A stretch of 64,000 bases of DNA from Polychytrium aggregatum (Eukaryota > Chytridiomycota > Chytridiomycetes > Polychytriales), in contig NW_026516230.1 in assembly GCF_025602895.1 (NCBI RefSeq), positions 248,001 to 312,000 of the forward strand, given 5' to 3'. This document shows positions 1-64,000 of this stretch, one piece after another (within the stretch, counting starts at the first letter, position 1; each line of letters opens with the position of its first letter). The notes beneath the pieces were generated by a model that saw only the letters and a list, made by a program, of their open reading frames with translations, was not told the origin of the DNA and ran no database searches. A program made the translations under genes and the position numbers.

Positions 1-2312
1 ACGAGACCCGAGACTCGACTCGACGATCTGCTGCAGCGCTGCGGAGAGGGAGTGGCGCGATCGTGTGCAGGAGAGAGTGTGATGCGGAAGAAAGTCAAAT
101 CCCTGAGCCCAAGTTTCGGCGGGTGCCCTCGGACGCCTGGGTGAGCGCCAAGGAGCGGCGCTGGGAGACGGCAGAGCGAGGGCGCTTCAGTGCGGCCGAT
201 GGACGGCCAGGCAGTGCGGCGGCATTCCAGGCGGGAAACACAAGGCGCTCTGCCAGATGCTGCCAGGCGTCGCGGAGGAGAGTCGATGCGAACCACAACG
301 ACAGATCTGGGATCGAGGCGCGACCGTGGGGCGATGCAGGTACAGCCACAGCCACACCTGAGCTGTGGCGCTGTGCGCCGCCACCGAGCGGGCTGTGGCA
401 GTTCACCAGCCCGGATCGACCAGCCAAAGCGAGCAGCCAAAGCGACCAGCCAAAAGGACGACCCACCACCACCGCTGCTGCTGCTGTTTTCAGGCTCCAT
501 CGTCGCTCTTGTCGCTGATCGCCACGGCCATCTCACTCCAGCCACACCGCCCCCCGCCCTGCTCGATCGATCTGTCGCCGGTCTCCGCATTCCCGCCAGC
601 GCTTGCTTGCTTGCTGGCTTGATCGCTCGCTCGCTCTGATCCCAACTTGCACCGCACCGGCGCCATTCCCAAAATAGCAGCATCTGCTCCTCGCCGAGAA
701 CGCTCTCGCTGCCTCTGCCGCCACACTGTGCCGGCCCTCGCTACGCTCCTCGCTCCTCGGTGCGACCAAAATAGCACGCCAGTTTCGGCCCCCACAGGCC
801 CATCCACCCACGGGAACGCCCAAACAACAGCCGACATCACCCGACACACACTTCGGCAAGCAATCGCTCGACAAGCAGCCAAAGCAAAGCAAATCAAGCA
901 AGCAAATCAAGCAAGCAAATCAAGCAAGCAAATCGAGCAATCACCCGGCCTGCAGGCAATCGCTCGTCCTGCAAGCAAGCGCATCTGGACAAGCTCCCAG
1001 GCCATCCCATTGCTCTCCCGTTCACGATACCCGCTCGCCTCGAGCAAAGTAAGGGCCTGTGCTCGGTCTGAAGGGCGGTCGACGGTGTTTTTTGTTTTTG
1101 CGTCTGTGCCCACCAACGGTGCACATTCCGTCGTTTCGCCGATCTCGACGGGCTCGTCTGCCAGTCCCTCGTTCGCAATCTCTCTCTCCCATCGACCACC
1201 CGGGCTGTGTGCTGCGTCGGCTGCTCTTCTTCTCCCCTCCTCTTGCCTCATCGTCTTTGCTGTTGCTGCTGTCCAGCCTCGGTCTCGGGATCAAACTTCC
1301 TCACCCTGTTGGTCTCTTCTATTTCTCTTCCCTTCCTCATCTCGTCCCCTCACTGACTCTTTGGTCTGACTATCGGTCTCGCCATCCTCTTGGTCTGGCT
1401 CTCCTCCGTCGCCGCCATCTCCCTCCCGCCTTCGTCTTCATCCTCTTGGTCCATGCAGTCGTCTTGGCCGTAGCCGCCTCCATCGTCTTCTTTCTATTCG
1501 GCTCGGCATTGCTGCATTCGCTCCTCCCCTCCGGTCCTCAACAGAAAGGCTTCATATCGTGCAAGGTGCGTTTGCTTGACCATCGTCGCTGCTCCGTTTG
1601 GCCAACCTGGCTTTGCCGGCCATTCCCGATAGCGTCGCCAGTCTGGAGAGTCTTGGTTAGACTGGCTTGTCGGTCGCCACTTGGTTCGCCACTCGGCTCG
1701 CCACCCGTCGTCTCTTTGCCATCTCATATGTCGCCTCTTCATCACTCCTGGCCACCAACCTCTGGTCTCGCTCATCGGGTCATCCGCACCGGCACCGGCA
1801 CCGGCACCGGTCCGTCGCTCCTTGGCTCCTCTGGCCGATTGTCCCCCACTCGCTCACTCTGTTCGGTTGTGTCTTCCTCGTCTTTCCCCATCAGTTTCCC
1901 GCTTCTGGTACATCCAGTTGTAGATCCAACTCGGCTCTGATCAACTGCGGATCGATATTTATATCTCGGTGAGTGTCAGTTTGTCTCGCTCTTCCCGGAT
2001 GGGCCGTCTCGTCCTCCTGCCATCGGTATCCTGTTGTAAAGCCACACGGCCAGACGCCTCCCACTCCAACGCTCTGCTGGGCCGACTCCTCCTCTGGCTC
2101 GTCCCTGTCCACACGTCTCCCAAAGCGACTGTCACCTCCTGTCAATTATTTCTGACTTTTCTGTCCATCCACCCTTTCCCGATCGTCCCCGATCGTTCCT
2201 GCCTCGCCCCAACCGGGTCCGACCCGATCTGAACTGATCCGAATCGTTCATACAGAATCACACGCAATCCATCCACCCATTCATTTCATTCATCGCCGTC
2301 GCCTCCATCGAC
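1..2312. other. Upstream/leader region of the Zds-like gene, no supported gene
   Basis: No convincing protein is seen here. The long open frames are strongly biased pyrimidine-rich translations with no domain and no stable reading between frames. The stretch from about 1,200 to 2,250 is CT-rich on the + strand, as often seen in fungal promoters and leaders. A plausible 5'-UTR intron runs from the GTGAGT at about 1,970 to an ATACAG acceptor near 2,252, placing a short spliced leader before the ATG at 2,313. A TATA-like ATATTTATAT lies near 1,950. A (CACCGG)n run is present at about 1,787-1,810. Confidence 0.5.
888..938. repeat. 12-bp tandem repeat (AAGCAAATCAAG unit)
   Basis: Roughly four head-to-tail copies of a 12-base unit containing GCAAATCAAGCA are visible. 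The repeat lies in non-coding DNA. No function is suggested. Confidence 0.75.
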
Positions 2313-5300
2313 ATGGCTGACAGAAAGTTCCTGGGCTTCAAACGGTCAAAGCGCGACTCGGATGCGAGCAGTATCGGCTCCACCGTCTCCAAACAGTCCA
2401 CTTCCTCCATCCGGACCATCTCCGACAAGCTGTGGGGCCCCGAGAGCGGCCTGGCTCGAGCCTTTCGGGGACTCAACCGGAAAACGTCCCATGTCCAAGA
2501 GCCCGTCTTCGCGGACCACTCCGACGGCTATACCCACAAAGACCCCGCCAAGCGTTCCGTCTCCGAATCGACCCTCAACAACTACATCATCGAGTCGCCG
2601 AGCGACAGCACGGACCTGCCCACGTCTCACCCTCATCAGTGGGGGTATGCCGCCCAGCACCACGACCCGTCGGCTGCTCATGCTGCTTCGTCCTCGACCC
2701 CCGCTATCGCCTCTACCAGTGCGCCGCCGTCCGCCCCGATCGACATCTCGCCCACCCATATGCACTTCAGGCCCTCGGACCGGAAGGACTTTTCCGGCGT
2801 CTACTCGGGCAGCTCCTCCGACTCGTCGCAGATGGCCTACTCGTGGGAGCCCGGAAGTGAGATGCGCATGATGGTCAGCCACGCTCCTTCGGGCGCTCAC
2901 CACCCCTATCCGCCGAGCTCGCAGACCTCCTCGGTCCAAGTCCCTGGCGCCAGTCCATCGGCTTCGACCCAGACCTCAGCCTCGCCGGATGACCTGGCCC
3001 ATGTCTCCGATGGCTACAAGAACGCCGACAACGCCTTCGACGAGCCCGTGCGGCGGTCCTCTCGCCTCTCCACCTCCCACAAGAAGCCTCCGTCCTCGAA
3101 CGAACACTGCATCCCAAACCACCTCCCGCCTTTGACAGAATCTCTTGATCCCGCTCTGGCTGAGCCCCCGAGAATCTCGTCCAACCTCCGCCGCCTCAGC
3201 TCGTCCCCGACCTTTGCCGACTCGGACCAGCACCACCGAAACCGACCCAGCCTCGCCCCAATCCAGACCCAGCTGGGCCTGTCCTCGCTCGGCATGCACC
3301 CGTCTCGGTCTTCCGGAGATCTGAGCGTCGGCAGCGTGCTGCTTTCGCCCATCCAGGAAGCCGAGGGCGAGTCCGAAACCACTCCCACCGAGCTCGTCGA
3401 TACCCCCGAGGGCAGTACAGCCCAGAGCAAGACGGCAGACGACCCCAAGCCAGAGTCATCGTCGCCCACGTCAGGATCCGGCACATCTCTCCGCAGAGTC
3501 TCCACCCGCTCGAGGGCCAAGGCCCAGCTGTCGGCCAGCGTCGACGTTTTCCTGCCGAGTCTGATCCTGCCGCCTCCCGAGGCTGCGGGGCTGCAGAGCA
3601 AAGATGCTCCTGCGGGAGTGAGTCCGCTGCTCTCTCCCGAGACCAAGACCGTCCTCTCGCTCTCCGGATCCAGCCGCACGATCGAGGCTGATTCGTCCCT
3701 GAACGTCCTCTGGGTCCCCGGCCACCTCAACACCGAGGCCGGGGCCAGTCCCTTTGCGGGCTCCGACTCGCTGCTCGAGGACCCGGCGATCCAGTCGTGG
3801 CTCGCTAACCAGGTCGGCGAAGGCCCGCTTGTTCTGCGCAAGAGCAAGAACCGCGGCCCTGTCCGCCGAGCAAAATCGTTTGTCGAGCGGCACATCTCGA
3901 TCACCCCAGAGAACGCCCACGAGATCCCCGATACCGACGACAGGGCAAAGTCGCCCGAGTCCGATCCGGATGCCGCTGCATCTCTGGCCGCCGGCGTTCC
4001 AGAGTCCAAGTCGCCCCGGAACCCCAAGGTACATCGTGCCAAGACCGTCGAGGGCACCACCGTGTCCTCCACCAGTGCCGCCCGCCCGGCTTTCAAGGGT
4101 ATGGCTCCACTTCGCCGCAGCAAGCTTTCCCAGAAGAAAAAGTCCTCTGCCAGCAAGCCGTCCGCCGAGGGCGACGGTTCCTCCGAGTCATCCGGACTGT
4201 CCCGTAGCAAGACCGGCAAACGGGTGCGCAAGTCGCTCAATCGACCCAAGCCCGCCGATGAGGTTATCAGCATCGAGGTCATCATGGAATCTTCGGACGA
4301 GGCAGCCGCCCAGGTCGCTTCCAGCCCCAAGCCTGACGAGCTCGGTGGCATCACAGCGATCTCCACCGTCCCTGCCGTTGATAGCGACAGGGCTGATGTG
4401 GCCACAACCATCGCCGTTGCCGTCGAGTCGGACAGGGTGCCCGAGTCCGACGCCTCCAGCTTTATCTCCATCAGCTCGAAATCTGAGATGCTTGCCGATA
4501 GTCCCTCCGACAGCCCCTCGTCTCCTTCCTTCGAGACTGTGTCTGTGGAGCCCGAGGAGGACTCGCTCAGCGTCATCAACAGTCTGCTCGAGGACTCTGC
4601 CTACTACGAAGACAGTCTCTCGACTGTCGAGTCGCCGGCGGCGTCATCGTCATCGTCGTCATCATCGTCATCGTCGTCGCTCCACGGACCGGGTCCATCC
4701 GATTCGACCTCGCAAAAAGTCACCCTGCTGATGGAGGGTCGCACCCAGCCCACCAGTCCCTTGGTGGTTGCGCCGCCGCGGCTTTCGTCGGCACCCACGC
4801 CATCCCCAGAGGCCAAGCCCAAGTGGACGTGGCTGAGCGGCATCCTGGGCTCCAAGAGCAAGGACGTCAAAGAGTCCAAGGACTCCAAGGACTCCAAGGA
4901 AGGCAAGAAAACCAAGAGCCGGAAGCAGTCTGGCAAAAAGTCCAAGGCCAAGTCCAAGGCCAAGCCCGAGACTCATGTCGCTGCCTCGGGTGCGCCAACC
5001 GACTCGGACTACAACCCATACCCGCAGGATTCGCAGTGGGTCAATGTCGAGAACATCGATCCCGAGGGCATCATCATCGATGGCAAGCCGCGGTTCGCCC
5101 CACACGTCGAAAAGTACATTTACCGCATGTCCCACAGCAAACTAGCGCAGCTGCGTCGCCCGCTCGTCCACCAGGTCCTCATCACCAACTTCATGCTGTA
5201 CATCCTGGCCGTCCATGCCGATGTCACCCTCAGCCGCGATCCCCGTGGCCCGCGCGCTCGCAAGAAGGGCAAGAAGACCAGAGGGCAGCCGCGCAAGTCG

Positions 5301-5990
5301 TCCATGAACCCCAATAATGTCGGCGACCGAGGCGGCCCCTCTTCCTTATCGGCGCCGTCGCTGTCATCGTCGCTGTCACCGATGCACCCCGGCTCTGTGC
5401 ACATCGGCGCGCCGCCGCCACCTCCTATCCAGATGCCTGCCAACTATGCCAACGAGTCGATGGTGCTGCAGTCCTCCAAGCACAGCAAATTCTCGATGGG
5501 CATGGGGCCGTTCAACCACCAGCAGCTGGCATCATCGGCATCGGCATCGCCATCATCGTTGTCGTCCCCAAACATCGGCAATGGCGCCTCCGCCGCCAAC
5601 GGCGCATCGGGGGCTCCTGGCCACCGCACGCCTGGACGTAGCTCCCCGGACCACTCTGCCATGCACCAGTTCTTGTTCCAGTCGCCCTCGTCGTCATCCA
5701 GCGCCACTGAGCAGCCGCCAGTGTCACCAAGCACTGGTGCCGCTGGTGCCGTCAACATGGCCTGGCAGCACAGCGGACGCTCAGGACCCGGATACGTCCA
5801 GCATCCCTATCCGTCCAACCGCGGAGATCCTTATTCGCCAATGGCAGTGGCGGCGCCGCCGGTGGGAAACATGCTGCCGATATCCTCGGCCAACGATGAT
5901 GATGAGGACGAGGACGACGTCCCGCTAGGCGTGCTGCAGTCTCGCCGAGCCAGCATATCGAGTCTGTCGAGCCTCAAGAGCGACCACTGA
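2313..5990 (+). CDS. Zds1/Zds2-like protein with C-terminal Zds_C domain
   Basis: A single-exon frame of 1,225 aa, mostly Ser/Pro/Thr-rich and probably disordered. The recognisable part is near the C-terminus at about residues 928-975, where a segment with YRMSHSKLAQLRRPL followed by HQVLITNFMLYIL matches the pattern of the Zds_C domain (conserved KLA..RRPL..QVLI.NFM core). Zds proteins in yeasts regulate PP2A-Cdc55/B55 and thereby mitotic exit and polarity. A Trp-rich then Lys-rich segment (WTWLSGILGSKSK and after, about residues 835-890) precedes it, as in Zds proteins. The tail is a Ser/Pro/His linker ending in an acidic cluster. The family call rests on this domain alone; the N-terminal 900 residues are unassigned. 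The start is the first ATG, followed by MADRKFLGFKRSKR. Confidence 0.8.
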   Translation: MADRKFLGFKRSKRDSDASSIGSTVSKQSTSSIRTISDKLWGPESGLARAFRGLNRKTSHVQEPVFADHSDGYTHKDPAKRSVSESTLNNYIIESPSDSTDLPTSHPHQWGYAAQHHDPSAAHAASSSTPAIASTSAPPSAPIDISPTHMHFRPSDRKDFSGVYSGSSSDSSQMAYSWEPGSEMRMMVSHAPSGAHHPYPPSSQTSSVQVPGASPSASTQTSASPDDLAHVSDGYKNADNAFDEPVRRSSRLSTSHKKPPSSNEHCIPNHLPPLTESLDPALAEPPRISSNLRRLSSSPTFADSDQHHRNRPSLAPIQTQLGLSSLGMHPSRSSGDLSVGSVLLSPIQEAEGESETTPTELVDTPEGSTAQSKTADDPKPESSSPTSGSGTSLRRVSTRSRAKAQLSASVDVFLPSLILPPPEAAGLQSKDAPAGVSPLLSPETKTVLSLSGSSRTIEADSSLNVLWVPGHLNTEAGASPFAGSDSLLEDPAIQSWLANQVGEGPLVLRKSKNRGPVRRAKSFVERHISITPENAHEIPDTDDRAKSPESDPDAAASLAAGVPESKSPRNPKVHRAKTVEGTTVSSTSAARPAFKGMAPLRRSKLSQKKKSSASKPSAEGDGSSESSGLSRSKTGKRVRKSLNRPKPADEVISIEVIMESSDEAAAQVASSPKPDELGGITAISTVPAVDSDRADVATTIAVAVESDRVPESDASSFISISSKSEMLADSPSDSPSSPSFETVSVEPEEDSLSVINSLLEDSAYYEDSLSTVESPAASSSSSSSSSSSSLHGPGPSDSTSQKVTLLMEGRTQPTSPLVVAPPRLSSAPTPSPEAKPKWTWLSGILGSKSKDVKESKDSKDSKEGKKTKSRKQSGKKSKAKSKAKPETHVAASGAPTDSDYNPYPQDSQWVNVENIDPEGIIIDGKPRFAPHVEKYIYRMSHSKLAQLRRPLVHQVLITNFMLYILAVHADVTLSRDPRGPRARKKGKKTRGQPRKSSMNPNNVGDRGGPSSLSAPSLSSSLSPMHPGSVHIGAPPPPPIQMPANYANESMVLQSSKHSKFSMGMGPFNHQQLASSASASPSSLSSPNIGNGASAANGASGAPGHRTPGRSSPDHSAMHQFLFQSPSSSSSATEQPPVSPSTGAAGAVNMAWQHSGRSGPGYVQHPYPSNRGDPYSPMAVAAPPVGNMLPISSANDDDEDEDDVPLGVLQSRRASISSLSSLKSDH
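4643..4680 (+). repeat. In-frame TCA/TCG microsatellite encoding poly-Ser
   Basis: A TCATCG-type microsatellite within the Zds-like gene encodes about 13 consecutive serines. The complementary reading gives a false poly-Asp frame on the other strand. Confidence 0.9.
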
Positions 5991-7078
5991 ACGGAGCAGC
6001 GATCGTGTCGTGCACAAGCATCCAGTTTGCTCTGGCACGATCCCTGATGGCGCGCCAATGTTGCTGCTGGTGGTGGTGGTGGTGGTTTTGAGGAGGGTTC
6101 CTGTTATTGCTGCCGCTGTTTGGATGAACTTCCCGTTGGCTCTCGATGCCGGGCACCGCACTGTCGGTGCTGGCTCCTGCCACTCAATGTCATGTCGTAG
6201 ATGTCCCTGTAGATGTTTGAGGCCTCCTTCTGCGAGCCCTGTTGTGAAGGCGCTTTGTTTGCTTTGCTGATGCCAATGCTGTCGTCCCCCGCCTCTCCCC
6301 CTCATTATCCCGCCCCCCGATCATGTCCTGTGTCGGAAATCCTGCACTCGTCTTCGAGGTTTCATCTGACTGGACAAACTCCTCCCCTCCCCCTCATTCA
6401 CTTTCTCCACAGCCACTCACCTTCTCACCGATGCCTTCCAACCTTTTGCTCCCTCCCCTTTTTTTTTCCATTTTCATTTCATTTCATTTTTCATGTTGTT
6501 CTTCCTCTTTCTCCCATATTTGAGATCTCACTCTTCCGTCCTTGTTCTGGTATGTGGAACAATCTTGCGATGGCCACGGCGCAGTTTTGCACCCCTCCTG
6601 CTTTTCATCTTTCACTTGGTCGCGCACGCTCTCTTTCTCTCTTTCTCTCTTTCTCTCTTTCTCTCTTTCTCTCTTTCTCTCTTTCTCTCACCCTATCGCT
6701 CGCTTGTTCCTTTTCGTTGCTGAAGGCAGAATCTCTCTTCCATCTCAAGATAATATAAAACACGCTGTGGCTCCCTACCGGCCACCCTGTATTTGACCAA
6801 GCATGATGCAGAGCCACAAATGTGCGATATGTGATGTTGCGCATCGATGGCTGTCGAAGGCAATGAAGTACATTCACGACTGAGACCATCTTCAGGACTG
6901 TTCTTGGAGTGGCCCTGAGTGGATACAGGCTCATGGTCCTGCTTGCAAAGAGTGAACGTGTATATCTGGTCGGGATGGCGCTGCTGTCTGCAGATCCACC
7001 AATCACTTCATAAGCAGACTGAGGGGGTGTAGACTCTGCAACCCATTTGTCAGCGTGGTATGCGATGGCATGCGTCCA
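5991..7078. other. 3' flank of the Zds-like gene, CT-rich, no gene
   Basis: No supported gene. It holds a (GGT)n-like run near 6,069, several pyrimidine tracts including TTTTTTTTCC near 6,462, and the CT microsatellite listed separately. The left part of the antisense transposon remnant may extend into 6,800-7,078, but no second terminal repeat could be found there. Confidence 0.5.
6629..6688 (+). repeat. (CTCTTTCT)n microsatellite
   Basis: About seven uninterrupted copies of the 8-base unit CTCTTTCT lie in intergenic DNA downstream of the Zds-like gene. Confidence 0.95.
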
Positions 7079-7266
7079 ACTATGCCATAAGAAATAGAAC
7101 AGATCACTTTGGCAACCTCCGAGTGAAGACCACCGGTCGCAGTGCAGCGATGCGAAAATCGAGGGTGCTGTGTTTGGCCATGATTGCAATGAGTGGGTGG
7201 GTGTATTCAGGTCACAGAAAAAACCCTGTCATGGCTCAAAACGGGGTGTCCCGTTTCATTATGGAA
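7079..7266 (-). mobile_element. Deletion derivative (MITE-like) of the mariner-Fanzor element
   Basis: Read on the minus strand, this stretch begins with a terminal repeat TTCCATAATGAAACGGGACA (7,266-7,247) that matches the left end of the element at 10,897. A 25-codon frame follows (7,181-7,104). Its first 15 residues (MAKHSTLDFRIAALR) match the start of the mariner transposase (MTIRHTSDFRTAALR). Its last ten (PVVFTRRLPK, then TGA) match the end of the Fanzor protein (PAVFTRRLPK). The ATG sits 72 bases inside the CGGGAC core, against 65 in the full element. Similarity continues about 35 bases past the stop. So the whole interior has been lost by a clean junction. A second terminal repeat was not found, so the far end is decayed or truncated. 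Sequence divergence shows it comes from a different family copy, not from the one at 10.9 kb. Confidence 0.8.
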
Positions 7267-7307
7267 ACGCTGTTAGCTTCCGGCTGGTTGAGTACACATC
7301 CTTCCTG

Positions 7308-9407
7308 CTATCTGCAGCCATTCAGATTCGCAAGTGCTTCCAGCCTCTGCCTCGCAAAGTCGTTGCCCAGGTTGGCTGATTTGCGAAGCCATTCGACGGC
7401 TGTCTCGGTGTTCCGGGCCACTCCGTTGCCGTCCGAGTAGCGATTGGCCAGATAGAGCTGCCCGTAGCTGTTGCCCTGTTCGGCAGATTTGCGGAACAGT
7501 GCCACGGCCGCCGAACTATCCTTGGGCACGCCGTAGCCGTTCAGGCAACAGAACCCAAGCATCCACTGTCCGTACGAATCTCCTTGGTCGGCCGCCAGCC
7601 GGAACCATCGGGCGGCCGTCGCGTCGTTCGCGCCGACGCCATATCCAGCGCGGAAGTACTCGCCCAGCAGGTTCTGGCTGACGCTGTGGCCGCTGCGGGC
7701 GAGCGGCTCCAAGAGCTTCGCGGCCGTGCGGTTGTCCTTGGCAGTGCCGGTGCCGCCCGAATAACAGAACGCGACGAGATGCTTGCAGAGCCAGAAACGC
7801 TCCGATCCAAGTCGGCACTGGTTGAAGAACTCGACGGCGGCTTGGCTGCTGCACGATTCCAGCACTGGATAGAAGCATTCGTGTTCGCCGAGCCTAAAGT
7901 CGTCGGTTCGGCTCTCGCGGATGAGCTCAAGCCCTCGCCTGGTGTCCTGGGCCACGTCAAGGCCAAGGTAGTGGAGCCAGCCCAGCATATGTGTCGCAAT
8001 CGGCTTGTGGATAGGGTCGGTCGACTGGGCTCGGACCTTGCTCCAGTTGGCACTCGCATCGGCAAGGCTCTGTTGGATGCCGATGCCCGTCAGCGACAGC
8101 CACCCAAGATAATATGCCGCCTCCAGACTGCCCGCTTCGGCTGCCCACTGGAAGAACCGGGCGGCCTGAGTCCAAGCCGGGTCGGAAGCTGCCTTGCCCT
8201 CGGAAATGCACTTGGCCGCCTGTATACCCGCAGCGGCATCGCCTCTCTGGACCCGCTGAAGGATATCGTGAGGGACGTCAGGGAACAGCTCAGCGCTCAG
8301 CTCGAACGGCGGCGGCGCGGGACCGGTCTGGATCGTTGGCTCGCTGCTGCCCGTCGACGGAGGTTGTCTGTTTGACTCTGGGATGTGGTTCCTGGTGTCG
8401 TGTATGCTGCTGCGGTCGTTGCTGTTGCTGCTGGTGCTGGCTTCATAAGTGCCGCCGTTGATACCGTTTGTGTTCGCGCTGATACCAGCGGTACCATTCG
8501 GCGGCTCAGACTCCAACGGCAAGGTCCTGGCGGGGGCAGGGACGGGCACGTCCCGGTATGCCGCCAGCGACGCAAGGATCTCTGGGAGAGTCGGTCTCTG
8601 CGCTGGGTCTTGATGCCAGCACCGCTCGATCAGAGACCAGACGTTGTCGGGAATGTCGGGCAGCCGCCTGGGTCGATTTCCACTGGTGACTTGCAGAACG
8701 ATGACAATATCCCTCATCGGCTGGCCGCTCTGGGTGGTCCAGATGGGCTTGCCGCTGTTGAGGACTTCGTACATGGTGGTACCAAAGGCATAGACGTCGG
8801 TATGCTTGCTCGAGTCGGCCGGGTTTTCGTCATCCAACATCTCGGGTGCCATGTAGTCCAGGGTGCCGCCGCTTGGCTGGCCTCGACCAGCACTCATGGA
8901 GCTGCGCCTTGTCCGAGACATGCCAAAGTCGGCAACTACGGCCTGCATGCCGTGGTCGAGGAGGATATTCTGAGGCTTGAGGTCGCCGTGGACGATGTTT
9001 TTGTCGTGGAGATATGCCATTCCGGAGGCGACTTGGAAGAGGAGTGCAAGCCTCGAGTCAAGCGAGCTGGGGGGCTGAGACGTGCTGGCGACATAGGCGT
9101 GAAGGCTTCCGTTCCTCATGAAAGGCGAGACCATGAAGGGCCGGATGGCGCCGCCTGTGGTGCCTCGGTCACAGGCTCCGAACAGGGGTAGGATGTGCTG
9201 GTGGTTCAGGCCATACCAGATGCTGATTTCGCGCCGAAAGTCGAGGAGCTCGCTCTGGCTGAAGCTGCGATAGAGCTGCTTGACTGCGACGGGGGAGCCA
9301 AAGTAGTCTGCCTTGAAGACCTCGCCGAAGCCGCCGGCTGAGAAAGGGCCGGCCGACCAGTTGGTGATGTTGGCTTCGGGGATGAACCAGGACGGGGTCT
9401 GGGCCAT
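7308..9407 (-). CDS. TKL-type protein kinase with C-terminal Sel1 repeats
   Basis: A single-exon 699-aa protein. Residues about 15-285 form a protein kinase domain. It has a glycine-rich loop (AGGFGEVF), a VAVKQL lysine, a catalytic loop HGDLKPQN (HGD in place of HRD, common in fungal TKL kinases), a DFG motif and an APE-type MAPEM, so it looks catalytically competent. A Ser/Asn-rich linker follows. From about residue 380 there are Sel1-like repeats (for example AARFFQWAAEAG, AARWFRLAADQGDSYGQWMLG). Sel1 repeats form alpha-solenoids that bind partners. The C-terminal 270 residues, including DPIHKPIATHMLGW, are clearly homologous to the C-terminus of the large NLR gene ending at 33,839. The transposon derivative lies 41 bp beyond the stop codon. 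It probably acts as a signalling kinase with a solenoid sensor or adaptor; its substrate is unknown. Confidence 0.93.
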   Translation of the reverse strand: MAQTPSWFIPEANITNWSAGPFSAGGFGEVFKADYFGSPVAVKQLYRSFSQSELLDFRREISIWYGLNHQHILPLFGACDRGTTGGAIRPFMVSPFMRNGSLHAYVASTSQPPSSLDSRLALLFQVASGMAYLHDKNIVHGDLKPQNILLDHGMQAVVADFGMSRTRRSSMSAGRGQPSGGTLDYMAPEMLDDENPADSSKHTDVYAFGTTMYEVLNSGKPIWTTQSGQPMRDIVIVLQVTSGNRPRRLPDIPDNVWSLIERCWHQDPAQRPTLPEILASLAAYRDVPVPAPARTLPLESEPPNGTAGISANTNGINGGTYEASTSSNSNDRSSIHDTRNHIPESNRQPPSTGSSEPTIQTGPAPPPFELSAELFPDVPHDILQRVQRGDAAAGIQAAKCISEGKAASDPAWTQAARFFQWAAEAGSLEAAYYLGWLSLTGIGIQQSLADASANWSKVRAQSTDPIHKPIATHMLGWLHYLGLDVAQDTRRGLELIRESRTDDFRLGEHECFYPVLESCSSQAAVEFFNQCRLGSERFWLCKHLVAFCYSGGTGTAKDNRTAAKLLEPLARSGHSVSQNLLGEYFRAGYGVGANDATAARWFRLAADQGDSYGQWMLGFCCLNGYGVPKDSSAAVALFRKSAEQGNSYGQLYLANRYSDGNGVARNTETAVEWLRKSANLGNDFARQRLEALANLNGCR

Positions 9408-9784
9408 GGTTGCGACGGAGGAGCGAGGGGAGATGGGGTCTGGGTGCGGTGCTGCTCGAGTCTGGGTTTGGCTCTGGGTTTGGCTCTGGGTGATGGCGGT
9501 CTCGCTCGGCAGCGAGAGCGCACCGAGGCCGGCCTGGAGGCGCGTCTCGCTGCCGCCTGCTCTCGCCGAGAAGCGCCCTCACCGCATTTCTCTTTTCCTT
9601 CATGGAGTCGATCGCTTTGGCCAGTGCACCATCGGTTGCACTGTCGTCTGCACTGTCGTCTGCACCGTCTGTACTGTCATCTGCCCCCCCCCGAAGCCGT
9701 CGCTCTGGACCACCCTCGGGCCGAAAGCCGTCGTCCTGGCCAGCATCACCGCAAATCGATTGCCCTGGACCGTCGCCTGCTGTC
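9408..9784. promoter_or_regulatory. Divergent promoter between kinase and proline-rich gene
   Basis: This interval separates the kinase start codon (minus strand) from the more likely start of the next gene (ATG 9,785, plus strand). It contains short repeats of CTGGGTTTGGCT (about 9,462-9,492) and of GCACTGTCGTCT (about 9,635-9,665). An in-frame upstream ATG at 9,602 could extend the + gene. No TATA box is obvious. Confidence 0.4.
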
Positions 9785-10636
9785 ATGAACAGCTTGCCGG
9801 CCAACCTCCCGTCGCCGCTGGCCCCAGCCGACGACCAACCACCAGAGTCGTCTGCAAACTACATTCCGCCCACAAGCATATACCAGCCGCATTTCTTCCA
9901 GCCCATCCAGCCGCTCCAGCACTCGCCCATGTCCCTCGCCATCCCGTACCCACTTCCGTTTCTGGTCTCGCCGGTCATTGCGGCCAACCCGCACCCCATC
10001 CACGTCCAACCCATCCAACCCACGTTCCAGCATCCAATGCCGTTCGTGATGCCACAGGACACCGGCTCATGTTCTCCCGTCCAATTCTCGGACCCTCCTC
10101 CGCCAGTAATCGCCCAGCACCCGCCTGCTGAGGCCGCGCCGATAGCGGATCCAGATCTGCTCTGGCGGCAGGCACAATCGCTGCTCACTCAAGGCATTAT
10201 CCCGCCAGGATATCGGATCTGCCGGTGCTTTCGGTGCTCTGAACATCCCGACGGATACATGCTGCAGCGGGAGGGGACCTACCGGAGCCACAGATGTCGA
10301 TACGGATATCCCGGCAAGCCGCCGAGCGACCGGACCACCAAGCGAGCGTCGAACAAGCTCGACAAGAAGCAGGGCGAAGATGCCGAAGGGCCCACCTCTC
10401 CAACCACTCACCCCCATGCCAGTGTCGCTCCCAGCCACAGCAGAGCAAGCCCGTCGGACCATTCCGGCAGCCATGCAGATCGTCGCTCTCTCTCGCCGCG
10501 GAGACGCTCCCGGTCTGGCCACGAAATGTCGGCTCCAAACGACGAGGCCGGGACTGCCTCTTCTCCAAAGCCCAATGGCAGCGCCGATCGTCTCGCCAGT
10601 GAAGCAGCCAAAGGCACCCACTTTGCCTCTCAATGA
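9602..10636 (+). CDS. Proline-rich protein with a C-x-C-x2-C...H cluster
   Basis: The open frame is 344 aa from 9,602. Starting at the ATG 9,785 gives 283 aa (MNSLPANLP...) and avoids a low-complexity Ala/Ser leader, so I prefer that start. The middle is Pro/Gln/His-rich and probably disordered. The only structured-looking part begins near nucleotide 10,222: CRCFRCSEHPDG, then T and SHRC, fitting a pattern C-x-C-x2-C-x5-G...T-x2-SH-x-C. Similar short Cys/His clusters occur in fungal proteins next to KDZ-type transposases and may bind zinc, but this link is inference. The C-terminus is Ser/Arg-rich (SLSPRRRSRSG). Function unknown; codon use and lack of internal stops support a real gene. Confidence 0.6.
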   Translation: MESIALASAPSVALSSALSSAPSVLSSAPPRSRRSGPPSGRKPSSWPASPQIDCPGPSPAVMNSLPANLPSPLAPADDQPPESSANYIPPTSIYQPHFFQPIQPLQHSPMSLAIPYPLPFLVSPVIAANPHPIHVQPIQPTFQHPMPFVMPQDTGSCSPVQFSDPPPPVIAQHPPAEAAPIADPDLLWRQAQSLLTQGIIPPGYRICRCFRCSEHPDGYMLQREGTYRSHRCRYGYPGKPPSDRTTKRASNKLDKKQGEDAEGPTSPTTHPHASVAPSHSRASPSDHSGSHADRRSLSPRRRSRSGHEMSAPNDEAGTASSPKPNGSADRLASEAAKGTHFASQ

Positions 10637-10896
10637 CTGCAGCCCACCGTAACTAGATGCATTTTGGAATATAGCGGTTGTCTCATCTCGCCCATCGCCA
10701 AGCGGCTCGCAGTCTACCAGTTCGCCACAGCAGCACTTCGTGTCGGCGGTCCAACGCACAGCTCATGTTGGCCAGTCCCGCTGCCTCTCAAGCAAGCGCT
10801 GTCAATCATCTACTGGCATTCGGATGCATATAATAAGCTGGACAGGGCAACAATATAGATCTCCTTCGGGTTGAGGGAGCAATGGGGTTACAGGCA
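10637..10896. other. Spacer before the transposon
   Basis: Short non-coding interval between the proline-rich gene and the left end of the mariner-Fanzor element. ATATAATAAG occurs near 10,828 and could serve as a polyadenylation region. Nothing else is seen. Confidence 0.4.
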
Positions 10897-10916
10897 ATCC
10901 AATAAAAAACGGGACA
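10897..10916 (+). repeat. Left terminal inverted repeat of mariner-Fanzor element
   Basis: ATCCAATAAAAAACGGGACA. Its core AAAAAACGGGACA is repeated inverted at 14,336-14,348, and a related end occurs at 7,247-7,266. Confidence 0.85.
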
Positions 10917-10974
10917 CCCGGGTTTTTGACCATTCATCGAATATTTTGTTACCCAATGTTATCGCGCGCTGGCC

Positions 10975-11647
10975 ATGACCATTCGCCACACATCCGACTT
11001 TCGCACCGCCGCATTGCGATGCTACGCCCTCATCCATAGCCTGCGTAAGGTCGCCTCCATATTCAGTGTATCCAAGAGCACCATCCATCGATGGCACCGA
11101 GGATGCAAGCTGGATGACCCATCCCGAGTCCCAGCTCGCAGATCCACTTTCTTTGAGCAGGCATGTCCAGTCATTCGCACCCTGATTGAACAGGACCCGT
11201 TCCAGACTGGTCCTGTGTTGCGATGCAAGCTCGAGTCCATCCTCCAGAGGAAAGTATCACTCTCACTCTGCCACACTGCCATCCACCGAGCAGGTCTCTC
11301 ACACAAGAGGGCAACACACCTCTACAAGTCCAAGCGACTGGATGAGCGAGTGGCACAGTTCAGGGACCAGGTCCGCTCCATCGACCCACGACGATTCGTT
11401 TTTGTCGATGAGACAGGGATCAGGAGATCCATTTTCCCTCTTTACGGATACTCACCGAAGGGTGCTCCGCTTCGCCAGCGCAATCACATGAAACACAAGT
11501 CCGTCTCGGCTGCATTTGCCATCAACCACTCTGGTGTGCTGCATCGATCGCCGAGGATGGTCAGTGATCTTCACCCCACCTGCCTCGCCCGACTTCAATC
11601 CCATCGAGAACTTCTTTGGGGTTGAGTCCCCACCGATTTGGGGTTGA
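10975..11647 (+). pseudogene. Decayed Tc1/mariner DDE transposase (internal deletion)
   Basis: The frame starts MTIRHTSDFRTAALRCYALI with a helix-turn-helix-type N-terminus (KVASIFSVSKSTIHRWHRG). The first catalytic Asp is in RFVFVDETGIRRS, followed by PLYGYSPKGAPL, both typical of the DDE_3/Tc1 family. After FAINHSGVLH the frame breaks. The third catalytic motif reappears one frame over as PPASPDFNPIENFFG and stops at 11,647. The part that should carry the second catalytic Asp (the xMDNAxxH region, about 60 residues in the family) is absent between about 11,535 and 11,575. The gene therefore looks inactive through an internal deletion that also shifts the frame. Confidence 0.85.
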
Positions 11648-11897
11648 GTTCCCTCCAATCACGCCGCCGTTCTCACGTTCACATCCCTGTCTTGAACCTC
11701 TCGGCGATTTTTGAACAGGGTCGCTTCCCAACCAGCCCGCAAAGACGGGCTCCTGCTCTCGGGTATAAATGCCACACCTTCGTCCTGCTGCTTTCTTCCC
11801 TCATCTCGCCTTGATCGGATCATCGCGCTATTGTACGATAAAAAAAGTCTCTGTTCTGACCAGTGCCACTGGCAGGCATCCAGCATCCTCTGCCCCC

Positions 11898-14263
11898 ATG
11901 CCTCCGAAGCGCAAGGGTGCCGGTGATGGCCAGCCTCGGCCACCCAGGCCCAAGAAAGCCAAGTCACAGTCGGAGCCTGTCTCTGGTTCGTATTCTGACC
12001 CCACGCATGCTTGGTCGTCTGTTGCTCCGTCGCTCACCACCACTGCTTCTGCAGATCCAATGGATGTCGATCCCACCGAGCCTGGTCCCTCATCTGGTCC
12101 TGTCAAGCGATGTCCCAAGTGCGATGGCACCGATCATCAGCGAAGCAACACCAACAGGTGTCCCAAATACCGGCCCCTCAAGAGTTCTGTCGTCCCACTC
12201 GTGGATGGAAGGTCATCCGCCCCTCAGTTCAGCTGCTTCAAGCAGACGATGATGGCTGTTGTCTCAATCCCGCTCTCCGCGACAAGATCCAGGCCACCGT
12301 CGAGGCCATGACCCAGATCCAGTTCGAGGCATCCAGGCTGCTCAACCTCCATATCCTCCGGTGCATCGAGCAGGATCTTCCCGTCCCCGTCATCTCCAAG
12401 TCCACCCCTGCTTTCATCCGCCAATGCTTCAAGATCGTCCAGGACGGTGCCCTCTCCCCGACCGGGGACAATGAGAAATACAACGAGCATCTGGTCGCTT
12501 CCTTTCGCGACTATCAGACCACTCGGCACGCAGACCTGCCTCCGGCCCCTCGTCTGCCTGATGGTGCTCACAGTCAGCTTCTCACCCTGTCTGTCAATGC
12601 CTATGCCACCAACTGCACCACCCACCTCAACCTGGCCTACTGGCGACTCCTTCGCCGCTTCTGCGCTGCCGTCTTCCCAGCCAACAAGCACAAGCACGAA
12701 GCCATCGAGGCTTGTCTCGAGCTCTTCGAGAAACCAGGGCCGACTCCACCCAAGGCCGATCTCGAGTTCCTCTATCCAGACTTTGGCCACGTCCTGGACG
12801 AGTTTCGGTACAGCAACGACCAGGACCGCTTCCGGGCCCTCCATCGCCTCTCACACCATGTGAGAATCCTCGCCCGAGACAAGATGGTCGACAATGTCCA
12901 CAAGTGGATCGACTGTGACATGCCCGCCCTCCGAGTCACCGAGCTGCAGCGCCAGGCCAAGCTGGACGAGCTCACTACCCAAGGCATTCCCTCCGACGAC
13001 AAGCGATTCACCACGGCCAAGTCTGAGCTCGGCACCACCAAGGCCAAGATCAACAAGCTGGCCGCCAGGATCAAGTGGTGCCTCAAGCAGCTCGCTCTCG
13101 ACACTCCTCCGGCCGTGTGCACGATAGTTCCTCTATGCACTGCAAGGGCCAAGTATGTCAAGATCGACACGGTCACTCTTTGGAATCTCCTTGACACCGA
13201 ACATCGTCTTAGACTCACCCGGGACAAGCTCAAGGAAGAAGGTGATGACGGCATCAACAACCAGGATCGTCTCTGGCGCAGTTGCTTCAAGCTGCGTAAT
13301 TCCCTCTTCCAAGAGCGGGTCAGGGACAAGAAGCTGTTCAACTACGAGATCAGCACCGATGGCATTGGATGCACCATCGGTCTCGTCAAGTTTGTGCCTC
13401 GAACCGATCGCACCGAGACCTCCGAGTCTCCTCCGACTGCCGAGCAGCGTATCCAGGCCCACATCGGTGACCCAGACCCCGGTGGCACCACTTGGATTGG
13501 CATCGATCCTGGAGTCGGCTCCATCTTCACGGCGGTCATCCAAGCACCGGGCCACCAAGACGAGGTAGTCTCGTTCTCCAATGCCCACTACCAGCACATG
13601 TGTGGCCATACGTCCAACACCAAGTGGCACAACACCATGAAGTATCGACTCAGCATCGAGACCTGGATGTCGACCACCCCCTCGCCCAAGGTGTCGTCCT
13701 CGGAGGCTTTCAAGGTCCATCTCACCCATGTCCTGCGACCGGAGCTGCGAGTGCAGCTCGACTTCCACCTTGGCAAGAAGGCCCGTCACCATCGCTTCAC
13801 GGGCCACAAGAGGCGCCAAGTGGCCGTCGACAGGATGTGCAAGGCCGTCCTGAAGCACGCCCCGATACGGACCGATGTGGTGATCGCCTTTGGCAATGCG
13901 TCATGGCGTCAAGGCAAGGGCTATGCATCCAGCCCTCGGAGGCAGCGGTTTGCTCAGTACTTTGAGCAATTCGAGCACCACCGACGCCGTCCCAATCACC
14001 ATCATGGAAGCGTCAAGGTGGCCTCAACGAACGAGTTCAACACCTCGCAAGTGTGCTCCAGGTGCCTGGAGCCAGTTCGGTTGGAAGGACTCGATGCGCC
14101 CAGCGTTGCGAATTCCCACTTTGTCAGGAGCTGCAAGAATCCCAGCTGCCGGACAGTGTGGAATCGCGACGTCAATGCGGCGCGCAACATGATCGCAGTG
14201 TGCAGGTCGATTGTGGAGATCGGAGAGCGACCGGCGGTCTTCACTCGGAGGCTGCCAAAGTGA
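11898..14263 (+). CDS. Fanzor (TnpB-like, OrfB_Zn_ribbon) RNA-guided nuclease
   Basis: The catalytic core is open in one frame to 14,263. It holds RuvC-I (WIGIDPGVGSIFTAVI), then STNEFNTSQVCSRC, whose Glu matches the rearranged RuvC-II position of Fanzor proteins, followed by a zinc ribbon (CSRC ... CKNPSC) and RuvC-III (NRDVNAARNM), ending PAVFTRRLPK. A likely N-terminus in another frame starts at ATG 11,898: a Lys/Arg-rich nuclear-localisation-like segment (MPPKRKG...PKKAKS), then a possible zinc knuckle CPKCDGTDHQRSNTNRCP. The two frames do not connect directly. They must be joined between about 12,180 and 12,240 by a small unannotated intron, or the gene carries a frameshift; no good GT-AG pair of normal size fits. 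An internal ATG at 12,308 (MTQIQFEASRLL) could start a shorter core. Family members are RNA-guided DNA nucleases encoded in transposons. Confidence 0.85.
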
Positions 14264-14345
14264 TCTGTTTTATTCCTTGTGGCTTTGCTTGACGCAAGCA
14301 CAGCACATACTACATGTTCATGGAAACGGCTATATTGTCCCGTTT
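14150..14345 (+). ncRNA. Predicted Fanzor guide RNA (omega/fRNA) region
   Basis: In characterised TnpB and Fanzor elements the guide RNA overlaps the 3' end of the nuclease gene and runs to the right end of the transposon. By position, the last ~110 coding bases, the 3' UTR and the right terminal repeat are the expected place. Supporting this weakly, the deletion derivative at 7.1 kb keeps the same 3' stretch (TGATCTGTT.TATT.CTT.TGGC) although nearly all coding sequence is gone. No structure was computed. Confidence 0.3.
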
Positions 14346-14355
14346 TTTTCTGAAT
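14336..14355 (-). repeat. Right terminal inverted repeat of mariner-Fanzor element
   Basis: TGTCCCGTTTTTTTCTGAAT on the + strand, inverted relative to 10,897-10,916 (16 of 20 positions match). The inner flank TTCATGGAAAC (14,317-14,327) recurs at 41,812-41,822. Confidence 0.82.
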
Positions 14356-14470
14356 AAAGTGTACTTGGGATCCGTCTCATACCCAAAAAGCGAGGCGCAG
14401 CTCAAAAGGCGATTCGCCTTCGCAAATCTTGGGTTGGTGTACTCTCACCCCCATCAATATCCGTGCAGAC

Positions 14471-16299
14471 ATGACTGTCCACTGCAATCCATCGTCGGTG
14501 CTGGCGGCCGACGGGCCCGAGACCAGCCAGTTGCTCCTCGGCGGCCTTCCACCCGAGCTTCTGGCCCTGATCATCGGCGGCCTCTCTCCTCGCTCGCAGT
14601 CCCGGCTCGCTCAAACATGCCAAAGGCTCTACCACCAGATCAGCCCTCGGCTCTGGCACCGCTTTGTCCCAACCTCGGTCGAACTGCTCCAGTTGCTGGT
14701 CGAGACCTATGGCGAGTCCGCAGACGACTCAACACGGCCGTCCCGCAGCGGGCCCCTGGTGCATGTCCGGTTCCTGGCCTTTGAGCGATTCAGGCCCGCA
14801 AATGAGGTGGGCGAGCAATATGCTCTATGCCGGCCTCTCCATACCACTGCCCGCACTGCACATTGCCTGGATGGCCCCCCGGAAACTCACCCAACACCTT
14901 GAATATGGCACATTGTGCCTGCATACTTATATCGTATACTGTCCATGGGCGAAATATCCAGGCATCCAACGCAATCATGGCGCTGCTGCAGACTGTCCCT
15001 CTGCCGAACCTGAGCACAGCCGACTTTCGACACAGTCTCATGGTGAGTCTGCCTAAACTGCACCTGCCTCCGATCTCTGACTGCTGCTTATCTGCGGCTG
15101 GTACTTACCCCGACGCATCCAAATCGCCCCAGATCACCGATGCCCATCTGGGCCAGTTGGCTCGCTGCCCGAACTTGACTACCCTCGACCTCAGCGGCAT
15201 CCCCGGACTCTCCGGCACATTCTTGCCCGGCCTTGCTCGCAGCTGTCATCGCCTGCGATCCCTTTCGCTCTATCACTGCGGCACGCTCGACAGCCAGTTT
15301 CTGGAAGACTTTGTCGAGGCGCTCTGCTGGCCGCTGGAGCAGCTGGATCTGCGCGGGGTCCGAGCAAGCTCTGAGGAGGAGAGCCTCGCCCTGGTCCGGA
15401 GCTTCATGACAAAGTGCCGGACGACATTAAGGCTGCTGTCTCTCGATCGAGTCAACGGCCTGCTCGACGGCGCCTTTCTTCTCGAGCCCGAGCAATCGCA
15501 TAGCCATCGGGACGACTCGAATCCGGGAAAGTCTGCCTCGTCGCTCCGCCAGTCCCAGCCGCCCAGCCCTTCGCCTGGGCCATCGCTATCGACGGGCCAG
15601 CATTGGAGCAGGCAGCCCTCTGCAATGAATCTCGAGGGTTTTGTGCTCGAGTACTGCAGCACACTCTCGGATGTGTCGCTGCGGCACTTGGTCCCTCACT
15701 TCTCGCAGCTGGCAACGCTGTCGTTCGCCGGATGCCGGATGTTCACCGCGGCGGGATACCTGGATCTCTTTCAACACTCGGAATGCTGCGATACCCTCAG
15801 TGACCTCGATCTCTCGCAGCAAAACTGCATTGACGGCCATGTTGTCCAGATGATCGTGCAGCGGTTCAACAGCATCCGCAGGCTGATTCTGCGGGACTGC
15901 AGCCTCACAGATCCAGCACTGGCTATTTTGCATGCGCGAGGACGGCCCTATCCCACCAGCGACTCCGGCCGGGCGCTGTCCCCATGGCCGCTGAAGGAGC
16001 TCGGCCTCGATCGCAACGACATTGGACCCGACGGACTCATCCAGATCGCCCAAGGCTTCTGCTCGACCCTGGAGACTCTAACAGCTTTTGGCTGCCGTGC
16101 TGTCATTGCGAGCTGGCTTCAGGCCCGGATCTGGGCCGTGACCGGTGCCACAGGGCCGTACTTCAGCACGAACGAGCAAGTCCGGCTGCTCGCATCTCAG
16201 ACGCGGGGGACGGAAGGAGCGGATTCTAATCCAGCACCGGATTTCTCCTGGTATGAGGGCGTCTTTGACAACATCGAATGGGAGGGCGTGTGGGACTGA
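14471..16299 (+). CDS. F-box / leucine-rich-repeat protein
   Basis: Proposed exons are 14,471-14,806, 14,962-15,042 and 15,133-16,299. All junctions are phase 0, giving 527 aa. The second intron (15,043-15,132) has a clear GTGAGT...CCCCAG. The first (14,807-14,961, GTGGGC...TCCAG) is less certain. Residues about 23-65 (LLLGGLPPELLALIIGGLSP ... LYHQISPRLW) form an F-box. From ITDAHLGQLARCPNLTTLDLSGI onward there are leucine-rich repeats of the AMN1/FBXL type. F-box/LRR proteins are substrate receptors of SCF ubiquitin ligases. A Ser/Pro insertion (about nucleotides 15,490-15,630) interrupts the repeats. The gene begins 115 bp from the right end of the mariner-Fanzor element, so its promoter may lie partly inside transposon DNA. 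The target is unknown. Confidence 0.8.
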
Positions 16300-16612
16300 A
16301 CGGCCAGCCCCTGCACAGCCATTTGTCTCTCTGCACAATATCTATACACTGCACCCCGATAGAGCGAGGCAGCCATCTGCGCTCTGGCGATCGCCATCTG
16401 TGCGAGCTGGATGCATCGGCCTGTCTGTGAGCCGGGCATCCCAGGCACCCCAGGCACGACAACAGCCCCAAAACGACCCAGACCCGGTTTGCCACGCGCC
16501 CGACACGTGCTCAGCGCCCCCCTCGCTCTGCTCATCTGCCGACGCTCAAAAGCCGTCTGTCGATCAATCAATCGGCTTGCGATCGCATCCAACGGCTCTG
16601 CTCCATTCAGCC
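16300..16612. promoter_or_regulatory. Spacer/promoter between F-box and TLC genes
   Basis: A 313-bp tandem-gene spacer. It is CA/CG-rich with short AGGCACC repeats near 16,441. No TATA box or RNA gene is seen. Confidence 0.35.
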
Positions 16613-18072
16613 ATGTCGGCGCTCTCGTGGACCCAGATCTATCACACGCCGCTCTTCCCGGCCTTCTTCGAGGCCCTGGGCCTGCCGAAGGCGTCCGAGC
16701 ATGTTGCCACCTTCCTGACGACGACCGTGGTCTGCCATTTGATCTACCTCTCGGCCTTCCCGCTCTCGTTCCACTTTTCGTCGGCGTACCGCACTCTGCG
16801 AGGATACAAGCGCAAGGACTGGTGCATCCACTGGGTGACGCTGTCGTTCTCAAGCACGATCGTGTGTCTGGCGCTCCCGATGCTCTTCGATCCTGCGCTG
16901 CAGCAAGACCGAGTGTTTGCCAACAGCTGGTATTCCGGCACCGTCCTAGCGATTGCCTGCGGGTGAGTTTGGAGGCATTGGGCGCGGCCGATCAATTGCT
17001 GCAGTCATTGACGCAGTCGTTGACGCAGCCACCAAGAGCACTCGAGCAGACAGCAAAGATCAACACTTGTCCGCGAGCATCCCCCCTTGCTCCGATTGCA
17101 TTGGATTGGTTTGGCTGACCAGCGTCGCATGGCTCTGGAATTGATATCGCAGATACTTCCTTTGGGACTCGCTGATCATCTTGGCCAACATCCAGAACGC
17201 CGGAGGAGCCATGCTTGTGCACGGCGTGGCCTGTCTGCTTGCCTATGGAGCATCGTTCGTGAGTGTCGTTCGTGAGTGTCGTTCGTGAGTGTCGTTCGTG
17301 AGTGTCAGGCGGTGATGGCTCGCTGCAATGATGGCTCGCTGCGATACAGCTCGGTCGACGTCTCATTCAGCAATCCGAGGCAACGCTTGTCGACTGCTCT
17401 GCCGCTGCGGCCCAGTGCTGATCCCGGTGTGCTTGCCCCACGCAGAGACCTGTCCTCAACTTTTACGGCGGCGTATTCTTGATGTTTGAGCTGAGGTACG
17501 TTCTGGGCACATATGCACAACGGCGATATCGACGACCACGACACTGACAACCTGCGCTCTTCCTTGTGGTGTGTCGATGGGTTGGCCGTGTCGGTGGGTT
17601 GGCCGTGTCGATGGCCTGGCCAACAGCACCCCGTTCCTGAACGTCCACTGGTTCTGCGACAAGGTTGGCCTCACGGGCAGCCGGCTCCAGTGGATCAACG
17701 GCATCGTCCTGCTTGCGGTGTTTTTCTTTGCCCGGATCGTCTTTGGCCTGTCCATGTCGTATCTGTTCTGGGGTAAGCATTCTGCCTTGGCCTGCCTGTG
17801 CCGGGCTCGGCTCAGTGCGGCTCGGCTGTGCTGGATAGACCGAATGGTGCTTCGTTGGATCGACCGAATGTCCCTGCAGATCGCCGTGCTCAACCCGTTT
17901 TCTCGGCCCTCGTCCACCGCCAGGCGACATCATCGTCCACTGGAGCCAGGTTCCGATCTTCATCGCCGGGCTCTACTGTATCGCCAACGTGGTTCTCAAC
18001 TCGCTGAACCTGTTCTGGTTCTACAAGATGATCTCGTCGGTGCGAAAGCGCTTCAACAAGAAGGAGGAGTAG
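16613..18072 (+). CDS. TLC-domain (TRAM/LAG1/CLN8-like) multi-pass membrane protein
   Basis: Five exons: 16,613-16,962, 17,153-17,258, 17,446-17,495, 17,627-17,772 and 17,924-18,072, giving 266 aa. All introns are GT-AG and the frame is kept throughout. The protein begins MSALSWTQIYHTPLF and has about six hydrophobic segments. Signature stretches are SSAYRTLRGYKRKDWCIHWV, GYFLWDSLIILANI, MLVHGVACLLAYGASF, LNFYGGVFLMFELSTPFLNVHWF and a C-terminal NLFWFYKMISSVRKRFNKKEE. This matches the TLCD/TMEM56 branch (ER-type lipid-associated TLC proteins with H..A and E.STPFLN..WF motifs). The basic tail resembles an ER-retention KKxx-type end but is KKEE. Ceramide synthase activity is unlikely because the Lag1p double-His motif is not seen. 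The exact lipid role is unknown. Confidence 0.88.
17259..17307 (+). repeat. 13-bp tandem repeat carrying duplicated 5' splice sites
   Basis: Starting exactly at the exon 2/intron 2 junction of the TLC gene, GTGAGTGTCGTTC is repeated three times and then GTGAGTGTCAG follows. Each copy begins with a perfect GTGAGT donor preceded by TTC, so four consecutive donors are available. Using donors other than the first would shift the frame or add an in-frame stop. Confidence 0.9.
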
Positions 18073-18654
18073 AGCCGTTGCGCTTGTCGTTGCGCTTGTC
18101 GCTGTGCTTGTCGTTGCGCTTGTCTCTGTGCTTGGCGGTGCTTCCCTGTTGCCGAATCTCGGACATGTTGTATGTCGCTCCCCATCCGGGGCATGTATCC
18201 GTGCATCGGGTATCCCTTTCCTGCCCTGCAATGCACTAGGATGCACTGCATCGGATACATATTCTCTTGATGCTATCCTGTCGTGTCGAATAAAGCGTTA
18301 TCCGTTCGTGCCGAGCAAGCCAAGGTCCATACACCCCATTGCTCGTGCTGCCCACTGCACGGCCACCCTCTTGGCAAGCCCAAGCGCATGCCTCTCGGTC
18401 TTGATCTTCCACCGCCTTGATCATCCATCGTCTCGATTGCCCATCGCCTTGATCGCCCATCGTCCGACGAGACGACCTCGCTCCCAGCACACCGCCAGCG
18501 CCGCGCTCTGCCTCTTGGTGGATTGCATCTCTGGCATCAGGCCGTCCGCCCATCCTCGCATCGCCCAAAGCCCGCTGTCGCCGATTCTGTGCCGACTCAT
18601 CAACCAACCCATCAACCAACCCAATCCACACCAGTTCACACAGCATCCTGACCC
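18073..18654. other. 3' flank of TLC gene and promoter of the x-x-Ser gene
   Basis: A 12-bp minisatellite (GCTTGTCGTTGC-like, about five copies) occupies 18,078-18,140 just after the TLC stop codon. AATAAA occurs near 18,291 (TCGAATAAAGCG) as a possible poly(A) signal. The rest holds no recognised gene. CAACCCATCAACCAACCCA repeats lie directly before the next ATG. Confidence 0.45.
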
Positions 18655-19320
18655 ATGAACAACCAGCTGCCGCCCAGTTACGATGAGGTTTTGATGGTCG
18701 CAACTCCGTCCCTGCAGGACGCCGATCAAGACCTGGCCACCCGTGAGCAGTACTCAGCGCTGTTGCCAAAGTCTTGTGCCTACTGCGACAGCCCCAACGA
18801 CCACACCCTGGACCAGCTGCGGTGGGGTGTTTGTCCGCACCGCCTCAAATCCAAAATAACCGGCTCGGACGATCAGACCATCGCCTCGGTTCTATCCGAG
18901 TCCCGGTCTGAGTTTGTGTCAGGATTCGAGGCTCCAGCGACCTCCAGCCGCCTCGAGCTGGCGCTCAAGTACATTGTCCTGCCCGTCTTCCTGTTGACCT
19001 CGATCAGCATCGGCGTCTACCTGTCGGCGGTGCCGGCCCCAAGCTTCCAGTTTGCAGCCCAGATGGCCGACTTTGCCGTCTTTTCACAGTTTTCGCGGGT
19101 ATCTGTTGTGAGCCAGTTTAGCTACTTTTCGCTTGTCTCGCAGGGCTCCATCTGCTCCATCTACTCGATGTTCTCCATCTGCTCGTTTGCATCCGTTTTC
19201 TCCATCTTTTCGTTCTTTTCCATCTTTTCGTGTGTTTCGTTCTACTCGGCATACTATACCTTTTGGATCGTTGTGCCGCCCAAGCCTGCAAGCCCTGACT
19301 ATGCTGACGACCCGAGTTAA
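18655..19320 (+). CDS. Membrane-associated protein with (x-x-Ser)19 repeat and PPxY motif
   Basis: A single-exon 221-aa protein. The N-terminus has PPSYDEV, a PPxY motif that in other proteins binds WW domains (for example of Nedd4/Rsp5 ligases). Next comes a small Cys/His segment (CAYCDSPNDH ... CPHRL) that could bind zinc. A transmembrane-like helix follows (YIVLPVFLLTSISIGVYL, about residues 105-122). From about residue 142 serine occupies every third position for 19 consecutive triplets: VFS QFS RVS VVS QFS, and so on to CVS FYS. The other two positions are nearly all hydrophobic or aromatic. Serine is encoded by TCN and AGC codons alike, so the pattern is kept at protein level, not by DNA slippage. 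No family was recognised. A regular beta-solenoid or a Ser-lined membrane structure is conceivable. Confidence 0.75.
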   Translation: MNNQLPPSYDEVLMVATPSLQDADQDLATREQYSALLPKSCAYCDSPNDHTLDQLRWGVCPHRLKSKITGSDDQTIASVLSESRSEFVSGFEAPATSSRLELALKYIVLPVFLLTSISIGVYLSAVPAPSFQFAAQMADFAVFSQFSRVSVVSQFSYFSLVSQGSICSIYSMFSICSFASVFSIFSFFSIFSCVSFYSAYYTFWIVVPPKPASPDYADDPS

Positions 19321-19898
19321 ACAAGCGCCTTTCCCGTCCTTCCCTTCAGCAGCGGGACGACCGATCGACGATGACGGCAGGCTTTGGACTCGGCTGGCTT
19401 GCTTTCTGGCGTTGCCTTCCATCCTGCTGCTCCTGGCTTCTATTGCTCGCTGACCCCGGCATCAATGTCTGTGTTTCTGTTTCTGTACCATGCGATAGGG
19501 TGGAGCAAGTCATCATGATTACTCGCTTCCGGTCCAGACCATTGTGCGCTTCCAAGCAGTCGTATTTTGCCTCTGCCTCCACCTGTATCTCTTGCATGTT
19601 TGTGAAAGCTGTAGGCGCACCGACACCTTCACTCGAATCCAATACGACCCATGCGACCCTTCACTCGAACAGGAAAGGGTGTGCGGTCATCTGGGTGAGT
19701 TGTGCTGAGCCAGTTTCGGGTGAGCCCTCTGCTCGGCCACGACCGGGATATCGTCGAAGATTCGGTCGACAGGGGGACCAGCTGCGACAGCCTCCAGGAG
19801 TGCTCCGGCTGGTTGCGGGCTTCCAGATGCCGTCCTCGCCTCTTTCCGTCTTGACTGCCATATATTCAGGGCTGGATGTCCGCCACCCAAGCACGGCA
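19321..19898. other. Convergent intergenic region
   Basis: Non-coding interval between two genes that converge. A partial duplication of CACTCGAATCCAATACGACCC/CACTCGAACAGG occurs near 19,628-19,670. No gene or RNA was recognised. Confidence 0.45.
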
Positions 19899-22800
19899 TT
19901 ACAGGTTCAGCTGCCGCCGGATGCTCTCGGCCGATTGCATGTCGTTCAAGTGTTCCTGCTCGAGAGCCTCAAGACTCTTGGGGCTGGGCCGACTGTCGCT
20001 GCGAGAGGTGTCGTTCGCCACCAGCGTTGCGGTTGAGGAGTTGATCGACATGGCAGGCTTCTTGATGGTTGACGCATACTGAAGCATCTGTCGATCGCGC
20101 GACGATCAGTAGCAGCCAGAGATTGCATCAAAGGACGGACAGAGATTGCATCAAAGGATGGACAGAGATTGTATCAAAGTATTGTCGACAGGCCTGTCAT
20201 CCAGACAGCGCAGACACATGAGAGCGGGGTGGTCCGGGCACGACATCCACATCCACATCCACATGCATCATGCCGATGACCTCGGCCTCAGATACAACGA
20301 CACCGAGCACCCACCTTCTCTCGCCGTTGTGCGGCGCCTTCGATTTCGTCCACCGACGGGTGCTTGCCGACATACATCGGGTGCGGCTTCTTTGGTGTGG
20401 CACTCCCAATCGCCGGCTTGGGACCCACACCCGGCCCTGGCTCTCCAGCCTCATCAAGGGCCTCTGCGACAGACTGGTTTCCTTGGGTGACAAGCTCGAT
20501 GCTGCCGTTCGGAGATCCGTGGGCCGGGTGTGTTTGCTCGATCATGGTGGGATGGAAGGGCTGGTGCTGCTTGATCATGTTCTTGCGCAGCTGAGACATT
20601 GCCAGGGCTCTCACCGAGGCGGCATACTGCTTCTGCCGATTCCATTTTTCGAGCTGTGCGTTGGGCCAGGGGAGCGGAAAGCGAGATTCAGAGAGAGATT
20701 CGATGTGGGTATCATCAAACTGGGTAGCGAAGCACATTCTCTCCTGCCCAGCGATTCAAGTAAAGCGGTGTCCCTTGGACCACATGCCCAGGCTTTCTTG
20801 CGCCGGCACTCACCTTGGCCACATACTCGTCGCTCTCACGGTCCGGCCCGAGTCCGCCCAGCTTGACCTCGAGGTTCAGAATCTTCTTTGACGCAGCCAG
20901 ATGACTGTATCCTGGCGAGTCGTCCAGAGGCGAGTCCGAGGCGGACCATCCTTGGGCCGCCGTACTGCCTGGGATCGATGGCGGCGAAGCCTGTCGATGG
21001 GGCGACTGTGCTGATAGTTCGATTGGCGGTAAGAGCCGGCGGTGGTCGCCATCGTGAGTCCTCATCGGTCCAGAATGCGATGGGGAATCGCCGCCACTCC
21101 CTAGACCCAGCGACGGGGCCGAGATGGTATAGGTCGCCATCCGAGGCTTGGAGCGGCGATGGAGGGACTCGGCGTGTGGCATCCTCGACAGCTCGGGGCT
21201 ACTAAAGTGCTGCTGGAGCTGCTGAAGGTCTTGGTAGAGCGGCGCACCATCTCGACGATGGGCGCTTGACGGAGTCTCGTGCTGGAGTTGTAGTCCCCGG
21301 AGCTGGATGCGAGTATCCTGCTGTTGCTTGCGGCGCTGGATCTCCTGCCGCTGCATCTCAACCACGTACTTTTCCTCCAGATTCTCAATCTCGTTCGAGA
21401 TGCTTGTGTTCTGGGGCTGGTCCAGTGCCGGCCCGGTCAGTCCTATGGATGCATAGATCTTGCTGAGCTGCTGGGCGTCTTGCATTTGCGATGCGCCTTC
21501 CCGGGCCTTCTGGAGCTGCTGCATCTTCTGGAGCTGCTTGAGCTGCTGGAGCTGGAACCGGTAGAGCTGGAGCTTCCGAAGAGTCTCTTCTTCGCTGTGG
21601 CGCTGCTGCTCGCATCGCAGTTTTTGTATCCCGAGGGCGATCGATGCCTTGGAGGCGGGTATGGATGGAGGCAGGTTTCGCATGTACGGGTAGTGCATCG
21701 ACGACGGAGGCACGAGCGGCCCGAATGGCGGCTTCCAGTTCTCGCCGCTTCTGAGGATACTTGCTTGTGCGGCTGCAGCGCCGCCCAGATGCGGAGAGTA
21801 TGGGCCAAAGTAACTGGGCTTGGCGCTGCTGTGGGACCGGGGGAGCGATCCCAAGCCGGGACCTTGGGGCTCCTGGGTGGTCTGCAGTAGCTTGGCGGCC
21901 GCAGCGGCGAGCGTCTGGTTGGTTCTTTCGCAGCTGGACTGATCCAAGGATCGGTGAGTGAGAGCCGGGAAACGAACGCTGAAGCAGTCGGTCGTGACGA
22001 GATCGTACTCGCTGAGCTGAAACGGGGCGACCGGTGCTGGGCCGGACTGGTCGAGGATGTCCGCCCAGCTGTAATGGGCAGCCATCCTGCTGGAGCTGGC
22101 ATCCTCCAGGTGCTTTGGTGGGGCGACCACAGGGGTACTTTTCCTGGTGCCCGAGGCGGAGGTGCGGTCTAGTAGAATGGTAGAGACGGTATCGGCAATC
22201 CCACGCATGATCAGCGCGTCCCAGGTCTTGATGACCTGAATCTGCTGCACCAAGCTGATTTCCTTGAGTGTGGGCTGAATAAAACCTCGCTTCTTGTTGA
22301 AGCGGTCACTGACTTGTGTCGTGGTCAATATTGGGGACGAGCTGACTGACGGGAGACCTGCCGAGACTTCGTCTCGCTTCTTGTTTGAGAGTAGTTGCTT
22401 GATCTTGACAGGATTCGCAGATGCACTTTGGACAGCAACCAAGCCCTCGCCCGGCCCGTCGCCGCGAGCCAAAGTATCGAGGTCGACCGGAAGATCCGAT
22501 GCCGGTTGCTTATCCTCCTGCATCCTGCGTTCCTCGGCTTGCCCCGTACGGCTTTCATCTGGGGATGGCTTCAGCAGGTCGTCGCTCGATCCGTTGACAA
22601 GTGTCTCCATCGAGGCTACGTCCAACGTGCCAATGAGCCTTGTGCTTGCATCGGAGTGGTCGCTGTCTCCGTTATTGTCTTGGCTTGCGCTGGCGTCTGT
22701 TCTCGTCTTGGATCCGGTGTAAAGGCCATTGGTGTCGGCGGATGATGCTCCAAGTGACATGTCCTCGCGGTCGCCGCTGTCTACAGCGTCAAGAGCTGAT

Positions 22801-24198
22801 CCGGAAACATCTGCATCGTGTGCTGAGCTGTCGGGCTGCAGATCAAGGTCCAGCAACCTCTCCGATACAGGGTCGGCTGCCAGGATGACAGGATGCGAGC
22901 TGACCCGGGAGCCAAGCCCAGCTTCCGGGCTGGAGTCGCGGTAAGGCGAGCCCATCTCAAACGAGTCGTCCAGATCCGGATCCCCGTCACCAAAGCCTGC
23001 CTCCAGCTCCGGATCGAGTTGCTGCATCGTGATAAGACTGCCGGTCTCGCTAGTCGATTGGGCGGCAAGATCGCAGGCGTCGGATCCGTTGAGCGCCTCG
23101 GTTGATCCATTTGGCGCTGGGCTGGGCTTGCCGTGCTGCTTGGTCTTCTTTGGCTGGACGTCGAGCACGCCTGAAGTACCCTGTACAGCCAAGTCCGTGC
23201 CCTTGCGTCCAACACCGCCCTGGGACGGCTGCTGGGCATCTTTGTTGAGCCGACTCACTCCGGGGTCGCTATCCACCAGATCGACGACATGGCCAGTCTC
23301 AAGCACACATACTTCGACGCCGTCGCCATTCTTGGCATCTTCATTTGGACTGAAGTCGACCACGGCGTCGACTGCAAGCGTCCCCATCGAGTTTGCCTTT
23401 TTGTAGCGCGCACGCTTGCGACTGAGGGGCTTGATTTTCTGGAGGACCAAGTACCGAGGGCTGATGTATGGCCGCCCGGGCTTGCTCTGCAGCACAGGCG
23501 CATTTGTCGGAGCACGGGTGCGATCATCTGCAACGTGCTGAGTGCTCTTCTTGGACGCGGAGGCGAGGTTCCCAGAGGGATCCGCTTCTGCAACTGCGCC
23601 CGGGTTGGATTCGATCAGGGGCATGCTGTTGGACTGCGGCAGCCGATGCTTCAGCTTTATGGTGGGAGGGAGAGAGGCCACGGTGGCCAGCGGAATGACG
23701 CTGCCGTCCCTGGTTACCGTTCCAACCTTGGCGGCGAGCTGAGGCGGGCAGCGGGTGAGTCCGTGGGGGGTGGGTGCGAGTACATGCAATGGAGACGACG
23801 CGATTGGGATCGGTGATTTGAGGGTTTCGTCGATTTGGATGGTGTCGATTTGTAGTACAATATGAGCATTAGTTCAGCATGGACGAGCAATGTGAATATG
23901 TGAGATGCGATGCGATGCGATGTGGGTGGGATGCAGTGTGGGTGGGATGCAGTGTGGGTGGGATGCGATGTGTGTGCGTGGTGCGCTCAGATGTGAAAGA
24001 TAATCGAGCTGCAGTTAATGAGCGATGTGGCTCGGGCGAGGATGTCCAGGGGTATTGTGGATGGCCTCGCTCACAGCGATGGCTCTCGTCGGACCGTGGG
24101 AATGCTGCTGGACCCACCTTTTCGAGGAACGCATCGTGGTGCGAAGAAACCTGTGCGATCAGCTTGGAAGTCTTGATCTTCTCTGACTCGGAGCGCAT
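19899..24198 (-). CDS. Long Gln-rich coiled-coil protein of unknown function
   Basis: Proposed exons on the minus strand are 24,198-24,118, 23,738-20,814, 20,719-20,315 and 20,087-19,899, all phase 0, giving about 1,199 aa. The junctions have GT-AG ends (for example GTGAGTGCC...CTACCCAG). The start MRSESEKIKTSKLIAQ is the first ATG of a frame that stays open for a further 130 codons upstream (to about 24,600, Pro/Ser-rich), so an extra upstream exon is possible. The N-terminal half is acidic and Ser-rich. About nucleotides 21,300-21,650 encode a Gln/Leu/Glu coiled coil (LYRFQLQQLKQLQKMQQLQK and on). The last junction gives EKMLQYASTIKKP, which faintly resembles the YA..IPKP-type motifs of some cilium-associated proteins. 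I do not recognise the family and assign no function. Confidence 0.65.
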
Positions 24199-25204
24199 GG
24201 TATCCCGAGCGCCGAGATCCCGCCGAGTGCCCTGGTTCGACAGCTTGGACAGGAACGATTGTGTTTGTAGATGTGTCGATGTGGTCGCGAGCGCTGCTGC
24301 CGATAACAACGGCAGTGGTGACGGCGATGGCGACGGAGGCGAGACAGGCGGTTGGTCGGTCGTTGGCTTCCAGACGCGAGGACCTGCAATGGCGAGAGAG
24401 CAGTTGGTGCTCACGTCGCGAGGGAACTTGGAGGTGAACGACAGGGGCCCTTCCTTCACCGACGCTACCGACGAGAGTGTTGGGAGTGAGTAGGACCGGG
24501 CCTTTTGGCTGTTCTTCTGCTTGGGTCTCCGGAGAGAGTGCGGCGGCGGCGGCTGAGATGGTGGCACTATTTCGGTGGTCTTGCTGGGGATGGCGGTGTT
24601 CTGACATCGACGGTCGATGAGGCGACAGACAGCGATTTAGTGCCGGTGAGCACCAGGAGCGATGCACGGTGGGAGCTGAATCGGCCAGTGCGCCCCAGAT
24701 GGACAGCCACACAATACCACCCGCTCGCAGCAATAGACGAGCCGGGCCAAGGTGAGCACCGGCGATACAGTACATCGGTCAGAGGGCAGCCAGGGTGCAT
24801 GGATATGCGCGAGACGGCATCGGCGATAAGTCGGTTTGCGTCGGATGCAGGAAGAGAGGCCTCTGTTGGAGCCAGAACTCCATCGGCCGGGACATTTGCC
24901 GACCGGGGTTGTGATTCGGAGGTCTGCACGCCGTCGGCGAATGTGCCGGCGGCGAGCCACCGAGGCCGATCGACCAGATGACCGAGGACACAACTTGCTC
25001 GACAGAAGCCTCACCAGAACGGCCTGCTTTGGCCGATATAGCGTCGCTTGGACCCACAACCTTTCTCGCCATGGCCGATATGCACTCCCTTGGAAGCAAC
25101 TTGACCAAGACGGCAGGGGCATCATTGCAGACGGGTGTTTGGATGACCAGGCCTCCTGGAGACGGTCGGGCGTCGGGCGAGGCGACAGTGCATCATTAAA
25201 TACT
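24199..25204. other. Ambiguous coding potential on both strands
   Basis: Minus strand 24,600-24,199 reads as a plausible Pro/Ser-rich extension of the preceding gene (RPKQKNSQKARSYSLPTLSS and on). On the + strand a 73-codon frame from ATG 24,978 to 25,199 (MTEDTTCSTEASPERPALAD and on) stops 5 bp before the end of the mL41 gene. Another + frame from about 24,799 (MDMRETASAISRFASDAGRE) ends at 24,981. These + frames could be exons of a small gene convergent with mL41, but no domain, splice chain or start is secure. Confidence 0.25.
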
Positions 25205-26155
25205 TTATTCAGAATGCGACTCGGGCGATCGCTTGGCCTTGTACAGGTCCATCCGGGCAACGGTTTGTCGGCATCGCTCGAGAACCTCCGGGTCGATGCC
25301 TTCGGGAGCCAGATCAGGGTCAAAGTAGTCCTTGACGCGCAGGGTGCGTCGCTGGGGATATCGGTCTACCGAGGGGGCGACATAGGGCTTGAGCTACAGC
25401 AGCGAGGCAAGGGGACTGGTGAGAATCGCACATTGATGGTGACGGCCGATGGAAAGGCTGGGCTTCTGGCATATGCCGATGAGGATCCGATCGATCCTAT
25501 CCCATGCGCGATCCTACCTCGCTGGTTGCCAGACCCTCGGGGACAGCGAACGTGCGGCGCTTCCACGACTCGACAATGAATCCACCTGGTAGATGTGTTT
25601 CCAGAGAAACAGAGACGCAGGCTGGTGAGCGGCGGTATTCGGCGGCGAGACTGGGTCTGTGCCAGCCGGAGTTGGGCAGCATTGCGGCTCAATCGTCAAC
25701 TGGAATGGCCAAAAGCGGGCAGTGTTGCTCCACGGCGGATCCTGCGACGGATCCTGCAATACATTCTAAGATGGATCCTGCCATAGACCCTGCCATAGAT
25801 CCTGCAATGGATCCTGCGACGGATCCTGCGACGGAGGAGGCGTCGGCACCCTCACAGTCGTCGAGGAAGCCAGCCGACCATGGACAACCGGCTTGAGGTT
25901 TGGCTCTGCATCGAGCAGTTCGTCTGGGTGCACCGGCGATTATCCCTCTCTCTCTCTCTCTCTCTCTCCCGAGGCCTCCTCCCGCCAGGCCTGCGAGCCG
26001 CTGTTGTTGGCGGCAGGTCTACCTTGGGTGGTGTGTCGGCCCATGTTGCCGGAGCCGCTTCCTTTGTAGTAGTTCTTGTTGCCCTCCTTGCTCGTCAGGG
26101 GCTTCCTTCGGTTGCCTCGCAGCAGGCCGCGGATCACTGATGACGTGGCGCTCAT
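25205..26155 (-). CDS. MRPL27: Mitochondrial large ribosomal subunit protein mL41 (MRPL27)
   Basis: Three exons on the minus strand, 26,155-26,023, 25,585-25,518 and 25,393-25,205, give a 129-aa protein. Exon 1 ends in the diagnostic GNKNYYKGSGSGNMGRHTTQ. Exon 2 continues GGFIVESWKRRTFAVPEGL and exon 3 LKPYVAPSVDRYPQ. This is the conserved core of fungal mL41 (family pattern NK.YYKG..S..MGRHT..GGF, then R.Y.VP and L.PYV). It is a structural component of the mitochondrial ribosome, imported from the cytosol. Introns are GTAGAC...ACCAG (phase 1) and GTAGGA...CTGTAG (phase 0). The stop codon overlaps an AATAAA, a possible poly(A) signal. The C-terminal extension (DYFDPDLAPEGIDPEVL and on) is longer than in yeast. 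Because the exons are short, the gene is invisible as one long frame. Confidence 0.9.
25738..25838. repeat. 12-bp minisatellite in intron 1 of mL41
   Basis: About eight imperfect copies of GATCCTGCGACG/GATCCTGCAATG lie within the first intron of the mL41 gene. A (TC)n run follows at about 25,949-25,968 in the same intron. Confidence 0.85.
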
Positions 26156-26563
26156 GGTGGTGGATCGGCTATGCGGTGGAGTCGGCGGCGATGGTGTCGG
26201 CAAGCGGTCTCGCTCGATGGGTGTTGTGGGCGCCGTGGCGATCTGAGCGACGGAGGCAATCCGAATGTTGGATGCAGAAAATTTTCTCTCCAGAGACATG
26301 TGGTGTGTGTGTGTGGCTCGGCTGGATCCGGTGGCTGGATCCAGGCGGCTGGTTGCAGCCACGCTCTATTGTGTGTGCGCAGCTGCCGGATCGGCCCGGC
26401 CAGCCACAGTGCGGCCAGCGATACAGAGTCTGCTTGGATCGAAGCACCCCCATGCAAATTGACAATGCCGTCGATCGATCGCCTGGCTGAAGGGAGGAAT
26501 CGATCGGAGCTCGCATGGCTGTGACGGGCACGGCCGATACGATATCAACCCACGGAAACGGTT
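26156..26563. other. Upstream region of mL41 / 3' flank of the oxygenase gene
   Basis: A 408-bp non-coding interval. It has a (GT)n run near 26,302 and repeated GGCTGGATCC near 26,320-26,345. It should contain the mL41 promoter on the minus strand. No further gene is seen. Confidence 0.4.
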
Positions 26564-27606
26564 TCAACCCGTCGTTCCTGGCCGGGCAGGTGATGATGAT
26601 GAATGCTCCAACATGCCGGACATCCGGCCAGAGTGCGTCTGCCCCGGCACTTTTCTTGCATGGCCATCTCGCTGGGTATCGACAAAGCCAACACATATGA
26701 TGCGCTGGCCGTGGGTGACCTCGTTGCCAGAATGCATGATCTTGGAGTCGTGTAGGAGACAGTCGCCGCGCCGGATGTGGATCGTTTGTGGCTGCGGGAC
26801 TGCATCCGATGTCGAGGCGGTGCTTGGGAAGACTGTCGTGCCGCCTCCTTCGAACTCATTCGGCGAGTTGAGCAGAACGTTGAAAGAGAGCAGACAGCCA
26901 TCGGTGTGCGGGGACAGCATTCTCTGGCCGCTGGCTTCGTAGCGGACTGGCAGGATGGAGGATGCCGCGGCAGTCATAATGTTAGTTCAGGAACATGCCC
27001 ACCGTTGCAGATCGTTACAGATCGTTACAGAACGTTGCGGATTGTTGCGGCCACGACCAATATGATTCTTGGTGATTTTCACCATCGCGTCCTCGGAGTC
27101 GCTCTCGGAGTCGCTCTCAGCATCGCTCTCGGCACCAGCCCGACTCAATACCGTCATTCCCACTGTTGGCCAGACTCACCGAAAAACAAGTCGACAAAGG
27201 CCAAGTCGCCGTGCTCAAACCCCAGGGTCGATCCGCTGGTATGTAGCACACGTTCGGTCAGGGAAGACCGCACAAACTCCTGGAGCGCTTCTGGGAATCT
27301 CGTGAGCGGCAGGTCCGTCGTCGGGAAGGCCGAGTGCCGGTCGCTCTCCCAGCCTTCGCGGTCGGCAATGTCCTGGATGGCTTCGAGGATGTGGTCGCAC
27401 TCTGCACTGGACCAGACAGCCGGGAGCACTGTCCAGTTGGTCTTGCGGCCCTCCCAATTGACATAGCGGCGCCGACGTTCCTCGGCGGATCGAATGGGCT
27501 TGGCGAGGATTGCCTGGCGAGCCTGGCCAAGGGACTGACTCCTCGATGCCAGCAGGGCCTGGTCGTCGGGCGAGGTATCGCCAAAAAGGTCAAACGAATC
27601 GGCCAT
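26564..27606 (-). CDS. 2-oxoglutarate/Fe(II) oxygenase, prolyl 4-hydroxylase-like
   Basis: Two exons, 27,606-27,180 and 26,946-26,564, join in phase 1 (GTGAGT donor; CTAAC branch-like site before CTGCCAG), giving 269 aa. After MADSFDLFGDTSPDDQ and a linker, the double-stranded beta-helix domain reads VRYEASGQRMLSPHTDGCLLSFNVLLN, with the HxD iron ligands (HTD). It continues FEGGGTTVF, then SKIMHSGNEVTHGQRIICVGF, with the distal His and the Arg that binds 2-oxoglutarate. This is the P4Hc layout. Such enzymes hydroxylate prolines (or other residues) using O2, iron and 2-oxoglutarate. No signal peptide is seen, so a cytosolic or nuclear enzyme is likely, but the substrate is unknown. The intron contains GATCGTTACA and GGAGTCGCTCTC repeats. 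The extreme C-terminus may be shorter if another intron exists. Confidence 0.88.
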
Positions 27607-28175
27607 GGCTATGACTCTATGCTGCGATGCACTGGGGATGGCGTGCAGACACTATCCAAGATTCGATTCCAGACCAGGACGGCTGGCGGAGAGAGACAAA
27701 CGGGAAGAACGGGGTTACTGGGATGGCAGGTCGAGTATGCAGGGGTCCATCATGCAGACGGCAGACCGACAGACTCGGGAGGATGCATGGCTGCGATACC
27801 GACGCTGATCTGGTTTGGCCCAGCAGCAAGAGCAGAGGCGGGATGCTGGCGTTGCCATGAACGCCAAAGAGATCCAGTGCCGGGGCGGATGTGTTTCCGT
27901 GGCAGCTGCATCTGCACAGAACCGAGCTTCTCGCTGCGGCCGCTCTCGCAGACTCGCCCGCGCGTCCTCGCAGGCTCTCGCGCGCACACCCGCTCTCGCC
28001 GGCTCTCGCTGCTGGCGTGCCACAGCCACACGTGACCCATCTGTGTCCTGCCAGGCGAGCACCAGGACGAAAACTGCAGGAGAGCGGCATTTCTTTTTCC
28101 TCCTTCCTTCCTCCCTTTTGAAGAGCACTTGATATCTCTTTGGGATCTGCTCCGATTCGCAGAAGCTAGAACACA
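27607..28175. promoter_or_regulatory. Divergent promoter of oxygenase and RACK1 genes
   Basis: A 569-bp interval between two divergent start codons. The RACK1 side has a strong pyrimidine tract (TTCTTTTTCCTCCTTCCTTC near 28,091), typical of highly expressed ribosome-associated fungal genes. Imperfect CTCGC...CGGCTCTCGC repeats occur near 27,940-28,012. No TATA box is evident. Confidence 0.5.
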
Positions 28176-28578
28176 ATGGCTGACACTCTCATTCACCGTG
28201 GAACTCTCGTCGGTTAGGCCACCGTTCCGCATGTCTGCACCGCACGATCTGGCCGAGGGCGAAGGCATCGTGCGTGTGGGTGCATCAGACACGATGGGCG
28301 GGATTGTTGTACGCCTTGGCGATCGTTGGATATCGGAGCAGCGATTGTTACTGACGCTCTTGCAACGGGTCTCTACGTTCGACACTGCAACCGATACGCA
28401 ACAGGACACAGCGGCTGGGTCACTGCCATCGCCACCACCCCCGAGGCCCCCGATATGCTCCTGTCCGCCTCCCGCGGTAAGTGCCTTGGGTGATTCCGAA
28501 AGCTTGTCATCCGCGCACCACAACCACTCGACCCCAGCCCCGGCGCTGGCACACAGATGGATGGATGGATGGATGGAC

Positions 28579-28609
<31 letters not shown>

Positions 28610-30158
28610 CGGATGAATCTGGTGTCGACTATGGACGGGACACATCTGGACGATTCGGAGCGCCGACATCCACGTCGCCCGACGAGCACGCTTGCGTTCG
28701 ACACAGCAACGTCTATCAGCGACGACCAAAGTGCGCCCGCACACCTGCGATCCGACCACCCGATGCTGTTCAATCTACGACATCGCACGACGCCGCCCAT
28801 CTACCCGATCCAACACCGCATCACGGCCGTATATCGATGCCGCCACTCCCTCCGTCCATCCCACATCTGGCGGATCCAGGTTCATCGCAGCGGCCGTGCA
28901 GGGAGCTGATGCGACCGTAATTCTCTCCCCCCCGCAGACAAGACCATCATCGTCTGGCACCTGACCCGTGATGAGACCCAGTTCGGTGTCCCCCGCAAGG
29001 CCCTCACTGGCCACAACCACTTCGTCCAGGACGTTGTCATCTCCTCTGATGGCCAGTTCGCCCTCTCTGCCTCCTGGGGTAGGTATTCGCTCGAGATGTC
29101 CTCCTGGTGTACAGCGAGCCGAGATTGCTGGCGTGCCAACAACCAAGCCACAACAAGACATCTGATGCAGAGATCAATTGCCGTTCCCTGACACCGCCTG
29201 TGCACAGACAAGACCCTCCGTCTCTGGGACCTGAACAGCGGCAAGACCACCCGCCGCTTCGTCGGCCACGAGAACGATGTCCTCTCCGTCTCGTTCTCCC
29301 CTGACAACCGCCAGATCGTCTCTGGCTCCCGCGACAAGACCATCAAGCTCTGGAACACCCTCGGTGAATGCAAGCTCAACCTTAGCCCCACCGAAGGCCA
29401 CTCTGAGTGGGTCTCTTGCGTCCGCTTCTCTCCCAACCCCGCCAACCCCGTCATCGTTTCCGCTGGCTGGGACAAGCTCGTCAAGGTAATGGCCGAGATA
29501 CGGCGACCGCAGCGACGGTCACGCAATCGCGCGGGCATTCAAATGATGCTTCATTAATATTTGCTACTTCAGAGTACATACGTGCTATGAGACAAACAAT
29601 CACCAAACCACTGATGCAATCGCCCGCGCGCCGCCCAAATGTCGGGAGCTGTGTCCGCATCGACTGCCACTAGGACGGCTGCTAACGGATGATATGTGCT
29701 TCTCCCTTTCCGAATGCGCATATGCGCGAACGCAGGTCTGGGATCTCCAGAAGTGCCAGGTCAAGACCAACCACTACGGCCACACCGGCTACATCAGCCA
29801 GATCACCATCTCCCCCGATGGCTCCCTCTGCGCCTCCGGTGGCCGCGACGGTGTTACCATGCTCTGGGATCTCAACGAGGGCAAGCACCTCTACTCCCTC
29901 GATGCCGGAGACACCATCAACGCCCTTGTCTTCTCGCCCAACCGCTACTGGCTCTGCGCTGCTACCGCCTCTGGCATCAAGATCTGGGACCTCGAGAACA
30001 AGTCCGTTGTCTGCGACCTCCAGCCCGAGTTCACCACCACCTCCAAGAAGGCCTCCATCCCCCAGTGTGTCTCCCTTGCTTGGTCTGCTGATGGCCAGAC
30101 TCTCTTCTCTGGCTACACTGACAACCTTATCCGTGTCTGGCAAGTCGTTCGTGCTTAA
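28176..30158 (+). CDS. RACK1: RACK1 / Asc1 / Cpc2, ribosome-associated WD40 protein
   Basis: Five exons: 28,176-28,212, 28,405-28,476, 28,938-29,078, 29,208-29,485 and 29,736-30,158, giving 316 aa, the usual RACK1 length. The start [20 protein letters not shown] and repeats ending in IIVWHL, LRLWDL, IKLWNT, VKVWDL, TMLWDL, IKIWDL and IRVWQV show a seven-bladed WD40 propeller. [15 protein letters not shown] and [14 protein letters not shown] are near-universal RACK1 sequences. RACK1 sits on the 40S subunit and acts in translation control and signalling scaffolding. The first exon has only 37 bases. Intron 2 carries a GATG microsatellite. Intron 4 carries a possible box C/D RNA. Codon use is strongly biased to C-ending codons, consistent with high expression. 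Confidence 0.97.
28556..28616 (+). repeat. (GATG)n/(GACG) microsatellite in RACK1 intron 2
   Basis: About 15 tandem copies of GATG, some changed to GACG, lie inside intron 2 of RACK1. Confidence 0.95.
29528..29630 (+). ncRNA. Candidate intronic box C/D snoRNA
   Basis: In RACK1 intron 4 a perfect 9-bp inverted repeat (CGCGCGGGC at 29,528-29,536 and GCCCGCGCG at 29,622-29,630) encloses a C-box-like ATGATGC (29,543-29,549) and a D-box CTGA (29,611-29,614). In yeast the RACK1 homologue ASC1 hosts an intronic C/D snoRNA (snR24), so position favours the idea. The C box is imperfect (the consensus ends in A), the stem is 6-7 bases away from the boxes, and no rRNA target was matched. Confidence 0.3.
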
Positions 30159-30707
30159 GCCGACTCTTTTCCTTTGTATTTAATGCATGGAACACGGCGG
30201 AACCAAAGAAAGGGATGTTGTCTTGAGACGAGAGGATTATTGTATCAGAGCCGCATCCACATCCTGCCAGAGAGGGGCGCCGCGCAGTGTCTTACGGGGC
30301 TGTGTTGCGACACCATCCAGGCGTTTCGGCACATGCCCGGCGCGGTGGGTGGCCCTTGTTTGAATCGCAAGCGGGTGTCGTCGATGGAATGGGATGATAT
30401 GTTTGCGATCTCATGACCCCGGTGTGCTGCCCATGCGGTGGATTCCTGTCCATGTTGGTTGCTGGCGTCCGCGCTGCCCCGCCAGCGCACCACAGGCGCA
30501 TCCTCCATTGCTCCCGGCGATCTGCCCGCCGTCCTCGCACGATATTCTTGTTTCGGCAAACCACCCGTATCACGCGGCCGAGGGACCAGCCCGACGTGCC
30601 TCCTTCCATCACCGCGCGGCCCAGGCTTCTCCTCGCCGGGTTTCCATCGGCCGCTGCCGACTCTCTCTCTCTCGCCCGTCCGCCCGCTTTCCCCTCCCAG
30701 CTTCGCC
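30159..30707. promoter_or_regulatory. Spacer between RACK1 and sphingosine kinase genes
   Basis: No gene supported. RACK1 3' sequence with TTTGTATTTAATGC near 30,172 may direct polyadenylation. The last 100 bases before the next ATG are pyrimidine-rich ((CT)n near 30,661), a promoter-like feature here. Confidence 0.4.
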
Positions 30708-33181
30708 ATGTCTGCCACTTTCTCCCTCCAAGTCGCCGGCTCGCTAGTCCCGGATGTCCGTGTGTCCGTTTCTCACAACAACACCCAGCTCAGGCTGCAA
30801 ACGCCGGTTCTGGCCAAGCCGCTCTATGCCGTTCCGTCGTTCCTGTATGCCCAGGACATTCACCCCGACGAGCTGAGCGCTGTCTACAAGGGCGGCGACG
30901 AAGAGTCGGCTGCTGGTATGCATCCCGCATCTCCGCATCTCCGGTCGGCCGGCTGCCTGGCTCCTTGCGTGCCCGGGGATCGTGCACCGTGTCGGCATAT
31001 CGATTCGTTTGTCCTGTGCCGTTGGATACGGGGCCTCTCATCCAGCATCGCCGTGCTGCGTCTCGAGCCGTGCCTCACTGAACCTTCCAGCGTTGTCCGG
31101 CAACTCGGGCTGGCATTCTCCCTTTTTCAGTATCGCCCTTGGCCTTGACTCTCGGATCGTGTTGGTCACGCTAACTAACATGCTCCTGTGTCTGCCATTC
31201 CATCCATGCTTCTCCTTCTGACCTCTCGAACGGTCTGGATCTCTCGCTCTCTCTCCGGGTCGTAACCGTACTGGCATCTCGAACTTTGCCATCCGCAACT
31301 CGCAGCCCTGGCCGTGACCTATCTGCCGCTCAACTGCTCCCTCGGCATCACCTACGACCAGGCCCCGCCTGTCCACAACCCGACCATCGCCCAGAGCCTC
31401 CAGAACATCGCCACAGAGCCCACCGACTCGTTCTCGATCCATTTTCTGTTCCCGCATGGGCAGAAGCGCAGCGACTCGTTTTCCTATGTGGCTCTGTCGA
31501 TGAAGAGCTCCGACAAGGCGCACACCCAGGAAACCTTCCAGACCCTCAAGCGCCTCATCGTCGACGAAAGGATCCTTCGAGGTACGAAAGCAGCCCGCGC
31601 GGCTCCTCGACACCCACGCCGCCTCTACTTCTCGCAAACGGGACAGCGTTGAGATGCCCTCGCTGCAGCCCTTGGTCGCTCCGTGATGTCTTCTAACCCG
31701 GTTCTGCACAGACCCCAGACCCATCTTTGTTCTGATCAACCCGTTCGGAGGAACAAAGAGTGCTCTTACTGTTTGGAATGCTCGCTGCCAGCCCATCTTT
31801 CAGCTCGCCGGCGTGCCTTACGAAGTCCAAAGTAAGTCCATTCGCGTACCAGACCTGTTCATGTTTCGCTGCTTGATTCAAACTCTCCGACGGCCGCATC
31901 TATCGAGCAGGATGTGTGCCTCTGCCAGTGTGCCCGGCTTGATCACCAGCACCCTACTTTGTCGGTTTGTTCCCTGTATCCCTTCACTCACCAAGCTCTT
32001 CGCTTGCTCCCCTCTGCTCGACGGTCTCTGTGCTTCTCCAGCGACCACGGCCAAGGGAAGCGCCACCACCAGCGCCCGAACGATCGACTATACAAAGTAC
32101 CGCGCCATGGTGACTGTGAGCGGCGATGGCCTCTTCCATGAGGTCGTGGAGGGCCTATTTGATCGCCCCGACTGGCAGGAGGTTGCCACCAAGCTGCCCC
32201 TGGGCTACATTGGAGCCGGTGAGTGTCATACCCATAGCCGATGAGGCCTTGCAGTTTACCCGAACCGTTCTACACCATCAATCACCGGATGAGGGACGGG
32301 GACACCAATTCCAGCCCGGTTGCAGAGCTGTGCCTCGCTTCTTGCCAGATTGCCGTCTCATCGACTCATCTCCTGTTGGACATCTAGGCACCTCTAATGG
32401 GATGAGCTCCAACATCGGTGCCCACAGCCCCGAGATCCAGTCCCTCAATATCATCCAGAACAGCATCCGAAGCCTCGACATCATCTCGTACACCCAAAAC
32501 AACAAAACCCGCTACAGTCATCTGGAGCTGCTCTTTGGTCTACTTGCAGACCTGGATATTGAGTCGGAGCAGTATCGCTGGATGGGCATCCTCCGCAACT
32601 ATGTCGGCGCCATCGTGCGACTGCTGTACCTCCGCAGCACCGGATGCAAGCTCTGGCTGCTGTCCCCCGACGGCGACAAGAGGACCTCCAACATCCCGCC
32701 TGTTCCATCCTCGGTGCTCTCGGATCACAGCCAGCACGGGCCCCGGGTCACGATTGAAGCCACGACCGTCTGGACAGAGTACATTGACGAAGACATCACC
32801 AACGTCTCCGCCGTCAACTATCCCTTCATTGCCTGCGACTTCATGGCCGGTCCGCGTGCCAAGCTCAGCGACGGACTTTTGGATGTCAATATCTGCCACA
32901 GCCGCAACAAGAGCGCCTATCTCTCGGCCCTGCTCGAGGGCGAGAGCGGCAAGTATCTCCATCAGAAGGAGTTTATCTCGCGCAAATGCAGCGCAATTGT
33001 GCTGGAGCCTGGGGAACGCCGCCGATGGAAGTCAAACGATGGTCGCAGGGGTATCGTCGATGTCAGCGGCGAAGAAGTCGACCTGGCGCCAATCCTGATC
33101 CAGGTGCACCAGGGCCTTGCTCGTCTCTGCGTCCCAGCTTGGTACGACGAGAGCATGATCGAACAGGCCTGGAAGAACTGA
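30708..33181 (+). CDS. Sphingosine / long-chain-base kinase (LCB4/5-like)
   Basis: Five exons: 30,708-30,915, 31,306-31,581, 31,712-31,831, 32,042-32,218 and 32,388-33,181, giving 524 aa. The lipid-kinase catalytic domain starts DPRPIFVLINPFGGTKSA (nucleotide-binding loop), then VTVSGDGLFHEVVEGL (the SGDG motif) and GTSNGMSSNIG, corresponding to the GSGN-type loop. The segment LLFGLLADLDIESEQYRWMG corresponds to the sphingosine-specific region (W/FG.ADVD.ESE..R), so sphingoid bases, not diacylglycerol, are the probable substrate. The product would be long-chain-base 1-phosphate. The N-terminal 150 residues resemble the lead domain of yeast Lcb4/5 only loosely. The gene converges with the NLR gene ending at 33,839. 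Note that the middle GSGN loop reads TSNG here. Confidence 0.92.
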
Positions 33182-33838
33182 GTGCCAGAAGGGGCTGGTA
33201 TCCTGTTTTGTTCCTGGGTTGTAGCCAGCGTCGGCTGGACTGATACTTTAGCCGCATCAGCGACCATCGAATTTCAGTTGCGCTCATTGCTTGTAACGCT
33301 TCTTGGTATTGCGATTCAAGATACCTGTTGTGACACCGCCAACGCTGCCGTTTCACAACGTGAGCAGAATAAATCGATGCCTGCTCTGAAGCATGGATTA
33401 CCTCCTGCCTTGCATGATAGCCAGCTGTCCATTTGTTCACGGATTCTATAATCAATTGTATCGAGTCAGCAGTGCAAATGATGATGCTGGTGCATGTCGT
33501 TCTGGAGTCACTACTCCATGATAGATTCATGCAAGAACGAAGAACGCACGAGGAAAGCACTACCGTCTCAAGACTAGACGACTATCAACCACCACCACTC
33601 ACAACGACGATCCGAGTCAATCGAATCTCTTGATGAGTCTGGATTGGCCAAAGTGTAACACGGCAGAGCGACCAGCACCCATCATATTATCATTACTGGT
33701 CAGCAGAGAACGCAAAATAGAGCCGTGATCCAGTGAGTTACTAGTATGAGAACGTGAATATCGATATGCAGCGCAACCTATTCGAGGACAACAGGGTTCA
33801 AGGCGATGAAGGGTTTTGAAGCTGGGTACGGGACGATA
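33182..33838. other. Convergent intergenic region
   Basis: 657 bp between the stop codons of the lipid kinase (+) and the SAM-TIR-NACHT gene (-). It is lower in GC than its surroundings and no gene is seen. AGAATAAATC near 33,365 could be a poly(A) signal for the + gene. Confidence 0.45.
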
Positions 33839-36800
33839 CTATCTGAGGAGCACTTCCAGCCGACCCTGAGCAATTTGATATCCCTGCTCAGCAGCTTTGC
33901 GGTACCATTCAATGGCTTTGTCAATGTCCCTGGTGACACCCAAAGAATTTTCGTAGCATTGTCCCAAAAATGTCTGTCCGTATCTATTGCCTTGATCGGC
34001 CGATCTCTGGAACCATGATATGGCTGCAGCGGGGTCACTTCGGACTCCATATCCCCATAAAGAGCATCGACCCATCATCCACTGTCCATATGAGTTGTTT
34101 TGATCGGCTGACTTCGAGAACCACTCGAAAGCCTTTGGGTCATTTTTGGGAACACCACAGCCATAATAATAACACGCTCCAATCCAAACCTGGCTGTCAC
34201 TGTGACCATCTTTGGCGAGTTGCTCGAAGATACTTGCTGCCATTGAAACATCCTTGGCGATTCCGAAGCCTTGGGCAAGGGAGACGGCAAACAGATGATT
34301 GCAGAGCCAATCGTGTGTGGATCCAAGTTGGCATAACTCGGCAAACTTCCGCACAGCAGGAGAGTAAGGTGTTGTGAATGAAGCACGTCGTACCGCGAGA
34401 CCATTGTTCTCTCCAAGTGGGAAGATATTCGACTGATTGTCGCGAATGAGTTGGATTCCCTTCCGCTGATCTCGTTCGGTACCTCGGCCAAGATAGAACA
34501 TCCAGCCAAGCATGTGAGTGGCGATGGGTTTGTGGATTGGATCATTGGAGTGGTCGTGGATATCTTGCCAGGAGTTGAAAGCATCGGAGTCACTCTGTGG
34601 TAAACCAAGACCAAGGAAGCAAGCCCAGGCGTGAAGGAATGTTTGGCTGAGGCTGGATTCATCGTGTCCCTGGTCAGCAGCCCACTTGTAGTAAGTCATG
34701 GCTCGAGCAGTATCAATCGATGTTCCGATTCCATATTCATGACATCGACCGAGGTGGAACTGGGCTTCACGATCCCCTTTGTTTGATTGCAGTTGCGATA
34801 ATTCGAAATAGTTCTTCCCTGCACTTGCATGGCCTTGATCAGCAGACTTCTGATACCAACCCAGTGCTCGAGTAGTATCAACCGATGTTCCGATTCCATG
34901 TTCATGACATCGACCAAGGTGGAATTGAGCACCAGGATGGCCATGATCAGCAGACTTCTGGTACCAACCCAGTGCTCGAGTAGTATCAACCGATGTTCCG
35001 ATTCCATGTTCATGACAACGACCAAGGTGGAGCTGTGCATCGACATTTCCAGCATTAGATTGTCGCTGTGATAATTCGAAATAACTCGTTGCGGCGTTGG
35101 CATGACCTCGATCGGCAGCCTTCTGATACCAAGTCAAAGCTTGCACAGGATCAATTGGTGTTCCGATTGCATATTCAAAACACCGACCAAGGTGATACTG
35201 AGCATCGACATTTCTCTCGTCAGATTGTCGCTGTAATAATTCGAAATAGTTCTTTGCTGCACTTGCATGGCCTTGATCAACAGCCTTCTGGTACCAACCC
35301 AGTGCTTGAGAAGTATCAACTGATGTTCCGATTCCATGTTCAAAACATCGACCAAGGTGATACTGAGCACCAGGATGACCATGATCAGCAGACTTCTGAT
35401 ACCAACTCAGTGCTTGAGTAGTATCAACCGATGTTCCGATTCCATGTTCAAAACATCGACCAAGGTGGAGCTGGGCTTCACGATCCCATTTGTTGGATTG
35501 CAGTTGCGATAATTCGAAATAGTTCTTTGAGGCGCTTGCGTGGCCTTGATCAACAGCCTTCTGGTACCAACCCAGTGCTTGAGAAGTATCAACTGATGTT
35601 CCGATTCCATGTTCATAACATCGACCAAGGTGGAACTGGGCTTCACGATCCCATTTGTTGGATTGCAGTTGCGATAATTCGAAATAGTTCTTTGAGGCGC
35701 TTGCGTGGCCTTGATCAACAGACTTCTGATACCAACCCAGTGCTTGAGAAGTATCAACTGATGTTCCGATTCCATGTTCATGACATCGACCAAGGTGATA
35801 CTGAGCACCAGGATGACCATGATCAGCAGACTTCTGATACCAACTCAGTGCTTGAGTAGTATCAACCGATGTTCCGATTCCATGTTCAAAACATCGACCA
35901 AGGTGGAGCTGGGCTTCACGATCCCATTTGTTGGATTGCAGTTGCGATAATTCGAAATAGTTCTTTGAGGCGCTTGCATGGCCTTGATCAACAGACTTCT
36001 GGTACCAACTCAGTGCTTGAGTAGTATCAACCGATGTTCCGATTCCATGTTCATGACATCGACCAAGGTGATACTGAGCATCGACATTTCCAGCATTAGA
36101 TTGTCGCTGTGATAATTCGAAATAGCTCGTTGCAGCGATTGCATGACCTTGATCAACAGCCTTCTGATACCAAGTGACGGCTCCACTGAGATCGATCGAT
36201 CCACCGATCCCATTCTCCAAGCAGCGTCCGAGATGGAATTGTCCGTCGGGATGCCCCTTCTGTGCTGCTCGATTGAACCAATGTCTTGCTGCAACTTGAT
36301 CGCTGTCGGCCCCACGACCTTGTTCAAACCACAATCCAACCCGCATCTGTGCCTCCGATTCACCCCAATCTGCAGAGATCCTGAAACACTCAAGCGCCTT
36401 GCTCAGATCTCCGTCGTTTCCCCGAGCCTCAAGGAAGCAACCATGACTGAAGTGTGTCTGTGTGCAGAGTCGACCCGATCAGTTTGCCATCAAGGTGATC
36501 AATCGAGTGCGACCCAAAGCCATGACTCACCTGGATCACCAGTGGTCGTCGATTCATCATGATCAGTGTCCCGTGAGTGCTGGTTTGGCGACAACTCCAC
36601 TCGTACATTCCATGTGGAACCTTGCACATCTGATCTCCTTGCCGTATCCACTGCGGGATGTCAACCTTCTCCCACACACTCGAGAGTGCCAGTGGATCTG
36701 TGGAGACTTTCAGGAGTTCCTCGCCCGAGACTTCTGACTGGACAAAGCATCCGTTGTGTCTGATCCACAGTGTGCGGTTGTCTTGCCAGTCAGTGGACTC

Positions 36801-39800
36801 GAGCAAGTCACCGTCCAAGGACAGGTTGATCGACTTGACACCGGTGTCATGGCCCTCGAGAGTCTGGATCAACTGGCCACTGTGTCCGTCCCAGATCTTG
36901 ATGGTCTTGTCGCTGGACCCTGATGCGATCAACTGGCCGTCACCAGAAACCGCCACAGCACTCACATCGGCAGTGTGCTCGATGGTGGTTTGGCTGGTGG
37001 TTGAGTTGGTGGTTTGGCTGGTGGTTGAGTTGGTGGTTTGGCTGGTGGCTTTGTTTGGCAGAATGCCGCTTGTGTCGACATCCCACAGCTTGATCGACTC
37101 GTCGCTGGAGGCCGACACAACCATTGCGCCATCCACCGATATCGCCACACAGTTCACCCAGTTGCTGTGGCCCTCGAGAGTCTGCTTCAGCCGGCCCGAT
37201 TCTGCGTCCCAGATCTTGATGGTGTTGTCCCACGAGCCAGAGACAATGGTCCTGCCATCGGATGAGATCTGAACAGAGGTCACATCTCTGCTGTGTCCAT
37301 CGAGTGTGATTCGCTCGCCTGTGGATGACTCCCGGATCTCGATCGAGCCATCGCCGAAGCCAGACACAATCACTTGACCATTGGCCGACACAGCAACACT
37401 GTTGACCACGTTGCCGCCGTCATCCATCTCGTCGTCCTCATAATCAAAATCATCGTCATCGTCATCATCCATCTCATCGTCATCGTCAAAATCATCGTCA
37501 AAATCATCGTCGCAGTCACTGCCTCTCGCAATGGTCTGCTTCAACCGACCCGTGGTGGCATCCCAGACCATGATGCGTTTGTCGCTCGAACCAGACACAA
37601 TCGTGGACCCGTCCGCTGAAACAGCCACAGAGTGAACTTCATCGCCGTGCTTGTCCATCGACAGACACAGTCGGCCAGTGGAAACGTCCCAAACACGGAC
37701 TGACTTGTCGTTGGATCCAGACACAATCGAGGCACTGTCAGGAAAGAACGAGATCGATCGCACAGCGTCGCTGTATCCTTTGATCGTCCGCTTCAGCTCG
37801 CCAGTGGTGGCATCCCAGATCTTGATCATGTTGTCCCACGAGCCAGAGGCAATCAGCTTGCCGTCGGACGAGAGTGCAACACACGCAACCTCGTCGTTGT
37901 GGCCATCGATGGTGAGGACTGCTTGGCCTGTGATGGCATCCCACACCTTGATGGTCTTGTCGTTCGAGCCTGATATGAACCACTTGCCATTGGGTGAGAT
38001 CGCCACAGAGTTCACTTGGCTCGAGTGACCAGTGAGTGTCATCTCACACGGATCCCAGGTGGGTGCTGGACCAGCCGTGACCAGGAACGGGATCTTGTCC
38101 TCGAGCTGGTCGGCATATGTCTTGTAGATCGCCGTCTCCTTTGGTGTGAATGCATACCCCGAGTTGTACACCTGTGGTGCACTCGCAATGATCGGGTCGG
38201 CAAACTCGCGGATGAATCGATACATGTCCTTGACCAGTTCCTTCGTGGTGTCGTCGACGATGGTGCTGGGTGCCTTGGCGATCACTCCTCGCAGCACAGC
38301 CAGTTGCTCGATGATCGGCTTGACCACATGTGTGAGCGACCCACACTCGAGCCAGAAGAACACATGAGTTTTGACGAACCGAGTGAGCACCACAGCCACA
38401 TCGACCATCTCGACCGACTGCCACACCGGACTCGACTCGGCCACTCCTTCCACACACCACACAAAGTGTGTGATCCAGTGGGCGACGCTGTATCGCTGCG
38501 ACGGTGTGATCTTGGCTGCGACCTTGTCCTCGAGGTCGGCGATATTGTCGTGAAAGTCGAAGATCTCGCAAATATTGATCACTGGCTTGTGCGAGAGGAT
38601 CACACCGAGACATCTATTGGCAAACACCGTGTGGAACTCTTTCGATACATGCCACGGATGGCCAGTCGATGCATCGCCGAGGAGATAGTCCGCCACCGAC
38701 TTGTGGTTGAACTTGACCTCGGTGTTGGTGGACTGGCTGTCTCGGGGACCCAGTCCATTGGCGCCAGGATCGAGGACCAGAGTGAGGCTCGTGAGACACT
38801 CGCGAACGACGCCGATCTCGAGTCCAAACACATCGGCGATGATCTGCGGGGTCAGGATCGACTGGGCCGTGGCGATCGCCGACACCACCGTGACCAGCTC
38901 GGCCGGGTGGCTCGATTGCGAGTGGATCTTGGCGAATGTCTTGTTGTACAACTGCCCGACATCGGCGGCGCTGTCGTTGATGTCCTTGATCGTGGCGAGT
39001 GTCACTGGGCCGTCTCTGGATGCTGAATCGACGGTGTTGAGGATCAGGTTGATCCACACGAATGTCTTGGACTGGTCCAGCAGGATGGCGACTGCCTCGG
39101 TGCGGTCCGAGTCAGTGAGAGTGCCATACACTCGCAGTCGGTGGTGGATGAACACCTCGAGATCACGGATGTTTTCCTCGCTCGAGGGTTCGATCGTCTT
39201 GGTCGGGACTCCATCGAATGCTGCCTTGATGTCCTCCTCGGGTCGGGATGTCATCAGCAACTTGAGCCACGGACGGGTCTTGTTCAGTTCGATAAACCGC
39301 ACGGCAAGCAGACTGAGCAGCTGATCGCGCGGAGAGCACTCGTCGAGTGCATCCACCAGGATCATCACCGATCCCTTGGGTCTGTAGTCGCCGATGGCTT
39401 CGAGTGGATCAGCAATCACGGCCTTGAACAGATCAGGGATGCTCATCTTGTCGAGGTCGTCCTTGGTGTGGCCAGCATCGAGGAGCTTGCGGCCGATCGG
39501 CGAGTGCCACTTGCACAGACCGTATGCGATGGTGTTCAACACCACTCGTGGATCGCTCTTGCGGATGTCATTGTATTTGAGGAACAGCGCCGACACCAGC
39601 TGGTTGGTGGCTGTGAGGATGTTGGCGATCTGGGCAGCAGCGACAGATTTGCCCACTCCAGCAACGGCATTGACCCACAGGACAGTGTCGGTGGTGTCCT
39701 GGTTGACCCAGTTGGTGGTTTGGTCGAAGAGCCACTGGCGGGTTCCCTCGACATACAGATCCTCGAGTGCACGTCTGTCCAGAGTCGAGTCGATGGGATC

Positions 39801-41183
39801 GAGGAGGGATCGCAGGAGCGAGTTCTGTTCTTTGGTGAGTTGGATGGGACTATCCTTGTGGTATGTTGCTCCTTGGACTGCTGCCGTCTTGGTCTTGGTG
39901 ATCAGGTTTCGGATATTGGGGACAAGCCTGAGTTTGGTGGATGGGTGAATGAGTGAGTGGATGAGTGAGTGAGTGAGTGAGTGAATGAGTGAGTGAGTGA
40001 GTGAGTGAGTGAGTGAGTGAGTGAGTGAGTGAGTGAGCGTTCAGGTTGTTCAGGTTTGGATATGATGATCAGTCGGCATGGCGAGTGACTGTTACCTCTT
40101 GAGAGCATTTTCATCAGCAGCATCGAGAGCCTGGAGCTTCATCAAGTCGCTGAACGTCTGCTGGATGGTCATCGGAAGTCCGTCGACCAGTGGGCTCTTG
40201 TTGTGGATCGGAGGATAACGAGGAAAGACGCTCGTATTGGGAAAGTATTTCTTGGATAGATCCTCGCCATCAACATGTCGCTTCGACCACATGAAGATTG
40301 GCTGGATGACAACATGCTGGCCGGTGGTGTCCTCATCCTTCATTCTCTTGAGAGCGTGCTGGATCTGTGGAGGGAGTGAGGGCGAGAGTGAGTGAGATTG
40401 GACTGGCCCACCCTCCAGCGTCGATGCTGTCGGCTCGCTCGTTACCTCGAGCAACTGGTTGTCTGGCTTGAGGTGGGCCTCGAAGGTGCGTTTCAGACCC
40501 TCCTCCGACAGCAACAAGACAATCACATTCGATCGATACAGCCCGTTGATGAAACCCTGCTCCCAGTCAGCGCCGTCACAAAGGCAGAGGCTGTCGAGAT
40601 ATATATGGGCTGCTGTCTCGCCCCGACTGTTGGCCGACAGGGCTCCATGCAGGGCCATGGCATTAACGGTGTCACTGCTGACTCGATAGCTGCGACGGGT
40701 GTGAGGAGTCAGTTGGTGGCGAGTGGGTCCGATGAGAAATGCGATGGCTCGCCCACCTGATGAACACATCGTGAATGTCATATTCCAACTGGCACTTCCA
40801 CTCTGCAGTCGGAGTCGCTGGAGTGTAGTCTCGAGGCTGCATGATGATGGTCGGTGGTGTATTTGCTGCTGCAAGGTGAGGGTCAGGCTGGATGGCAACA
40901 GTCGGCGGGTTGGAGGCATGTGCCGCTTGGGCCCTTTGCAGCTTCTTGATAGCCCCTGGCTTCATTCCGATCTCCTTCATGTCATCCACACTGAGGGCGA
41001 GAAGCTGGAACACATGGCCGATTGTCAGGAGCAGTTGGCTGATCGGCAGGGGCGCAGAGCGACATCCATGTTGCCTCTGCTCACCAGCTCGACCGTGTCG
41101 TATTCGTTCTCCAGGATGACATTCTTGTATCGAACAAGGTCGCTTTGCTGGAGGAACTCGTCGAAGGCGCCCCCTGGATCCAT
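33839..41183 (-). CDS. SAM-TIR-NACHT-WD40-Sel1 NLR-type protein (2,291 aa)
   Basis: Six exons: 41,183-41,085, 41,004-40,757, 40,689-40,446, 40,364-40,096, 39,927-36,531 and 36,457-33,839. All have GT-AG ends and total exactly 2,292 codons. Residues 4-62 are a SAM domain (YDTVELLLALSVDDMKEIGM). Residues 105-245 are a TIR domain (HDVFISYR; NVIVLLLSEEGLK; DNQLLEIQHAL, with candidate catalytic Glu197). An NTPase of NACHT type has Walker A AVAGVGKS (374-381) and Walker B ILVDALDE (around 476-483), then the R-containing LMTSRPEED sensor. About nine WD40 repeats span 915-1,335, with an Asp-rich insert (about 1,089-1,120) and a Thr/Gln/Asn linker. Sel1 repeats fill 1,420-2,291. NLR proteins oligomerise after sensing a ligand with their repeats; TIR domains of this kind often hydrolyse NAD. 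Transcription is divergent from the next NLR. No gene symbol exists. Confidence 0.9.
34700..36180 (-). repeat. Sel1 repeat array with 438-bp higher-order units
   Basis: The Sel1-coding exon is made of 108-bp (36-aa) units alternating with units of about 165 bp that carry a NYFELSQLQSN insert. The pattern GATCAGCAGACTTCTGATAC recurs at 35,383 and 35,821, exactly 438 bp (146 codons) apart, and the sequence stays almost identical for at least 200 bp after it. The similarity is at nucleotide level including silent sites, so duplication or gene conversion is recent. Confidence 0.92.
39944..40036. repeat. (GAGT)n microsatellite in NLR intron 4
   Basis: Over 20 copies of GAGT/GAAT lie inside the intron (40,095-39,928) that precedes the NACHT exon of the SAM-TIR-NACHT gene. 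Confidence 0.95.
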
Positions 41184-42230
41184 GTCAATAACGCCTCGCG
41201 GGGTGGGTGTATGAGCGAGATCGGCCTGGTATCGTGGACGAGGATGCTGTCCTGTCGCTTGGGGCGATGGAGGCTGAGGAGATTTGGAGGGAAAGAGGAG
41301 GACAGAGGCCATTTCATCTCTCGCCCGAACGCCACCCATTCCGTCGACTCACTCGCCATCCACTTGTCGTCAACACTGTGCACACAATCAACCAGCAACC
41401 TGGTGTGCTTCTGGCTGCGACTCTCTGATGGCAACATACAGCTCTCATCTGTGATGGCCATCCTTCGAGATCCACCGGCTCCAAGTGCACAGCGTCAACG
41501 GACGATCAACGAAGCTCCACTCCACACTCAAGGTTCCAGAGCGGTCAGCAAACGACGCCTTGCCTGCGAGATATCCACGGACGGTGCTGGCTGCTCGCTC
41601 TGACCGATCACATTCACCCATCAACCACCCACAGCGGCAGCCATGGATGCAGCAGCCGAGCCATCTCCGTCTCCGGTCCTGGATCGCGAAGTATGCTCCA
41701 GGAGTGGATGAGCAGCAGATCATGGGATACACCACCAGCACTAGCTGTCTGGGGTTCCTCAAGCCCATCAATAATCGCTTTTGTCGATGAATTCCTCACA
41801 AACGGTGAACTTTCATGGAAACAGGGTGTCCCAATCCTCATATCTTGGCTGCCGCTAGTATCCGCTATGCTCCAAACCATGACCAAGTGATCCGCAACCC
41901 ACGGGCGGCGGGAGTCTGTGGATCGCATTGTCATCGTGATATCCCAAACTTGAACCTTCGTTCAAACCACCCATCCCCAGACCCGCCGGCACACAGCGGA
42001 CTGCATCCGCCTGCATCATCCCCGATGCACCCCAGCGCAATGCACCGCCAGCGCGGGTTGTGTCATGCGCGCCTTCACTCCGACTGGGCGGAGCTCCAAG
42101 CGCTCTGGCCTCGTCCTCCTCTGTCGAGACATTATATCAAGATTCAGATCGCTTTCCCTTCGATCTCGGGTCTCTCTCATTGATCGATCCTTGCTCAACC
42201 AGTGTTTTGTTGCTGCTGCGGCTGCCACCG
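41184..42230. promoter_or_regulatory. Bidirectional promoter of the two NLR genes
   Basis: 1,047 bp separates the ATG of the leftward SAM-TIR-NACHT gene from that of the rightward TIR-NB-ARC-TPR gene, so transcription start sites and 5' UTRs of both lie here. No gene was recognised inside. A transposon-end-like fragment sits at 41,775-41,832. Just before 42,231 the sequence is CTG/CTC-rich. Confidence 0.6.
41775..41832 (+). mobile_element. Possible decayed end of a mariner-Fanzor relative
   Basis: TCGCTTTTGTCGATGA (41,775-41,790) matches 15 of 16 bases of the transposase FVDE coding motif at 11,396-11,411. TTCATGGAAAC (41,812-41,822) is identical to the inner flank of the right end of the full element. 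GGGTGTCCC (41,824-41,832) is the reverse complement of the GGGACACCC next to the left terminal-repeat core. The three matches occur in a sensible order within 58 bp, but each is short. Confidence 0.3.
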
Positions 42231-45200
42231 ATGCTCTCCACCGCACCCAGCCAGCCTCATTCCTGTCATATCCACGGTACGGACCACGACCTGTTCCTCT
42301 CATACCAAGCCCAGACTGATGCCGACACTGTCCAGGCTCTGAAGGAGGTGCTCACCTCAGTCGCCCTTCGTCGATATGGCAAACCCCTTTCCGTCTTCCA
42401 CGATGTCGACTGCCTCAACAATCCCAACGACCCTCCAGCCAGTTCTATCAGTGCCCTCCCCACCAGCAAGGCCGTCTTCCTGCTCCTCAGCAAAGCCTCG
42501 ATGGACCTGATGAAGGACAAGGTCCTCTCAAGCCAAGAGGACAGCGCCGTCCTCGAAATCAAGACCGCCCTCGATCTCAAGGATGCCAATCCCGCTCTGC
42601 CTGTCCTTCCCCTCGGAATCGCCACCAAGGAAACCAAGGATGGTGTCGATGGCTTCACTCCCGTCTTGCCGAACATGGTGTCCCTCCCCGACGACCCTGC
42701 CTTTGCCCCTCTCAAACAGACCCTCACCAGAATGAACCAGCTGCAGCCATATGGCTTTCGTCCCGACCAGATGCACAAACGAGTTTACCATCTCCTCAAT
42801 CTCGTCCATCCGGTTCAAGTGGATGATAGCACCAGCCGGGTCCTCGACACTGTCTTCTGCGACTCCAACTTCCGAGTCGATCCCACTCACTTGGACACCT
42901 TGCTCAAGCAGCTCACCCTGACTGGCCGCGCCGTCATCTCCGGCATGGGTGGTATGGGCAAGTCCGTCCTGGCCAGCCAGATCGTTCATTTCATGATGGG
43001 TACTCTCAATGTGAGCAACAAGGACGACCTTCTCGCCATCCAAGCCGAGACCATCGGCACCAAACCGCAGTACAGCCAAGTCTTCTGGATCAACTGTGCC
43101 AGCGAATCTACGGCCATCGACAGCCTCATGGGTATCTTCCCAGACATGCAATCTAGCGACATCAAAGAACACGCCTCGAGGTTCCTCGCCAGCAACCGCA
43201 ACTATCTTCTCATCATCGACAATGTCGATGACATCAGCGTGGCCGATTCTGTGTTTGAGCACTCCAAGTCGGTCGGGTTCGGCGGCGATGTGATCGTGAC
43301 GACTCGGCTTCCGCTTCTTCCCGACGGCGCCTTGCTCAATGCCATGAGTGCAAACCTCCCCGAGTTCCAGCAGGATCCGCTCAGGCTTTCGTCATGGCCC
43401 AGCCATGTGGCTCTCGAGTACCTGGTCTCGACCACACCCACGCTTGCTGCAAAGCTCGACTCTGACGAAGCCAAAACAAAGCTGCAGAGTCTCATCGCCA
43501 AAGTCGATGGCTATCCCTTGGTCATTCAAGCGCTCCGCAGCTATGCCGAGTGTGGCGGCAGTCTGCTCGACGACATTGAGACGAACTTTGAAGACATTCT
43601 CCGGGACAAGAATGGTGAAGACAGCAACCGATCTTCCCTCGGCGCTGTCGTCCATCTTGCAATTGAGGCTCTGATGAGGCGAGGAGAAGATGGCGCCGAG
43701 GCGTGCAAGATGTTTGGGGCCGTCACTCTGCTGGGTCCGGATGCCATTTCCTCTGAGCTTCTCAAATCCATTGCCGAGGAAATGAAGCTCTCTACAGCCC
43801 GTAAGTGTGGAAGCGTTCCTTGCTGCGAGATGTACTTGCCTATCGACAACCCGTCTAACTGCAGCCTTTCCTCCCAGCGTCAACCCTGACGCACGTCCTT
43901 TGCGAGAGCGGCTTCCTTCGAGGTGGTGCCAACGATATGTTCCACACCCACGCCTTGATCCAGAAGGTTGCTCATGATTTGATCAAGCATCGCAGTGATT
44001 TCAATATTGACGATATCGAAGAAGCCACCGGCAAATCCCTCTTGGCGCTCACGGAGTCGCTGGACCTGCAGTCCCTCCCGCTCTCGGATCACTTGGAGCA
44101 GTATGCCTGCATGGCGATTCCGGAAGTGCATACAAAGGAGCTGCACGGCTCCATCAAACTTCAGATAGCCCTCCTGGCACAAAAGCGTGCCCTGTACTCC
44201 AAGGCCATGCGAACCCACCAGCAAAACCTGGAGCGGTCCATACAATACTATGGGACTAGAGATCAACTCTTTGTCGCCCATATTCTTGGCGGCATTGGTA
44301 AGACCGCAGCGAGCCAGGGCCGCTACGAGGAGGCAATCCAGTACCATCAAGAGGCTTTGGATATCCAGGTCAGGCTCTGCGGCACACGAGAAGATCTCGG
44401 TGTTGCAGCCACAATCGTCGAGCTTGCCAATCTCGAGAGCGCCCAGAGTCGATACGATGCCGCCAACGCGCTGCTTCAAGAAGCATTAGACATCACTATC
44501 AAAGTCCATGGAACCCGCGAGCACTCTGACGTTTCGGAAATATTATTGGAGAAGGCAACCCTCGATGAAATGGAATTCCGTTTCGATGCCGCCATACAGC
44601 ATTACGAAGAAGCCATCGAAATCGAAACCAAGGTTCGCAAGACTCGGCAGACCCAGGTTGTAGCCGACATCATCTATCACATCGGTTCGACCCTCAGCAC
44701 CCAAAATCGCTTTGACGAGGCCTTCCGCCGCTACCAAGAGGCACTTGGAATAGTCCGAAACGACCACGCAGCCCACGCTTCCCCTCTTACTGCCATGATC
44801 CTCCAAAACATGGGCTTTGCAGCCGCCAAGCTGGGTCAATACGAAGATGCCCGCCGGTACTACCAGGGGTCGCTCGACATCAACACCAAGATATATGGCA
44901 CGCGCGACCACCCCAGCGTCTCCGAGATCCTCTATTGGATGGGCATCCTGGCCAAAGACCAGGGGCGCTACGACGAGGCCGTGGCTCTCTACGAAGAAGC
45001 CGTAGCCGTCAAAACCAGAATCTTTGGAACGCGAGACCATCCGCAGATCGCGACCGTGCTATTTTCTCTCGGCTTTGTCTCGTATCGCCAGGGTCGCCTG
45101 GACGATTCTCTTCGATACTACCAGGAGGCACTCCGAATCAACATCCAAACCTTTGGCACCAGAATGCACTCGGATGTGGCCCATGTGCTCTACAGCCTCG

Positions 45201-46516
45201 GCGAAACCAAGAGAGCCCAGCGACAGCTGGACGATGCCAGAGCCTACTACCAGGAGGCATATGACATCTTCATGTCCATCTATGGCACCCGTGAGCATCC
45301 AAATGTCGCTGTCGCCCTCATGGGCTTGGGCAACGTCGCCAAGAGCCAGGGCCGGATCGACGAGGCCTACGGTCACATCCACGCGCAGCTTGATATCTAC
45401 ACCAAGCTCTACGGAACGCACGAGCAGCCCGATGTTGCGCTCTCGATGGTGGGGCTCGGCAACCTACTGAGTATACAGCGGCGCTTTGACGAGGCATCAA
45501 AGTACTATGCCGATGCTCTCCGGATCCAGATCAAGCTCTTTGGCACCCGCCAGCACCTCCAAGTGGCCAGGACCCTCATGGCTATGGGCAACAACGCCGA
45601 GCGCCAAGATCATCACGACGACGCACTCCAATACTTCCAGGAGGAAGTCGACATATTTCGCAAAGTCTCTGGCTCCGACAAGCTCCCTGAGGTGTCCACG
45701 ACCTTGGTGAAGATGGGGAAGATTGCCAAGCGACAAGGCCGCGACAACGCCGCCCATGGCTATTTCCAGCAGGCACTCGATGTGGCCCTGAAGCTCTACG
45801 AAACTCCCGACCATCCGACGGTTGCATCGATCCGTATCGAGCTCAGCAAGCTTGGTCGCGACCAAAGCGTGGACGGGCACTCGCTCGAGCAGCTGCAGGA
45901 GGAACTGGATCTGAAAGCCAAGGCGCTCGGAACTCGGGTTCACGTCGATGTTGCCCGTCTGCTTGCCACCATGGGCCACAAAGCCAGGAACCAAGAGCAG
46001 TTTGCTGACGCACATAGATTCTTCAGCGAGGAGCTTGCGATCCACACCGAGCTCAACGGCACGGTCGAGCATCTGTCCGTTGCCAAAGCGCATGTGTCGC
46101 TCGGACTCGTTTCCAAGTCACAAGGTGACCTTGATGTCGCTCTGGAGCACTTCCGAGTGGCCGTTGGCATATTTGAGACCATCCATGAAACCCGCGACCA
46201 CCTCGACATTGCAAAATCGCTTGCCAGCATCGGAACTGTGCTGTGGAAGCAGGGCTTCCTGGACGACGCCCTGGACTGCTTACAGGAGTGTCTCGACATC
46301 TTTGTCAGAGTCTATGACACTTGGGAGCACTACGAGGTCGCTCGGACGGTCGAAACTATCGCTGTCTTGAACGACAGGCGCGGCAACCATAACGAGGCCC
46401 TTCGCAACTTCCGGGAGGCGTATTCGATCTACAAGCGCCTGTATCATAACGACTTGCATCCGGCTGTTCAAAAGGTCCAGCGGGAGATTTCTCGGCTCAC
46501 GAGGCGACGGTGGTAG
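42231..46516 (+). CDS. TIR-NB-ARC-TPR NLR-type protein (1,402 aa)
   Basis: Two exons, 42,231-43,800 and 43,878-46,516, join in phase 1 (GTAAGT...CTCCCAG). Residues 18-150 form a TIR-like domain: DHDLFLSYQ, VFHDVD, KAVFLLLSKASM and EDSAVLEIKTAL, with a candidate catalytic Glu109, then LPVLPLGIA. The NB-ARC ATPase has a P-loop GMGGMGKS (238-245), a kinase-2/Walker B YLLIIDNVDD (325-334), an RNBS-B-like DVIVTTRLPL and a GYPLVIQAL (GLPL-type) motif. A winged-helix segment follows and an HALIQ element replaces the canonical MHD. From about residue 600 to the end there are roughly 18 TPRs of the kinesin-light-chain type (42-residue period, for example YGTRDHPSVSEILYWMGILA). TPR arrays serve as the ligand-sensing end in fungal NLRs. 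It is divergent from the SAM-TIR-NACHT gene. Confidence 0.92.
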
Positions 46517-46967
46517 AGGGATGAGAGCCGCCTGATCGTGGGTGCTCTCCGTGCGTATGGGAGAATGACTGGGTGCAGCATGTCGGCGAGCGTATGAGAT
46601 CGGGCGAGGGAGTTTGTTCGGCCCTTGGCGGTGCTGGCATTCGTATTCGTGACTTTGAGATCAAGACGTACTTACAGCGTTCCAAGAACAAGATGAGATG
46701 CTGCGCAATTATCATCGAACATGCAAGATAGTGTGGGTCCGATAAACCCGGCTGCAGCAAATGCTGATCACCTCGACAGCCTCCGAAGTGAAGGCTGCGG
46801 GGTCGTGTATCAAAGGCCATGGTGATCCAATGGCAGTTTACAACAGTATCCGGGGAAAATAACCGAGGAGGGAGGGTCAAAGCAATGGATATTTATAAGA
46901 TACAATAATTAAGGTAAATCAAACCCTCCGCCCATGAGGTGCATCGTGTCATTTTTGGGAGAGAGAT
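46517..46967. other. Convergent intergenic region
   Basis: 451 bp between the NLR stop (+) and the transporter stop (-). AT content rises near 46,885-46,920 (GATATTTATAAGATACAATAATTAAGG), likely overlapping 3' ends. No gene is seen. Confidence 0.45.
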
Positions 46968-49336
46968 CTACAGCCAACTGGTGGAGATTCGGGGAAGAAT
47001 CCTGGAGACTGCGGTCGACGAATCCGCATAGCACACGATCGTCGTTGAGACGGCAGAGAGCATGAAGGTCATCATGGAGAAGAAGCAGTAGGCGCCGAGG
47101 GCAAAGCCGATTGAGCAGTAGGTGATGTAGTGGACGTTGGTCTGGGGAATGGACTTGTCGCTCTCGATGCTAGCAATCGCGGCCAGGCCCGTGATGAGGC
47201 CGACGGTCACTCCACCGAGAACGACGACAGAGTCAACCAGGTTATCGACGATGACCTGGCAGTGAAATGTTGTTTGGTATTTCAGAAAGGATGGAAGAGA
47301 AGGAGCAGGAACGTGAAGCGTCAGTGGGAAAGTGCAGACCTGGAGGGAAGGTCGCTGTAGCCGAAGCGACGGATGGTTGCATCATCGCTGGCAGTGGCTG
47401 CGACTACATTGGCTCTGGTGCGCCGAGCGTTCGCAGAGCAAGACTCACCGGTCCAAGTCCCTCGCTCTCGAGGAGACGCCATGTTGACTTGGCAGCCTGA
47501 CAGAAGCTGTCTCCGTAGACGGCCACATGGGCAAAGGCAAACTTTGCAACGAGTGCAGCAGGGGAGGAAGCGAAAGCGTCAGTCGACTTGCTGTTTTTTG
47601 TGGCGGTTCGGACATGCTCAAAGCTTGACGAGCTCGCCCGACAGTTGGATGCACGGCTGCCTCCAATGCCGATGGACATGCTGAGACAGAGAGTCGTTCG
47701 TGCGGAGCTACTCACGTGGTTGAAGTAGTAGAGGATATCCTGCAGAATCACCAGAATACATATCAGGCAACACCGGATCAGGGCCAGGATGAAGTTGTCG
47801 CCGTTATCGTCACCCATGTTTTGTGCAATGTTTGCCAGATAGCGGAGGGTCTGGATGATTGAGATCAGGAGAGAGCCAAAGCAGATCGAGCCAAAGCTGC
47901 TGGTTAGGGCTCGGCCGGCGGCTCTGAGGGTGGGGAGTTGTGTCGGGATGTGGATTTTCCCAGAGGCATCGAGGGTTCCCTGGTAGAAAACGAGAGCCAG
48001 GAGCCCCGAGCAAGTCACATAGACAACGTTCTGGATCACTTGGAGGGTCCAGAAGAGTATCAGGGCTGTTCGTGAGCGGGGGAGGCATGGGGATGGCGTG
48101 GATTGTCCAGTGTTGATTCGGTTGTGTGATGGATGGGTACGCCGCATGTTAGTGTCTGCAGGTCTGTACCCCTTCCATTTGCACAAATCAGTATGTCGCA
48201 GCCTTACCAAGGCCAACCAGCACGGAGATCAGCATGGTGTTGTTGGACTGCACGATTTGGCCAGAGCTTGGGTCGACGGTGAAGTATTTGTTCAGAACAA
48301 TGTTCGTGATGCCGTACGATGTGGCCAGCCATGTCACAATGAAGAACAGGGAGATGATCATGCCGAGGAAGGAAGCAAAGATCGTGGCCGGGAACTGTCG
48401 AGTGATATACGATGAGGCCTTGTAGCTGCGATGATGAGCAAGACCAAAGCGGGATGAGATGGTCGGCACAAGCCATGGCTGGAGGCAGAGCACAGCGTAC
48501 CAGACCCAAGCAGCTGAATACCCGCTCGCTGGGCTTTGGAGGTCCATGCATCAATCAGCCGGGGTTGGATGTACTCACAAGTTGGCGACACCTTCGCTAG
48601 TTTCATAGAAGCTCAAGGAACCCCAAACGTACAGCCCCGCAAGGATGATCACCACGCAGCCGGAAACTATGTTCCTGACGCCGCCGTAAGAGATCACATA
48701 GGCACCAATCAGGATAATAAAGACGCAGAAGACGCCATAGAAGAGGTTCATCATGAACCGGGGGATCCTGGATTGTAGTAGCGGACCGGTGTTTGTGAGC
48801 CAGTCATCCACACAAGAACCGAGCACCGACCAGAGCGCCAGGGCGAATGCATACGGCCAAGGGAACATTGGGATACATACGCCTGAATCAGACCGACCGC
48901 AAGAAGCGTCGCGCCAAGGGCAGTCGCCAGCATGGTGATCATGGGATGAATAACCTGCCAGAAGCTGACCCCTGCAGTGAACACCGTATTTGTCGGGCTG
49001 CCTGGGTTCTGGAGCGAAGCGATGGTGTTTGGAATGCCCAGGTAGGCCGCATAGACGAAGGCACCCAAGCCTGCAAGGAACAGAGCGGCGGCCCAGAGAT
49101 CCTGGATCGGTCGTTGGCCGGATAGACGAGGAAGGCGTTAGATGGCTGGCTTCGGACCGGCTGGACAGGTCGCTGCAACGGCTGCAGAACAGAGCGACGG
49201 CAGCAACACCAACCCTCCATGGACGTCGCTCGACGATCTTGGAAGACTGTTGCGGGTTTGACCCGGAGGCGCTGTTCTGCAATGGATTCTCGCCCGATTG
49301 CAGCTCGGCTTTCGTTTGGTTCTTTTTTCCGAACAT
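46968..49336 (-). CDS. Choline transporter-like (CTL/Pns1, SLC44-type) membrane protein
   Basis: Seven exons: 49,336-49,214, 49,101-48,881, 48,767-48,579, 48,425-48,208, 48,065-47,716, 47,541-47,449 and 47,255-46,968, giving 493 aa with the frame kept at all six junctions. MFGKKNQTKAEL is followed by RRPWRDLWAAALFLAGLGAF (the D.W..LF entry of the first helix), about ten hydrophobic segments in all, and the CTL signature region FNHFAFAHVAVYGDSFCQAAKS. A late Cys-containing STTIVCYADSSTAVSRI segment corresponds to the conserved C-terminal motif (YA.D...A). Yeast Pns1 is a plasma-membrane member. SLC44 proteins transport choline or ethanolamine, but transport by fungal members is not firmly established. 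Intron 1 uses a GTTGGT donor; the others are GTRAG/GTATGT type. Confidence 0.88.
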
Positions 49337-51018
49337 GGGGGTAACACTAGCTGGCAAGCGAGAATCAGGCAGCCGGAGCTGGAGGGAAGGTCGAGAGTGG
49401 TGGAGTGGTTGGAGACCGCTGGGGGGGGGGAGGGCACACCCTGGCATTTATCTGCAATCCCCGGCGCGATGATACCCGGTATCATCGCAGCAGAACCTGG
49501 TGGTGCACCAACGCGCGGACCCAACATATTCTCCAGCACCGCCTCCACCGCGATTGGGATGGCCGGTATCAATGTGGCGGTGAGTGCCTTGTTGCCGCGC
49601 CCGGGCCAGCTGCCGTGCCACAAACTGCCATTCTGGGCAGCGAGCCGGCCTGGCCCTGGTCGCAGCGATCCCGTGCACCAGCCCGCAGAATCAAGAAGCA
49701 TCGCTGGGAGTGTCCGAAGCGGGGCTGCCAGGAAGAACCATCTCCGAGGCGCTAGCTGGCGATCGCCTGGTGGCTTCTGCTGTTTCGGTGATCTGCCTCT
49801 GTGAAGGACCGCACAACTCGACACCCAGCGCCGACACGTCCGGTTTCCTGTGGAGACCAGACTCCAAGAATGTGTGTTTCGGCAGCTTGCCCGAGGAGCC
49901 TTGCGATATGTGGAGCGGATAGCGCACCTCGGTTTGGTTGGATGTCCCAAACATCCATCGTCGTGTCGCTGTATCTATGGAATGCCATGTGCGTGATGCA
50001 AAGCGCTGTTTTGTTCAACCGGCTGTGTATCTCGGCGATTTGCCACTGGTATCACGTCAAGTCGCCCACCAAGGAAAGGGAGAGGCAGGGAAATAGTAGT
50101 ATCGCATGCTAGGCCATGCGACACGGGAGTCAACTCGACCGATGCGCTGTGTTCGCCATCGCAGCCGACAAGAGATCATTGCCAGACTACCAGAGGAGAC
50201 GCAGACATGACCATGTCCCTGCCTTGGAGTGCATGCCGGGCAGCGGCGGCACAGAGAGCGCCAGCGAACTGGCGTACTTGCGAGGGGCTGCCCGAGATCG
50301 ATACAACATTGCAGTGTCAAGCAGCCTCGGCGGGGGTTACGCCACGCGCATTGCGCAATATTCGCCTCTGGCCCGTTGGGCTGCCCACGGCTGAGCAAGG
50401 CCCATGAGCGAGCAAGGCCCCTGGCAGCAACGACAGCGAAGACTTGCGCATCGTGTCCACGGATGCTGTGTCGACATTTGCTTCTGGGAAAGCGATGGAA
50501 TGGTTGCTTGGATCCCGGCGTTTCATCCAACAAGCGTCGCGCTGTCCCAACAAGGGCTGCTTGTCGCTGCCTTGACGGCTGTGGATCCATGTCGCTTGCG
50601 CTGCGACCAAGGGCCGTCCACAAGCAGCCAGTCGCACCGTCGTCGCACCGCCATCGGGTGCCTGCCGAAAAAGTATATCCCCCCGGGCGCCACCCGTCCA
50701 AGCGACGGCACAACCACGCAGCCCAGCCAGAGGCGGCTTTCGCGGCAGAGTACTCGTCTCCGAATATTTAAACCTGGGCTCCTCCCCGGTTCCTCGGCTG
50801 CTTAGATCTCCTGTCGCATTCCTCCTTCTCAGCTGGGGTTCCACTGCTACGGTCAAGTTGAATCAGTATGTCAAACTTGGCTGCATCACGTCCTTGGCTG
50901 CATCACATCCTTGGCGCTATCAGCCCAACCGCCGGTCCATGCCTGTGCTGACCCGTCACTGCTGCCGCTGTTCTTTGCCCGCTTCCCACAGGCTCTCTGT
51001 CTCGATAACCTCCCAAAC
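49337..51018. other. Intergenic region, no supported gene
   Basis: 1.7 kb between the divergent transporter and signal-peptide genes. Several long open frames exist on both strands, but they overlap each other, are rich in Arg/Ala/Pro, and show no domain, so I treat them as GC-driven chance frames. A GGGGGGGGGG run lies near 49,421. GAATATTTAAACC at about 50,761-50,773 is a TATA-like element some 250 bp before the next ATG. Confidence 0.45.
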
Positions 51019-51691
51019 ATGCGCTTGCTCAACACCTTCACCGTCTTGGCCATGGCCCTGGTCGCTACCAACGCCGCTCCCCAGCCCGTCCACCTGAAGC
51101 GCGGACTGGTCGTCGAGGCGCACAGCGCCTTTACCTCTCCTACCCCGACCCCCACCGCCACCTGGGGTAAGTAATCGTGCGCACATCGTGTGCTGCTGGA
51201 GCATTCCTAACTCTGTCCTAATCGACGACATAGATGCCACTCAGTCCGGCGGCGGTGACTCCCATGCCACCCTTACCGCAACCGCCACCGCCATCTCCGG
51301 AACCGCAACCGCCCTCTCTGGCTCTGGTGCGGTCGGAACCGGTGTCTCGGGCGGTGTCTCGGGCGGTGTCTCGGGCGGTGTCATCGGTGGTGCTTCCGGA
51401 ACTGGCGCCCCTAATGCCACAGCCACGGGTTCGTCCGGCACTATCCTGAACGCCAATCCCGCCCCCAATGTCTGGGCCCCCCTCGTCGGAACCAGCGCTT
51501 TCTTGGCAGCGATCGCTCTGCTCGCTTTTGGTGTCCGCCACTTCAACAAGGATAAGGAGCTTGAAGCGAGACGCCAGCGTGAGGCCGATGCTGAAGCTCA
51601 AGCTGAACAAAACAGAGCTGTCAACAACGACCCTAACCAATCCCGCCAATATCGACCAACCTCGCGATTACCCGCAAAGCAACTACGTTGA
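51019..51691 (+). CDS. Secreted/anchored Ser-Gly-Thr-rich single-TM protein
   Basis: Exons 51,019-51,166 and 51,234-51,691 (intron GTAAGT...ACATAG, phase 1) give 201 aa. MRLLNTFTVLAMALVATNAAPQP is a clear signal peptide with a likely cut after NAA. The extracellular part is Thr/Ala/Gly/Ser-rich with four GVSGG-like repeats, then a membrane helix (VWAPLVGTSAFLAAIALLAFGV) and a charged tail with KDKELEARRQREAD. In another frame, from about 51,640 to 51,959, a well-behaved Pro/Tyr/Asn-rich tail continues (NPANIDQPRDYPQSNYVDGP ... GVKEERLA). That suggests the original cytosolic tail is about 90 residues longer and that a 1-base shift occurred near 51,620-51,650, or that an alternative splice joins the frames. 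Similar mid-size fungal proteins are wall-stress or mucin-like sensors, but no family is certain. Confidence 0.75.
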
Positions 51692-51959
51692 TGGCCCTTA
51701 CCAGCCGGACACCCACTATCCTCCCCAAAACAACACCCATGATTTGGAGCGCCTAGATCGCCCTAACGTTGTTCACTCGACCGCAAATCATGTCTCTCCG
51801 AGAATCAACGAGTCCATCAACCAATCGGAGGGCATTAACTCCGTTCCGAGCAGCTACCGGCCGCCGGTTGTCCCAAGCCTTGCCATCCTCAATCATGGAG
51901 AGAGTACCGCTGTCTCTCGTAACTTTATCCCCGGCGTGAAGGAGGAGAGATTGGCATAA

Positions 51960-52604
51960 GCCTGCTCAACTATGACTGAGCTGACCCTTCGCCTTGCCCG
52001 GCACACTCCTCCCTGCTTTCGGCGAATCTGACCCATCCTCTGGCACTCCTATGAATTATCCAGCTCTTCTTTGTCTCTATGTCGGGGGGTAAACACAATC
52101 AATCCTCTCCGATCTTCACTTTCTATGGCAAGCGCAGATGGTTTCTTCGATATTCTTCAACTCGATCTTAAATTTGGTTGCCGCTTTGCAGCGCTATGAC
52201 TCCGTTTAAACCCCCCCCCATCAGGCAGTAAGCCCCGGGCACTCTATAGATCGCCAATACAAATCAGCGCAATCGAGACATTCCACATCCTGTATTCTTT
52301 CATCCGTCGAGTGGGGAGTGGCCTCGGGGCTGACAGAAATGTGCTTGAGGCTCGCTCCCATGACTCATCGCACCCTTGGAACTTGATGCAAGAGCGCAGT
52401 TCGGGATTGATGCTGGCTGTACCCACAGCACCGCAGAGAGTGTTCCATATGATCAACATGAGAATATCATCCAGGCAGGATTGATTCCATCATCCATGCA
52501 GGACTGATTCCATCATCCAGGCAGGACTGATTCCATCCTCCATTTTATCTATATTCAAACATCGCTGCACTTGTTGGCGCACCCTGATGTGAGCAACCAC
52601 CATC
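51960..52604. other. Intergenic region with short tandem repeat
   Basis: 645 bp between the single-TM gene and the first GTPase gene (convergent). It includes a CCCCCCCC run near 52,210 and the 23-bp repeat listed separately. No gene is seen. Confidence 0.45.
52470..52542 (+). repeat. 23-bp tandem repeat, three copies
   Basis: GCAGGAYTGATTCCATCMTCCA is repeated three times with one or two changes, just downstream of the stop of the first GTPase gene. Confidence 0.88.
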
Positions 52605-54597
52605 CTATTTAACTACGGGCCGGAAAGCGAGAGCGTGGAATCGTGAGCCGCCCGAGTTCCCCGAAACAGATATTGCGCCAAAGGCTCGTGAAAGCCCTGC
52701 CACTCCCTCGGTGTTGGAGTAGCGAATCTTGGACAGCTCGCCCATCAGTCGCTCAATCTCGTCCCTCGAGGGCACGGCCTCGCTCCTCTCTTGAACCGCC
52801 AGCACCATCTTCTTCTCGGCCTCGTGGATCAACTTGTCGGTCTCCAGATCTTTGAAGCTCTCACTTGATTGGCCAAGAGAGGCGCCGCTCATGCCCGAGG
52901 CTTGTGCGTCCTTGCTCAGGATCTCGAGATACTCAAGCAGCGAGGTGTTGAAGGGGACTGATGCTGTGCTCCGTCAAGTAGCTGGCGAGTCGACGGCCGA
53001 CCTTCCTAATGCTCTCGTCTGCGGCTTGGATTTCCCGCAGCGACTCCTCCAGCGTCTGGATGGCTTTGCTGATGGCGTGCTCTTTCGCCTGCGCCTTGGC
53101 TAGCTGTCGCTGTGCCGAAGGACTGGCGATCTCTCTTGATTCATATCGGACATCCCAGTCAATGTTCATGTGCTCTCGGAAGGAGTGCGAGCACGTTCGA
53201 CACTGCTCGCGCACCATGATGGGGCTGAAGCGCAGTCTCGGGTCTCCTATACTCTGCAAGTGTATGTCCGCCAGGGTGCAGCGAGGATTGCACTTGACGA
53301 CATAGTCGATGATGCTCTGTCCGCTCTGGTCCTGCATCACCTTGGTGCAGCTCTTGTTGGTGCAGACGGTCATCGAGTGGGACAGCTTGTACTTGACGGG
53401 GATGTTGAGGGTCGTCGTCAGGGTGCGCTTGGCCTCGGCAATATCGGCCCGGGTCGACTCCAGGAGAGACCGTTGCTCTCTGATCACCTTCTCTGTGGCT
53501 TCCTCCAGTTTGGTGACATGGGCCGAGAACTTGCACAGCTTTATGAAGCAGCGCCGAGTGCTCAGGAGGAACACGGAGCTTTCGGTCTCGCAGGGCTCAA
53601 TCTCGGCAATGGCTTGGATCAGCTTCCGGGATGTCTTGGTCGATTTCTCCCACGAGGAGCGGAACTGGTTTCGCTCAGTGTCCGAAAACTCCATCTTGTG
53701 TTTGGCAACCAGGAAGCGGAACGCCTCGTTGTCGATCATGAAGACGTTATTCGCAATCGGAATCTCGACCCCGGACTCCCGCTTGATCTCCTCCAGCAGC
53801 GCAGTCAAGCTGGAAATCGTGTCGCCATTCCGGAAAAAGGAGCTTCGTGAATGCGTGAGCATGAACATAACATTGTTTGCACAGCGCTTGTGCAGGTTCT
53901 TGAGCAGCTCCTTGAAACAAAACTTGAACGGAATCGTCGTCCGGGTCACGTCGGACTTGAGCAGAAGAAACACAGCACTGATGTTGTCGTAGTGGGAGAG
54001 ATAGCCGATGATGTTTTCGACGTTGCGTCGGTCTTGGTCAAAGCCCCGGGTGTCGCCCAGTCCGGGGGTGTCGATGATTCTGATGGACACATGCCGACCC
54101 GAATCGAGCTGCGTCTCCAGGATGTAGGTGCGGGGGCTTTGTGTTGAGGATCGTCCGACAATGTGCTGTTCATTGTCGGTCGTCGATTCTGGCCAGAGAC
54201 CCGGGCGGTTAGTCAATACTGAGGGGCAGTGCGAGGCAAAATGCGACTGCGACTGCTTGTTCAACACAACAAATCGCCGAGGATCTTATGCGAGCCTACC
54301 GTGGGTCGACTTGAGTGTGAGATTGCCTGATTTGAACATCGTCCCGTGTCCCGTGGCCTCAAAGTCGTGCAGCGAGAACTGCGTCGGGATCATGATCTTC
54401 ATATTGCCTTGATCAACGCTGTCGATGTCGGAAAAGCTCAGGTAGTTTGCCAGTGCATTGATGAACGTCGACTTTCCAACGCCCGTCTCGCCAAAGACCA
54501 GGATCACGGGTTCGGAGGCGGGTGCATGGTGCGGCGCCGAGGTTGAGGGCGAGGGCGAGAATACTGAGCGAAACCCGTCGATGCGCTTCGATGCCAT
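52605..54597 (-). pseudogene. AIG1/GIMAP-like GTPase A, frameshifted near the C-terminus
   Basis: Exon 1 is 54,597-54,300 and exon 2 starts at 54,188 (intron GTAGGC...GGCCAG, phase 1). G1 is GETGVGKS (residues 36-43) and G3 is DTPGLGD (139-145), followed by GFDQDRRNVENII. A coiled-coil region and Cys/His pairs (CTNKSC, KCNPRC, CRTCSHSFREHM) suggest a zinc-binding C-terminal module. The first frame stops at 52,933 after SPLQHLAA. The family continues in the next frame (FNTSLLEYLEILSKDAQASG ... to 52,605), aligning with GTPase B. The shift coincides with a CCCC run (GGGG on the + strand at 52,953-52,956); one C fewer would keep the frame. It is therefore either a recent 1-base mutation that trims about 115 residues or an assembly error. 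G domain and zinc part are intact. Confidence 0.8.
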
Positions 54598-55436
54598 GCC
54601 GGGATACGCTACGGAGCTCGTGGTGAGGATGCCGGACAGCAGCTAGAGCGACGAGGTTCCTCTGGGCAGTCTTTGGGCAGCTGTCTCATGGCCATTTCTG
54701 TCGGGTGAGGCGGCTGTCTTGTCGCTGCAAACTCCCAAATGTGGGTCTCTGTGTGACTTGCTTGGCCATGCCATCTATCTTGTTGCCGCTTCTTGCGAGG
54801 ACTAGTGATCGAGTCTTGCTTCTGTCGCAGCGCTCGCACCTTGACTGGCCATGGGACTCGGAAAGTGTCAGCCCGGGTCCCGAGAGGTCCCACAGCATGA
54901 GCTCCCGCCAGCGACTGCGACGACATGTGCCACCGTATCTGAAACATGTGCACCCCAGACGTCGCTGTGACCGAGCCACACCGCCGGGAATGGGTCAAAG
55001 ATGAAACACAAGGAGTCGACTTGACCTCCTCCGATTGGCCAGACATCAGATCGAGCGCTGCTTCGAGATCCGGATGGCATGGGATCGCACAGCGGCCTGA
55101 CAAAGCACAGCGTTGGGTCGAGCCTGGGGTGAAACCGCGGCAGTCCGCCGCCAAGCGAGTCTCGGTGCGACTGACAGTGTTGGGAAGCATCAAGGGTCGG
55201 AATACTACTCACGGACATCGAAAGCGCCCGACCAGGGTCCGTCATCCGCCCGGAGCGGCAGATGAGCGTCTCATCACCCGAGTTCAGAGATCTGAAGCCA
55301 GGAAGGAACTGTCCCGTTTCTTTCTGGACCGACTGTATTTGTGGCTGGAATAGATATCAGCACCCGCTGGTGTGTTTATGAGACGCCAAGCCGTGAGAGC
55401 AGGAACTTGGGAGAGCCGAAGAGTACGAGGCTCTGT
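54598..55436. other. Spacer between GTPases A and B
   Basis: 839 bp between two minus-strand genes, expected to hold the promoter of GTPase A. Long frames exist on both strands but lack domains. Nothing else is recognised. Confidence 0.4.
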
Positions 55437-57638
55437 CTAGGAGCGTGAAAACTTGAACTTGGAGAAGAATTCTTTGACACCGACCCTGGGTTTATCGTAA
55501 ATAGGGGTGTATGGCGCCAGGGGCCTTATTGCCGGGGTGGGCAGATGGGCTTGAGGAGCATTTATGGCACTGATTGATGGCCGGGAAGGAGTCGGCTCTG
55601 ACGTCGAGTACTGCATGGGAACACCGCCGCCGTTCGCTCCGATGTGCGTTCCATTGCTCGCCTTGATATTCGCCCCGTTGTTCGACCCGATGTGCGTCGC
55701 GTCGTTCGGTGAGCTGAAGCTCTTGAAAAACTGGCCAGAGAACTGCAAGTCACCAAGCTGGCTCATCAACGCTCGGATTTCGTTCACACTTGGCGGCTCT
55801 GAGCTGTCGTTGCTGATTCCTTCAACAAGAAGCCTGCGCTCGGCGTCGTATATCAATTTGAGCCTCTCGAGTCCTTTGATCTTTTCTTTGCGTGCTTCGG
55901 CTGTGCCCGCGGACGATTGTTGGGTATCTTTTATGAGGTGGTCGAGATAGTCGGGCATGGCGTCGTTGTAGAGAACGATGCCGTTGTGCTTCACGAACAC
56001 TGCAAATTTGGCGCTGATTTCCATGATCCGCTGTTCTTCCTGCGAGAGGAATGCTTGATGGGCCTCCAGCTCCTGAATCAAGCGCTCGATTTTGGCCACA
56101 TTGCTTCGCTTTTCCTGAATCTCCTCCTGCAACTTCACGTTGATGATGGGCTTGGTTTCGAAGGCAAGCTCCCAGTCAGTGTGCATGTGCTCGCGGAAGC
56201 TATGGCCGCAGCCCCTGCAATCGCCGTTCCGCATGGCGGCGCAATGCTCCAGAATCGGGTCGCCTATGACCTGGCAAACGACTTGATACAGATGGCAAGG
56301 GTCATGGCATCTGGTGATATGCTTGGTGAAGGTATTTCCAGAGTCATCTTGGTAGTGCTGAACACAGCTAAGGTTTATGCACACGGTTATTCGGTGGTTT
56401 GGGCTCAAAGGACGCTTGACCGGAACGTCAAACTTGGCGTTCAGGATTTCGTCGAGCTTCTCGATTTTCTGTTCTGCGGCCTTAAGGACTTCGCGCTGGG
56501 CTGCGATGATGCCCTTGTTGGTGACGATCATGGCCGCGGCGTCACCCAAGGGCCGGCAGAGCTCAAGCACTTGGCTTCGGACTTGGTAGAGAGTCGCAGT
56601 TTGGTGGGTTTCGTGAGGGGCCAGCCGTGATATCGTATCGAGGACACTTCGGCAGGTGATGGTAGACTTGTCCCACGACTGGTGGTATTTTTCCCGCTCG
56701 TGCTCCTCGACCGCAACCTTGTTTCGGAACAGCAGATACCGATAGGCTTCATTGTCGACCATGAACACGCTGTCACGGGTGATGGAGATTTTGACTCCAG
56801 AATCCTTGGATACCTGCTCAAGGAGGGGCAAGAGGGAGCCCATGGTGTCTCCAGGGCGGAAGTTGGTGCTCTGGGCGTTGGTGAAGAGGAAGACCATGTT
56901 CTTGACGCACTCGCGGTGCAAGCTCCGCAGCAGCTCCATGACACAGAATCGGAAGAACGTTGTCAGGCGGCTCTGGTTGGGCTTCAGGAGAATGAGGATG
57001 CCGTGGATTTTCTCGTAGTTGGCAATGTACTGGATGATGTTGTCCATGTTTTTCTTGTCCTGCTCGACGCCTCGGGTGTCGCCCATGCCAGGAGTGTCGA
57101 TGAACTTGACCGTCACAGGCTCTCCGTTGCTGAGCTCGGTGTCGAGCACGTAGGTGTGTGGGGACTGAGTCGATGACTGGCCCTGGCCCCGGACTTCGTT
57201 CTTCCATGCGGAATCTGAGTCAAAGTGGACTGCTGGCTCAGGGGATAGGCACGTTCACATAACCGTCTGCACGCACCACCGAGTCGATGCACACAACATT
57301 GCATTCGCCACCATTGCTGGAGCGGATGACCTACGGACGTTGGATCGGAACGAGAGTTGTCCCGACTCGATCAGCTTTCCCTTCGTGAGGGCCCCGGGCT
57401 CAAATACGTGGAAGCTCGTTGGAATGAGATTGATGATTTGGTCTTCTCGGATCTCGTCGATGCTATTGAAGAACCAGTAGTTGGGCAGGGCGTTGATGAA
57501 GGTCGATTTTCCGACTCCTGTCTCGCCGAGGATCAAGAGCACAATCTCCCGCCTGGGGCCGGAATACGGTTGGCTCGGATACGGGCTGATTACATGGTGC
57601 TCGATGACCTCCACCGTCGGCATATTGGCAGCAACCAT
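55437..57638 (-). CDS. AIG1/GIMAP-like GTPase B (693 aa)
   Basis: Exons 57,638-57,335 and 57,214-55,437 (intron phase 1, donor GTAGGT, acceptor ACTCAG). Start MVAANMPTVEVIEHHV. G1 GETGVGKS (residues 38-45), switch/G3 KFIDTPGMGDTRGVEQDKKN, then FLFTNAQSTNF in the G4 area. The following helical region carries Cys/His pairs (CINLSC, RCHDPC, CRGCGHSFREHMHTDWE) shared with GTPase A and a long coiled coil. The C-terminus has four related S/NG.HIG.N.GA-like units and ends KEFFSKFKFSRS. The layout (septin/AIG1-like G domain plus helical tail) recalls GIMAP/AIG1 and related immune GTPases, which assemble on membranes. No membrane anchor is visible and the biological role is inferred only from family resemblance. 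Confidence 0.85.
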
Positions 57639-58482
57639 GATGACGTTGGAGTTTGAAGGCAAGTACCGTGCGTGTCTGCAGTGCGCTCTTGGGGCAGGGT
57701 CGAGGCACCCGATTTTAGAATCCCTAAGCTGACGGAGGACCGGCAGATGCTGGGCTCGCACGCCTTGCCGCGAACGAAACCAAATCTGGACGATGCGGGA
57801 ACACCATGCGCTCTGTGGCACGACGGCGGGGCTGAGACTGGCCGACCCGGCATTGCGCTTGGCTGGGTGCCCCTGCCAGACGATCCTTGTGTTCTCCTGT
57901 GGCACCCTGGCCCACGAAGGGTGATCGAATCTGAGACCAAAGCCGCACCAATCGACGCCGTCCTCGCGTACCACGTCGCACGATGCCACATGTTTCATGT
58001 GCGCGTGGGCCCGATGCGCCGTCCGTGGGGGTGCGGGGCCGATGGGCACACAGGGTGGGGCCCGCTTGTGTTTCAGGATTGATGCCGACGCTGTGTGCCC
58101 CGGGCGGAGGCTGCAGTGCGACGGCCGCGCAGCCTGGCGCTACAGCACAGCCCGCTGGGACACGGCCGAGCCAGGGCTGTGTCTGGACCAGGGTCGCACC
58201 GATCGACGGCCTTTTGGCATCTCGTCGCACGGCGTTTCAGCACACCGGCGCCACAGGCTGCCGATGTCCCGGGCGATGCGATTGGCCTGCGACGGGGTGC
58301 GCACGGCCATTTTTGGTGTTGGGGATACCCTTTCGGGAGGCACTTGCTGGCGGGCGGGCGGAGGAGGAGGGCAGCCGCATCACCGATCCGCACGGCGCAT
58401 CCTGTCTTGGTATATCAGAGACAACCGCAAGTCGTTCGGCTAGCAGGTTACTTGCTCCCACACTCCCAAGCGCACTGCAAAC
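57639..58482. promoter_or_regulatory. Divergent promoter of GTPases B and C
   Basis: 844 bp separates the divergent start codons of GTPase B (-) and C (+). Open frames here are GC-driven and lack domains. The sequence is G/C-rich with CAGGGTGGGGCCC-like stretches near 58,050 and no TATA box. Confidence 0.45.
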
Positions 58483-61400
58483 ATGACAGCCCCCCAGAGC
58501 GATCGCATCCTGGTCATCACAGACCTGACTGGCGAGCAGAGCGACAAGGTCGTTCGAATCCTCAGCGATCTCCTCCATCCCGCTCCGCAGAAGAGTAAGC
58601 ACACATGTCATGGTTCTCGCTCTTGAGTGCCCGAGCCATCCCATCTGCTCTTCTTCCGCACTCACACTCTCGTTGCCCGGAAACAGAATCAGCTGGGTTC
58701 TTTTCCAAGTCCAAAGATCGCACCGACTCCTCAGAGACCAAGGCAGCCAACTTCGAGATGTTCGCTATGCAAGAGCCACCTCGACTCCAGTCCATTCATC
58801 CCATTCAAGAGCAGCTCCGGCGCATTCCCAAAGAGAGCAGCTTTCGAAAGGCCGTAGTTGTAATCCAACAATCGCCATCTCCCTTCACAGACTACTGGGT
58901 CTCCCAGCTGCTGCTGTGCTGGCCAAGAAACCGAGTCGATAGCCTGCTCTTCGCAGTTGTAGGCCAGCAAATGTCGGCAGCTGCACGACCATTCGATAGA
59001 GTCAATGGCATCATGAATCTGCGTGGAAACTGGCCCGTGATCCAAGTGGAGTTTTTGGACGACTCTTCGAAGCAAAACGTGCATTTCTTCCGCATTGCTG
59101 TGCCCAGCGCCGGCACAGGAACCTTGTCGAGGAATCCGAAGCAGAGTGTCACCCTTGCCGCCTATCTGGCTGCCGACACCCACATAGCGTTCCAAGACAT
59201 CCATTACTTCATATACGTGCATCGAATCCTCTCCAAAGGGCAGGGCCAGCTCGCCATCCTTGATTCATCGCACGAGCAGGGACAAGAAACAGGGGCGTCC
59301 AACCTCAAAGCCCATCTTGAGATATTGAAGAACCACATCAGAGACGCAACCATCCTGAACTCTGCGTCTGTCTCGTACATGGAAACCCTCCTGGGATCAC
59401 GAACACCCACTGCAGGCTATTCAGACCAAGAGTTACCCCAGCTCAAGTTTCGACTCGAGACAGAGAGAACTGTATACTCAGATTTGTCGCGTCCATCTGT
59501 TTCGAGCCATGCCACCGCAACATCTGAGGAAGCGTTAAATATCCTGAAGAATCTGGACGAATATTTCTATGGGGGTACACAGCCTTCCGAGAGAGAAATC
59601 AACAGTGTGTCGGCAGCCAGAGCGAGTGCGCCTGTCTCAACTGGAGCCACCAACAAGATCCAATCGAATTCAAACGTGCGCGGTACCAGTGTTCAGCGGA
59701 GCAAATCTCAGTTGAACTATCTCCCTCCAACCAACTCAACCACTCCTTCGCGTGGAAACCCAGCCGTGCGTGCTCAAGGCGCCGTTAACAATCAAGGTAC
59801 ACCTCATCGCACTCGAGACACAAAACCACTACCATTGCCACACCCTGGACCTCATCAAAGTCCGTCTGCCCCAGCCGCACTACCTGCCCCGCAAAATAGT
59901 AGCAAGTTGCCGAATCAGCCGAATCAGCCGAATAGGCAAGAGCCCCATTCAATTGCAGACTCGTCAAAGTCCCAGATCAAGAAGCCCGCTGTCCATCAGC
60001 AATTCGACGACTCTGACTTTCTGAACCTGCCCTGGAACGGCCAGGATGTCAATATCCTGGTCATGGGAGAGACCGGTGTCGGCAAGTCGACCCTCATCAA
60101 CGCCGTCGCCAACTACGTCAGTTTCAAATCTCTGGAAGAAGCCTGTGCCTCCTCTGAGATTGTGACCCTCGTGCCAACAAAGTTTGTTCTCTACGACCCC
60201 GAAACATGCAAGCCGACCGAGATCAAGACCGACGATAAATCCTTGAAGGTGCCTGCTCACGGTGAGTGTGCCGCACCTCCATAACTCTGTGCAGTCGTCG
60301 ATGGTGCTGATCCGCCATTTGTTCCTCGCCCAGCCGCGCACGCCAACGAAGTCTACAAGCAAGGACAGTCGACAACGCAGCATCCCCAGTCGTACGTGTT
60401 CAGTGTATACGACGAAGACAACCTGCCAACCAAAATCAGGATCATCGACACCCCAGGCATGGGCGACTCGCGAGGCGTCGAGACTGACAGACTCAACATG
60501 CAAAACATCATCCGATGCGTCACCCGCGTCGGCAAGATCCACATGCTCGTCATTGCGCTGCCCACAAACCAGAGCCGACTCACGGTCTGGTTCAGATTCT
60601 GCATCATGGAGCTGTTCAAGTACCTGGACCGTGGCACCGTGGAGAACATTGCGTTCTTGTTCACCAAGGCCCGGTCGACAGCCTTCCGAGTGGGCGACAC
60701 CATTCCAAACATGAGACAGCTGTTTGACCAGATCAAGTCCCAGTCAGGCGTGGACATCCACCTGGACGACACCAACAGCTTCATCATCGACAACGAGGCA
60801 TATCGCTATCTCCTCGCCAAGGACAAGGTCGAGTTCTCTGAAGGCGAGGTTCTCCAGTTTGACGATTCGTGGCACAGATCCTCGATCGCATGCCGCAAAA
60901 TGGTCAGGGTCGCCCGGGGACGAAGCCCAAAGGACTTCAGGGTGACTGCCCAGCTCGAGGCCCTGAGGACGTACATTGACAGGGAAATCCAGAGCCTGGT
61001 CGCCTCCGAGGGCACCGAAGAGTCGCTGAACAAGCAGATCAAGGAGCACGAGGATGGCATTCGTGCCGTTGAGCACACAATCAGTTATCTGAAAAGACAG
61101 AACAACGGACGGCTCGAAATGACGGCAGAGTTTTATCCCGAGGGCACCTTGGTTTGCAACCACATCGACTGCACGGACTTTAGGGTGCTCCCAAGCGGAC
61201 AGTATGTGATCAAACCGGAGGCTCATCCAGCCTCGCCGCCTGCATCGAAGACTCGTACTTTGAACACAAAGCCGACTCCATGCTCGCATGGAAAGAACTT
61301 TCTGGAGAAGAAGTATATCAAGTGGCGCACCCACGTTGTCGAAGAAGACACCCTGAGCGAAAACATTCAGTCTGCCATCAGCGTCCAGCAGACATTCATC

Positions 61401-62414
61401 GACCAACACCGCAGCGCAATCGCGGCTCTCAAAACTCAAATCGAGCAGATTCGAACGCACCGATCACAGTCGCTCCAGCTGCTTGCGCTGAGCAATCAAT
61501 GCCTGCACCAGCACAGCGTCGTCGTCAGAAACGAGACCTTCCTGGACGTCGACGACTTCCAGGTGATCCAGCAGCAGGCCGTCGAGAACGGCGTGGTCAA
61601 TCTCGCAAAGCAAAAGAAGCTCGAGTCCGTCCGCGATGCCTACAAGAGGGAACAGCAGTACCTGTCGCAGTCGCCGGAGCATCAAGCCAATCCGCAGACT
61701 CTGGACGAAGTGCTTGGACTGCTCAAAGCCAGCAGCGGAGAAACGGAGCTAGACCTTGACAAAACCGTCCAAGATTTCCAGAAGGAAATGGCAGAGTTTG
61801 ACTGGGAGGCCAAGCTGAAACCCACCTCCAGGCCGACCAACACACCCGCTCCGACGGGAGTCCCCCCAACTGGCGCAGGCAAACAACACAGTCGCAATGG
61901 GCCATTCGTTGAAGAAGCGAGGGTCGGCCCTCACGTTACCGGAGCTTCGTCGTCGATCACTCATGTTCGTGCTGGCTCGACATCATATCAGGATCATACA
62001 GTCGATCCAGAAAGAAACGGGACAGTCATCCATCCGACATCAATTGGCCACACACAGAGCCACTCAAACTCGGGTCCATTGACCCATGGGGCATCCACCA
62101 CCAATTTCCGACAGGACCATCCCCCTATGGCCCCAAACCGAATGCCGAGCGATTCGATGATTTATGGATCAAAGCATGCATCGAGCGACCCACAAGACCA
62201 TAGATCAAACTTTTTGGAGGTAAATTACCAGGACAACTCTGTCCCAGGAACAGGCACTCGATATGCATCAGCAATGCCCCCTGCACCTTGTGGCCCATCA
62301 GTCTCGCCACCACCTCGTAGTAGCTCGATGGTGAAAGATCCGCAGGATGAGCATTTCGTTGATTACTACAGCGCATTTCAGACCCAAAGCGGTGGCAGCT
62401 CGCAACATCCTTGA
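58483..62414 (+). CDS. AIG1/GIMAP-like GTPase C with N-terminal extension (1,255 aa)
   Basis: Exons 58,483-58,594, 58,687-60,261 and 60,334-62,414, all phase-1 junctions. The second intron lies at the same codon position and phase as the intron of GTPases A and B. Residues 1-330 form an extra domain (MTAPQSDRILVITDLTGEQS ... VVVIQQSPSPFTDYWVSQLL ... FFRIAVPSAG) that might be a degenerate G domain without P-loop. A Pro/Asn/Ser linker follows, including an NQPNQPN repeat. The active-looking G domain has G1 GETGVGKS (498-505), G3 DTPGMGD (601-607), GVETDRLNMQNII and FLFTKARSTAF. The coiled-coil and Cys/His region is more divergent (CNHIDC, CSHGKNF). The tail from about 1,060 on is Ser/Pro/His-rich and disordered. 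It is the largest and most derived of the three paralogues. Confidence 0.85.
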
Positions 62415-62578
62415 CGACTGATATCTCAGCATCACAAATAAAACCAGATCTTGATTGACCCTGCAAATCCATGTCTTTCACTCGGCGTTGCTCTTCGCGG
62501 CCTGCAAGCCGCTGGGATGGTATTCTGACTCGACACAGACTGGATCGACTATCACATACCCTCATTCGATCGGCGGTA

Positions 62579-64000
62579 TCAGCAGATGTGTGGGCTGTCT
62601 GGCATCGAAGCAGACCGCTTGATGCTCGTTGTCGACTCTGCTGCAGCCTCAGCCTCCTTCTTCGAAACCTGGCTCGACGGCCGCTGTAGCTTCCGGATCA
62701 AGAACGCCCGCCGGGACTCTGCCTCGCTTACGATGCAAACAAAGTAAGCAACCGAACAGGACTGCGGAATGGCACTGATTTGGTAGCGGAAGAAAACTGG
62801 CTGGATGAAGTGGAACAGTAGAAAGTTGCCGATCGATATTATCGGGAGTAGCGGAAGGTAGAATGTCGACAGGAGACCAGATTGAGCCGAGGCCGAAAAG
62901 AGGGCGATGACGACGTTGGTCAGGCTTCGGTGAAAGGTGACCATTTGCACGTTGGCAGATATACCGTTTGACACCGTTGCCAGATGGCTGAGGATCCATC
63001 CGCTGATGTTCAAGATCGATATGAACAGGATCACCATCTGCACCGCCCGTGCGGACGACCGCACTGTCTTGAACAGAAGCAGTAGATTTGGGATGATCAG
63101 AACAGCGGGAAAATAGATCATCTGGGCCCCAGTTTTCCACGCCGGGCTTGGAATTTCCGAGCTCGGGTCGATCCAACTGAGGAGAATCGGAACAATGGCG
63201 CTCAGGAGATTGATCAGGGTGGTGATGAGATGTTGCTGCATCGCCCGCTTGTTTCGATGTCTGCAACATCGACACGGGTTCCGCCGCGACGATGGAAAGC
63301 AGTCAGGAGGCAAGGTGGTTCTGGATGAGTCAAGCAATCAAGTTGGATTTGCGGAATTACACATGGGCACCCAGGGCTGCAAAGGCGCCGTCATTCCACC
63401 ACGAGTTTTGAGCACCCTGAACACGCGATAAGGATTAACGTACTCTCGAAACTCCAACTCCAGAGCCGGATTCCTGAAGCGCAGATCCACCCAGCTGTGC
63501 CACAAGGCTCGAATCCGATCCCTCAACGATGGACGCTGTTGGTCTTGGCGGGTCGGATTGGCACGATAGAACGGGAAGATGTGCTCGCCAGAGGTTATCG
63601 ACTTTTCCGAAAAATAGGTCTGGAGGTCATCGACGAACTCTGTGTCCCAGTGTTCCGGTGAGTATGGTGTGCGTTTAGCCATGAGATATGCGTCACAGCT
63701 GATCGAGCTCTGGAATCAAGAACAACCGAGGCAACACGGTAAGCACGATGCAGAGCCGAGGCGGCGCTTCTGTGGGAGCGGCTTGGACAGGGGTGCTTAC
63801 ATCGATGAATGATGCCATGATTCCACTGGCAATGACCTTGACGTAGTCAAAGGTGATGGTGATGCCTTGAATGCCAAAGTAGTCGTTCGGCTCAAGAATC
63901 GACCAAGTAATGCCGCTCGCGATCACAAAGAGGCCGAATTCGACGACGATCCAAGATGTGGGCTGTTTGGTGATGGCCGATATGCCAAAGACCAAGCCGG
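62579..64000 (-). CDS. Multi-pass membrane protein, partial, runs off the window
   Basis: At least three exons are visible. The first enters from beyond the window and ends at 63,801 (GVSFGISA-like hydrophobic helices such as WIVVEFGLFVIASGITWSIL; donor GTAAGC). The next starts at 63,709 (acceptor ATTCCAG, phase 0) and encodes SSISCDAYLMAKRTPYSPEH, a soluble loop with FREYVNPYRVFRVLK. The last, reaching the stop at 62,579, has five or six membrane helices (LITTLINLLSAIVPILLSWI, MIYFPAVLIIPNLLLLF, AVQMVILFISILNISGWIL and on). The junction between the second and third could not be placed in frame: available acceptors near 63,320 and 63,258 need a phase-2 donor that I do not find. The C-terminus is basic and Ser-rich. 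I do not recognise the family. Confidence 0.6.

Follow-up and report, generated by a model that had tools for sequence, protein, structure and literature searches.

Gene model and domain content

The window analysed here, a stretch of 64,000 nt on the Polychytrium aggregatum contig NW_026516230.1, contains a gene on the minus strand that extends from position 41,183 to 33,839. The initial annotation had proposed a splice of six exons with a frame of 2,292 codons, and our independent reconstruction arrived at the same structure, comprising six exons, 6,876 nt and 2,292 codons with the stop, and thus 2,291 residues with zero internal stops. The five introns (80, 67, 81, 168 and 73 nt) all have GT..AG borders and keep the frame. 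An in-frame ATG at 41,339 offers an alternative start that would add 52 residues; upstream of 41,183, neither of the two copies compared differs from the window. Scans of the window for tRNAs and Rfam families returned no matches. The features of the locus, in window coordinates, are:

41085..41183, minus strand: exon 1, carrying the start and the N-terminal half of the SAM domain (SAM_1, 33.1 bits)
40757..41004, minus strand: exon 2, rest of SAM, followed by a linker and the first TIR strand (HDVFIS)
40446..40689, minus strand: exon 3, N-terminal half of TIR; its last codon is Glu197 (40448-40446)
40096..40364, minus strand: exon 4, C-terminal half of TIR
36531..39927, minus strand: exon 5, encoding the NACHT-type NTPase and the WD40 repeats (NPHP3_N, 96.7 bits; 9 WD40 stretches)
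39243..39746, minus strand: core match of NPHP3_N, residues 348-515
36693..38015, minus strand: repeats of the WD40 class, roughly residues 925-1365; an Asp-rich insert lies near 37416-37512
36458..36530, minus strand: intron 5, 73 nt, phase 0, between WD40 and Sel1
33839..36457, minus strand: exon 6, Sel1 solenoid of 872 residues with internal repeats (16 Sel1 stretches) and the stop codon
42231..46516, plus strand: head-to-head neighbour outside the given gene, with TIR-like, NB-ARC and TPR parts

Pfam searches matched SAM_1 at residues 9-58 (cut-off 23), the NACHT-type NTPase model NPHP3_N (cut-off 24.8), WD40 in nine stretches and Sel1 in 16. For the window protein alone, TIR_2 scored 21.1 bits at residues 113-208 (21-22 bits between searches), below the Pfam cut-off of 28. 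The HMM search thus matched four of the domain types named in the initial annotation, SAM, NACHT-type NTPase, WD40 and Sel1, while the protein's own TIR match stayed under the cut-off; Pfam and the paralog comparison described below together bear out the proposed chain of SAM, TIR, NACHT, about nine WD40 repeats and a long Sel1 array. Two features of fungal NLRs are present, namely a NACHT-type STAND NTPase, given by the NPHP3_N match above cut-off, and C-terminal sensor repeats, here WD40 and Sel1 joined across intron 5. The NTPase contains the motifs GVGKS and VDALDE, which we take to be Walker A and Walker B. An N-terminal HET domain is absent, as residues 1-306 gave only SAM-type models and TIR_2 in Pfam at E<=1. 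ARM repeats had no Pfam match at E<=1 in residues 1-306, in exon 6 or among the best 25 of 59 families for exon 5, where the switch matched NPHP3_N and the repeats WD40. Pfam detected no second SAM, the stretch at 9-58 being the single one. NCBIfam gave no matches on the SAM-TIR part, and a genome-wide search with PF00536 listed no match for the gene, probably owing to the intron that interrupts its SAM domain.

A family of paralogs in the P. aggregatum genome

The genome contains dozens of SAM-TIR-NACHT-WD40 paralogs, this gene among them; we counted 190 SAM-TIR matches and 77 NACHT matches, the latter corresponding to 73 loci after we merged split matches. We read 30 loci (L039-L068), the 30 best NACHT matches with the window's own included, a sample in which diverged NACHTs are under-represented and which collapses to 14 members at 97.5% TIR identity. 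Examining order and strand of tblastn matches, we located both TIR exons, NACHT and WD40 in 30 of 30 loci and SAM in 25; in the other five, tblastn did not find SAM. Among the 435 locus pairs, 18 combine the same TIR with different WD40 regions (a group that includes haplotype copies and is partly explicable by fast WD40 change), 14 are alike in both and one shows the reverse. The pairs of the first kind weakly support module exchange.

A SARM1-like SAM-TIR front

To represent the family's TIR, a profile was built from nine spliced TIRs hand-chosen among the 30 loci, omitting L060, L062 and L068, whose splices the script left unresolved, and the Gly-bearing L063, the remainder being close copies. 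TIR_2 matched all nine representatives at E<=0.1, with 5e-8 as the best value. At E<=1, a search of all PDB chains with the profile matched 21 distinct sequences. Of these, 17 were SARM1 (E 4.9e-4 to 0.069), the only TIR protein among the matches, with moderate E-values, and four were unrelated proteins (E 0.05-0.5). In the profile alignment, Glu197 falls on the catalytic Glu of SARM1, the E of HKEIVTAL. The codon is GAG in 29 of the 30 loci, one copy (L063) having Gly instead, and GT follows it directly in 30 of 30; a script accepting GT..AG only recovered the intron 2 site in 27. Between subfamilies, the TIR exons approach saturation at synonymous sites, yet the Glu codon is kept. Both earlier suggestions about this region, that SAM beside TIR recalls SARM1 and that Glu197 occupies the catalytic position of TIR NADases, are upheld by these alignments, which show a SAM-TIR front resembling SARM1 and a TIR that keeps the predicted catalytic Glu. 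The TIR domain may be classed as a putative NADase acting through Glu197.

Alternatively, the TIR could serve as a scaffold for protein-protein contacts, recruiting other TIR proteins such as the product of the TIR-NB-ARC-TPR neighbour, with Glu197 having a structural role and NADase activity lacking. The head-to-head neighbour with its own TIR-like domain and the copy devoid of Glu fit such a role. We consider it unlikely, however, given that the Glu codon persists in 29 of 30 loci despite near saturation at synonymous sites, that the sole TIR protein matched in the PDB is an NADase, and that a comparison of coordinates by eye showed close head-to-head pairs in just two places, the window and its C42 copy. 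Conserved head-to-head pairing with a TIR-NB-ARC gene as a general rule was rejected for the latter reason; on C223, C252 and C101, divergently oriented members lie about 15-16 kb apart. A phmmer search of the neighbour's TIR-like region against the PDB gave no matches.

WD40 and Sel1 repeats on one chain

The intron separating WD40 from Sel1 occupies the same site, in phase 0, at five loci. In the C57 copy it is seven bases longer (net) and the adjoining frames are open, and the distant members C223 and C203 have the WD40/Sel1 layout with fitting phase-0 introns. This comparison backs the initial proposal that two classes of sensor repeats share one chain. In favour of the Sel1 exon being instead a separate downstream gene, with the NLR stopping after WD40, the unspliced reading terminates at the 34th codon past the intron 5 donor, and Sel1 genes are abundant in this genome. 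Nevertheless, the Sel1 frame has its first ATG within a Sel1 repeat, and the boundaries are kept across the five loci, including the one with the longer intron, and recur in the two distant members, so that we rejected an independent Sel1 gene as extremely improbable. The sequences show a Sel1 solenoid in part of the family and a length that varies between copies; in five of them, the Sel1 open frames range from 460 to 1207 residues. Sel1 units have an overall pN/pS of 0.64, and in a per-codon view, taken without a significance test, the changes cluster at few codons.

Synonymous divergence along the gene

In the 14-member set (60-91 pairs), median pS amounts to 0.62-0.76 in TIR windows, drops to 0.04-0.15 over roughly residues 447-906, which make up most of NACHT, and reaches 0.52-0.67 in WD40 windows, the last range being derived from tblastn alignments in which repeats that do not correspond may have been paired. 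Low synonymous divergence extends over about residues 350-906; the right-hand edge of this block is better established than the precise WD40 figures. Linkage was analysed in 27 members, thinned at 99.5% NACHT identity. Within NACHT, r2 falls from 0.24 at <10 bp to 0.06-0.10 beyond, a decay within tens of bases that none of 1000 position shuffles equalled (0/1000), and all four gametes occur in 35-61% of site pairs, depending on distance class. At synonymous sites, variation in the switch is therefore far lower than in the effector and sensor ends, and recombination has occurred among its sites. As the simplest reading, gene conversion across the family seems to homogenise the NACHT switch while both ends stay diverse. 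For the NACHT-WD40 family of Podospora, the reverse pattern of domain divergence is described (PMC1805685).

Recent whole-gene duplication together with strong protein-level constraint could also yield similar NACHT domains in the absence of gene conversion. Consistent with this, NACHT pN is low as well, haplotype copies are found among the loci, and NACHT and TIR identities are not wholly independent (over 351 pairs, r is 0.58; pairs with TIR identity of at least 97% show a NACHT median of 97%, the remaining pairs one of 94%). However, within the same genes, synonymous divergence varies several-fold to about ten-fold from domain to domain, and both the decay of linkage inside NACHT and the frequency of four-gamete pairs speak against this reading. 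On the domain-wise pS and the linkage decay we rejected recent duplication as the cause, deeming it very unlikely.

Proposed function

Together, these features support assignment of the gene to the fungal NLR type, with a SARM1-like front of SAM and TIR, a suitably placed putative catalytic Glu and two sensor-repeat classes, for which we infer an immune function. As a whole, the data are probably best explained by an intracellular NLR-type sensor that would cleave NAD+ when assembled and whose switch is subject to gene conversion. A ligand or a disturbed self protein would bind the WD40/Sel1 part; the NTPase might then oligomerise, clustering SAM and TIR, and the assembled TIR would cleave NAD+ through Glu197. 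This could kill or alarm the cell, either as a defence against other organisms or as part of self/non-self recognition. Through homogenisation, the switch of each member would stay functional while different effectors and sensors join. A receptor for development or housekeeping is a conceivable though quite unlikely alternative to defence or non-self recognition; the large, diverse family with variable sensor repeat number instead resembles the Podospora allorecognition genes, in which the number of sensor repeats is likewise described as variable (PMC1805685).

More tentatively, this zoosporic fungus might possess a large combinatorial immune repertoire of SARM1-like SAM-TIR NADases with WD40 or WD40 and Sel1 sensors, in which a gene-converted, uniform NACHT cassette serves as a recombination hub for exchanging ends and alleles vary in Sel1 repeat number; taken jointly, these propositions are possible rather than probable. 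A 2014 survey is reported to have had no NLR matches in chytrids (PMC4986451), and the presence of such genes by the dozen in a single ciliated fungus would alter the picture of NLR distribution in fungi. A homogenised switch between diverged ends would provide a testable model of how an NLR family diversifies without loss of function.

Comparison with known systems

SARM1 shares with this gene the order of SAM then TIR and the aligned catalytic Glu. It has two tandem SAM domains; the gene described here has one, lacks Pfam-detectable ARM repeats in the parts searched and carries its TIR towards the N terminus of an NLR. The TIR of SARM1 is described as C-terminal, following multiple SAM and/or ARM domains (PMC7075850), and SARM1 homologs are mentioned in choanoflagellates (PMC6040629). 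A SARM1-like SAM-TIR module on a fungal NLR would bear on how the animal axon-death TIR enzyme relates to plant TIR immunity.

HET-E/HET-D and the NWD family of Podospora likewise combine an N-terminal effector with NACHT and WD40, exchange sequence across the family and have variable repeats; here, in contrast, SAM-TIR replaces HET, and a Sel1 array is added in part of the family. That a TIR on a fungal NLR is unusual, as initially noted, holds in so far as such proteins are rare, but the literature already mentions them, Chytridiomycota included (PMC9815663). The TIR-bearing or TIR-like NLRs described there also carry a TIR-clan effector; unlike for our gene, the available part of that paper gives no SAM-TIR pair and no Sel1, and it lists SAM_Ste50p and TIR-like N-termini as separate entries. 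Judged by titles and the beginnings of abstracts, none of the publications retrieved treats the present architecture.

Plant TIR-NB-LRR receptors, as is the case here, join a TIR effector, a STAND switch and sensor repeats, with NB-ARC and LRR where our gene matches the NACHT-type NPHP3_N and WD40/Sel1 (for exon 5, among the best 25 of 59 families). In switch type, the neighbouring gene with TIR-like, NB-ARC and TPR parts is closer to these plant receptors.

Gene model and domain architecture

An independent rebuild of the minus-strand gene at 41183..33839 returned the six exons of the initial annotation and the same count of 2,292 codons including the stop, with five GT-AG introns of 67-168 nt and no internal stops. 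A Pfam search of the spliced protein recovered the complete domain set that had been proposed from reading alone, the TIR_2 match lying below its cut-off:

residues 9-58, minus strand: SAM_1 (33.1 bits, cut-off 23)
residues 113-208, minus strand: TIR_2 (21.1 bits, below the cut-off of 28)
minus strand: NPHP3_N/NACHT-type NTPase (96.7 bits, cut-off 24.8)
minus strand: WD40, nine stretches
minus strand: Sel1, sixteen stretches

The start may instead be the in-frame ATG at 41,339, which would make the protein 52 residues longer; upstream of 41,183, two compared copies are identical to the window. Within the WD40 region, a strongly Asp-rich stretch lies at 37416-37512.

The exon joins were checked by comparison with relatives from the same genome, using the 30 best NACHT-matching loci (window locus included). 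The intron 2 site was recovered in 27 of the 30 by a script that took only GT..AG introns into account. A GT directly follows the Glu197 codon, on which exon 3 ends, in all 30, and 29 have an AG in front of exon 4; among the loci read, intron lengths differ between subfamilies. For the join between WD40 and Sel1 (intron 5), the alignment placed GTGAGT...CAG at identical columns in five loci, namely the window, C42, C201 at 353 kb, C201 at 386 kb and C57. In C57, indels of one and six bases lengthen the intron by seven in total, and the frames beside the join are open, over 146 residues towards the WD40 tail and over 460 towards Sel1; because the 146-residue frame is short, this copy (L070) must carry a further intron or break within its WD40 region. 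In the distant members C223 and C203, whose NACHTs are 80% and 66% identical to that of the window gene, the WD40 frame stops shortly behind a possible donor and the Sel1 frame comes next. Their splices fit phase 0, like that of the window gene, the pairs at the WD40 tail having been chosen from several phase-compatible ones and therefore not being unique. In the window gene, the Sel1 frame has its first ATG within one of the Sel1 repeats, making Sel1 a poor separate gene. At the sequence level, the window gene is well supported as a real chain.

Two introns are of note for their possible retention. Intron 3 (40365-40445) is 81 nt long, stop-free and in frame, and its retention would insert 27 residues immediately behind Glu197. 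This property is common to several copies, while others have a stop inside or a different length; retention may possibly serve as splice control. At 36429-36530, retention of intron 5 (36458-36530) would give a protein ending past WD40, a short form without Sel1.

A large family in one genome

In the P. aggregatum assembly (64.68 Mb, 418 contigs), the SAM-TIR query yielded 190 matches and the NACHT part 77, which we merged to 73 loci. TIR, NACHT and WD40 occur in all 30 best loci and SAM in 25, the window's own included in both counts. Many locus pairs are near-identical, as two haplotypes would give. The copy at C201:382 kb (L019, L040) has no SAM match, its second exon matches from residue 54 onward, and a search for the exon 1 sequence in it found none; this copy may lack a full SAM. 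Genome-wide, Sel1 proteins are very abundant (1,401 first-look candidates, 150 scored), and the WD40 tail plus first Sel1 repeats gave 243 matches as a query. The genome also holds 27 matches to fungal-type Zn2Cys6 domains and 14 to the ciliary protein IFT46, families that mark fungi and cilia, respectively, and point to a ciliated, zoosporic fungus.

A uniform NACHT between divergent ends

The most interesting part, absent from the initial annotation, is a family-wide uniform switch between diverse ends. Comparing the window gene with its paralogs, its three close copies left out, dS in the TIR exons started at about 0.8 and reached saturation; in the NACHT it was 0.17-0.27 in the N-terminal half and 0.08-0.15 in the C-terminal half. 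A sliding pS profile was drawn from 14 members (thinned at 97.5% TIR identity; 60-91 pairs per window). Median pS was 0.62-0.76 in the TIR, 0.48 in the profile window that begins at residue 297 and 0.31 in the one that begins at 327, 0.17-0.27 in those starting at 357-417, and 0.04-0.15 from about residue 447 to 906. It rose to 0.43 over the NACHT/WD40 border and to 0.67, 0.64 and 0.52 in the WD40 region, where mispaired repeats may enter the values.

Linkage was analyzed in 27 NACHTs (thinned at 99.5% NACHT identity) with 157 biallelic sites. Here, r2 was 0.24 for sites less than 10 bp apart and fell to 0.06-0.10 at greater distances, a decay reached by 0 of 1000 position shuffles, and all four gametes were present in 35-61% of site pairs, depending on distance class. 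Where TIRs were <90% identical (324 of 351 pairs), median NACHT identity was 94% and its correlation with TIR identity weak (r 0.30). Across all 351 pairs r reached 0.58. Where TIR identity was >=97% (26 pairs), NACHT identity had a median of 97%; shared descent is therefore still visible and mixing should be incomplete. The simplest reading of these sequence patterns is that short-tract gene conversion across the family explains the uniform NACHT. A 2007 study describes the opposite for Podospora, where the WD40 repeats are homogenised and the NACHT is more divergent (PMC1805685).

WD40 regions are strongly unlike among the loci, including loci with nearly identical TIRs. Among 435 locus pairs, 14 were alike in both TIR and WD40, 18 had similar TIRs and different WD40s, and one the reverse, these counts including some haplotype copies and two window-group pairs (WD40 93-94%). 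The Sel1 open frames of five copies span 872, 1207, 769, 568 and 460 residues (the window's being exon 6 alone, the others including a few flanking residues), and a motif count found 10, 17, 8 and 4 near-identical Sel1 units in four of them. In Podospora het genes, variable repeats in the sensor array set specificity, according to the same study (PMC1805685). By analogy, the variable repeats here suggest a role in recognition.

A SARM1-like SAM-TIR effector

Nine representative spliced TIRs, all with TIR_2 at E<=0.1 (best 5e-8), were aligned and used as a profile against all PDB chains. At E<=1, this profile matched 21 distinct sequences, 17 of them SARM1 (E 4.9e-4 to 0.069), the remainder being three VCAM-1 (about 0.05) and one acetyltransferase (0.49); plant, bacterial and Toll-type TIRs were absent from these matches. 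Glu197, earlier assigned to the catalytic position of TIR NADases, indeed aligned with the Glu of SARM1 HKEIVTAL, which we take to be the catalytic Glu642. Its codon is GAG in 29 of the 30 loci and GGG (Gly) in L063 on C66; this member may have a dead effector or a regulatory role, or the GGG may be an error of sequencing. L065 agrees with L061 and L064 throughout its first TIR exon and at the beginning of the following one, and the remainder of that following exon is like L043; an exchange within the TIR seems to have occurred.

As for the suggested likeness to SARM1, SAM and TIR stand in the same order there. SARM1 proteins carry multiple SAMs and/or ARM repeats and a C-terminal TIR (PMC7075850). 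In contrast, the window gene has one SAM by Pfam, and Pfam found no ARM repeats in it (for exon 5, among the best 25 of 59 families). It looks like the effector part of SARM1, and we do not class it as a SARM1 member.

According to PMC9815663, TIR occurs in NLRs of Chytridiomycota, a TIR-like cluster is described in Pezizomycotina, and SAM_Ste50p is listed as a new NLR N-terminal annotation; a 2014 survey gives no NLR hits in chytrids (PMC4986451). Our search, with most subscription-journal papers and bioRxiv preprints outside it, found no literature on fungal SAM-TIR with NACHT or on NLRs with TIR in early-diverging fungi, which is weak evidence of absence. Equally weakly, none of the literature on Sel1 with NLR/WD40/NACHT in fungi, or on Chytridiomycota NACHT with TIR, concerned this architecture, judged by title and abstract start.

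Proposed mechanism and neighbouring gene

Architecture, conserved Glu and divergence pattern can be read directly from the genome; for sensing, oligomerisation, catalysis and outcome we infer a scheme modelled on SARM1, plant TIR-NLRs and Podospora NLRs. In this scheme, a foreign or altered self protein would be detected through WD40 and Sel1, upon which the NACHT would switch to an oligomer, SAM and TIR would cluster, and the clustered TIR would cleave NAD+.

Head-to-head with the window gene, 1,047 nt separating the assumed start codons, lies a further candidate:

42231-46516, plus strand: TIR-like/NB-ARC/TPR gene (NB-ARC 35.8 bits, cut-off 23.5)

Its TIR-like domain contains a LEIKTAL motif, and its TPR region is long. 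Across the TIR-like part it is 43% identical to locus L006, which has a TIR_2 match above the cut-off. This neighbour is one of 86 matches to a second large family in the genome, TIR-like with NB-ARC.
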